The position numbers and the translations under genes are program-made. The notes below the pieces were generated by a model. That model did not search any database, was not told where the DNA came from, and worked only from the letters and a program-made list of their open reading frames with translations. A stretch of DNA of 35,247 nucleotides from a virus: positions 1 through 35,247 of the IMG/VR virus record IMGVR_UViG_3300033064_004059; one strand, 5' to 3'. Below are positions 1 to 35,247 of this stretch, in pieces (the stretch's first letter is position 1; every line of letters starts with the position of its first letter).

Positions 1-210
1 CGCTGGCGAAGGCGGCATGGGCGCTGGCAATTCGCCGCCCGCCCCTCGGGCCAACCATTCCTCATGCGTTGGCTGTCGATATTTCTTACCTGGCGGGGGC
101 ATGGGCGCTGGCGAAGGCGGCATGGGCGCTGGCAATTCGCCGCCCGCCCCTCGGGCCAACCATTCCTCATGCGTTGGCTGTCGATATTTCTTACCTGGCG
201 GGGGCGGGGG
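1..210 (-). repeat. 105-bp tandem repeat, two copies, inside the tape measure gene
   Basis: Bases 1-105 and 106-210 are the same 105-bp unit; the second copy diverges only in its last few bases. On the minus strand each unit encodes 35 residues, beginning PMPPPGKKYR and ending APMPPSPA, so copy number can change without shifting frame. A further copy lies at 35142-35247. Confidence 0.93.
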
Positions 211-1236
211 CATAGCACCAGGCCCATACCAAGGAATTTCTTCCGCCTCTCCCTCTCCAGCAAACGCCTTTTTAGCCATAATACCTAGCCCGGCAATGGT
301 CGCCGCTGCTATGCCCAGGCCAATTGCCATCTTTGCCCAGCCAGCAGGCCCCATGAGGCCATGCAACGTGACCAAGGCGGCAATCAAAGCGATGACCTTG
401 GGTATTATAAGCACCATAGCTCCACCAATAAGTGTCAAGCCCGCTGCTACTGCGCCCCACTTTATCCATTCAGGGTGTTCAGCAAGCCACTCAATTGCTG
501 GCTTTAACTTCTCGGTCAGCGCTGTAATAAGCTCTGTAATCTTGGGCATGACTACCATGGCTATAGAATTGCTGATGCCAGTAAACGCCCCTTTAAGTCT
601 TGTCTTGGCGTCCTCAAAGGCCTCGGCGGCTGCTGCTGATTCCTCGCTAAATACTAGGTTAAGGGCATGTGCTTCTTCCCGCATAGCTACGATTGCCTCT
701 TTACCATCTTGTAACATAGGCAATAGGTTAGTGCCCGCTCTACCAAACACGTCCTGCGCTATTGCCACTTTCAAGGTATGGTCTTCAAGGTCAGCCATCG
801 CCTCGGCAATTGTCCAAAACTGTTCTTCAGGTTTTTTCGCCTTTAGTTCATCAACGTTTAGCCCTAGCTTCTCAAAGACACGCACATAGGTTTCTAACCC
901 ATCACCAGCATCCACGATAGTTTTGCTCATTTTCTTGGTGGCTTTTTCAATGTCACCTAGTTGAGCACCACTTAACTCGGCGGCATGGCGCAGTTCCGAT
1001 AATGCCTCTGTGCCAAAGCCCGTGCGCTTTGCCATTTTGGCAACCTCATCGCCTGCCTTTGCATAGCTATTGACCATCTTGCCCATTACGCCTACAAGGG
1101 CAACACCTACGAGGGTCATAGCCATACCTGCCTTCTTAAAGGTAGCAGACATATTTTTTGATGACTTGCCTATTTTTGCCATCTGTGGTGAGGCTTTGTC
1201 TTCAGCTTTTATTCTAACCTTAACGTCGTCTGCCAC
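1..1236 (-). CDS. Tape measure protein, N-terminal part (continues across the window ends)
   Basis: This reading frame starts with GTG at 1236, six bases after an AGGAG site, and stays open for 412 codons to base 1. It continues in phase into 34914-35247, so the gene spans the contig join. The protein sets tail length and is packed in the tail tube. Residues about 55-210 follow the TP901/PhageMin_Tail pattern (ALSELRHAAELSGAQLGDIE, then VFGRAGTNLLPML), which is what identifies it. Two to three hydrophobic segments follow at about 275-345, then a Pro-rich 35-residue repeat. The full protein would be about 487 aa with two repeats or 522 aa with three, which is short for a tape measure and suggests a tail of roughly 75 nm. 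It follows the tail chaperones, overlapping the downstream chaperone frame by 17 bases, as is standard. The family assignment is confident; the exact repeat number is not. Confidence 0.93.
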   Translation of the reverse strand, partial: MADDVKVRIKAEDKASPQMAKIGKSSKNMSATFKKAGMAMTLVGVALVGVMGKMVNSYAKAGDEVAKMAKRTGFGTEALSELRHAAELSGAQLGDIEKATKKMSKTIVDAGDGLETYVRVFEKLGLNVDELKAKKPEEQFWTIAEAMADLEDHTLKVAIAQDVFGRAGTNLLPMLQDGKEAIVAMREEAHALNLVFSEESAAAAEAFEDAKTRLKGAFTGISNSIAMVVMPKITELITALTEKLKPAIEWLAEHPEWIKWGAVAAGLTLIGGAMVLIIPKVIALIAALVTLHGLMGPAGWAKMAIGLGIAAATIAGLGIMAKKAFAGEGEAEEIPWYGPGAMPPPPPGKKYRQPTHEEWLARGAGGELPAPMPPSPAPMPPPGKKYRQPTHEEWLARGAGGELPAPMPPSPA

Positions 1237-1426
1237 TATTTGCTCCTCTTCTTGATGCTGCCTCGGCGTCCTGTGTCGCTATTTGGTCGGATATCTCAAG
1301 CATCCGTGCCATCTTAAGTATGTCCGCCCCCTCTGCCCTTAATTGCGATGGTAGGCAGTTAAACATACGGCACAGTTGTCCCTCTATCAATAGCACTGGC
1401 GGCGGCCCGCCTTTTAGCAAGGCCAT
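1220..1426 (-). CDS. Tail assembly chaperone, downstream (gpT-like) frame
   Basis: This 68-residue frame lies between the upstream chaperone and the tape measure gene, the usual place for the second tail assembly chaperone of siphoviruses. Its ATG shares one base with the TAA of the upstream gene (TAATG), so it could be made by re-initiation. The same frame is also open upstream back to a CCCTTTA heptamer at 1447-1453. A -1 slip there would fuse it to the upstream protein, giving about 187 residues. The C-terminus is Arg-rich. It overlaps the tape measure start by 17 bases. No sequence motif identifies it; the call rests on position, size and the slip site. Confidence 0.75.
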   Translation of the reverse strand: MALLKGGPPPVLLIEGQLCRMFNCLPSQLRAEGADILKMARMLEISDQIATQDAEAASRRGANSGRRR

Positions 1427-1782
1427 TATGACTCGCCGCTGCTCACTAAAGGGAGGCCTACAATAACCTCCTGTACCTTGTCCGCTAATCCTACAACAAG
1501 GTCTATCGGCAACTGCTTCAGGCCGTTCATGCTGGCAGGTATGTCTTTGCCCTTGTCATCAACAAAATTCCAAGCTATTATTACAAGCAATAACATGTCA
1601 AAAATAGCGGGCATAATCACCTGAAAATTCTCAGGCTCCTCTGCCTGGGCAGTTTGGAACGTTGTTATGCTATCTATCAATAAGCCAACAGGTGGATTGC
1701 TACGTATGTCAATCCACCAGCCCTCGTAGTCGCCCTCCAGCTCCAGCCGCACTTTTTTGATTGGCATTGTACGTTTTGGCAT
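1426..1782 (-). CDS. Tail assembly chaperone, upstream (gpG-like) frame
   Basis: A 118-residue acidic protein encoded just after the tail tube gene and before the tape measure gene. In lambda-like and HK97-like tails this slot holds gpG, which binds the tape measure protein during tail assembly. It has a hydrophobic stretch (MLLLVIIAWNF) near residues 62-72. Start ATG at 1782 follows an AAGGAG site. Six codons before its stop is C CCT TTA in the zero frame, a proper X XXY YYZ slip heptamer, so a minor -1 product with the next frame is expected. Sequence similarity alone would not identify it; synteny and the slip site do. Confidence 0.8.
   Translation of the reverse strand: MPKRTMPIKKVRLELEGDYEGWWIDIRSNPPVGLLIDSITTFQTAQAEEPENFQVIMPAIFDMLLLVIIAWNFVDDKGKDIPASMNGLKQLPIDLVVGLADKVQEVIVGLPLVSSGES
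1447..1453 (-). promoter_or_regulatory. Programmed -1 frameshift heptamer C CCT TTA
   Basis: On the minus strand the zero-frame codons CCT TTA are preceded by C, giving CCCTTTA, which lets both tRNAs re-pair after a one-base backward slip. The -1 frame then reads without a stop through the downstream chaperone ATG. Position near the end of the gpG-like frame matches the conserved G/GT arrangement of siphoviruses. Confidence 0.65.
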
Positions 1783-1790
1783 ATCGCTCC

Positions 1791-2210
1791 TTAATATGTG
1801 TCTACAGTTGCCCCATTGCTAAACCTGAATGGAACCCCGGTCAATCGTATCATATCACCTATGACAATCTCCATAGGTAAATCTTCCATCCAAACGTTTC
1901 CTGTTATTTTGGGCATGTCAACGGCAGGCGTTGTTCCTATGGGGCCGATTATGCATGCTTGTGCGGCACCCGAACCTCGAAGGGCTACTAGCACGTCCCA
2001 AAGCGACGCTACTACAGACTCAAATAGAAAATCCACTGTGAAAGTCTCATCCAGCAATTCGTCTGATGCCCATGTATGCCCGGCAGCACCCATAGCAGTC
2101 ACATCCACTAATCCATGCCCTTTCAGGTTCATGTGTATAGCAGTCACATAGGCCGATACATCTGTCGAAATGAGTGTAAGATGTGCATCGTTTCCCGGTT
2201 TCGCTCCCAT
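1791..2210 (-). CDS. Major tail (tube) protein
   Basis: 139 residues. It should form the stacked hexameric rings of the tail tube. The opening GAKPGNDAHLTLISTDVSAY resembles the small tail tube proteins of actinophage-type siphoviruses, which begin with a 'GxDAxLxLxxTDLSAYVT' pattern and contain a central 'MGxxxHTWxxDELLDETFT'-like segment. The start ATG at 2210 has a GGAGG nine bases upstream. It lies between a tail-terminator-like gene and the tail chaperones, exactly where a tube gene belongs. The protein is shorter than lambda gpV but within range for this small class. Confidence 0.8.
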   Translation of the reverse strand: MGAKPGNDAHLTLISTDVSAYVTAIHMNLKGHGLVDVTAMGAAGHTWASDELLDETFTVDFLFESVVASLWDVLVALRGSGAAQACIIGPIGTTPAVDMPKITGNVWMEDLPMEIVIGDMIRLTGVPFRFSNGATVDTY

Positions 2211-2224
2211 TTTTAAGTTCCTCC

Positions 2225-2740
2225 TTAATAAGTTTCCAGCTTAACTAACTTAACTGGTACTACTATCGCCTGAAGATGGGGCGGAGCGGCCAAGCTATCC
2301 GATATCTCCACCCTATCCTCTAAAAAATGTGAATACCCATAGGTAGCCTCCCCTTCTTGTAATAATTCTATCAGCGCCCTAGCATAGCGGCATAGCTTCT
2401 TGAACCGTCGCTGCTCGTCAGGGTCGCCTACAAACACGATAAAGTCAAGAGAAATTGTCACCAATAAATTGACTTGGCGCTGCTCCGTCGCCTCATAGCC
2501 ATCGCCGTGTACACAAATGGATGGATATGCGGGTATTGCCTGTGGCAAATTACCCATGTACCAAGCTACAATATCATCCAGCTCAAAATCACTATATTCC
2601 CCGTCCAACTGATTTAATTTTGCCGCAATGTTGTCCGACAAAAAGCTCTGTGTAGCAGTAACAGCGTTCTCTAATAATAATAAGGCCAAGGATGCATCTT
2701 CCCTATCATAATAAAATGGATATGTGTACGGGTATGGCAT
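2225..2740 (-). CDS. Probable tail terminator / tail completion protein
   Basis: 171 residues, placed directly before the tail tube gene, where the tail terminator normally lies. The protein mixes helices and beta segments, with a run VNLLVTISLDFIVFVGDPDE typical of the central sheet of terminator proteins, but I cannot name a family. The first nine residues, MPYPYTYPF, are identical to the first nine of the minor tail protein at 32423-33643 at the far end of the tail module. The AT-rich start region has only a weak ribosome site (GAGAGAGG further upstream). Function inferred from position. Confidence 0.6.
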   Translation of the reverse strand: MPYPYTYPFYYDREDASLALLLLENAVTATQSFLSDNIAAKLNQLDGEYSDFELDDIVAWYMGNLPQAIPAYPSICVHGDGYEATEQRQVNLLVTISLDFIVFVGDPDEQRRFKKLCRYARALIELLQEGEATYGYSHFLEDRVEISDSLAAPPHLQAIVVPVKLVKLETY

Positions 2741-2761
2741 TTCACTCTACACCTCTCTCAA

Positions 2762-3265
2762 TTAAACCATCGTCCTATATGGTTGCCCGGCGGCTGGCTG
2801 CATGCGCTTCCTTGCCTGCGTCACCAAGTACTTTTGAAGTATTTTCATCCAGTCCCTTTTGTCCTGCTCGGTCAATTGTATTAAGGGCCTGGCGACCACA
2901 CCTATGCCCTTCTGATGAAATATAGCATGAGGTAGGCCAGTACCTAAAGTCAGGTCAAGCGGGTGGATTTCCACTATAGCGCCGCTAGCGCCCTTTGTAA
3001 GCGAGTCCCGAAGTGCCCCACTTCGTACCATTATAGTCATCGGGTAGCCGCCTCGCTCCTTGCGTGCTATGGTGCTCTCCCGCAACGCTGCCCAGCCTCC
3101 AGAGCCGTAGCCCCCTTGACTGCCAAACTGCTTTTCCTCAATCTTCTTAAAGCTGGCAGCTATTTCCTTAAACGGCTTTCGCAAGTCCTTAACATCATCG
3201 GCAAAGCGCTCGATGCCTCTGGAAAGCTGTACGTCACCAGCAACTTGAAACTGTAGCTTAATCAA
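2762..3265 (-). CDS. Virion morphogenesis protein (Mu gpG / HK97 gp10-like head-tail joining)
   Basis: 167 residues. The middle of the protein has the pattern of the phage virion morphogenesis family (tail completion, Mu gpG-like): GGWAALRESTIARKERGGYP followed by RSGALRDSL and a later HAIFHQKGIG. These proteins act at the head-tail junction. The start is TTG at 3265 with GGGAG seven bases upstream; it overlaps the stop of the preceding gene by eight bases (TTGATTAA). Neighbours are head connectors upstream and the terminator-like gene downstream, consistent with a joining role. Confidence 0.75.
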   Translation of the reverse strand: MIKLQFQVAGDVQLSRGIERFADDVKDLRKPFKEIAASFKKIEEKQFGSQGGYGSGGWAALRESTIARKERGGYPMTIMVRSGALRDSLTKGASGAIVEIHPLDLTLGTGLPHAIFHQKGIGVVARPLIQLTEQDKRDWMKILQKYLVTQARKRMQPAAGQPYRTMV

Positions 3266-3512
3266 TTGATATCTCCCGCCTGACTAGTTTTATAGCTTCC
3301 TCGTATGTCCATGATTCAATGTAACTGCCCTCATCAGGATATGCTGGGTCAAAAGGTGTACTAATTATACAGTTGCCGTCATTTTCAAATACAGCATAAA
3401 GGCCAGCTATATCGTCAGCCGCCCAACAGAACCTTGAAATATCGTTGCCTGTGGCTACCTCGATAACCTTATAATCCCTATAGTCACTATTGACACCAAC
3501 AAGAACTTCCAA
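3258..3512 (-). CDS. Hypothetical protein in the head-tail connector block
   Basis: 84 residues, unrecognised. Composition is acidic with many Tyr and Trp (for example EGSYIESWTYEEAIKLVRRE at the C-terminus). The start is TTG at 3512, seven bases after an AGGAG site that lies in the last codons of the previous gene. It is coupled to the genes on both sides (8-base overlap downstream). By location it may be a small connector or an accessory virion protein; nothing in the sequence proves this. Confidence 0.7.
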   Translation of the reverse strand: MEVLVGVNSDYRDYKVIEVATGNDISRFCWAADDIAGLYAVFENDGNCIISTPFDPAYPDEGSYIESWTYEEAIKLVRREISID

Positions 3513-3513
3513 G

Positions 3514-3963
3514 TCAAAACTCCTTGTTCTTACGGAACTTGGGTGTCCGCCAAGAGTAATCTTCAGTCGGCTCCGTTACCGGGTGTTCCGTCCAAAAGCT
3601 GGAGGGGTCGTCACTCTGGATAGCGGCGGGTAAATCGCCCTTCTGTAAAAAGCTCATAGCCTGTTGGTATAATTTCCACAGCCTATCGCCTTGTGGCGAT
3701 TGACCCATACCAACTGCCTCAGGGAACATGCCCATCTCAGCCAGAGCGGCGGCCCCATAAGCATTTACTTGCTTGAGCCAGGTTACAAAGGCCGTTGGCG
3801 TTGTTACTGGGGTCGTGAGCCCTCGCCCCTTTAGCACAGTGTCAATAGCCCCAGCAATGTTATCAACATGCTCTTCCACCTGCGCCGTTGTGGGCACGCT
3901 GCTAGTGCTATAGGTACGCTGTGGGTTCAAGGCTCGTATATCATCTATGTCGCAGTATGCCAT
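3514..3963 (-). CDS. Head-tail connector protein (gp36/gp6-like)
   Basis: 149 residues. It begins MAYCDIDDIRALNP, the opening typical of adaptor proteins of the gp6/gp36-like group (DUF1320-type 'YCxxDDLRAL'), which form a ring below the portal. Helical middle segment (VEEHVDNIAGAIDTVLKGRG) fits that fold. Its ATG overlaps the TAA of the upstream gene by one base (TAATG). It is the first clearly connector-like gene after the capsid gene, the expected order. Family call from the N-terminal pattern plus synteny. Confidence 0.65.
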   Translation of the reverse strand: MAYCDIDDIRALNPQRTYSTSSVPTTAQVEEHVDNIAGAIDTVLKGRGLTTPVTTPTAFVTWLKQVNAYGAAALAEMGMFPEAVGMGQSPQGDRLWKLYQQAMSFLQKGDLPAAIQSDDPSSFWTEHPVTEPTEDYSWRTPKFRKNKEF

Positions 3964-4169
3964 TAGTCCTCCCTAGATTCTGTCACAGGCTCATTGGCTA
4001 CAGCCTTTGCCTTGTGCTCTCGCTTGGCTGGGCGCTCAACAGAAGCCGTCAGCCCCTTTGCCTGATAGCGCATAGTATCCATTACCTCGCCCGCCGATGC
4101 CACCTCAAGCAGTCTTACGTCCCCCGTTTCCAGCTCCATTGTCCCGGTAATCGTTACCTGTACCTTCAT
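3963..4169 (-). CDS. Hypothetical small protein after the capsid gene
   Basis: 68 residues, unrecognised. The N-terminal half is beta-rich (KVQVTITGTMELETGDVRLL), the C-terminal half is Lys/Glu/Ala-rich and probably disordered. A good ribosome site (GGGAGG) precedes the ATG at 4169. Small proteins in this slot are often head decoration or head completion factors, which is only an inference here. The stop is shared with the next start (TAATG). Confidence 0.65.
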   Translation of the reverse strand: MKVQVTITGTMELETGDVRLLEVASAGEVMDTMRYQAKGLTASVERPAKREHKAKAVANEPVTESRED

Positions 4170-4217
4170 TTTGTTCCTCCCTTATATTTTTATCTTTACT
4201 AAAGGGCTCTAGTATGA

Positions 4218-4240
4218 GGCGGAGTGGCTTAATCTCCGCC
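4218..4240 (-). other. Stem-loop between capsid gene and next gene
   Basis: A perfect 7-bp GC-rich stem (GGCGGAG / CTCCGCC) with a nine-base loop lies 36 bases after the capsid stop. No T run follows on the minus strand, so it is not a canonical terminator. It may protect or attenuate the capsid message. Function is inference. Confidence 0.4.
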
Positions 4241-4275
4241 CCATCTTACAACCTGTTAGTTGTTTGACTCTCGGC

Positions 4276-5190
4276 TTATTCGTCCACTATCTTGATTGCC
4301 GTGCGTGGGTCGCCATAGCCCACGATAAAGCGGTCATCCACCCCGTACAGGAAGGTCTTGTTCTTGAACACGTGGTCCGAAGTGGGGCTATCCAGTGATA
4401 CAAACTCGGCGTCTTTCCTTAACTGAAGTATCATCGGCTTTACCTCTGCCCTGGTACAAAGCACGTACCAGTCCAGCACGTCCGCATTAATCCAGGGGCT
4501 AGCAAATACCCTACTGGGTGAAAAGATGCCAGCCTCAGGGCGTGTGGTACCCGCTACCCCCGGCAGTAGTGCGTTCTGAATGGGTATCAGCATTGAGGGC
4601 GCACAAACTATGGTATCGGGTATCAGCCCCATCGCTACGCCGTTCTCATCCGCATATAAGGCCATTGCGGCAAAGGCGGCGGCCAGGCCCGCTCGTATCT
4701 CGGAGGCACCGCCAGAATAGGCACCATTCACCAGATTATCGATGATGCCACTGCCGCCGATTTCACGGGTAGCATAGAACATGGCGTCGCCGTCGTAGGC
4801 GTTCCCGTTATCGTCCATCGCCGAAATAACTCGCTCGTTCATGTGGCGAATGGCCCGGCGGGCAAGACCCCGTATCCTGGGTGCTATCAGACCGTACTTG
4901 TCGTCCTCGTACGTGTCCTTATCAACCTCAATGGTGCCCTCGTAGTGCTTATTGGTCAGCGTGTAGTCGTAAGCAGCCAGTGCCTTGTATACCCTCTGGT
5001 CTGTCCACTCGCGCATAGCCGGGTTAGCACCCATCCAGCCGTAGCTTTCCTTGTCAGAGGTTGAGCGAAAGATAGTGGCAATCTCGTTAAAGAGCTGGAA
5101 TTCTGCGAAGGCCTCGTCCAGCGCCTCTTGAAAGATAGCACGGAAGCCAGTCATCAAGCCTGCTAGAAAATCTGTTGTTACTATAGCCAA
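4276..5190 (-). CDS. Major capsid protein (Mu gpT-like)
   Basis: 304 residues, the main shell subunit (HK97 fold). It matches the Mu gpT family: an N-terminal segment with LAGLMTGFRAIFQEALDEAF, then SYGWMGANPAMREWTDQRVY, a 'NKHYEGTIEVDKDTYEDD' segment, and a C-terminus ending near FIVGYGDPRTAIKIVDE. The start codon is TTG at 5190, eight bases downstream of GGAG; a non-ATG start is unusual for the most abundant virion protein but no better start exists near the site. It follows the protease/scaffold and cement genes. The family match is clear; the start codon choice is less certain. Confidence 0.88.
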   Translation of the reverse strand: MAIVTTDFLAGLMTGFRAIFQEALDEAFAEFQLFNEIATIFRSTSDKESYGWMGANPAMREWTDQRVYKALAAYDYTLTNKHYEGTIEVDKDTYEDDKYGLIAPRIRGLARRAIRHMNERVISAMDDNGNAYDGDAMFYATREIGGSGIIDNLVNGAYSGGASEIRAGLAAAFAAMALYADENGVAMGLIPDTIVCAPSMLIPIQNALLPGVAGTTRPEAGIFSPSRVFASPWINADVLDWYVLCTRAEVKPMILQLRKDAEFVSLDSPTSDHVFKNKTFLYGVDDRFIVGYGDPRTAIKIVDE

Positions 5191-5214
5191 CTTGTTTGCT
5201 CCTTTCTTTGTATT

Positions 5215-5547
5215 TTATTGGGTAGGAAGGTGCTCCAGAACGAACATCTCGTAAAGGGGCTTGAGGGAAAAATCAAGCTTCCCAGCCTCGTTCAGTTTGT
5301 TAAGGGCCGTGACAATTACTTGAAGCACTTCGTCGCCAAAGGTTGCCGTTATGATTTGGTCAGGTGCCTCCGTGTTCCAAGTAACCATGCTTCCCTCCTG
5401 CATAACCCCCAGGCGCTCCATCTCAGCCTCACTCATGATGGCGTTAATGGTACTTTCTATCAGCACAAGCGTCGGATAATCACCACCCAAAGTGTACAGA
5501 AAGCCCCTCACTAAAAGTCGCTCCTCCATGTTCAATGCTCGTTCCAT
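5215..5547 (-). CDS. Hypothetical protein between cement and capsid genes
   Basis: 110 residues, unrecognised. It is largely helical with hydrophobic segments (LVLIESTINAIMSEAEMERL and EVLQVIVTALNKLNEAGKLD), not a membrane protein. GGAGGGG precedes the ATG at 5547. It sits alone between the cement protein and the major capsid gene, so a head assembly role is possible, but nothing more can be read from the sequence. Confidence 0.65.
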   Translation of the reverse strand: MERALNMEERLLVRGFLYTLGGDYPTLVLIESTINAIMSEAEMERLGVMQEGSMVTWNTEAPDQIITATFGDEVLQVIVTALNKLNEAGKLDFSLKPLYEMFVLEHLPTQ

Positions 5548-5601
5548 TTGCCCCTCCTTATTATAGAATTAGTTAAAGCCCAATCCTTAAAGGCTTGAAG
5601 C

Positions 5602-6528
5602 TTAAGAAGAAGTTACGGTCTCCATGCCAGCAGCTGTAGAGAACCGAAGCTTATCCTGGTCAGTATCGTACCACAGTTGACCTTCTGTTGGTTGGGCGAT
5701 TGAGGTTATTCTTTGAGGCAACTGTAGGCGGCCAGTGTGGCTAGCACCAAAGTCAAGGCTTCCAGTAGTTCGTATAATGTAAGCGGTACTGCACACTCCG
5801 TTTGCCGTTACGTTCCAGCCCTTACCACCAACATTCATCCTGACATGAGTACTGGCCACCAGCTCTAGCCCCCCGGCCATCCAGGAGTTGACATAGGCGC
5901 TATAGTCACTCCTCATATAAAGGGAACCAATGGATTGTACTATGCCCCAAGTATGGACGTCCAGCATCTTCGTGCCGTTAGGGGCAAGCAAAACATTATC
6001 TGCCCCGCCGACCAAGTGCCGTTGCCCGATGTCTACCCAGCCCGATGTAGCGCTAACGTACTCTACCAGGCGACCAACGGGGATATAGTAAGTGCCCCCA
6101 GTGGTGTCGTCAATGGTAGCGTCGTCCGTCCCATACATCATCTGGCCGACCATCGCTTGCGTGATACTTGTTGCGGTCAGCTTATGAACGCCTGATGTGT
6201 AAACACGGCATTTTACTACTCCATCGGTAGTGCCCAACTTCTTTTCATAAGCAACACCGACGAATCTCTTGGACGCAGCATCCGTAAGTACCTCCAGGTA
6301 TCCTGTTGCGCTGATTACACATAAGGAGCCTTTGTATATCTGCTCAGACGCCGCTACTCCATATGACTGCAGCCCGCCCTCCTTACGGTCAAGGTCTACG
6401 TCTGCCGATAGGGCGCTTAAGACGCCAACAGACAGCAACATACACATCGCTATCAGCATCCCTATCCGCTTAAGCGGGCGGCGCGCGTGTCGGTTAAAGT
6501 GTATCAAATCCGTGAATATCTGTTTCAC
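5602..6528 (-). CDS. Capsid cement protein (DUF2190-like) with hydrophobic N-terminus and fibre-like C-terminus
   Basis: About 308 residues if it starts at the GTG at 6528, 11 bases after AAAGGAG; an in-frame TTG at 6552 lies upstream of that ribosome site and is unlikely. After a basic leader comes a hydrophobic stretch (MLIAMCMLLSVGVLSALS) that looks like a signal peptide or anchor, odd for a capsid protein. Residues of about 50-170 follow the DUF2190 cement pattern (IYKGSLCVISATGYLEVLTD, then RFVGVAYE). The C-terminal 120 residues are repetitive and end in PTEGQLWYDTDQDKLRF, a segment common in phage fibres. It probably decorates the head and may carry a surface domain. Neighbours: protease/scaffold upstream, capsid downstream. 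Confidence 0.7.
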   Translation of the reverse strand: MKQIFTDLIHFNRHARRPLKRIGMLIAMCMLLSVGVLSALSADVDLDRKEGGLQSYGVAASEQIYKGSLCVISATGYLEVLTDAASKRFVGVAYEKKLGTTDGVVKCRVYTSGVHKLTATSITQAMVGQMMYGTDDATIDDTTGGTYYIPVGRLVEYVSATSGWVDIGQRHLVGGADNVLLAPNGTKMLDVHTWGIVQSIGSLYMRSDYSAYVNSWMAGGLELVASTHVRMNVGGKGWNVTANGVCSTAYIIRTTGSLDFGASHTGRLQLPQRITSIAQPTEGQLWYDTDQDKLRFSTAAGMETVTSS

Positions 6529-6577
6529 AGTTGATTGTTCTCCTTTCCTCAAGATTAGTTTCTATGGTTATACCTGG

Positions 6578-8347
6578 TTATTCGTTGGCCTGCGTCTCTG
6601 CCTTTTCCTTGGCCTTAATCATGGCCTCCTCGCTAACGCCCAGCAGCTTGCCAACACGCAGCTCTGTCTCCGTTAGCTTGGTAGTGCCTTCATCGGTAGT
6701 TTCCTTGCCCTTTATTTCCAGCACAGGGCCTACCACCTCGGCCACAGCGACAAAGGCTGAAAAGCCATCGGGGTCACGCAGCGCCTCTTTCAAGGCCCAT
6801 GCCCTCATCTTGGGCGTTATCTTCCGCTCAGTAAGGGCCTTGCTCACTGCCTTCTCCGCATCAGCCGCACCTACCTTCCCCTCGGCTATAGTAGCCCGTT
6901 CAGTGGCGGCCACTACCTCGGTTTGAAGCTCAGAAAGTTTGCCAGCGTCCTCATCGGCCTTGGCCTTGAACAATGTAACCAACGCAGCCACATCATCTTT
7001 CTCGCCCAGCCCGAACAAGGTACGCAGTTCTTCCAAAGTCATAGTACCTGCTCCTTCAGTTAGATTTTTTTCTATGTACTCACCAACGCCTGCTACTTGG
7101 GCAGCGCTAATGAGCATACGCCTTGCCTCTACCTTGGCTGTGAGGCTTAAGTTGGTCTGGTCAAACTGTGCCAGTGCGTCCCGCAGATGCGGAAGGTCAA
7201 CGTCACCATCCTTGTCTTTGAAGGGTAGATGCCGCAGTGACCTTGGCACAGTCTTGCCGTTCTCATCTTTTTCGCCCCCCGGTGCTATGTAGGCAAAGCT
7301 GCTGTCAGGTAAGTCATTGATATCGGCAGTTGTCCACTCTGCCAGTTCTGCTTCAGCCAGCTCCTCACTAAATACCATAGAAGCCAGCTCCTCGCTCAAA
7401 ACAACAGGCTCCATGCCTTCTATAAATGGCCTATTGGTTAGGGCAACTGATAGAAGCGTGGGGCCTATCTTCTCATTGCTCTCTTTGTCCCGATAGTTAA
7501 GGTCAATCTCAGGGCTGATAAATCGGTACTGTTTGTTCTGTATCTGTTCAACGGCATCCGCTGTCCATTCCACAGCAGCAAACAACTTGCCATCCTCACT
7601 AAACACTGAGCGCACCCAGCCCGCCGCCTTGGCTATTACCGGGGGCTCGGCCACTGACATGTGCTCCCAGTCAACAACCATTTCAGTAGGGGCTATTGGC
7701 CGGGCGGCACTAAAATTCTGTACCATACTGTCCAAGGTGTCCTGCGTGATAGTGAACTTGCCGTAGGCAGGATGATAAAAAGTACCTGTCCTCAGCACTT
7801 GTATCTTGCTGACTTGGGCACCCTCAATTTCCTCAAGTAATAGGTTGTTGCTCATATAACGTAGCTTGACCGCTTCCTTAAGCTCATCGGGTAACGTGTC
7901 ATCAAGCACCTCGCCATGCGGAATATGTCTGCCGCCCAGCTCCTTGATTTTTCCTACGACTGCCGTATGGTCTTCCTGCATAGCGCCCTTACGTCGTGTG
8001 CCGTGCCGGGCGTCAACGTACTCAGCATGTAGCCTGTTATGCGAGGCATATAGCTTACCAAGCGTATCAAGCTCATCTAGGTTTATCATTATTCCCTCCC
8101 GTGCTTCTATTTCAGCAGGCTCAAAGGTGCCACCTTCCTCCTCACAGTGCGAAAGTGCCCTTGCCTCTGACCAAGTTTCTTTATCATACCTGTATGCTTG
8201 GGTCGTGGTTGTTGTCTCACCCTCTGGCCTACCTATTATAATGGTCAGCTTGTTCTCACCTTCGCCACGTTCAATGCGGCGGAAACTTTCCTCTTGAAAG
8301 GCATCGGGGTTTTTTATGCGGCATGAATGCTCATTCGGGTACGGCAT
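6578..8347 (-). CDS. Prohead protease with scaffold (Mu gpI-like)
   Basis: 589 residues from ATG 8347, five bases after GGAGG; a GTG two codons earlier is an unlikely start. Residues 1-80 form a domain opening with MPYPNEHSCR, often found at the front of phage proteases. Residues about 165-330 match the Mu gpI protease family (YRFISPEIDLNYRD, then LLSVALTNRPFIEGMEPVVL). A further segment (DLPDSSFAYIAPGGEKDENG) is a module seen in phage proteases. The C-terminal 160 residues are Glu/Lys/Ala-rich and helical, as expected of a scaffold that is cleaved during maturation. It lies between portal and capsid genes, behind its own promoter candidate. Confidence 0.85.
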   Translation of the reverse strand: MPYPNEHSCRIKNPDAFQEESFRRIERGEGENKLTIIIGRPEGETTTTTQAYRYDKETWSEARALSHCEEEGGTFEPAEIEAREGIMINLDELDTLGKLYASHNRLHAEYVDARHGTRRKGAMQEDHTAVVGKIKELGGRHIPHGEVLDDTLPDELKEAVKLRYMSNNLLLEEIEGAQVSKIQVLRTGTFYHPAYGKFTITQDTLDSMVQNFSAARPIAPTEMVVDWEHMSVAEPPVIAKAAGWVRSVFSEDGKLFAAVEWTADAVEQIQNKQYRFISPEIDLNYRDKESNEKIGPTLLSVALTNRPFIEGMEPVVLSEELASMVFSEELAEAELAEWTTADINDLPDSSFAYIAPGGEKDENGKTVPRSLRHLPFKDKDGDVDLPHLRDALAQFDQTNLSLTAKVEARRMLISAAQVAGVGEYIEKNLTEGAGTMTLEELRTLFGLGEKDDVAALVTLFKAKADEDAGKLSELQTEVVAATERATIAEGKVGAADAEKAVSKALTERKITPKMRAWALKEALRDPDGFSAFVAVAEVVGPVLEIKGKETTDEGTTKLTETELRVGKLLGVSEEAMIKAKEKAETQANE

Positions 8348-8365
8348 CAGCACCTCCAGCTTTTA

Positions 8366-8395
8366 ATTGTAGCACAAACTAACTTCTTCATGCAA
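8366..8395 (-). promoter_or_regulatory. Promoter candidate before the protease/capsid genes
   Basis: TTGCAT at 8390-8395, an 18-base spacer, then TACAAT at 8366-8371 preceded by TGC (extended -10). It fills the 49-base gap between the portal stop and the protease start, with the GGAGG site downstream. The -35 is weak; the extended -10 is good. Confidence 0.5.
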
Positions 8396-8396
8396 A

Positions 8397-10466
8397 TTAC
8401 CTTACAGCAGGCACCTCCGTCTTGAAAACAAATACACCTATGCAGCGGCATCTATCTTGTCCCTCGCACGCTTTGTAGGGTGGATTGACCTCGTCCCACT
8501 CGGCGCTTGGAAAATCGTATGTAGTCCCATCGAGTGTTTCACAGGGGCCACAGGTGCCCTCATCAAGCAAGGCACTAAAATCAACATGGTCTATTTGGTC
8601 AGCCATCTCCTGCGCTTGTTCCTGTCGTCCCAGGTTAAGTGCCTCGGCTACGCTGGTCATGGCCGCCGTCTTAAGCTCACGGTCTGATAATACAGTCAAG
8701 GTAGCTATCAAAGCGGCTCGGTCAGGTGCCCCCGCCTTAATCTGTCGCAGCGCCTCAATACCTGCTGCTGCTTGTAGCTTGGCAGCCAGTATGCCTACAA
8801 TGGCCTTGGCCTTGGCCTTAATAAACTGAACCTTGCCTTCGGCGCTACCCGTTGCCACAGACTCTTGTGCCTTTAAGGTCGCACCCTGCTTCCTAGCCTC
8901 TTTCTTAACCTCATCCTTGCCATAGTCATACATCTCAAGCAGCACATCACTTAAGGCATTTTCCATCAAGTTCTGGTCAGGTACACCAATATCAGTTACC
9001 TTGGCAACGTTCCCGTCCTCAATGTGCTTGGTTAGTGTATTGACCATTGACCTAATCTGCATAGTCTGAACGGCCTGCGCCGCCTTTACAAACTCCTCCT
9101 CGGCGCTGTTTAGCTTGTCATTGATTTCATTAAAGGCTACATGCGTCTCACAACGCCGTAATGGTCGCCAAGCGCTCCACTCTGCCAGTGCTACCTTTCT
9201 ACGCTCACTCGCTGTTGTTGGCGATGCTGGGCGCTTACGTATGGGCAAGTGCAGCTTGCGCCTCAACTCATCCTCAACACCCGCATCAGGTAACAACGCC
9301 CCGGCCCCGGCCAAATCTGCAATGGCCTTGGTATAGGTGCCAATATCAAAGAACTCAAGGTCACTTACTACCAGTCTAGGCGGCTTCTTAACGTCCCAAT
9401 TGTAATCTACTAACTGCTTTATGCCATAGCGGTTTATGGTGCTGGCCACATTCTGTGCCACAGCCAATAGCGCCATCAAAAAGAAACCTGATTGGTCTTG
9501 TGATAGAGCATAGCTACCATACTCGCCGCCCCCCAAATTAATAAACTGGGCTAAAATGCTGCGGGTAATCTGTAGGTCATGGTGCTCAATGCTGCCTTTA
9601 ATGTCATGTAGCTGCCCGGCAACACCTTTAAGGTCAAAGCCTACATCATCGGGCAAAGATATATAGGCTCGCTCATGAGCATGTAAACGCTCCCCTATCT
9701 CTTTAACCTTCTCCTTGTCGGAGTCTTTAGTGTTACTGGGATAATGAAACACGGCCAGCCCTACGCCGTGCCGCTCTGCTGCTATACCATCAATGGCATA
9801 GAGCTGATTCTTAAAGTACCAGTGCTTATAAGCAGCCCGTAAAATGGACGTGCCCTGGTAGTTGCTACCCTCCTTCTCATTGGTAAACACAAGCGCCTTT
9901 TCAATAGGTATCTCTAGTGTCGTAAAGATACTTGCTTTATACACACGTTGTTCAATGCTCTCCAAGCCACCCTCGGCATCAGTATTCCATTTATAGATTG
10001 TCTTGGGCAATCGAGGGGCAAACTTGCGCCATTTATAGAGGCCATCCTCAAGCTCCCATACCTTTTCAAATACGCTAAAGCCTGCCCATAGCATAATTAA
10101 AATATGATGAAGGAAATCGTCCCAAGTAACTAACATACCCTCCATCAAATTATCCTGTACGTACTGGGCAATGCGCTTATCATCTGTGCTATCTGATGCT
10201 GGGGCCACCTCCCAGTGAGCAGTGCGGAGGGGTAACTCACAAGCCAACAGTGCGCCTTTTACCTGGCCGTCACTACGGCGCATCTTATCATAAACTATAA
10301 GCGCCTTTTCACCCTGTAGGTCAGTATTGTACTCCTCCCCAGTCATTATGCCTGAAAAGAATATAGTACCGGGGGCACCTAGCTCAACAGTGCTGGGCTT
10401 TGTGTCCACTAACCTAAACGGATTCTTGAAACGCAACCTACCTACATCTGTTAGCTTAATCGCCAT
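8397..10466 (-). CDS. Portal protein (Mu gp29 / DUF935-like) fused to a MuF-like domain
   Basis: 689 residues. Residues about 70-430 match DUF935 portal proteins: HWEVAPASDSTDDKRIAQYV, then ILIMLWAGFSVFEKVWELEDG and KHWYFKNQLYAIDGIAAERHG. Portals form the dodecameric DNA gate at the head vertex. The last 60 residues contain LLDEGTCGPCETLDGTTY and a closing Cys cluster (ACEGQDRCRCIG), the C-terminal signature of Mu gpF-type head morphogenesis domains, so portal and minor head protein are one chain here. The start ATG at 10466 follows TAAGGAG that overlaps the terminase end. A long helical, Ala/Lys-rich region links the two parts. Confidence 0.88.
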   Translation of the reverse strand: MAIKLTDVGRLRFKNPFRLVDTKPSTVELGAPGTIFFSGIMTGEEYNTDLQGEKALIVYDKMRRSDGQVKGALLACELPLRTAHWEVAPASDSTDDKRIAQYVQDNLMEGMLVTWDDFLHHILIMLWAGFSVFEKVWELEDGLYKWRKFAPRLPKTIYKWNTDAEGGLESIEQRVYKASIFTTLEIPIEKALVFTNEKEGSNYQGTSILRAAYKHWYFKNQLYAIDGIAAERHGVGLAVFHYPSNTKDSDKEKVKEIGERLHAHERAYISLPDDVGFDLKGVAGQLHDIKGSIEHHDLQITRSILAQFINLGGGEYGSYALSQDQSGFFLMALLAVAQNVASTINRYGIKQLVDYNWDVKKPPRLVVSDLEFFDIGTYTKAIADLAGAGALLPDAGVEDELRRKLHLPIRKRPASPTTASERRKVALAEWSAWRPLRRCETHVAFNEINDKLNSAEEEFVKAAQAVQTMQIRSMVNTLTKHIEDGNVAKVTDIGVPDQNLMENALSDVLLEMYDYGKDEVKKEARKQGATLKAQESVATGSAEGKVQFIKAKAKAIVGILAAKLQAAAGIEALRQIKAGAPDRAALIATLTVLSDRELKTAAMTSVAEALNLGRQEQAQEMADQIDHVDFSALLDEGTCGPCETLDGTTYDFPSAEWDEVNPPYKACEGQDRCRCIGVFVFKTEVPAVR

Positions 10467-10467
10467 C

Positions 10468-11961
10468 TTAAAACTCCTTACCTCTTATACCCTTAAAGCC
10501 AACGGGGCTAGATTCTAGCGTATCCATGTCCGACATATCCAGCACGCCCAGTTGTTCTTTTAGTGCCTCGACCATCATCATGCCTGTAGCAATAATAACA
10601 TCATTGCGACGCTTGCCAGCATGGTCAAGTCGCCATCCCGCCATTGTCTGTTTTATCAAGGTATTCCGTAACTCAGCGTCCAGCACAGGCTCATTATAGC
10701 TCACAATGCGCTTGGAACGCAACATGCTTACAAAGATTTGACTGAGGTGCTGCATGTCCGTTGAAAAGTTGAAGGGCACTATAGCTGTACCAAACTTGCC
10801 TTTAAGGCGCTGGATGACATACTCCATTTGCCAAGGGTCAATCACCACTTTACGAGCCTTGAAATGCATGATACAATCCTGTATATCCTGCTCCACCTCA
10901 TCAATAGGCACATGCTCCTCAGGGGTGCCCTGCCATAGGCGTATGTTATCAATATAGATATTCTGGTCAACGGGGTCAAAGTGCCCTACTACCCTGGCCG
11001 TGCGGTCATGAGACAGGCCCAAGTCACTTGCCACAATGTAATTGACCAGTCTATCAGTAATAGGCATCGTCTGTAATAACCATGGACGAGCGTGTAGGCC
11101 ATCTATATCGTCTTCGGTAACAAACTGGCTACTTGAGCTAACCCAACGATTTTCATGTAACCGGGCAAACACATCAGGTGGCAAGCGGCGACGCTGATTG
11201 TCAATATACTCCTCCGTTATCCAGCTAGCAAGGTTCCTGTGGCTCCAAATCATAAACATGTGTGGGTCTTTCCGCCCCCGCCGCACCTCCACCTCAGGGT
11301 CACCAGTATCAAGTATAACCTCACCCTCCATGCCGTCACTATACAAGTCCCATAGTAGCCCGTTTTGCTGATAACCTGCGTATGTCACTATCACAATCAA
11401 GGGATTAGGACGTGTCGGTACTACAGTCAACTCATCGTAGAACCTACGGTCACCAAAGCCCCACAACTCATCAAAGATAGTCAGGTTAGGGTTAAGCCCT
11501 GCGGCACTTTCGTATTGATGAGCGATAACCCGTGCTGTGGTGCCCGTGCTATTGACCTCAATCCTGTCCTTAAGTAGCGCCGTGCCCTTCTTCAAGCTGG
11601 CATTGGCAGCAATGGAGCGTCGCATCTTGTTATAGATAATCATGCTACTCTGGTCTTTGGAGTTGGCGGCTATTATTATCTCGCCCAACAGGTCTTCAGT
11701 ATAAAGGAAAAGCACACCTATGCCCGCCCCCAGTGCGCTTTTGCCGTTCTTCTTTGGCAGGCCGATTAAGGCCACGTTGTACCAACGGCGACCATCAGGG
11801 CGAAACGTCTCAAAAAGGGGCTTAAGTATCCACTCCGTTTGCCAAGGTTCCAGCACAATTAGCTTACGTGTCTCAGGTATAATGTACTGGTCTTGTAGGA
11901 ACAGCACCTTATCGTTGGCGTACTGCGCCGCTCGCTCGTCGCTTATCGTCCCTTGGACCAT
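10468..11961 (-). CDS. terL: Terminase large subunit
   Basis: 497 residues, the ATP-driven DNA packaging motor with a nuclease. The ATPase has Walker A GLPKKNGKS at 67-75 and Walker B LTIFDE with D164/E165. The nuclease half shows the acidic residues of an RNase H fold: D313 (VASDLGLSHD), D375 (VVIDPW) and D453 (RNDVIIA). These features match the HK97-type Terminase_1 group. It starts with ATG at 11961 behind GAGGGG and overlaps the preceding gene by 19 bases. Portal follows directly, giving the standard order of packaging genes. Confidence 0.95.
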   Translation of the reverse strand: MVQGTISDERAAQYANDKVLFLQDQYIIPETRKLIVLEPWQTEWILKPLFETFRPDGRRWYNVALIGLPKKNGKSALGAGIGVLFLYTEDLLGEIIIAANSKDQSSMIIYNKMRRSIAANASLKKGTALLKDRIEVNSTGTTARVIAHQYESAAGLNPNLTIFDELWGFGDRRFYDELTVVPTRPNPLIVIVTYAGYQQNGLLWDLYSDGMEGEVILDTGDPEVEVRRGRKDPHMFMIWSHRNLASWITEEYIDNQRRRLPPDVFARLHENRWVSSSSQFVTEDDIDGLHARPWLLQTMPITDRLVNYIVASDLGLSHDRTARVVGHFDPVDQNIYIDNIRLWQGTPEEHVPIDEVEQDIQDCIMHFKARKVVIDPWQMEYVIQRLKGKFGTAIVPFNFSTDMQHLSQIFVSMLRSKRIVSYNEPVLDAELRNTLIKQTMAGWRLDHAGKRRNDVIIATGMMMVEALKEQLGVLDMSDMDTLESSPVGFKGIRGKEF

Positions 11962-12293
11962 AGGTCTAACCCCTCTACGCTATAAAATACAGGCTTGCCC
12001 AAGCTACGGGCGTGTGATATTTCGCTATCGGAACCCTCACTCATACCCGGTAAACGTAACAGGCAATCACAAACTGTGACCCACTCCAAAAATCTGCTCA
12101 ACCAAGCCTCCTCGCTCAGTGGTGGCTCCATTATATTATGTATAAAGCCGTACACGTGTGGAACAAATGGATTGTAGCCTTTCCGAAGCAGCTCAACGGC
12201 TACGCCTATGGTCTCATAAACGTTTTGCATCTGCTCACTGGCAGATATGCCTGCCCGTCTTCCATAAGGGCCTGCTACATATACCTTAATCAT
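11943..12293 (-). CDS. DUF4406 / nucleoside deoxyribosyltransferase-like protein
   Basis: 116 residues. It opens with KVYVAGPYGRR and continues with NPFVPHVYGF, then EEAWLSRFLEWVTVCDCLLRLPG and SEGSDSEISHARSLGKPVFY, the pattern of DUF4406, a Rossmann-like relative of nucleoside 2-deoxyribosyltransferases. The SDSEI segment holds the acidic residues expected at the active site. Activity on nucleotides is inferred from the family. It is wedged between the two terminase subunits, with a 4-base overlap to the small subunit gene and a 19-base overlap with the large. Confidence 0.8.
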   Translation of the reverse strand: MIKVYVAGPYGRRAGISASEQMQNVYETIGVAVELLRKGYNPFVPHVYGFIHNIMEPPLSEEAWLSRFLEWVTVCDCLLRLPGMSEGSDSEISHARSLGKPVFYSVEGLDLWSKGR

Positions 12294-12706
12294 GTCTCTT
12301 TTGCCTCCTGTATCCGTGAGGCTAAATCCCCCTTTTGTGGCACGTTCTTACCCATTCTTATCCTTGATTCAGGCGTTAGCCCTAGCTGTGAGCATAGCTT
12401 ACTTACCTTGCTTACACCCGCCCAAAACTGATTAAGCAGTGGGGTAACAGCGCCCCGTGACTTGCCATCGGCATCGTCCTGAAACAGCCCGTGCTCATCT
12501 ATGGCCTGGCTACAAATCTCCAGCACCGCTAGCGCCCTGGCTAACGTATCAACAATCCATTGGTCAGTCTTGGTTAGCGTAAGACCCTGTTCCTTGATAA
12601 CTGTCTCCAGCTCAATGCGCTTGGCCTCAGTCATAGGCAACAGCTTGAACTTGCTATAGACGCCGTGTGTCATGGCGGGGGGCGGCTGCTTTTGTTCTTC
12701 AACCAT
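12290..12706 (-). CDS. terS: Terminase small subunit (P27-like)
   Basis: 138 residues. It should recognise the phage DNA start site and hand it to the large subunit. The C-terminal part (KLCSQLGLTPESRIRMG) is the hallmark of the P27/Terminase_4 small subunit family, and the middle is helical. An N-terminal Pro-rich segment precedes it. The start ATG at 12706 overlaps the upstream kinase by eight bases. Only the DUF4406 gene separates it from the large subunit. Confidence 0.82.
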   Translation of the reverse strand: MVEEQKQPPPAMTHGVYSKFKLLPMTEAKRIELETVIKEQGLTLTKTDQWIVDTLARALAVLEICSQAIDEHGLFQDDADGKSRGAVTPLLNQFWAGVSKVSKLCSQLGLTPESRIRMGKNVPQKGDLASRIQEAKET

Positions 12707-13223
12707 TACTTCGCAGCTCCTTTATCATTTTATCCACCTGTAAATAAACCTCATCCAAGGGCACGCCCTCGTCATTGTCTATAGTGTAGTCAAACAGGTG
12801 ATAGTCCAGCGCTCTTTCACTGTAATCATCAATCAATACCAAGGGCATGTTAGGGTATATCTCTTTCGCAAGGGCCAGCTGCTGTAGGCGACCCATGTAC
12901 ATGCGCACCATAGTAAATCCTAGCCGTCGCATCGCATCATACTCGGCTGGAAAGCGTACATCACTAACCACAATATCCTTACCGGGTATAATACCAGGCA
13001 GCACGTGCCGTATCCACACTTGGCTATCAAGCTCCCTCATACGCTCGCCTACCTGTATTAACAATAGCCTGTCCTTTTCGTACTTAACACGTGGGAACAG
13101 TTGAGCAGCTACCTCTTTCATCTTATGGGCAAAGGCTAGCTCCGTAAAGCCGTAAGTTTTCACTAGGCAGTCGGCTACTAGGCTCTTGCCTGATAACATT
13201 TTGCCTGATAGTGCTATGCGCAT
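12699..13223 (-). CDS. Deoxynucleoside monophosphate kinase
   Basis: 174 residues, P-loop kinase. Walker A is GKMLSGKS at residues 7-14 and a later VVSDVRFPAEYDAMRRLG segment is the acceptor/Walker B-like strand characteristic of phage dNMP kinases (T4 gp1 type). It converts dNMPs to dNDPs and so feeds replication; some phage members accept modified nucleotides. It lies directly upstream of the small terminase and overlaps it by eight bases. Family call confident, substrate range unknown. Confidence 0.85.
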   Translation of the reverse strand: MRIALSGKMLSGKSLVADCLVKTYGFTELAFAHKMKEVAAQLFPRVKYEKDRLLLIQVGERMRELDSQVWIRHVLPGIIPGKDIVVSDVRFPAEYDAMRRLGFTMVRMYMGRLQQLALAKEIYPNMPLVLIDDYSERALDYHLFDYTIDNDEGVPLDEVYLQVDKMIKELRSNG

Positions 13224-13420
13224 TCTAGTGGCCTCTCTCCAAACACAACATTAAACATAGGGCCAAAGAACCAAAAAGCCTCTTGTACCCCTGCCTCCTC
13301 ATCAGCCAGCTCCTTATCTGGAAAAGGGTTAGCGTCCCATAAGTCTCGTAGGGTCGCTTCAGGTATCGTTACGCCTTCCTTGCGAGCAATCTCCACAAAG
13401 CGCTCAAATATCATTTTCAT
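13214..13420 (-). CDS. Hypothetical small protein
   Basis: 68 residues, unrecognised. It is acidic with an aromatic-rich C-terminus (QEAFWFFGPMFNVVFG). Two possible ATG starts lie two codons apart; the outer one at 13420 is better placed behind an AGG. It overlaps the kinase start by ten bases and lies seven bases after the PLP-enzyme gene, so it is co-transcribed with both. Confidence 0.6.
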   Translation of the reverse strand: MKMIFERFVEIARKEGVTIPEATLRDLWDANPFPDKELADEEAGVQEAFWFFGPMFNVVFGERPLECA

Positions 13421-13427
13421 TAAGCAC

Positions 13428-14465
13428 CTACCCTATGTTCCAGTATAATATCGGGTCTTTCAAATCGTCTATATGCTCGCATAACCAGCGCCATGCCTTG
13501 CGGTCATACCACTTGTCGCAGGTAAAGGGGCACGGGTAATTGTCGTCTGCATAATACTCTCTATCACCCAGCACAATCCGAAAGCGTAAGGGCTCAAAGC
13601 CTGCGGGCAGCAGCCCTGCAATACGCTTATGGACGATAGCATGTGGGTCAGCCTTGCTTCTACCATCTATCTCGCCCGATGTCATTCCAATGTAAACGCC
13701 TATAATATCATTGGCCTTTTTCAGCCCCATCAACATCCCGGCAAACATGGTGCCTGTAGCTACCACACACACGATTGTCCCTTTCAACAGTTTCGTTGGT
13801 AAGGTTGATGCCTCACCTGCCACTGAAAAGATAGATTCGCTTAACTGCCCGCCCATAGGCAACAGGTAGATACCTCGGTCTTGGCACTGTATTCTAGCCT
13901 TGTAGTACATCGGGTAAATACGGCTAGCTGGCATTGAGATTAACTCCGCACCAGCATTGGCAGCCTGCTGCTGAAAGTAGGGCACAATGTTACCTTGTGC
14001 CTTAAGCAGCCCGAAGAACACAGTACATTTCATGCCCAAGTCACGGCATAATTCAGCTACGCCCCAGCCCAAGCGGCTAGTTCTAGAGTCCAACACTGCT
14101 ACGTGGCTTATCCCTCGGTCAATCAGCGCCCGCAAGTGTACCTCAATCCCTCGCAGCTTCGCATTGCCACCACCGTACTTCCCATTGTCCCATAAATCAT
14201 CTCGCTTGACAAAAATGGCACGATTACTGGGCTGTAAAATATACCGCTCAATGAGTGTGTGCTTACGGCCAGGGGCACCATTCCAATAGCTGCCGATAAA
14301 CTGGGCACAGGCGCAGCGCCCACAGAGCCTTTCATTTATATGCCCGTCTTGCCATGCCTGGCTACCGGGGCGGGCGGGCGTAACTATGTCATCATACTTG
14401 TCATCCTCATCAGGTGGCGTTGTCTTGCCACATATTTCGCAGGGCTGTAGGCGCTCCTCTACCAT
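13428..14465 (-). CDS. Zinc-ribbon plus PLP-dependent (fold type II) enzyme
   Basis: 345 residues. Residues 9-53 hold two Cys pairs (CEIC, then CGRCAC), a likely zinc ribbon. Residues 84-300 resemble fold type II PLP enzymes of the ACC deaminase/D-cysteine desulfhydrase/TrpB kind: VKRDDLWDNGKYGGGNAKLR, in which K103 is the candidate Schiff-base lysine; SRTSRLGWGVAELCRDLG, corresponding to the substrate-binding 'SNH' region; and VATGTMFAGMLMGL at 235-248 as the phosphate-binding glycine loop. The C-terminus carries two more Cys (PCPFTC). A PLP enzyme between replication and packaging genes in a phage is uncommon. Its substrate is unknown: amino-acid metabolism or modification of DNA bases are both possible. 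Strong AGGAG site before ATG 14465. Confidence 0.75.
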   Translation of the reverse strand: MVEERLQPCEICGKTTPPDEDDKYDDIVTPARPGSQAWQDGHINERLCGRCACAQFIGSYWNGAPGRKHTLIERYILQPSNRAIFVKRDDLWDNGKYGGGNAKLRGIEVHLRALIDRGISHVAVLDSRTSRLGWGVAELCRDLGMKCTVFFGLLKAQGNIVPYFQQQAANAGAELISMPASRIYPMYYKARIQCQDRGIYLLPMGGQLSESIFSVAGEASTLPTKLLKGTIVCVVATGTMFAGMLMGLKKANDIIGVYIGMTSGEIDGRSKADPHAIVHKRIAGLLPAGFEPLRFRIVLGDREYYADDNYPCPFTCDKWYDRKAWRWLCEHIDDLKDPILYWNIG

Positions 14466-14483
14466 GTTAAACTCCTCTCGTTA

Positions 14484-14690
14484 CTAGGGATGACGGGGCA
14501 TAGGGTCTGTGCTCTGCTCCTCTACCAGCATGGTCATTGGCTCCAGCACCTTATAGACATAGTGCTTGCCGTTTTCAACCATCGTAAAGGTATCACCGGG
14601 GGCGTACTCGCAGTACAAGGTTACAGATAACCGCTCCATAATCTCCTTGGTCTTGGGGTCTACCACTGCCAACTGTATTTTATAGCCCAT
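14484..14690 (-). CDS. Hypothetical protein
   Basis: 68 residues, unrecognised, probably a small beta barrel (alternating hydrophobic strands IQLAVVD, SVTLYCE, HYVYKVLE). Its ATG at 14690 and GGAGGG ribosome site both lie inside the last codons of the upstream gene. It ends 18 bases before the PLP-enzyme start and is co-transcribed with it. Confidence 0.65.
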   Translation of the reverse strand: MGYKIQLAVVDPKTKEIMERLSVTLYCEYAPGDTFTMVENGKHYVYKVLEPMTMLVEEQSTDPMPRHP

Positions 14691-14709
14691 CTATGTCGCC
14701 CTCCTCCTT
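14680..14709 (-). repeat. 30-bp stop/start overlap cassette, copy A
   Basis: Encodes KEEGDIDGL-stop at the end of the gene at 14680-14949 and also contains the AAGGAGG site and the ATG (14690) of the next gene. Copy B at 14939-14968 encodes the same peptide and has the next ATG at the same offset. The copies differ at five of 30 bases, all synonymous. Confidence 0.85.
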
Positions 14710-14949
14710 GTGCAATAAAGCCTTTAGTTCGCTCTCAAGTCGCTGTATCTTCTCCTTAAGCCATGTATACTCACTAATATAATAGGCAGCGCTTGCATGA
14801 ACATTTGCCCAATGAATATTCCAATCATCAGGAGGCTTGCCTTCCCAGTCTGACATAATACTTTCAAGATGAATGCCTGCCCCTCGCTCACTTTCAGTGG
14901 CAGTATCCTCTGAGGATAAAAGTGTACCTAATTTTTCGTTATAATCCAT
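14680..14949 (-). CDS. Hypothetical coiled-coil protein
   Basis: 89 residues, unrecognised. Acidic, with a C-terminal helix likely to form a coiled coil (WLKEKIQRLESELKALLHKE). It ends in the peptide KEEGDIDGL, identical to the end of the gene upstream. Its own ATG at 14949 lies within that upstream copy, so the two genes are joined by repeated overlap cassettes. Confidence 0.65.
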   Translation of the reverse strand: MDYNEKLGTLLSSEDTATESERGAGIHLESIMSDWEGKPPDDWNIHWANVHASAAYYISEYTWLKEKIQRLESELKALLHKEEGDIDGL

Positions 14950-14968
14950 CTATATCGCCTTCTTCCTT
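14939..14968 (-). repeat. 30-bp stop/start overlap cassette, copy B
   Basis: Encodes KEEGDIDGL-stop at the end of the gene at 14939-15217 and contains the ATG (14949) of the following gene. The ribosome site here is AAGGAAGAAGG, weaker than in copy A. Confidence 0.85.
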
Positions 14969-15217
14969 GATTTTCTCATCCTCATAGGGCGCTAGCACCC
15001 TGCGATAATACTCCAGTTTAACAGCCTCCAGCACTTTCAGCGCCTCGGCCTTTATGGTAAAAGGGCCTTTGGCATACAGGGCCACGAGCAGGCGAAAGAT
15101 AGTGTACACAACCAAGCCGCTGTCGTGTTCGTTGTTGCGCCATGCCAGTAGTGTCCCTACCAATGGGGCAAGGGGCTTGTCAATTATTCTACGTAGCGTT
15201 TTGGTGATATAGGGCAT
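14939..15217 (-). CDS. DUF6899-like phage protein
   Basis: 92 residues. The frame MPYI..., a helical middle with a VVYTIFRLLVALY segment, and ALKVLEAVKLEYYRRVLAPYE near the end follow a small conserved phage protein group (DUF6899-type, 'GVLExVKxEFYRRxxxPYE'). Function of the group is not known to me. ATG at 15217 follows AGGAGG that overlaps the stop of the tiny membrane protein upstream. The last nine residues are the shared KEEGDIDGL tail. Confidence 0.7.
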   Translation of the reverse strand: MPYITKTLRRIIDKPLAPLVGTLLAWRNNEHDSGLVVYTIFRLLVALYAKGPFTIKAEALKVLEAVKLEYYRRVLAPYEDEKIKEEGDIDGL

Positions 15218-15225
15218 CTAGCCTC

Positions 15226-15315
15226 CTAGTGCTTTAAGGTTACTGATAGCCTACCTGCTACGAAGCAGGCTACGAAATAACCGAATAGGCCCAGTGCTGC
15301 TATTAGTGGTGTCAT
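15226..15315 (-). CDS. 29-residue membrane peptide
   Basis: Small frame starting at ATG 15315 after a strong GGAGG site. It encodes one hydrophobic helix (LIAALGLFGYFVACFVAGRL) with a basic end, so a single-pass membrane peptide. The ribosome site and first codons are an exact 19-base copy of those of the gene at 15488-15652. A hairpin (CCTGCT / AGCAGG, four-base loop) lies in its coding sequence. Function unknown. Confidence 0.6.
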   Translation of the reverse strand: MTPLIAALGLFGYFVACFVAGRLSVTLKH

Positions 15316-15328
15316 GCGTCCTCCAGTC
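15310..15328 (-). repeat. Repeated translation-start cassette, copy 1
   Basis: The 19 bases GACTGGAGGACGCATGACA (minus strand) contain the ribosome site, the ATG and the second codon of the 29-residue peptide. An identical copy lies at 15647-15665. Confidence 0.9.
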
Positions 15329-15336
15329 ATAAAAGT

Positions 15337-15495
15337 TTAGGCACTAATCCAAGGGCTCTGACTTTTCTTTGTTCTTTCCTCAAGGGCTTTGGCTACTTTA
15401 TCCATTTCGTCTATTGCTTTGGCAGCAGTAACTTCCTCCACAACAACATGAACTAAGCCAAATGCACCTTTACGCTCTAACTCTATTTTAACCAT
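15337..15495 (-). CDS. Hypothetical small protein
   Basis: 52 residues, unrecognised. The first half is a beta hairpin-like segment (KIELERKGAFGLVHVVVEE), the second a charged helix (AIDEMDKVAKALEERTKK). ATG 15495 follows AAGGAG and overlaps the previous stop by eight bases. Looks like a small DNA- or protein-binding accessory factor, but no family is recognised. Confidence 0.6.
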   Translation of the reverse strand: MVKIELERKGAFGLVHVVVEEVTAAKAIDEMDKVAKALEERTKKSQSPWISA

Positions 15496-15652
15496 TCTTA
15501 AGCTCCTTCCCCTCAATAATCAATCCAAGGGCTGCTGCGTCTTCTTTTAATTTAGTCATGGCGTCGGCTGTGACCTGATGCATACTCCAAGCCAATGCCT
15601 TAAAGGGTGCCATCAATTGTTCCCATAAAGTCCGTATCTCCTCGTCTGTCAT
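15488..15652 (-). CDS. Hypothetical small protein
   Basis: 54 residues, helical throughout (EEIRTLWEQLMAPFKALAWS, then DAMTKLKEDAAALGL). ATG 15652 lies in the repeated start cassette with GGAGG and overlaps the upstream stop by four bases (ATGA). No family recognised. Confidence 0.6.
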   Translation of the reverse strand: MTDEEIRTLWEQLMAPFKALAWSMHQVTADAMTKLKEDAAALGLIIEGKELKNG

Positions 15653-15665
15653 GCGTCCTCCAGTC
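15647..15665 (-). repeat. Repeated translation-start cassette, copy 2
   Basis: Exact 19-base match to 15310-15328, containing the ribosome site and ATG of the gene at 15488-15652. It overlaps the end of the gene at 15649-15954, whose last codons read LEDA-stop. Confidence 0.9.
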
Positions 15666-15954
15666 CAAAGCTATACCTGAAAAATCTGCCCGTTAGCACA
15701 GGCACAATATAATAGGCAGGGTCAGTGCCACGTGAGGCAGTCTTTTGGTACACGTCATTAGCTATATGGATACCGGGTAGATGGATATGCCATAGCCGCC
15801 CTCGCCTACGCTCCTCGTTACGTACCACAACATCTATCAAGGGCTTAATCAGCTTTAGCCGCAGGTTGATATAAAAGCGACAATGATACTCATGACGATA
15901 ATCCCATAGCCACAGTTGAAAGTAACATTTCCACAGTCTAAAGGTAAATTCCAT
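15649..15954 (-). CDS. Hypothetical basic, aromatic-rich protein
   Basis: 101 residues, unrecognised. Unusually rich in Arg, Tyr, Trp and Phe (for example YHCRFYINLRLKLIKPLIDV and NEERRRGRLWHIHLPG). A strong AAGGAGG site precedes the ATG at 15954. It is the first gene after the terminator-like hairpin at 15991-16030. Function unknown; a nucleic acid-binding role is possible given the charge. Confidence 0.6.
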   Translation of the reverse strand: MEFTFRLWKCYFQLWLWDYRHEYHCRFYINLRLKLIKPLIDVVVRNEERRRGRLWHIHLPGIHIANDVYQKTASRGTDPAYYIVPVLTGRFFRYSFGLEDA

Positions 15955-15990
15955 CTAGTGCCTCCTTACCAGGCCAATTTTTTACTGGCA

Positions 15991-16030
15991 AATATAAAAG
16001 GCCTCCCGCCCCTAGTTACCAGGGACGGCC
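15991..16030 (-). terminator. Rho-independent terminator candidate
   Basis: On the minus strand a GC-rich hairpin (outer GGCC/GGCC, inner CCCT/AGGG, small loop GGTAACT) is followed by TTTTATATTT. It begins two bases after the stop of the 46-residue frame at 16032-16172. The stem carries an internal asymmetry, so strength is uncertain. Confidence 0.5.
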
Positions 16031-16031
16031 C

Positions 16032-16172
16032 TCACAATCTACAGCGCACGCTTGGCAAAACTTTTTGTGCGTAGCTGCCACCCATTACGTTAAGGTTATC
16101 CGATGCTGGCCGCCGCTGACTTACCAAAAACATATCAGAGGCGAACGAGGAGGGGCTATATACAGCTTTCAT
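16032..16172 (-). CDS. Possible 46-residue protein in a structured region
   Basis: The frame starts with an ATG sharing one base with the upstream TAA (TAATG) and ends just before the terminator hairpin at 15991-16030. Product unrecognised and Ser/Arg-rich (SFASDMFLVSQRRPASDNLN). The same DNA can fold: CTACGCAC pairs with GTGC..GTAG around 16045-16085, with an inner CAAAA/TTTTG. It could be a real coupled gene or a structured leader with an accidental frame. Confidence 0.4.
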   Translation of the reverse strand: MKAVYSPSSFASDMFLVSQRRPASDNLNVMGGSYAQKVLPSVRCRL

Positions 16173-16558
16173 TAGTTAGCTCGCTCCAGCAGGTTGTGTG
16201 CCACTAGGGTAGTATAACACTGCTGGCAGATATCCTTGCCCAAGCAAGGTGCGTAGCCAACTTCATCAGCATTTCCACACAGGCCACATACACCTTGATG
16301 CCATGTGCTTTCCTTACACTCCTCATGGGTGCTTGCTGGCTTGCTTATGCCATGTAACAACCCTACCGGGGGGCTAATCTCTAGCTGAACCACAGTAGAA
16401 GTATCCCCCATAGTAATCAAAGCATCCCGTGCCTCAACGGGTATAGGCCGGGTAAGAAGCGTCGCCAATGTTCCAAGCAGTACCTTTGCCGCATCATAGG
16501 GCATCTTAATCAACACACGCTTGCCGTCCTCTTCTTCAAAGTATTCTATGTCCAGCAT
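16172..16558 (-). CDS. Zinc-ribbon protein, unknown function
   Basis: About 128 residues. The N-terminal part is a compact acidic domain (LDIEYFEEEDGKRVLIKMPY). The C-terminal 45 residues have Cys pairs CGLCG and CQQC plus further Cys/His, a zinc ribbon. Two adjacent ATGs (16561 and 16558) follow GGAGGG; the second has the better spacing. It is encoded just after the phosphoesterase gene and couples to the next frame through TAATG. No family recognised. Confidence 0.65.
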   Translation of the reverse strand: MLDIEYFEEEDGKRVLIKMPYDAAKVLLGTLATLLTRPIPVEARDALITMGDTSTVVQLEISPPVGLLHGISKPASTHEECKESTWHQGVCGLCGNADEVGYAPCLGKDICQQCYTTLVAHNLLERAN

Positions 16559-16572
16559 CATTGCCCTCCTTA

Positions 16573-17670
16573 CTATTCCTTGGGTGCAGGCCCCTTAACA
16601 TCACGCAGCCCTATTGGCATAATGTACTCAATGCCAGCATCAGTCACACCCATCACAAGCTGCCCACACTCGCCCTCCTTGCCCAGTACCTCCCGTGACC
16701 AATCATCATCAGATAACATGGTAGGGCCACCCCAAACATCAGAAGCCTTAAAGAATTGGTGGTAGTGACCACACGCTATATAATCAAACTGCTTGGGCAT
16801 ACTGCGATGCCAGCGCTCGGACTTGGCAGCAAAAGCATTGTAAGGGCTGCCGCCACCGGGTGACGTTTGGTCGCCATGCACCAGCAACCAATCAAGGTTA
16901 CGAACACGGGCATAGTTGTACCATTTGATTGTCTCAATGTTGAACTTCACGCTACGCTGAACAAGGCCACTTAAGCCATACTGCCAGCCCAGGTAGACCA
17001 CAGTATCCCAGTTAGCAGCTTGACTAGGCCCCCACTTATTAATGTCACCATGATTGCCTTTAACGCAGCTAATCTCAATCTCCTCAAACACAGGCAACAG
17101 GCGCATGACCAACGTAACACATTCAGGAATTGCCAAGCCAAACACCTGCGTCAATACAGTATGCTCAAGCTCCTCAAGCGTTATGTTACGCCCTACGTTC
17201 TCGCCTACTACAAAATCACCAAGGGCAAAGATGTGAAGCTTGTATATAGTGTAGTAGTTCTGTCGCAGTGCGTGGGCCATCCATCCTAACCGGGTAGCTA
17301 GCACTTGCATACGATGGCGAAATACCTGCTCATTGTAACTCGCTGTCAAGCGCCCGGGGTGTAAATCTGTCAGCCAAAGTATCATGTCCATGTTTTTCCC
17401 CACGTCCTTGATTAGAGGGGGCTTAATATCGATTGTAGGGGCTGTCATGTTGTCTAGCAGCTTCTCACAGTATTGCCGAACTTGGTCGAGCGCTAGGCTA
17501 ATCTGGCCCTTGGGCTTGGGGCGACGTAGGCCAAGCTGGTAGCCCCATCGATATAGGGTGCCCTCGGGGCGTTTCCAAGTGCGCTTCATGTCCTCTATAG
17601 TCACATCAGCGTTAATATATTGGTCAATAAAGCGGGCTTGGTCTTCTGCTGATAATGGAATGTTGCTCAT
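16573..17670 (-). CDS. Metallophosphoesterase (Mre11/SbcD-like) with N-terminal HTH
   Basis: 365 residues. All calcineurin-type metal motifs are present: D102-x-H104 (LTDLHPG), G-D152, G-N206-H207, H265 (LLVHGD) and G-H302-Y-H304. The first 50 residues look like a helix-turn-helix (TIEDMKRTWKRPEGTLYRWG). Together this suggests a DNA-processing phosphoesterase or nuclease of the SbcD/Mre11 group, although no SbcC-like partner is encoded here. It lies next to DNA polymerase and overlaps the upstream gene by four bases (ATGA). Confidence 0.8.
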   Translation of the reverse strand: MSNIPLSAEDQARFIDQYINADVTIEDMKRTWKRPEGTLYRWGYQLGLRRPKPKGQISLALDQVRQYCEKLLDNMTAPTIDIKPPLIKDVGKNMDMILWLTDLHPGRLTASYNEQVFRHRMQVLATRLGWMAHALRQNYYTIYKLHIFALGDFVVGENVGRNITLEELEHTVLTQVFGLAIPECVTLVMRLLPVFEEIEISCVKGNHGDINKWGPSQAANWDTVVYLGWQYGLSGLVQRSVKFNIETIKWYNYARVRNLDWLLVHGDQTSPGGGSPYNAFAAKSERWHRSMPKQFDYIACGHYHQFFKASDVWGGPTMLSDDDWSREVLGKEGECGQLVMGVTDAGIEYIMPIGLRDVKGPAPKE

Positions 17671-17888
17671 TTAGTATGCTCCAGTACACGGCGGATTTTC
17701 TTTGTCTCGTAGCGGTTAAAGCAGACAACATCAAGGGGTATTTGCCCCAGCTCATTGGCAGGCAAGGTTACTTTGATAGTTAGCTCATCCGCATCATTTA
17801 CATGCGCCTCGAGGGTAGCCTCGCTCATCTCCGTTACCTCAATGGTGCTGTGGCTCGTAACAATAACCAGTAATTTCTGCCTCTTCAT
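17667..17888 (-). CDS. Hypothetical beta-rich protein
   Basis: 73 residues from ATG 17888, eight bases after GAGG. Alternating strands (KLLVIVTSHSTIEVTEM, then ELTIKVTLPANEL) suggest a small beta domain. Located between DNA polymerase and the phosphoesterase and coupled to the latter. Not recognised. Confidence 0.65.
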   Translation of the reverse strand: MKRQKLLVIVTSHSTIEVTEMSEATLEAHVNDADELTIKVTLPANELGQIPLDVVCFNRYETKKIRRVLEHTK

Positions 17889-17898
17889 TTGATTAGCC

Positions 17899-17985
17899 TC
17901 ATAACCATACAATAATAGCTAATGCTATAAGCAAAGCAGCACGCACCCATTCCAATAGATTAATTACCCTCACTCGCCTGCTCAT
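17899..17985 (-). CDS. 28-residue membrane peptide
   Basis: Tiny frame from ATG 17985, immediately after the polymerase stop. It has a basic start (MSRRVR) then one hydrophobic helix (AALLIALAIIVWL). The ribosome site is weak (GAG within the polymerase end). Similar in design to the 29-residue peptide at 15226-15315, but not in sequence. Plausible but unproven as a gene. Confidence 0.45.
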   Translation of the reverse strand: MSRRVRVINLLEWVRAALLIALAIIVWL

Positions 17986-17986
17986 A

Positions 17987-20254
17987 CTAAATCAACTCTC
18001 CAAGGTTGTCGCCTGTCTTACATTTTACCATAAGTGGCACAGGGAAGTCCAATCCCTCCATTGCCACCTGTAGTTTGGGCGTTAAATCGTCCAATAAGTC
18101 TATAGGTATATCAAAAATAAGCTCGTCGTGTATGTTCATGATAGGTATCCAAACTTTAGCTGCTGCTATTATAGATAGCTTAAAGATGCCCCCGGCAGTG
18201 CTTGCTATAGGGAAGTTTATAGCCTCCCTCATAGCACTGGCAAATACACGAGGATTCCTGCTATTGACATTAGGCAAATAGCGTCTTCTGCCATAGTAAT
18301 CTTCCACATAACCCTCGCACTGGGCAAAGGCTTTTGTCTCCTCGTGGTAATCCCCTAGACGTGGGAACTTGATAAAGTAGCTATCAATCAAGCCCTGGCA
18401 CTCCTGGATGGACGGCGGCGTGCCCATCTTTTCAAGGTCAAACTCCCCCATTGGAGCATTAAGGTAAATGTGAAGGCTCTTCGCAGTGCCACCATATATG
18501 GTCAGGTAGCTAGCAGATTTGATAATGTGCCTATGCATAGGGCTAGCATCACCAAACAGCTTAATTGCCATATAATCATGAATGTCATCACCTCTAGCAA
18601 AGGCCTCCAGTAGCTCAGGGTCATTGGCAATCACGGCCAGAACACGCATATCCACTTGACTGTAATCAATACCTAGTAACTTGTTACCTGGCCGGGCAAC
18701 AAAGGGCCTACGAGCAGCGTACATATATGGCAGATTTTGTAGATTAGGCTCGCTCGAGGATAAGCGCCCAGTAACAACCCTTGTCTGATTCCAGTTAGTA
18801 TGTATAATGTCATCCGCATCAGCCAGCTCCAAACAAGCGTCCGCATACGTGCTAATCAGCTTGTTAAGCTGCTTCCTGCGTAGAATAGGCGTAATAGATG
18901 GGTGCTGGTCTTGCATGCCTGTGAGGACTTCTTTACCTGTGATGTACTGCTTGGACTTGCGGGTCTTGGGTAGCCGTAACCCTTGGTCCACCAGCCAGTT
19001 GCCTAGCTTTTGAGCACTATTCAAAAAGTCAGGCATAAGGTCAAAATCATCAAGCAATTGGCGCTCTAGTACATCACGTTCCTCCACTAACTCACCCCTC
19101 CATTGGCGCACATATTCCAAATCACACTTTGTTCCAAGGCGCTCCATATCAGCTAACACAGGGATTAGCGGCTTTTCAATGGTTTCGTACACATAGCGCT
19201 CTTGCTCGTCCGCATTTTCGATTAAGTAGCGCCACAATCGCATTGTAGCGTCTGTGTCCTGGCTACAATACTGCGCTGTCTCCTCAAGTGGTACATCTTC
19301 CAATGTGCCGTCCTCAACCATGCTATCATAATCAGGGTGCGTTAAGTTTAGTTCCTGTGTTTCCAGTACCTTCAGCTTCAGATTGGGATATGCCATACAA
19401 TAAGCAAGCACCTGTGTATCCTCAACCTCCTTGTACTGGCCCTTCCAGCCATTGTCTAATAATACCCGTAAATCATACTTGGCATTATGGAATAATAGTC
19501 GCTGGTCTTTTGAGTAAATATTCATCCATTTTATAAGGCTTTGAGGCGTATGATACGTGGCTGTCTCAGGCTTAAGGCTAATTGAGCCCCCTAGTAGCTT
19601 GCCATAAAGCCCTACAGTTTCCGTATCAATACACACTAAACACTCACCAAGGGGTAAAGGCACAGAGGCGTCATTGTTGATAAGATAATGCCCTTTAACC
19701 TCCTCCAAGTAAGGCGTAGCTGGCAGGTTGATAAAATCATTAAGGATTAGCTGCTGCATAAAGGTGCTATCTTTCGCTCTTTTGGGGTCGTACATTATCA
19801 CATAGGTGCGATTATTCTGCATAAGGGCCTTGCCATGATAGCGTACTAGCGAATAACCGGGTAACAACGCTTGCTGAGCTGCTTCACCTAGTATCATGAC
19901 CCATGCAGGGTTATAGTACTCAAGCTCCGCTAATAGCCGGGGCTGGCATGACCGCCACATGAGCGCAGTTGGCACTTTACCAGTATCCACAGCACATTGA
20001 CAGGCAAAGGTTAAGTAACAGTCGTCAAGGTCAATGTCTGCTTGAGGCATTAGCGTATTCTGTAGAAACTTGCCCCTATAATCAGCAAAAGGGGTGCTAT
20101 ACCGCACAGTAGATGTGCTGGGGGCATTGAACACTAGCCAGATAGACGCTGTGGGCAGGCCAAAGCCGTCTATGCGCTGTCGCCCTCGTAGTTTACACTT
20201 CTTACAGTTAGGCTCCCCGTAGCCTAGCTCCTCAACTGCCTGTTTCTTTGCCAT
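17987..20254 (-). CDS. DNA polymerase I with N-terminal Fe-S UDG-like domain
   Basis: 755 residues. Residues 1-165 resemble family 4 uracil-DNA glycosylases: C17, C20, C87 and C103 match the spacing of the four 4Fe-4S ligands. The usual catalytic 'HPA/HPS' is YDP at 155-157, so activity is doubtful. Residues 205-390 are a 3'-5' exonuclease with D210/E212, NAKYD and YCSQD. The polymerase has motif A D530-YSQ, motif B R575/K579/Y583 and motif C H709-D710-E711. Y583 stands where E. coli Pol I has F762. A UDG-like domain on a phage family A polymerase is also known from SPO1. The start ATG 20254 has a weak ribosome site and overlaps a tiny MIPTK frame by TAATG. Confidence 0.93.
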   Translation of the reverse strand: MAKKQAVEELGYGEPNCKKCKLRGRQRIDGFGLPTASIWLVFNAPSTSTVRYSTPFADYRGKFLQNTLMPQADIDLDDCYLTFACQCAVDTGKVPTALMWRSCQPRLLAELEYYNPAWVMILGEAAQQALLPGYSLVRYHGKALMQNNRTYVIMYDPKRAKDSTFMQQLILNDFINLPATPYLEEVKGHYLINNDASVPLPLGECLVCIDTETVGLYGKLLGGSISLKPETATYHTPQSLIKWMNIYSKDQRLLFHNAKYDLRVLLDNGWKGQYKEVEDTQVLAYCMAYPNLKLKVLETQELNLTHPDYDSMVEDGTLEDVPLEETAQYCSQDTDATMRLWRYLIENADEQERYVYETIEKPLIPVLADMERLGTKCDLEYVRQWRGELVEERDVLERQLLDDFDLMPDFLNSAQKLGNWLVDQGLRLPKTRKSKQYITGKEVLTGMQDQHPSITPILRRKQLNKLISTYADACLELADADDIIHTNWNQTRVVTGRLSSSEPNLQNLPYMYAARRPFVARPGNKLLGIDYSQVDMRVLAVIANDPELLEAFARGDDIHDYMAIKLFGDASPMHRHIIKSASYLTIYGGTAKSLHIYLNAPMGEFDLEKMGTPPSIQECQGLIDSYFIKFPRLGDYHEETKAFAQCEGYVEDYYGRRRYLPNVNSRNPRVFASAMREAINFPIASTAGGIFKLSIIAAAKVWIPIMNIHDELIFDIPIDLLDDLTPKLQVAMEGLDFPVPLMVKCKTGDNLGELI

Positions 20255-20299
20255 TATTTTGTTGGTATCATCCTTTACAGTGCTAGGGTATTGAGTACC

Positions 20300-20447
20300 T
20301 GCATCTAGTATCTAGATATTATTTATAAATATATACACTACTTCTGAATTTTACGCCTAGCCCTTTTTGCTCTTTGTGCCTAATGCCACTTTCTATGCCA
20401 CTCTTATGCCATTCTTATGCCACCTGTTATGCCACTTTCTATGCCAC
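20300..20447 (-). other. Candidate replication origin: iterons plus AT-rich stretch
   Basis: Six copies of GTGGCAT (minus sense, one with a mismatch) start at 20383, 20395, 20406, 20417, 20429 and 20441 (plus coordinates), spaced 11-12 bases, about one helical turn. Next to them, 20305-20340 is strongly AT-rich with CTAGATACTAG and runs of A/T. The array lies between the primase-helicase and polymerase genes. A seventh copy lies at 20753. Origin function is inferred from this architecture. Confidence 0.5.
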
Positions 20448-20457
20448 TTTTCTGTGC

Positions 20458-20739
20458 CTAGCTGCTACCTTTTTTGTAAGTAGGCACAAATGAGAATAAA
20501 TCAGTATGGTGCGCCTTATGAGGGCTGCCGTTCACTGGATTAATGCCCTGCCGAAGCTCCTCTAGCCAATGCCCTAGACAACGCTTTTGGTCATCTGGAT
20601 TTAAGGGGCAATCCGTATACCCCGCCGCACGTAGTTTTTCTGCACAACCAATCTCACAGCCCTTATACAAGGCACACTCGTGCTTGCCAACATCAATCTC
20701 TTCTCCACATGTCTCACAATGCGTTACTCTGCTTACCAT
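20458..20739 (-). CDS. Cys-rich zinc-binding-like protein
   Basis: 93 residues, unrecognised. N-terminal CETCGEEI, then CALYKGCEIGC, and further Cys near CPLNPDD and KRCLGHW suggest one or two metal sites. It is encoded between a small membrane protein and the iteron array. The AGGAGG site precedes ATG 20739. Its 3' end (KKGSS-stop plus following bases) resembles the 3' end of the neighbour at 20770-20991, so a local duplication is likely. Confidence 0.65.
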   Translation of the reverse strand: MVSRVTHCETCGEEIDVGKHECALYKGCEIGCAEKLRAAGYTDCPLNPDDQKRCLGHWLEELRQGINPVNGSPHKAHHTDLFSFVPTYKKGSS

Positions 20740-20769
20740 TTAGCCTCCTGTTATGCCACTTTTTTGTGT

Positions 20770-20991
20770 CTAGACCTTGCCTTTTTTATGTAGGACTATT
20801 ATTTCTCTAGCACCTATCACTAGTCCCGCCCCATTTAGAAAAATAACTGGTATTAATTGAAGCAGTATTCCATAGGCCAGAAATAAGGCGCAGCCAATGA
20901 GCAATAACCATTTGATACGCAATATATTTCGCTCAAGCATTGCTAGTATGATACATACTCCCGCCACTAGCCCAAGCGCTGTTATCCCCAT
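20770..20991 (-). CDS. Small multi-pass membrane protein
   Basis: 73 residues with three hydrophobic segments at about 3-18, 27-44 and 47-62, and a basic C-terminus (HKKGKV). This is an integral membrane protein. Topology recalls small three-helix transport-like domains but no family motif is clear. AGGAGG precedes ATG 20991, two bases after the helicase stop. Why a membrane protein sits in the replication block is unclear; membrane tethering of replication or an exclusion role are guesses. Confidence 0.65.
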   Translation of the reverse strand: MGITALGLVAGVCIILAMLERNILRIKWLLLIGCALFLAYGILLQLIPVIFLNGAGLVIGAREIIVLHKKGKV

Positions 20992-20993
20992 TG

Positions 20994-22835
20994 CTAGCCT
21001 CCTGTAATATCAGTCAACCGGGGCACGTAACCAAGCTCCTTGCTCAATGCCTCCAGCCGCCTCTTATCCTCGCCCCTTGGTTGCCGCAGCCCGTGTGACC
21101 ATCTATTAAGTGTCGATTGATTGACCTTTAATCGCTTAAGCGCCTCGTCTTGCCCCAACTCCTTGACCACGTGTTTCGCCATAGGCATTGTGTAAAGCGC
21201 TGTAGTGGGGCGTAGCCGTGTCGTTTCATGGTCATATTGTAGTATAAACTCATCGCCCACACGCACAGCGCCCTTTCTGCTACGGACGCCCTTGGTAGCA
21301 ATGACACGTCGCCTGTCGCTTTTGCCCGTTGGCTTGGCAATGTAGAATACGAAATTGGCATCATCGATTAGCGACGAGCCACCTTTTGGGTGTCCCGGTA
21401 TTATCTCCATGTCCTTGTTATAATTGACGTGTCCCTCGTGATGTATCAATATGATTAAAAGGTTGTACTTGCGGGCCAGATAGCGGTTAATTTTGACAAC
21501 CTCTTTCATCTCCGCTTCTTTGATGATATCTCGCCCCGTTATTTTGCCTAGATTATCCTCCCAAAGCACATGAGGCTTGAACTTGGTAATCCAGTGCTCC
21601 AGGCGAGCCATGTAACGCTTTTCCATAATATCAAAGAACTTGCCCTCCAGATGCCACACCTTGAAATTAGGCCAGTAGCGCTTATTCTCCTTGCCTATAG
21701 CACGCCTTACAGAATCATGTGTCTCACCCCTGCGGTTCTCACAGTCCAGGTACAGCACACGTAAGGGCTCGGCCACCTCCCAATCCTCCATGCCCCAAAA
21801 GGGCAGGCCCACTACTAGGTCAGCCGTGCCGCTTGTTGCCAAGCTCGATTTGCCTATGCCCGTAGTGCCAAAGATAAGCCCCACATCCCCCGGCCAAGCT
21901 ATACCTTCAATAAGGGCGGGTGGCATTTCCTCCTGATTAAATTCCTCCTCCCCGCCCATAACATCGTCCTCCTCCTCCAAGGGCGTGATTGATAATACCC
22001 CGCCCCCCCTTGCGTCATAGTCAGCTAGCCACTTTGTCACATAATCGGGTAGTGGGTAGCCCGGTATAGTTATCGCATAGTCACGTAGTTCCCTGAAAGT
22101 GCCAGTGCGGCTTTGACCTGTCTCATCCCCGCAACCAAAGCAAATGAATGCTCCTGATTGTGTGTTACAATAGAGGCTTTTGCCGTGTGCCTCACGCTCA
22201 TGCCATGCGTGCCAAGGGCACGATATACCAGCTTCCCAGCCTGCCTTTGAGCCGTCCCGTATCACCTTAACATCAGGCATCCAGCCCAAGTATTCCATCA
22301 TCCAAGCCTCGTAATCCACCTCGGCAGGCTCCTCGTAAAGCTGTTCCCAGTAGCGGCCCGGCGTATCCGGGACGTGCGACAAGTGGTTGTTATCGCCCCC
22401 CAGACCAAACTCGTAGAGGCACTTGTCAATCGTGACCAGCACAGGGTTATGTTCAGCCACAGTGAGGGGCACAATGGTATTGGAACGTAGCATCACGTGC
22501 CAGCCCCGTGCACTTTTGTAGATACAAGCGCCCGGCGGGTAGGCCCCCTTGCGCTTGAACCAGTCAAATGCCTCCTTGGTATCAAGGTCAAGGCTAAACA
22601 GGTTGTGCTGGAGCACTAGGGATATGCCCCAAGGCGGCTTGCGGAAGGCTTTACAGGGTAGCTTGAACCAAGCGTCAAGCTGTTCTGCTGTGGGCATGGC
22701 CCCTTGGTTATACTCTGCCCATGTGACCATAGGTTTCTTGGTCTCCATGATGGGAATAACTGGAACTCGCCAGATTTCAGTGTAGAATTTGACGAAATCC
22801 ATGCGAGTCCAGTTACTTGTGTCAATAGGTTTCAA
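20994..22835 (-). CDS. Primase-polymerase / RepA-like helicase with C-terminal HTH
   Basis: 613 residues in four parts. Residues 1-180 are a primase-polymerase domain with D83-x-D85 and S109-RGW-H113. Residues 206-235 form a CHC2-like zinc site (C206, H209, C232, C235). Residues 310-530 are a RecA-fold helicase with Walker A GTTGIGKSS at 323-331, VLYLDCEN and LIILIHHEG. The last 45 residues (LKRLKVNQSTLNRWSHGLRQ) look like a DNA-binding helix-turn-helix. It should open the origin and prime replication, and the iterons 550 bases downstream are a plausible target. Start is TTG at 22835, six bases after GGAG; no ATG is better placed. Confidence 0.88.
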   Translation of the reverse strand: MKPIDTSNWTRMDFVKFYTEIWRVPVIPIMETKKPMVTWAEYNQGAMPTAEQLDAWFKLPCKAFRKPPWGISLVLQHNLFSLDLDTKEAFDWFKRKGAYPPGACIYKSARGWHVMLRSNTIVPLTVAEHNPVLVTIDKCLYEFGLGGDNNHLSHVPDTPGRYWEQLYEEPAEVDYEAWMMEYLGWMPDVKVIRDGSKAGWEAGISCPWHAWHEREAHGKSLYCNTQSGAFICFGCGDETGQSRTGTFRELRDYAITIPGYPLPDYVTKWLADYDARGGGVLSITPLEEEDDVMGGEEEFNQEEMPPALIEGIAWPGDVGLIFGTTGIGKSSLATSGTADLVVGLPFWGMEDWEVAEPLRVLYLDCENRRGETHDSVRRAIGKENKRYWPNFKVWHLEGKFFDIMEKRYMARLEHWITKFKPHVLWEDNLGKITGRDIIKEAEMKEVVKINRYLARKYNLLIILIHHEGHVNYNKDMEIIPGHPKGGSSLIDDANFVFYIAKPTGKSDRRRVIATKGVRSRKGAVRVGDEFILQYDHETTRLRPTTALYTMPMAKHVVKELGQDEALKRLKVNQSTLNRWSHGLRQPRGEDKRRLEALSKELGYVPRLTDITGG

Positions 22836-22852
22836 GCGTTACTCCGTAGGTA

Positions 22853-23209
22853 CTATTCTACCCGGTAATAGTTGCGCTTGGTCTCTGGATTAAGCTCCTC
22901 GACGATGCGCAGGGCAACGGGCAGGTATTGCTTGGGCATTTGCTGTATAGCGGCAACAACCTGGGCCGCCCCGCTGGTGACGACGCACAGCTTGCCCTTC
23001 CACTCAATCTGCATGGCTAGGAACTTGCTGCCTTCTTCACCCATCTTGCTCGGCAACACGGCAAAGTCAATCAGCTTTATGTCATCACCCAGTATATCCA
23101 CGCTTTTGACCCGTTCGCCCTCAAACTGCTCCCCGGCGCTGGTATCTACGTAGTCAGTCAACCTTTTGATTTCCTCTGGCTTGCTTACCTGTTCACCTGG
23201 CTTTGGCAT
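22853..23209 (-). CDS. Possible single-stranded DNA-binding-like protein
   Basis: 118 residues. The pattern FEGERVKSVDILGDDIKLID, then VLPSKMGEEGSKFLAMQIE and VVTSGAAQVVAAIQQ, resembles a group of small phage proteins often called SSB-like, probably of OB fold. It lies directly before the primase-helicase gene, fitting a role in replication. No acidic SSB-type tail is seen. GGAGG precedes ATG 23209. The assignment is tentative. Confidence 0.55.
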   Translation of the reverse strand: MPKPGEQVSKPEEIKRLTDYVDTSAGEQFEGERVKSVDILGDDIKLIDFAVLPSKMGEEGSKFLAMQIEWKGKLCVVTSGAAQVVAAIQQMPKQYLPVALRIVEELNPETKRNYYRVE

Positions 23210-23435
23210 TTGTCTCCTCCTTCATTAAACTTTTATAGCGGGCAAGCATTTCCTCGTACCTGTCCGCAGGTGCCCATATTCTTGTTATCTGTTCAGGTGC
23301 CTTTTCACTCCAGCCTGTTCCTTTTACCTTTACTGCCTGCTGCCTAGCTATACGGGCCTGTTCCATTTCAGTCCACTCGGCCATCCATTCAGCCAGGCTT
23401 TGTCCTCGGTCAGGCGGGTAATCACTTTGTTCCAT
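23193..23435 (-). CDS. Hypothetical protein at the head of the replication operon (leaderless)
   Basis: 80 residues, unrecognised. Trp- and Glu-rich helical N-terminus (SLAEWMAEWTEMEQARIARQ), basic C-terminus. ATG 23435 is only eight bases after a TATAAT box and has no ribosome site, so the message probably begins at or next to the start codon. It overlaps the SSB-like gene by 17 bases. As first gene of this unit it may have an early or regulatory role. Confidence 0.65.
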   Translation of the reverse strand: MEQSDYPPDRGQSLAEWMAEWTEMEQARIARQQAVKVKGTGWSEKAPEQITRIWAPADRYEEMLARYKSLMKEETNAKAR

Positions 23436-23443
23436 AGGGCTTT

Positions 23444-23473
23444 ATTATAGCACAGTGGATATATATCTTACAA
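23444..23473 (-). promoter_or_regulatory. Extended -10 promoter, leaderless
   Basis: TTGTAA at 23468-23473, 18-base spacer, TATAAT at 23444-23449 preceded by TGC. The -10 contains the stop codon of the HNH gene. The ATG at 23435 follows eight bases later, so transcription should start at about the start codon. Confidence 0.65.
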
Positions 23474-23699
23474 CTGTCCGAACGTCAGGTAATTGAGCTT
23501 GAAATCGGGCAAGTGTAATAAGGTCTGCCAGTTTATGAGGGTCACTCAGTAGCGTTAAAAACATTGCCAGACGACCTACAAGGAAGTGGCAACCCCGGCA
23601 CAGGTCAACAGTTAGCTCCTCATCTATGCTCTTGGTTACTACGTGATGGTTTTGCATGTACTTTGCGGGCGTCCTATCACATATCCAGCATCGTTTCAT
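23445..23699 (-). CDS. HNH family protein
   Basis: 84 residues. CWIC near the N-terminus, NHHVV at 17-21 and DLCRGCHFLVG at 32-42 form the Cys-Cys-His-His frame of a small HNH nuclease with a structural zinc. The helical C-terminus is not part of the core. HNH proteins nick or cut DNA; in this position it could act in recombination, packaging or host DNA damage. It is coupled to the small gene upstream by ATGA. All core residues seem present, but this is a minimal HNH. Confidence 0.7.
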   Translation of the reverse strand: MKRCWICDRTPAKYMQNHHVVTKSIDEELTVDLCRGCHFLVGRLAMFLTLLSDPHKLADLITLARFQAQLPDVRTVVRYISTVL

Positions 23700-23851
23700 T
23701 GAGTTATCCTTTTAGTATAGACCTGTTTCCATACATCGTCGTGTAAGCGCCTTATTTCATCCCAATTACCAGGCAAGTCTGCCTCTGTAAACTCTTTGCC
23801 TAGTATCCTATGAGCACGCATTATTGAGCGAATTAAGTCGTCCCAAGCCAT
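23696..23851 (-). CDS. Hypothetical 51-residue protein
   Basis: Short frame linked on both sides: its ATG at 23851 shares a base with the exonuclease stop (TAATG) and its TGA overlaps the HNH start (ATGA). The protein is Trp-rich and charged (MAWDDLIRSIMRAHRILGKE, then NWDEIRRLHDDVW). Not recognised. The tight coupling makes it likely to be expressed. Confidence 0.65.
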   Translation of the reverse strand: MAWDDLIRSIMRAHRILGKEFTEADLPGNWDEIRRLHDDVWKQVYTKRITQ

Positions 23852-24540
23852 TATAAGCGCTCCAGGTTAAACTTACCGTATAGCCTGTCTAGCTGCCGCT
23901 TTGGGTCTTTAACTTTCATCAAGGAATATACCGCTCGCATGTGCCTGAATATCTCAAGCTCTGTGAATAAGTCCTTGCCGGGGTGTACAGTTAGATGTCC
24001 TGTTTGCTTGCTCAAGTGGCAGATATAAGCCATAACCAGGGGCTTGTCTGGATTAAGCTCTACCCACATGGCCCAATATGCTGATAATTGATACCACATT
24101 TCCTCGTAGATGCCCTTACTCGTCTTTATATCTACCAGCCACAGCTCCCCGCTAGGTGCCATGGCTACACAATCAAGCATCCCGCCACACTGCATAATCT
24201 CGCTGGTCATAGAGTACTCTACAGCGATTGCCTTCAGGCCCTCTTTTTTCCACCAAGCAGTAAATTCAGAAAAGGCGAACTCGGCCTGTTTGATATTGGC
24301 TGTGCTATATTCTGCCAAATCAGGCTTTTCGTTTTTCAGGAAACACTCAACAAGTAAGTGTGCTATAGTGCCAATGTCCGCTGCCTTGTCCGTCACCTTG
24401 CGATAGTCCTCGCCGTGCATGCCCAAGTTCCAAGCCCAGGGTATGAGTGCGGGCTTGTTGATTAGACCCAAGATGGTTGTTACCCCCGGCACGATTTTGT
24501 TATCCTTGTTGCGATAGCGGATGTGTGCTTTGGTTGTCAT
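23851..24540 (-). CDS. PD-(D/E)XK exonuclease (RecB/Cas4-like)
   Basis: 229 residues. Motifs in order: GTIAHLLVE at 57-65, acidic residue in AVEYSM, GMLDCVA with the catalytic Asp, WLVDIKTSK (D-x-K) and QLSAYWAM. These define a RecB-type PD-(D/E)XK nuclease as used by phages for end resection or recombination. The start ATG 24540 follows AAGGAGG and overlaps the previous stop by four bases. No separate annealing protein is evident beside it, though the SSB-like protein is in the next unit. Confidence 0.85.
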   Translation of the reverse strand: MTTKAHIRYRNKDNKIVPGVTTILGLINKPALIPWAWNLGMHGEDYRKVTDKAADIGTIAHLLVECFLKNEKPDLAEYSTANIKQAEFAFSEFTAWWKKEGLKAIAVEYSMTSEIMQCGGMLDCVAMAPSGELWLVDIKTSKGIYEEMWYQLSAYWAMWVELNPDKPLVMAYICHLSKQTGHLTVHPGKDLFTELEIFRHMRAVYSLMKVKDPKRQLDRLYGKFNLERL

Positions 24541-24722
24541 TGGTTTGGCCTCCTTTCTTTGGCTAATTCTTCTAGCGTCATTAGAGTGGGCGCAGGTAGC
24601 ACTAACCCGATTTTTGCTGCTCGCTCACTTTCTACTGTGCGTTTGAGCTTGGCTGCGGACATGGCAACGCCATTGCGGATTAGTGTGTGCTTGGCTCGCT
24701 CTCGGTCTTTACGCTTTGACAT
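24537..24722 (-). CDS. Small basic protein, first gene after a promoter (leaderless)
   Basis: 61 residues, very basic at the N-terminus (MSKRKDRERAKHTLIRNG) then ALKRTVESERAAKIG. ATG 24722 lies ten bases after a TAGAAT box, without a ribosome site, so the message is leaderless or nearly so. It overlaps the exonuclease start by four bases. Unrecognised; basic first-gene proteins of this kind may be regulatory, which is only a suggestion. Confidence 0.65.
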   Translation of the reverse strand: MSKRKDRERAKHTLIRNGVAMSAAKLKRTVESERAAKIGLVLPAPTLMTLEELAKERRPNQ

Positions 24723-24732
24723 GTTAAATTCT

Positions 24733-24761
24733 ATTCTAGCATAATTGCTGAGAATAAGCAA
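24733..24761 (-). promoter_or_regulatory. Extended -10 promoter, leaderless
   Basis: TTGCTT at 24756-24761, 17-base spacer, TAGAAT at 24733-24738 preceded by TGC. The -35 overlaps the T tract of the terminator at 24760-24790. The next ATG is at 24722, ten bases after the -10. Confidence 0.65.
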
Positions 24762-24790
24762 AACGCCCAGCAGCTTTATACTGCTGAGCG
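24760..24790 (-). terminator. Rho-independent terminator
   Basis: A 10-bp stem (CGCTCAGCAG / CTGCTGGGCG, one G-U pair) with a seven-base loop is followed by TTTT and then GCTTATT on the minus strand. It lies 25 bases after the stop of the gene at 24815-25249 and ends that transcription unit. Confidence 0.75.
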
Positions 24791-24814
24791 CTTGCTTGGT
24801 AGTTACCGGGTGCC

Positions 24815-25249
24815 CTAGTCTTGATTTTCTGCCTCCACTGATTCAACAATGGCGGCGGGTATTACGGGCTTGTCGGTTCCTGCTATCAGGGCAATGGCTT
24901 CTTCCTCTTCTCCAGGTACAACGGGCTCAGCTGGCTCGGCGGATGCGGCTTTGACCTTTTTGGCTTTCTTGGTTACCTTTTGAGCTTTGGCCGTCCTGGA
25001 TAGATTGCCCTTTCCTTCGGGAGCAGGGCCGGGGGCTGCCTCGGTTGCAGCCTTGGTCGCTGGTTTTGGTGCTGGCTTTGGTGCCGGGGTAACAGCCTCC
25101 TTGGGCTTGGCTTTCAGGTTAGCCATGTGCGCCTCAACGGCGGGCAGTATGATTTCGCTCCACTTGTAGCCAAGCTCCAGTCGCTTTTTATTAAGCACCT
25201 CCCAGTCAGGTCGTGGCACTTGAGCCTGTAGCCATGTCAGGTCTGGCAT
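24815..25249 (-). CDS. Putative DNA-binding protein with Lys/Ala/Pro-rich tail
   Basis: 144 residues. Residues 1-45 are a small helical domain (WEVLNKKRLELGYKWSEIIL). Residues 46-105 are a low-complexity basic linker of Lys, Ala and Pro (APKPAPKPATKAATEAAPGP, then KAQKVTKKAKKVKAAS) like histone H1-type tails. The last 35 residues are acidic. DNA binding is inferred from composition. AGGAGG precedes ATG 25249. It overlaps the RanBP2-like gene by 44 bases and is the last gene before a terminator. Confidence 0.65.
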   Translation of the reverse strand: MPDLTWLQAQVPRPDWEVLNKKRLELGYKWSEIILPAVEAHMANLKAKPKEAVTPAPKPAPKPATKAATEAAPGPAPEGKGNLSRTAKAQKVTKKAKKVKAASAEPAEPVVPGEEEEAIALIAGTDKPVIPAAIVESVEAENQD

Positions 25250-25373
25250 GTGTCTTCCTCCTTTCCTTTTTTATTTTTGGCTCGTGACACTTCCAGCACG
25301 TGTCGCTAGTGCCTTTGTTCCACTTGTCACAGTTACATTGCCAAGCGTGGCCTAGGTCAGTCGTTGCTGTCAT
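25206..25373 (-). CDS. RanBP2-type zinc finger protein
   Basis: 55 residues. WQCNCDKWNKGTSDTCWKC follows the W-x-C-x-C...N...C-x2-C spacing of RanBP2-type fingers, followed by a basic tail. Such fingers bind single-stranded RNA or protein in eukaryotes and occur as small domains in phages. Start ATG 25373 has GGAG nine bases upstream. Nothing else is encoded in the chain, so it likely acts by binding alone. Confidence 0.65.
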   Translation of the reverse strand: MTATTDLGHAWQCNCDKWNKGTSDTCWKCHEPKIKKERRKTHARPDMATGSSATT

Positions 25374-25374
25374 G

Positions 25375-25572
25375 TTATGGTCTCCTTCCGAGGCACTTTG
25401 CACGTGGCCCCTCACAACCATCACAAGGGCTTTTTGTTGTTTCACGTATTATGCCCATTACTAGCATTCCACCAAGTAGGCAGGTTTTGGGCACGTAGCC
25501 TTGCCCTTTTGCCATTTTTAGTTCTATATCGTCCTCATCCGCCGTATCCTGCCCAAAGTAATGTGGTTTCAT
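25375..25572 (-). CDS. Hypothetical Cys-containing protein
   Basis: 65 residues from ATG 25572 after a strong GGAGG. Central hydrophobic segment (CLLGGMLVMGII) and a C-terminal CDGCEGPRAKC cluster that could bind metal. No family recognised. It lies directly after the recombinase gene. Confidence 0.6.
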   Translation of the reverse strand: MKPHYFGQDTADEDDIELKMAKGQGYVPKTCLLGGMLVMGIIRETTKSPCDGCEGPRAKCLGRRP

Positions 25573-25582
25573 TGCCACCTCC

Positions 25583-26626
25583 TTACTTTTCATCTATTAC
25601 TGTGCCCTCAATCACCTCCTTCTGCCCGGTAGTCAGTAACGGCCTGTTAGGCAGTTGTGTCAATGGGTCGTGTGCCTCGTGCTCGGCATGAAATTCCTTG
25701 GCCTGTATGTGGCGATAAACTTTTACTGTGATGCCTACGTCGGCATGTCCCAGTATCTTGCTGATAACCTCTAACTTGGCCCCGTGCTCCAGTGTGCGGG
25801 TAGCAAAATAATGGCGTAGCTGGTGCGGGTGTATGTGCCTAATGCCTAGCCGTTTGCAGGCCAGCGCTAGCGAGTCACGGAAGCCACCGCTGTCCCAGTA
25901 GCCCGTCTTGGTATTGCCTGGGAAGAGGTAAGGCGAATCTGTTGGGTGTGTGTCCATAAAGGCCTCAAGTAGCCCTGCCACGTAGCCACTAATGGGCACA
26001 GTGCGTTCCTTGTTACCTTTGCCCAGTACAGTCACCTCATGCTGCTCCAGGTTGATTAGGGGCCGCCTCATGCTACAGGCTTCCTCTATTCGTAGCCCTG
26101 TGTTGATTAGCAGAAACAGCATTGTCTTAAACTTTTGCTCATGCCTATCTTGCTTAAGTTTCATGCCAAACAGTTTCATGATAGCATCGTCGCTAGGGCA
26201 CTCAATCTCCCTGCGTGGCTCCTTTATCAGTGTCATTTTGCTGGTCGGGTTCATACTCCACAGGCCTCGCTCAAACAGATATTTGAATAAGGATTTGAGC
26301 GATTTTTGCTGGCTACTTACACGGGCGGGGCTAACAGTATCTAGCCGCTTTGCTGCCCAGGCTTCCAAGGTTAGGGGTGTGGGGTGCGGGTCAACTGCTA
26401 GGTATTGCCGCACGTCCCTCTCGTATAAGTGTATGGTGCGCTCGCTTCTGCCTATGCCCTTCATCCAAGCTACCCATAGCCCTACGCTATCAAGCGGGTC
26501 AGGCAGTTCTACGTCGCCGTTGCCGTCTACGTCTAACCCTTGCTGCTGTGCTAGCTGGTGAATAAGTGCCTCGGCCATTTTCTTGTTGGCCGGGGTTAGC
26601 TGGTCAATAACCTGTTCCAGTTTCAT
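25583..26626 (-). CDS. Tyrosine recombinase (integrase/XerD-like)
   Basis: 347 residues from ATG 26626, six bases after AGGAGG; it shares one base with the previous stop (TGATG). The N-terminal 130 residues form a SAM-like DNA-binding domain. The catalytic set is complete: R179 (TGLRIEEA), a lysine in the GKGNKER beta hairpin, H268 and R271 (HQLRH), H294 (LGHADVG) and the nucleophile Y304 (VYRH). It could integrate the phage or resolve dimers or circularise the genome. No attachment site, excisionase or repressor was found, so integration is not proven. Confidence 0.9.
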   Translation of the reverse strand: MKLEQVIDQLTPANKKMAEALIHQLAQQQGLDVDGNGDVELPDPLDSVGLWVAWMKGIGRSERTIHLYERDVRQYLAVDPHPTPLTLEAWAAKRLDTVSPARVSSQQKSLKSLFKYLFERGLWSMNPTSKMTLIKEPRREIECPSDDAIMKLFGMKLKQDRHEQKFKTMLFLLINTGLRIEEACSMRRPLINLEQHEVTVLGKGNKERTVPISGYVAGLLEAFMDTHPTDSPYLFPGNTKTGYWDSGGFRDSLALACKRLGIRHIHPHQLRHYFATRTLEHGAKLEVISKILGHADVGITVKVYRHIQAKEFHAEHEAHDPLTQLPNRPLLTTGQKEVIEGTVIDEK

Positions 26627-26844
26627 CAAATACCTCCTATCTGTTCAATTAGGTGCCCCATTAGCTTGTCCAGCACAGATTTTGTAGTAATGTGCTTTGG
26701 GTTCATTTTAACAAGTATCTGCTTATTTGTAAAGCGTATGGAGCTTGAGATGTCCATTTTGGCATCGAGCTTTACTACTACCTTTATATTGCCCGCTGCC
26801 TCCTGTAGCTTTCCCTGTATTGATTGGATTGTTATGTCTGCCAT
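26626..26844 (-). CDS. Hypothetical protein
   Basis: 72 residues, unrecognised. Alternating strands and a C-terminal helix (KVVVKLDAKMDISSSIRFTN, then SVLDKLMGHLIEQIGG). The ATG shares a base with the upstream TAA, and its ribosome site lies in the Glu-codon run of that gene. It ends in TGATG with the recombinase, so it may be a recombinase partner, which is untested. Confidence 0.6.
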   Translation of the reverse strand: MADITIQSIQGKLQEAAGNIKVVVKLDAKMDISSSIRFTNKQILVKMNPKHITTKSVLDKLMGHLIEQIGGI

Positions 26845-26987
26845 TATGCCTCCTCCTCTTCCTCCTCCTCTTCCTCTGCCTCAGGGATTATTGTGTCACA
26901 AAAAGGGCAACGATTATTCATTATCTCATTTTGGTTAATGTGAATATCGCACTCAGGGCAATAATACTCAAGATTTGTGTCCGTCAT
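26844..26987 (-). CDS. 47-residue zinc-ribbon protein with poly-Glu tail
   Basis: ATG 26987 follows AAAAGGAGG. Two Cys pairs (YYCPECDIH and NRCPFCDT) make a zinc ribbon, followed by nine consecutive Glu residues. The Glu codons (mostly GAG) form a purine run that serves as the ribosome site for the next gene, whose ATG overlaps the stop (TAATG). Function unknown; zinc ribbons of this size bind nucleic acids or proteins. Confidence 0.7.
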   Translation of the reverse strand: MTDTNLEYYCPECDIHINQNEIMNNRCPFCDTIIPEAEEEEEEEEEA

Positions 26988-27010
26988 TGGCACCTCCTTT
27001 TATAGTGTAG

Positions 27011-27175
27011 CTATTTAAGTGCTTTCATCTGCTCGCATCGTTCTCTGGCCAAGCTTTTGGGCTTTTCAAGCTCTCCACTCAAAATCTTCATATAGCAACT
27101 ATGGCAAGTGTTGTGTCTAAAGGCTCGGTTTATTTGACCTGCGTGGAGTTCCCTTTTACAGTAGTAGCATTTCAT
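27011..27175 (-). CDS. 54-residue zinc-finger protein
   Basis: ATG 27175 is preceded by AAGGAGGGAAAGA. The protein starts MKCYYCKRELHAGQINRAF and has a second pair at TCHSC, giving C-x2-C...C-x2-C, then a charged helix with another Cys. Looks like a small DNA- or RNA-binding zinc finger. It is the first clear gene after the non-coding stretch and leads the zinc-ribbon/recombinase unit. No family name can be given. Confidence 0.7.
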   Translation of the reverse strand: MKCYYCKRELHAGQINRAFRHNTCHSCYMKILSGELEKPKSLARERCEQMKALK

Positions 27176-27330
27176 TTCTTTCCCTCCTTACTAAATTCCT
27201 CATCGCAGCCCCCCGCCGCATCCGCCCTTTATACTAAATGCTATTGGCTCGGTCGCCCTGGCAACACGATGGCCTTTTCAGCTTTTTACTTTTCTCGTGT
27301 GGCAGGCGGCAAGGGGCTGGTATCAGGAAG

Positions 27331-27541
27331 TTAGTTGAATAAGCCAGCGCCCGGCATATTCGCCGGGCCTAGCCCTGCTCCCTTGGCACCCTGTCTATTC
27401 CCAAGGTCCCTCTTAATGCCTCGGTAGTGTCCTACGATGTGTCCCCAGGCGGGGTTTTGGTGGTTTTGGGGGGCTTCTTCTGGCCTTGCCCCGGGGCTGC
27501 GGTTTTTATCTTTTTTGTACCTCCTTGCCTTAAAAAACCAT
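27331..27541 (-). pseudogene. Possible frameshifted small gene
   Basis: An open frame from 27519 to the TAA at 27331 encodes about 62 residues (ending GPANMPGAGLFN) with codon use like its neighbours and an AAGGAGG just upstream, but no start codon follows that site. The ATG at 27541 reads ATG GTT TTT TAA; removing one T from the six-T run at 27532-27537 would open it into this frame. It may be a decayed gene, a sequencing error in a homopolymer, or chance. Confidence 0.3.
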
Positions 27542-27609
27542 CTTACTACACTTGATAATCAGGTGTCCAATCCAATGTAAACAAATTAGGCTAGGTATCA
27601 TATAAGTGT

Positions 27610-27642
27610 AGGAGCGGGCTACTATCTACATAACCCGCTCCT
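27610..27642 (-). other. Strong stem-loop
   Basis: Perfect 9-bp stem AGGAGCGGG / CCCGCTCCT with a 15-base loop, 58 bases after the methyltransferase relic. No T run follows on either strand, so it is not a standard terminator. The stem would also place an AGGAG sequence in duplex form. Confidence 0.55.
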
Positions 27643-27699
27643 CGTTGTGCTTCCAATATCGTTGATTATCTGCTGTTTTCAGAGGTGTCTGAAACTATT

Positions 27700-27865
27700 T
27701 TAATATTGTATTAAACGAGTGCTCACAAACTTTATAACGGCGGGCGTTACTGCGTTGCCTACCATGCTATAGCGCTGGGACATGGATATTGGAATAACTT
27801 GCTCGGTAGTCTCTCGCCCCATTAAAGCCCCCTAGTCCACAATAGAGGTCAACGAACTTTAACAT
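27700..27865 (-). pseudogene. Collapsed cytosine-C5 DNA methyltransferase
   Basis: From ATG 27865 the frame reads MLKFVDLYCGLGGFNGA, the classic motif I (SAM-binding) start of C5 methyltransferases, and stops at 27767 after 32 residues. A second frame, open from ATG 27822 to the TAA at 27700, reads IPISMSQRYSMVGNAVTPAV, the conserved motif IX-X end of the same family. The catalytic PCQ and ENV segments, about 250-300 residues, are missing and the two ends are in different frames. This is a deletion remnant, not a working enzyme. It overlaps the zinc-ribbon gene upstream by 17 bases. Confidence 0.8.
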
Positions 27866-28076
27866 GTTGTTTACTCCTGTGTGCCAGTGTGTTTCCACAC
27901 GCCAAGCATTTTGCGTCCCAGCCCTGCTCGTCCTCATTCCAGTAGTAGCCGTGATTACCACAAACAGGGCAACTTATAAGCTCTGCTGGGTGCTGAGTTG
28001 TGACTGCTAGTGGCTCGATGCGTGCCCCCAGTGTTCGTCCAAGTCCGGTTCTATTAGGTCTATGGCGTTTAGCCAT
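27849..28076 (-). CDS. Zinc-ribbon protein after the methyltransferase
   Basis: 75 residues from ATG 28076 with GGAGG upstream; it overlaps the methyltransferase stop by eight bases. The N-terminus is basic (MAKRHRPNRTGLGRTLGARI), the C-terminal half holds CPVCGNHGYYWNEDEQGW and CLACGN, a zinc ribbon. Coupling to two methyltransferase genes suggests a DNA-binding accessory, but this is inference. Confidence 0.7.
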   Translation of the reverse strand: MAKRHRPNRTGLGRTLGARIEPLAVTTQHPAELISCPVCGNHGYYWNEDEQGWDAKCLACGNTLAHRSKQHVKVR

Positions 28077-29487
28077 GTCGCCACGCCTCCAGCCGCCCTT
28101 GAGCAATGTCATAATAGTCCTTATTGGCCTCAGTGCCAATACAGTCTATGTCAAGCTCGGCGGCGGCCAAACAAGCTGTGCCTGAGCCAAGGAAGGGGTC
28201 AAGGACTGTGCCGCCGGGGGGCGTGATTAACTTAATCATTTGCTTGAATAGACGGATGGGCTTGACTGTTGGGTGCTTGTTGGCCTCACCTCGCTCACTT
28301 TTGGTCGCCTTTGGTATGATAAAGAAACGAGTATAAGCACCTAATAGTCCATCTTGTGGAGGCTCATCTGTACGGTCTATTTTAGGATTTTGCCCAGTGA
28401 TAAAGGAAGTTCCCCCTTTTCTCTGACTTAAACTTGTTATGTGACCTGTTTTATGCACCACTGCTATGTGAACATTTCCAAGGAATTCGTCAGGCTCACT
28501 ATCAACTTGGACATTGGCTGGGAAACGTCCCTTGGGGTCACCTTCCCAAGCATCACCCTCACTACCTGGCACTTGCCCCTTGCTATAAGAGCGCTGTTTT
28601 GTTAAATCTCGTCGTGGAATAGATTTACGTAGTTGTTGGTCGTACTCAGCCTGTCGATTTTTACTTGACCCCAATAGACTTGTGCCTGTGCCCGTCGGCT
28701 TATCACTTGTTGGTTTCGTACCTGTAGGTCTTGGTAGTGTAGAGACACGGCACCCATCAATGTTCAAGGCACCCGTGCCCCACTTCTCCACGTTCTCGCA
28801 GTAAGTACCTTCTAGGGGCTTTTGGGTGAGCACGATTGGCTCCCATGCTGGCTTTAGTGCCGTGCCCCAGCCCTGCCGCTGTTTTGCTAGGTCTGTTGCA
28901 GGCTCAGTTATTAGAATAGGCTCATGTTCTTGTCCCACATCAAATGCTCGGTCAAACGCCTTTCCACTTTTAACCTGACTTTTAGGTCGGTCAGTAGAGC
29001 TTATTCCAAGAACCTTACGCTTCGCTCCTGCCTTTTTATCAAAGCCCTTACTTATATCATAGTTCTTCGGAAAGCCACTAGCGTACACCCAGCACAAGCA
29101 GTCTCGTATAATAAAGCCCGCATCCTCCAGCCCGGCCATTAGCCTATGATGTGTCCGTGTGCCGCCCATGACCAGCATATAAGCACCGGGCTTTAAGATA
29201 CGGATTGCCTCCAGTGCCCATTGCCTTGTCCACTCTTGGTAAACCAATAGCTCCAATTGCTTCTTGTCAGTAACATCCACCCGCCGCATTTTTTCAACTG
29301 TCGTAAGATGGGAAAAGCGGCGAAAGTTGAGCACCTCACGAGGCAACCGCACGGCAAAAGTATCCCACTCACTGCTCATAAATTCTAGGCCATAGGGCGG
29401 GTCAGTTACGACGGCGGCGATGCTGTTGGCTTCTTGTTGGCGCATCCAGTCTACGCAGTTAGCGTTGACTATTTGTTGGTCAGTCAT
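28069..29487 (-). CDS. N6/N4 DNA methyltransferase (beta class)
   Basis: 472 residues. TDPPYG at 28-33 (catalytic motif IV) precedes VLDPFLGSGT near 427-437 (SAM-binding motif I), the order of beta-class amino-methyltransferases. The long middle part, including a Ser/Thr/Lys-rich region at 245-320, is the target recognition area. No restriction enzyme is encoded next to it, so it is an orphan methyltransferase that may protect phage DNA. It is coupled to small genes on both sides by 8-base overlaps. Specificity cannot be read from the sequence. Confidence 0.9.
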   Translation of the reverse strand: MTDQQIVNANCVDWMRQQEANSIAAVVTDPPYGLEFMSSEWDTFAVRLPREVLNFRRFSHLTTVEKMRRVDVTDKKQLELLVYQEWTRQWALEAIRILKPGAYMLVMGGTRTHHRLMAGLEDAGFIIRDCLCWVYASGFPKNYDISKGFDKKAGAKRKVLGISSTDRPKSQVKSGKAFDRAFDVGQEHEPILITEPATDLAKQRQGWGTALKPAWEPIVLTQKPLEGTYCENVEKWGTGALNIDGCRVSTLPRPTGTKPTSDKPTGTGTSLLGSSKNRQAEYDQQLRKSIPRRDLTKQRSYSKGQVPGSEGDAWEGDPKGRFPANVQVDSEPDEFLGNVHIAVVHKTGHITSLSQRKGGTSFITGQNPKIDRTDEPPQDGLLGAYTRFFIIPKATKSERGEANKHPTVKPIRLFKQMIKLITPPGGTVLDPFLGSGTACLAAAELDIDCIGTEANKDYYDIAQGRLEAWRHG

Positions 29488-29671
29488 GTCGCCTCCTCTT
29501 TGGATACTTGAGCGAGCTATATTGTGAGCAGTTGTTCTTGGAATGGCACTTTAGCCCCGCCCGCCGCCCATATCTACACTTTGGTATAAATCTAGGGTAT
29601 CCGCTCCCCCAGTAGCCTATATGGGCTACAACGTAAGCATCGCACATTTCAATTTCAGGTGTGTCTGTCAT
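29480..29671 (-). CDS. Hypothetical Cys-containing small protein
   Basis: 63 residues between the two methyltransferases, overlapping the first by four bases and the second by eight. Basic, with C at IEMCDAY, IPKCRYGRR, LKCHSKNNC. Possible metal binding. Not recognised. Confidence 0.6.
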   Translation of the reverse strand: MTDTPEIEMCDAYVVAHIGYWGSGYPRFIPKCRYGRRAGLKCHSKNNCSQYSSLKYPKRRRHD

Positions 29672-30507
29672 TGTGCCTCCTTGGCCGTTTGCTGTATATC
29701 ATAATTTAACCAAACACTCTCAATGCGATAAGGCAATGTCGTTTTTTTGCTACTACGTGCCCTTGTTACGGCTATACTCCGGTCAATACGTTGCCAGCCT
29801 GCTTGCTCTAGAGGTAAATATATCTCATGTGCATATCCAGATACTAATGCCTTACCTTGCAAACGTAAAAGGCAATTTACAAAGTGTTGATGCTCATCAT
29901 CTGTCATCTCATATTTATAATTTAGTCCTGAGCGTAGGCTTAATATATAGGGCGGGTCACAGTAAAAAAATGTATCCCGTGAATCCCAGATTGATAAACA
30001 GTGGTCGAAAGGCACACAATCAAGTTGCACATGACGGAGTCGTTGGGCAAACTGGTTGAGTTCGTCTTGTATGCGTAACCATCTGGATGCTAGGTAATCT
30101 CGCTTTGGGTCTTTGTTCCTTGCCCAGCCTGCACCATAGCCGCCCGCAAAACTTTGACGGTTGATAATATACCATTTACGTAGAAGCTCAATCTCATCTA
30201 GCGTCTGTCGCCAAGTTGCGAGCGCATTATAATACTCTATCCTACTATAGGGCGTCAATGCAATAGCATCTTTGAATGCTTTCATTTTTATTGGAGTACG
30301 TAACATTTCAAAAAACTTAATCAAAGTATGGTCAATATCATTTAATACCTCCACCTTTGCAGGTGCTTTTGCAAAAAACAAGGAAGCGCCTCCTGCGAAA
30401 GGCTCCACATATACTGAGTGATGTGGAATTAGTGATAAGAGGTATTTTTTCATTTGAGCACCACCTTTCCCTCCTGCCCGAATAATTGGTGACCGTAGCT
30501 TTGACAT
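29668..30507 (-). CDS. D12-class adenine-N6 DNA methyltransferase (Dam-like)
   Basis: 279 residues from ATG 30507, right behind AAGGAGG; an in-frame extension upstream to a TTG at 30639 lacks any ribosome site. Motif I-like RAGGKG at 10-15, VEPFAGGASLFF at 34-45 and catalytic FYCDPPY at 181-187 define the alpha class used by Dam and phage T4/T1 methyltransferases. The D12 family commonly methylates GATC-like sites, though the site here is not shown. A promoter candidate lies 47-75 bases upstream of the start. Confidence 0.9.
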   Translation of the reverse strand: MSKLRSPIIRAGGKGGAQMKKYLLSLIPHHSVYVEPFAGGASLFFAKAPAKVEVLNDIDHTLIKFFEMLRTPIKMKAFKDAIALTPYSRIEYYNALATWRQTLDEIELLRKWYIINRQSFAGGYGAGWARNKDPKRDYLASRWLRIQDELNQFAQRLRHVQLDCVPFDHCLSIWDSRDTFFYCDPPYILSLRSGLNYKYEMTDDEHQHFVNCLLRLQGKALVSGYAHEIYLPLEQAGWQRIDRSIAVTRARSSKKTTLPYRIESVWLNYDIQQTAKEAQ

Positions 30508-30553
30508 TATGCCTCCTTGGCCGCTCGCTGGCACTTTTTGCTCTAGCTGGCAT

Positions 30554-30582
30554 ATCCTAGCATAAAGCACCCCAAAAGTCCA
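30554..30582 (-). promoter_or_regulatory. Promoter candidate before the methyltransferase unit
   Basis: TGGACT at 30577-30582, 17-base spacer, TAGGAT at 30554-30559 preceded by TGC. It lies in the gap between the late terminator and the Dam-like gene. The -35 and -10 are each four of six. Confidence 0.4.
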
Positions 30583-30670
30583 GCCTCCATGCCTAATTCC
30601 TGTGTATGTGCCTAGTATTAGTGATTTATCATCGGACAACGCTTAAGTTATCTGATACAAAAAATAAGGC

Positions 30671-30691
30671 TAAAAAGTGCCTAATTGGCAC
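30671..30691 (-). terminator. Rho-independent terminator after the tail/lysis genes
   Basis: A 5-bp stem GTGCC/GGCAC with a five-base loop is followed by TTTTT on the minus strand. The TAG stop of the Cys-rich gene lies in the loop. The stem is short, but the T run and location support it. Confidence 0.5.
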
Positions 30692-30863
30692 GCTTGTGGC
30701 CTAGGTTTTTAAGGCTACCATAGATGAATCTGTAATTATCCTGCATGGAATCTGAGCAAGGAATTTCCTGCTTTCGTACAAGGGCCAAGTAAATCTGGCA
30801 AGCGAGGCAAATGCCCTGTTGGCAAAAGAGCGCTTTTCTATAGAGGCACCATTTACCCTTCAA
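30681..30863 (-). CDS. Small Cys-rich protein
   Basis: About 60 residues if it starts at TTG 30863, six bases after GGGGG; no ATG is available until late in the frame. WCLYRKALFCQQGICLACQI gives a Cys pattern (C-x7-C-x4-C-x2-C) suited to metal binding. It overlaps the holin-like gene by 11 bases and ends in the terminator loop. Start and reality are less certain than for its neighbours. Confidence 0.5.
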   Translation of the reverse strand: MKGKWCLYRKALFCQQGICLACQIYLALVRKQEIPCSDSMQDNYRFIYGSLKNLGHKRAN

Positions 30864-31122
30864 GCAACGCCCCCAGCAGCATAACAGTGGCGGCAATAAA
30901 GCCCGCTATGACCGTCATAAGCAGACTGAATATAACCCAAAATCCCCAGTTCAATTTGCCCTCAACAGCACTAACAGCCTTGTCAATGCTTTCCTGCTTA
31001 TGCTTATAGTCCGTCATGTGGTTGTTCAAGGTAACGTCAAAATTGTTAAAGTAGCCCTCAACGTTACCCATACGAGTTGCTAGCTGCCCTATCTCTTCCT
31101 TAAGCTCATCCAGCTCAGTCAT
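30853..31122 (-). CDS. XhlA-like holin candidate
   Basis: 89 residues from ATG 31122. The N-terminal 70 residues form a charged coiled-coil region (LDELKEEIGQLATRMGNVEG) and the C-terminus is one membrane helix (VIFSLLMTVIAGFIAATVML), the layout of hemolysin XhlA-like phage membrane proteins. Such proteins help permeabilise the membrane at lysis. It overlaps the two-helix membrane protein by eight bases. No endolysin was found beside it. Confidence 0.65.
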   Translation of the reverse strand: MTELDELKEEIGQLATRMGNVEGYFNNFDVTLNNHMTDYKHKQESIDKAVSAVEGKLNWGFWVIFSLLMTVIAGFIAATVMLLGALLEG

Positions 31123-31408
31123 CCTTTTGCCCTTCCTCATACTTTGTGCCCCAGTATATATGTCCCGCAACGTACCAGGCCGTTACTACAAGCGCTGTAA
31201 TCGCCAAGGAGGCAATCGGGTGCGCTGCCAAGTAGTCTAGTATGTTCTGCCAATGGTAGCCCAGCAGCCAGCCTACAAAAAGCAGTAGCATAATCGGCAG
31301 GTACTCAACCTTGTGCCATACGTCCCTGCTGAAAAATGTCCAAGGTTGACCTGTAGTGTGGCTATGCAGCCAGTAGTAAAGGCGTTTAATCGTATTAATT
31401 AGTCTCAT
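31115..31408 (-). CDS. Two-helix membrane protein, possible holin
   Basis: 97 residues from ATG 31408 (TAATG with the preceding stop); an ATG five codons further upstream would overlap more and lacks support. Membrane helices at about residues 37-53 (LPIMLLLFVGWLLGY) and 66-87 (PIASLAITALVVTAWYVAGH), with a basic aromatic N-terminus. Two-helix small proteins in this spot are typical holin candidates. Function inferred from topology and neighbourhood. Confidence 0.6.
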   Translation of the reverse strand: MRLINTIKRLYYWLHSHTTGQPWTFFSRDVWHKVEYLPIMLLLFVGWLLGYHWQNILDYLAAHPIASLAITALVVTAWYVAGHIYWGTKYEEGQKDD

Positions 31409-32004
31409 TAGTGCAAATCCCACTCAATCCATTCGACCAGTGTGCATGTCCCATCATTCGCAGTGGTTGCTGTTACCTTGTAATACTCGCTTGGCAATAC
31501 TACAAACATCAGGTTAAATCGTAGGTCTAATGCTTGCGCCTCCACACCTAACCCTTTAATGGCCGTGTCCTTGGAACCAGCTAGTCCCACTGAGACGGTC
31601 GGCGGGGTATCGCTATCAGAGTGCGCTTGGATATAGGCGTCATCCAGCAAGTCTCCGTCTGCGGCGCTTAACAGAACACGGACTGTAATGGATATGATGC
31701 GGATTTTGGTACTGTTCTGATAAATTGTAGCATCAATGGCCCGTGCGGGTTCGGCAAAGGAGGCGGCGGCTAGTTGCTCATGCCTCACAGACTCCCCAGC
31801 CGCTGCACTGGCCGCCAATCCAGTCAGACTAAATCCCCCCATTGGCTGGTCGGCAGCAAATGCGTTAGAACCGTCCTCAAGGATAGCAAGGTCAGCTACA
31901 GCTTTAAGGTATTCGAAGCTACCCGTCGCCCCCATGTAGTTGTTCCACTGAGCCGCCGTTATCAAATCACCTGTGCTAACATCTGCGCCTGCTGTCCATC
32001 CCAT
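31408..32004 (-). CDS. Tail fibre / receptor-binding-like protein
   Basis: 198 residues. The opening (TGDLITAAQWNNYMGATGSF) is a module common at the front of phage fibre proteins, followed by an Ala-rich helical segment and a beta-rich C-terminus (TTANDGTCTLVEWIEWDL). It probably sits at the tail tip and touches the host surface. Coupled to the genes on both sides by TAATG. The receptor is unknown. Confidence 0.6.
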   Translation of the reverse strand: MGWTAGADVSTGDLITAAQWNNYMGATGSFEYLKAVADLAILEDGSNAFAADQPMGGFSLTGLAASAAAGESVRHEQLAAASFAEPARAIDATIYQNSTKIRIISITVRVLLSAADGDLLDDAYIQAHSDSDTPPTVSVGLAGSKDTAIKGLGVEAQALDLRFNLMFVVLPSEYYKVTATTANDGTCTLVEWIEWDLH

Positions 32005-32423
32005 TAGCCCAGTAACTCCTCTTTATGGATTTTGTTCTCGGCCTTTAGCTGTACCAGCGTTTCGCCCGGTTGCCAATTACGATTTGCCAAGGGTCGCTGA
32101 ATAAGTAGCATTTCGATTGCCTTGCGTATCCTCGGAAATACTGTCTGCCTATACCTGTGTCCATGCGCTGTGTTAAGGCAGGCTCGGCACATCATCCAGC
32201 CTTCCTCCCATACCTTTTCACACCCGCCACATTCACATTTTACCAGCCACTTGCCATGATTGATATATGCCTTAAGGGGTGGCCCCTCATCATAGCCTTG
32301 TTCACGGATAAGAAGGACACCCAGCTCAGGCACTATTACCAGTTGCCGATATGCCTCCCAGCTACCTATTGGCACATCTCCAGGGTAACGCATTCTATTA
32401 AAAAACATGTTTGCTGTTATCAT
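32004..32423 (-). CDS. Zinc-binding protein in the tail-tip block
   Basis: 139 residues. CECGGC and CRAC at the centre form a zinc ribbon; the C-terminal segment (LANRNWQPGETLVQLKAENK) is a pattern seen in small phage proteins of unknown role. It lies between the minor tail and fibre-like genes with TAATG junctions on both sides. Virion component or assembly helper, not decided. Confidence 0.6.
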   Translation of the reverse strand: MITANMFFNRMRYPGDVPIGSWEAYRQLVIVPELGVLLIREQGYDEGPPLKAYINHGKWLVKCECGGCEKVWEEGWMMCRACLNTAHGHRYRQTVFPRIRKAIEMLLIQRPLANRNWQPGETLVQLKAENKIHKEELLG

Positions 32424-33643
32424 TAGTAGCTTACCTTTGTAGTCTCGCCTATTTCAGAAAAGCCAGCAACGCCTATTGCCCAGTATTTTTGACTAGCGGC
32501 ATCGCTCAACTCCCACTTGGTAGCCCACGCCCCTTCCCTTCGCACGTAATCGTGGCTAACGCCTTCTATGTGATAATCTTGGTCAATGCTTGCTTGGTTT
32601 AGCCTCACAGTTATTCGGGTGCTAACATCATAAGTAAATACCTTGGCAAACAGGTCACTCTTGTTCCGTTGTGGGTGTACTTGAAGCACCCGTGCTCGTA
32701 GCACGGGGTCTTTGAACCTAGACCTTAAGTATTGCGCCATAGCAAGCACTTCTGTATCGCCTGTCAACAGTAGCCCGGTACGTGGTAGTGTCCGCTTGCC
32801 ATAGCTTGCTTGGCTAGTAGCATCTTCGGCGCTCTGCTGCGTGCCGCCACTTCTTGTCATGCGAACATCATTATACAGGAAATCGTCACCATACTTGGGT
32901 TCCAGCCCACTATACTCCATCTCGCTAACGTCATCACCAAAGGTTGCCTGGCTAGTAGTATAGGGGGATTTAAGGCGAGCATGTCGGTCGTGGAACTGCA
33001 TATCACCATCCGGGGCAATAAACATTATCCCCAGCTCTGATTCCTGTACCTTGAACAAATGCGACTGCGCTTTTTCATCTGCCAGGGCACCCGTAGCTAT
33101 CATATTGCTTATCCCTGCGTCCAAGTCCCTACCTATGTTTGCGGATTGTAAGTCCAGCGCATTATCAATTCTCGTGCCGCTTAACTCTTGGTCAAAACCT
33201 GCGCTGTTTATATCCAAGCGAGACATATTCTTGATGAGGCAAGCGCATTGGAGAGCTACTACAGGCACTTTGCCCGCCATGGCCAGCCAGCCAGGTGCCC
33301 ATTCCTCGGCAAAACCTGTCCACAGGCTATACACTGTGCCTTCCCACACTACCTTAATGCGCATCTTCTTGGCAGGCTTCACGTAAGGGTAATAGCTTCC
33401 ACCCGTGTTGTAGGGCCAATAGTTGCCATGACTGTTGTTCAGCACAAGAACAGCAGTGCCCGCCTCCATTCTGTCCAGCTCGTGTTGCCTGCCCCTGTGG
33501 GTGTGTAACTCCAACACGTCGTCGGTTATGTCCGTCCACGTGGGGCTAGCGTCAAAGGGGTCGCTTTCAAAGGCGACGGCGGCCTCTATTACTGGAAAAA
33601 TGTAGTCGTCATAGGTAAATGGGTATGTGTAAGGGTATGGCAC
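32423..33643 (-). CDS. Minor tail protein
   Basis: 406 residues. It follows a known minor tail family: SPTWTDITDDVLELHTHRGR, then LDRMEAGTAVLVLNNSHGNY with the 'DNRDGRF'-like turn, YYPYVKPAKKMRIKVVWEGT, and LWTGFAEEWAPGW. Such proteins are in the distal tail or baseplate. The start is GTG at 33643, sharing a base with the previous stop (TAGTG) behind AGGAGG. Its first nine residues, MPYPYTYPF, are shared with the terminator-like protein at 2225-2740. Confidence 0.8.
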   Translation of the reverse strand: MPYPYTYPFTYDDYIFPVIEAAVAFESDPFDASPTWTDITDDVLELHTHRGRQHELDRMEAGTAVLVLNNSHGNYWPYNTGGSYYPYVKPAKKMRIKVVWEGTVYSLWTGFAEEWAPGWLAMAGKVPVVALQCACLIKNMSRLDINSAGFDQELSGTRIDNALDLQSANIGRDLDAGISNMIATGALADEKAQSHLFKVQESELGIMFIAPDGDMQFHDRHARLKSPYTTSQATFGDDVSEMEYSGLEPKYGDDFLYNDVRMTRSGGTQQSAEDATSQASYGKRTLPRTGLLLTGDTEVLAMAQYLRSRFKDPVLRARVLQVHPQRNKSDLFAKVFTYDVSTRITVRLNQASIDQDYHIEGVSHDYVRREGAWATKWELSDAASQKYWAIGVAGFSEIGETTKVSY

Positions 33644-33840
33644 TAGAAAGGCACCTCCTCATCAGGTAAGGGCTCCAGGTTTCCAGTTTGTGGATTATGA
33701 ACGGCATTATATTTGAACTCAAGCAATTTGATATTGGCACCCCTGGCCGCCATTGCCCGTTGCCATACGGCCTCGGCCTGTATCACTTCGTTATCCAATA
33801 TCTTAAAGGCCCATGTTTCCTCTTGTGTTGGTTGAATCAT
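33643..33840 (-). CDS. Hypothetical protein
   Basis: 65 residues from ATG 33840 (TAATG with the preceding stop, GGAGGGG upstream); a longer upstream frame from 33990 runs inside the neighbour and is rejected. Helical middle (KILDNEVIQAEAVWQRAMAA) and an acidic end. Unrecognised. Small tail-assembly or tail-tip factor by position only. Confidence 0.65.
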   Translation of the reverse strand: MIQPTQEETWAFKILDNEVIQAEAVWQRAMAARGANIKLLEFKYNAVHNPQTGNLEPLPDEEVPF

Positions 33841-34064
33841 TATATCCCCTCCGCCACTAATATCTGAGGAAGCACTATGGCTAGGGCCATACCCTTGATA
33901 GCCTGCTCCTGCGCCGAAGTGAGTGATATTGCCATGCCCTTTCTGCCAAGGACACCATGCTCGCAGGTCATCCCGTAATGAGCGGAGCATTCCACTGTTA
34001 TGATATCTTCTTCCTCCTCAAATACCAGCTTTACTTCTACCGGGTTCTTGATTACCTTTGCCAT
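33840..34064 (-). CDS. Hypothetical protein
   Basis: 74 residues. Strand-rich start (VEVKLVFEEEEDIITVECSA) with two Cys (CSAHYGMTC), then a helical hydrophobic C-terminus (QAIKGMALAIVLPQILVA). GGAGG precedes the ATG at 34064. It follows the fibre-like gene with one spare base. Not recognised. Confidence 0.65.
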   Translation of the reverse strand: MAKVIKNPVEVKLVFEEEEDIITVECSAHYGMTCEHGVLGRKGMAISLTSAQEQAIKGMALAIVLPQILVAEGI

Positions 34065-34065
34065 T

Positions 34066-34902
34066 TTAATTCCTCCCTTGTGGTAAGGCTAATTCCATTC
34101 TGGACAAACGTTCTTCTAGGTTATCTATTTTGGCTCGGTTCTGTCTAATACCACCCCAGCCCAGATAGATGGCTTTCTGAAAGTTGAGCATATAGCCAGA
34201 GCCCGTATCTTTTGGTGCTATTACGCCGATTTCCTGTAAGGCTGGTAATTGACTTTTAACCATCAACATCACATCATCTAATGGTTTGCCGCCAAACTCA
34301 TCAAACTCAGCATAAGCCAAATCACCAGCTACCTCACCAGCACCAGAGAGGGTCATAGCCAGATTTGCAGCACCAGCAGCAAAACTTGTCCACTTCCATA
34401 TAACTTCCTCAGTTCCATTACCAATGTTAGAATGAATCACTTCCATTTGTGCAATCGTCTGTAATACTGGTGGTCCAGCATGGTCATACGCAAAGTATCT
34501 AATTATCCCAACTATTGAGTTAAGGTCAGGAGTAGTATGTTCTTGTTGAAATATCATACCTGGGCCGTGAGTGGCATTAGTTCCCTTTAGTAACAACCCC
34601 CTTGCACTGCCAGTAGTATTTACCTGAGCATCTCCACTCCCAGCATCAAAGGCCTGACCATTGAGGGTTAGTGTGCCAGCCAATGTCATAGCAGGCAGCT
34701 CATTGACCCAAGCGGGCAATCCACCAACGACCCCCAAAATACGGCTTGCTGTAATGCCCAGCCTGCCCAGTCCGCCTGTAGCCAGGGGCGCAATCACCAT
34801 ATCGCCCTTCGCTTGGCTCTCTAGCACGTGACGGTTTGTTGCGTTATCCTCAACGCTGGTTAGCTGTGTCCCTGCGTCCGTGTGCTTTAATTCTCCTGCC
34901 AT
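34066..34902 (-). CDS. Tail fibre-like structural protein
   Basis: 278 residues directly after the tape measure gene. The sequence is Gly/Ala/Thr-rich with beta-repeat character (AGTLTLNGQAFDAGSGDAQV), as in fibre shafts, and closes with a short coiled coil (NRAKIDNLEERLSRMELAL) that could trimerise the chain. AAGGAGG precedes ATG 34902. It occupies the slot of distal tail proteins but does not resemble Dit or Tal families by motif. Function inferred from composition and place. Confidence 0.6.
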   Translation of the reverse strand: MAGELKHTDAGTQLTSVEDNATNRHVLESQAKGDMVIAPLATGGLGRLGITASRILGVVGGLPAWVNELPAMTLAGTLTLNGQAFDAGSGDAQVNTTGSARGLLLKGTNATHGPGMIFQQEHTTPDLNSIVGIIRYFAYDHAGPPVLQTIAQMEVIHSNIGNGTEEVIWKWTSFAAGAANLAMTLSGAGEVAGDLAYAEFDEFGGKPLDDVMLMVKSQLPALQEIGVIAPKDTGSGYMLNFQKAIYLGWGGIRQNRAKIDNLEERLSRMELALPQGRN

Positions 34903-34913
34903 AATCTACCTCC

Positions 34914-35247
34914 TTATGCTAGCCCCGTGGTCACGTTACGGGCTTTCAAGTGTAATAGTTCTTCCCTCACCATCACTGCCACACCACGCTCAGTCATTAT
35001 ACTGCCCTGCGCATATACATTCACTGTAATACCTCCGCCCCCGGCCCCCAAGAACCGCTCACCACCATGCGCTATAACAGGTATTGGCTTACCAATAGGT
35101 CCACGTACTATGCCACCATATTGGAGGCTGGGGGGCATGGGCGCTGGCGAAGGCGGCATGGGCGCTGGCAATTCGCCGCCCGCCCCTCGGGCCAACCATT
35201 CCTCATGCGTTGGCTGTCGATATTTCTTACCTGGCGGGGGCATGGGC
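34914..35247 (-). CDS. Tape measure protein, C-terminal part
   Basis: Continuation of the gene at 1-1236 across the contig join; the codon phase at 35247 equals that at base 1. It contains one 35-residue repeat (35142-35246), then SLQYGGIVRGPIGKPIPVIA, HGGERFLG and ITVNVYAQGSIMTERGVAVM, an ending typical of TP901-type tape measure proteins. Stop at 34914. Confidence 0.92.
   Translation of the reverse strand, partial: PMPPPGKKYRQPTHEEWLARGAGGELPAPMPPSPAPMPPSLQYGGIVRGPIGKPIPVIAHGGERFLGAGGGGITVNVYAQGSIMTERGVAVMVREELLHLKARNVTTGLA
35142..35247 (-). repeat. 105-bp repeat copy at the window end, identical to bases 1-106
   Basis: The last 106 bases repeat the first 106 exactly. This is either assembly overlap of a circular contig (one copy counted twice) or a third true tandem copy. 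Both keep the tape measure frame open. Confidence 0.9.

Follow-up and report, generated by a model that had tools for sequence, protein, structure and literature searches.

A divergent phage PLP enzyme with an N-terminal cysteine module, related to the thymidine-hypermodification enzyme of phage M6

What does a PLP enzyme act on in a phage genome of about 35 kb? The window (the whole stretch of 35,247 nucleotides that was analysed, IMG/VR record IMGVR_UViG_3300033064_004059) carries a PLP enzyme gene at 13428..14465 on the minus strand, and the first-pass annotation had proposed that it may belong to a nucleotide or DNA modification route. Free amino-acid metabolism is a serious rival to this modification reading. 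Judged from its sequence, the enzyme branches deeply within the phage family to which the M6-type thymidine-hypermodification enzyme belongs. By sequence it is a member of phrog_7093, yet its gene lies outside the context that defines the M6 enzyme, and its pocket lacks the features of that enzyme.

Sequence, fold and family of the PLP protein

The reading frame encodes 345 aa, begins with an ATG preceded by AGAGGAG, a well-formed ribosome-binding site, and lies in a dense string of minus-strand genes. The protein matches Pfam PALP (3.9e-10, 40 bits against a curated cut-off of 35) and phrog_7093 of PHROGs, labelled 'threonine dehydratase' (2.2e-34). An AlphaFold2 model, for which 48 relatives were the input, reached a pLDDT of 85 and a pTM of 0.81; most of the catalytic region exceeded 90 and residues 1-66 were of low confidence. 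The best Foldseek neighbour of this model was D-cysteine desulfhydrase (4d8u, E 9.5e-14), and ACC deaminase and threonine deaminase were also found. Both the assignment to fold type II made by the first-pass annotation and the structure prediction that it had called for as a check thus came out in its favour, and fold and family are well supported.

The landmarks that had been read from this chain are all present, namely the two N-terminal Cys pairs, the lysine of GGGNAK and the loop VATGTMFAG. K103 (14157..14159, minus strand), the predicted Schiff-base lysine, is invariant among 51 relatives and stands opposite the GGNK lysine of ACC deaminase in the phmmer alignment. VATGTMFAG (residues 235-243; 13737..13763, minus strand), the PLP phosphate loop predicted from the alignment, is aligned with ISSGTVAAG of M6 gp52. 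The enzyme is predicted from these kept catalytic residues to be catalytically intact. Residues 1-66 (14268..14465, minus strand) form a CxxC-x35-CxxC module, putatively zinc-binding in view of its cysteine conservation, with C9/C12 and C48/C51 as the two pairs and C53 in addition. A C-terminal Cys pair had also been claimed: C312 and C316 are indeed there, but whereas C316 runs through the whole family, most relatives in the alignment have no C312, and we dropped the idea of a metal site at this end.

The closest named relative of the protein is gp52 of the thymidine-hypermodification cassette of Pseudomonas phage M6, whose gene sits between gp51 and gp53; the Pfam labels of gp51 and gp54 are 'amino acid:DNA transferase' and '5-hmdU DNA kinase' respectively. 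The DNA of M6 contains 5-(2-aminoethyl)deoxyuridine (PMC6449724), and in Sphaerotilus phage SN1 the PLP enzyme has been counted among the M6-like base-modifying cassette genes, together with a pyrimidine hydroxymethylase, a nucleotide kinase, a radical SAM protein and an aGPT-Pplase (PMC9476957). Like gp52 and SN1_023 of these 5-NedU cassettes (PMC9476957, PMC6449724), the window protein belongs to phrog_7093; it is 31-34% identical to them over the catalytic region and has the same lysine, the same loops and the same C-terminal YDxKAWxWL...WNIG. It differs in the extra cysteine module and in five changed pocket positions, and no radical SAM, ADDT, 5-hmdU kinase or TS gene of the M6 cassette was detected in the window. 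The first-pass annotation had mentioned thymidine hypermodification as something in which PLP enzymes, not necessarily of this fold, take part. The link is actually stronger than that, a matter of homology and not of mere analogy, because the M6-like hypermodification enzyme shares both fold and family with the window protein.

Among isolated phages, tblastn matched almost only M6-like phages of Pseudomonas, Bordetella, Stenotrophomonas and Sphaerotilus, with more distant matches in Pseudanabaena phage Pam3 and in Erythrobacter phages. No plasmid relative was found. A patterned search with the window protein alone gave no relatives, the family alignment being needed; the IMG/VR search with the family alignment or profile gave 76 loci, and one more (L092) was added by a later search. 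In the tree, the window protein and that of locus L008 are grouped at 100/100 inside the phrog_7093 family and outside the main cassette clade, the deeper placement of the window protein being uncertain because of long branches.

Regarding the active site, K103, S130, T239, G243, C316, Y320-D321, K323-A324, W327 and W342-N343-G345 are common to the window and cassette enzymes. Five pocket positions behave differently: H129, S183, N204, S236 and Y261 are present in all 34 cassette rows of the alignment and none of them in the window lineage, where the window and L008 show H129->T, S183->I/V, N204->M, S236->A and Y261->M. The same five positions are changed in the other cassette-free groups too. 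Since the catalytic scaffold is kept while the cassette pocket residues are changed, the natural reading of this correlation is that PLP chemistry has been retained and that the substrate would be a different one.

A trio of genomes and its missing pathway genes

The four cysteines of the N-terminal module are fully conserved across the window, the L008 record (40.7 kb; PLP protein 62% identical to that of the window) and the L092 record (34.8 kb; 69%), and are missing from the cassette-type relatives aligned. The module alone as query gave nothing convincing in phages, and scans seeded with the module or with the neighbouring kinase gave no additional close relative. Two Anaerolinea matches (L085 and L086, reported span 5-345) that appeared to be relatives with the module were rejected, as they are M6-type phage contigs with a PLP protein of 278 aa.

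Genes for packaging, structure, replication, recombination and an integrase occur throughout this trio, and the only accessory genes that do so are the PLP gene and a gene of the dNMP-kinase type. Between the window and L092 the PLP gene is the most conserved gene of all (69%, with TerL at 66%), and between the window and L008 it is on par with both the kinase and TerL (62%, 64% and 67% respectively). Its pN in the trio is 0.21-0.24 and its pN/pS about 0.3, with synonymous sites saturated. With 62-69% identity and such a ratio at saturated synonymous sites, the conservation is not due to chance, and the PLP gene is under strong purifying selection.

Downstream of the PLP gene lies the P-loop kinase (12699..13223, minus strand; phrog_139, 5.5e-30), which is 62-64% identical in L008 and L092 and adjoins the PLP gene in both. 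We considered it as a 5-hmdU DNA kinase and dropped this possibility, as it has no PF18748 match, the M6 control does match, and its family is phrog_139 instead. It is related to dNMP kinases of the ordinary kind found in phages of Streptomyces, Enterococcus and Bacillus. This type is common among phages without known modification, and therefore its presence alone carries little information; the weight that the first-pass annotation had placed on it as a hint of a modification route is correspondingly reduced. In the window the two genes are separated by an ORF of 68 aa (13214..13420, minus strand) that has no family match and occurs in the window only; the same interval holds no ORF in L008 and a methylase-like ORF in L092.

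The string of the PLP gene continues with the terminase small subunit (12290..12706, minus strand; Pfam Terminase_4, 2.1e-8), a DUF7768/nucleoside deoxyribosyltransferase-like gene (11943..12293, minus strand; phrog_355, 1.2e-15) and the terminase large subunit (10468..11961, minus strand; phrog_9, 2.3e-49), which is 66-67% identical in L008 and L092. The deoxyribosyltransferase-like gene, taken earlier for a DUF4406-like neighbour and a second hint of a modification route, is absent between the two terminase genes in L008 and L092; it loses force as a hint, and we no longer regard it as a fixed partner. A different nucleoside deoxyribosyltransferase-like gene is found in the L008 genome away from the terminase region (L088:13763-14173).

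As an observation on the replication genes of the trio, the DNA polymerase A of the window (17987-20254) carries a uracil-DNA-glycosylase domain at its N-terminus (Pfam UDG, 9.9e-13), in which the motif GEAPGE, kept in L008 and L092, reads FNAPST. Primase-helicase, UDG and polymerase form a single chain of 1,364-1,400 aa in the two other genomes (L008:3779-7978 and L092:2903-6994) and are split over two separate genes in the window.

The two ends of the window overlap exactly over 106 bases, within a 105-base tandem repeat (1-205 and 35142-35247) that lies in frame in the tape-measure gene, and once they are joined there is one open tape-measure frame. Therefore, the record most likely covers a whole circular genome of about 35.1 kb (its IMG/VR class is linear). 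Neither in the window nor in the L008 record was there a match to ADDT (PF18724), 5-hmdU DNA kinase (PF18748), radical SAM (PF04055) or TS (PF00303), all four of which matched M6 as positive control; these were searches with family profiles, which very divergent enzymes can escape. The L092 record has no PF18724, PF04055 or PF00303 match, and HMMs made from four cassette phages likewise found no cassette genes in the window. The earlier remark that no hydroxymethyl-pyrimidine synthase is visible thus holds over the apparently complete genome with the TS profile. Furthermore, no enzyme loading an amino acid onto DNA or a nucleotide could be recognised in these 35 kb.

Proposed activity and competing readings

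Because a cysteine front end has been added, the pocket has changed and the partner genes were not found, the enzyme probably performs a related chemistry on a different substrate. The best explanation is that it belongs to a branch of the hypermodification PLP family that carries a zinc module and has specialised on another substrate, a nucleotide or DNA bearing an amino acid; to this we give slightly less than an even chance. As the genes that make glycyl-thymidine were not found, the substrate should not be glycyl-thymidine derived from 5-hmdU; since the known substrate could not be made with the genes found, it would probably be a different nucleotide or base with an amino acid attached, provided by other steps of phage or host. 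K103 would hold PLP, and an external aldimine would then be formed with the free alpha-amino group of the amino-acid side chain carried by the nucleotide or DNA. Removal of CO2 or another remodelling at C-alpha may follow, the simplest case being decarboxylation, as believed for gp52. Lee et al. reportedly described in 2021 a decarboxylase role for the M6-type PLP enzyme. The N-terminal module, which is probably zinc-binding, may contribute to binding of the nucleic acid or of a partner, and the likely pay-off for the phage would be DNA shielded from host nucleases. A narrower proposal is that this phage lineage of about 35 kb, with none of the known hypermodification genes that were looked for, has a PLP-dependent modification of nucleic acid or nucleotides with a starting point other than 5-hydroxymethyluracil, in which the cysteine-module enzyme and the dNMP kinase would make or trim an amino-acid-derived base; this we consider possible but somewhat unlikely.

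The nearest structures, D-cysteine desulfhydrase, ACC deaminase and threonine deaminase, together with a genome in which the searches found no modification partners, would also suit an ordinary small-molecule amino-acid lyase of the desulfhydrase, deaminase or dehydratase type, by which the phage would adjust host metabolism, such as the supply of sulfur or pyruvate. D-cysteine desulfhydrase and ACC deaminase share with the window protein the fold type II and the GGN(x)K lysine motif and are its best solved structural neighbours. However, identity to them is only 16-20%, and the protein scores 23.1 bits against a cut-off of 392 with the ACC deaminase equivalog (TIGR01274) and 16.3 bits against 289.4 with the D-cysteine desulfhydrase subfamily (TIGR01275). 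Moreover, it stops at the WNIG loop and its substrate-binding loop is different (S-R-x-GW). The nearest sequences are those of phage hypermodification enzymes, terminase-level conservation in a genome of about 35 kb is not what such a lyase would lead one to expect, and the extra cysteine module is left unexplained. For these reasons we hold this reading to be rather unlikely.

The substrate could also come from a phage DNA methylase or from a host-encoded step, the PLP enzyme elaborating the product. In R6L of Erythrobacter (gp1, L006:10744-13164) and Pam4 of Pseudanabaena (Pam4_70, L007:4771-7257), a related phage PALP domain with the lysine kept is inserted between the DPFAGGS and SCPPY stretches of an N4/N6 DNA methylase, unlike the free-standing window protein, and the M6 cassette search gave no ADDT, TS or radical-SAM match in R6L. 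These inserts are a further, separate link to DNA modification that also favours the main reading, and the methylase-like ORF of L092 between the PLP gene and the kinase is another such hint; both agree with such a source of substrate, as do the two DNA methylases of the window. Nevertheless, the latter lie 14 kb from the PLP gene, and since no methylase could be recognised in the genome of L008, methylation is not what the three have in common; we judge this source improbable.

Membership of the hypermodification family (phrog_7093) and the cassette genes not being found would fit a remnant of the M6-type 5-NedU pathway, descended from a cassette carrier that lost the other genes and persisting with little or a moonlighting function, but the purifying selection described above, the fact that three divergent genomes have independently kept the gene together with a new N-terminal module, the intact catalytic residues and the position of the trio outside the main cassette clade make this very improbable.

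Genomic settings of the wider family

Among the 76 IMG/VR loci, 53 have an M6-type radical-SAM gene, and 51 of these 53 also have an ADDT-like gene. The other 23 have no cassette gene within the stretches examined, some of which are partial (L056, L068). Nine of these cassette-free loci (L009, L010, L023, L030, L042, L045, L047, L048 and L058) have a divergent radical-SAM neighbour in common. Like the window, loci of this kind (L042, L045, L047, L058 and others) are without detected ADDT or TS and without the cassette-specific His and Asn; unlike the window, they keep a radical-SAM neighbour and have no cysteine module. No ADDT or TS was found with the family profiles in the searched records of the group, one of which (from the set L023, L042, L045, L047, L048 and L058) is 79.7 kb long.

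This distribution suggests that the hypermodification PLP enzymes are part of a wider phage family whose members occur in no fewer than four genomic settings: within the M6 cassette, with a radical-SAM gene only, inside DNA methylases, and, bearing the cysteine module, beside a kinase. In the sequences searched, no 5-hmdU machinery could be recognised for the last three. If the non-cassette enzymes act on nucleic acids, undescribed amino-acid-derived bases await discovery, and the window lineage would be the simplest example, having a single PLP enzyme and a single kinase. The split of residues between cassette and non-cassette enzymes gives a direct route to mapping the positions of substrate choice.

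Two further arrangements were seen. A tight set of near-identical, strongly diverged PLP relatives occurs on short contigs (L061, L063-L067, L076, L077 and L081), with no cassette gene within the stretches examined. Finally, one phage locus (L021:9947-11546, also L022) carries a tandem pair of PLP genes of the family, both strongly diverged.
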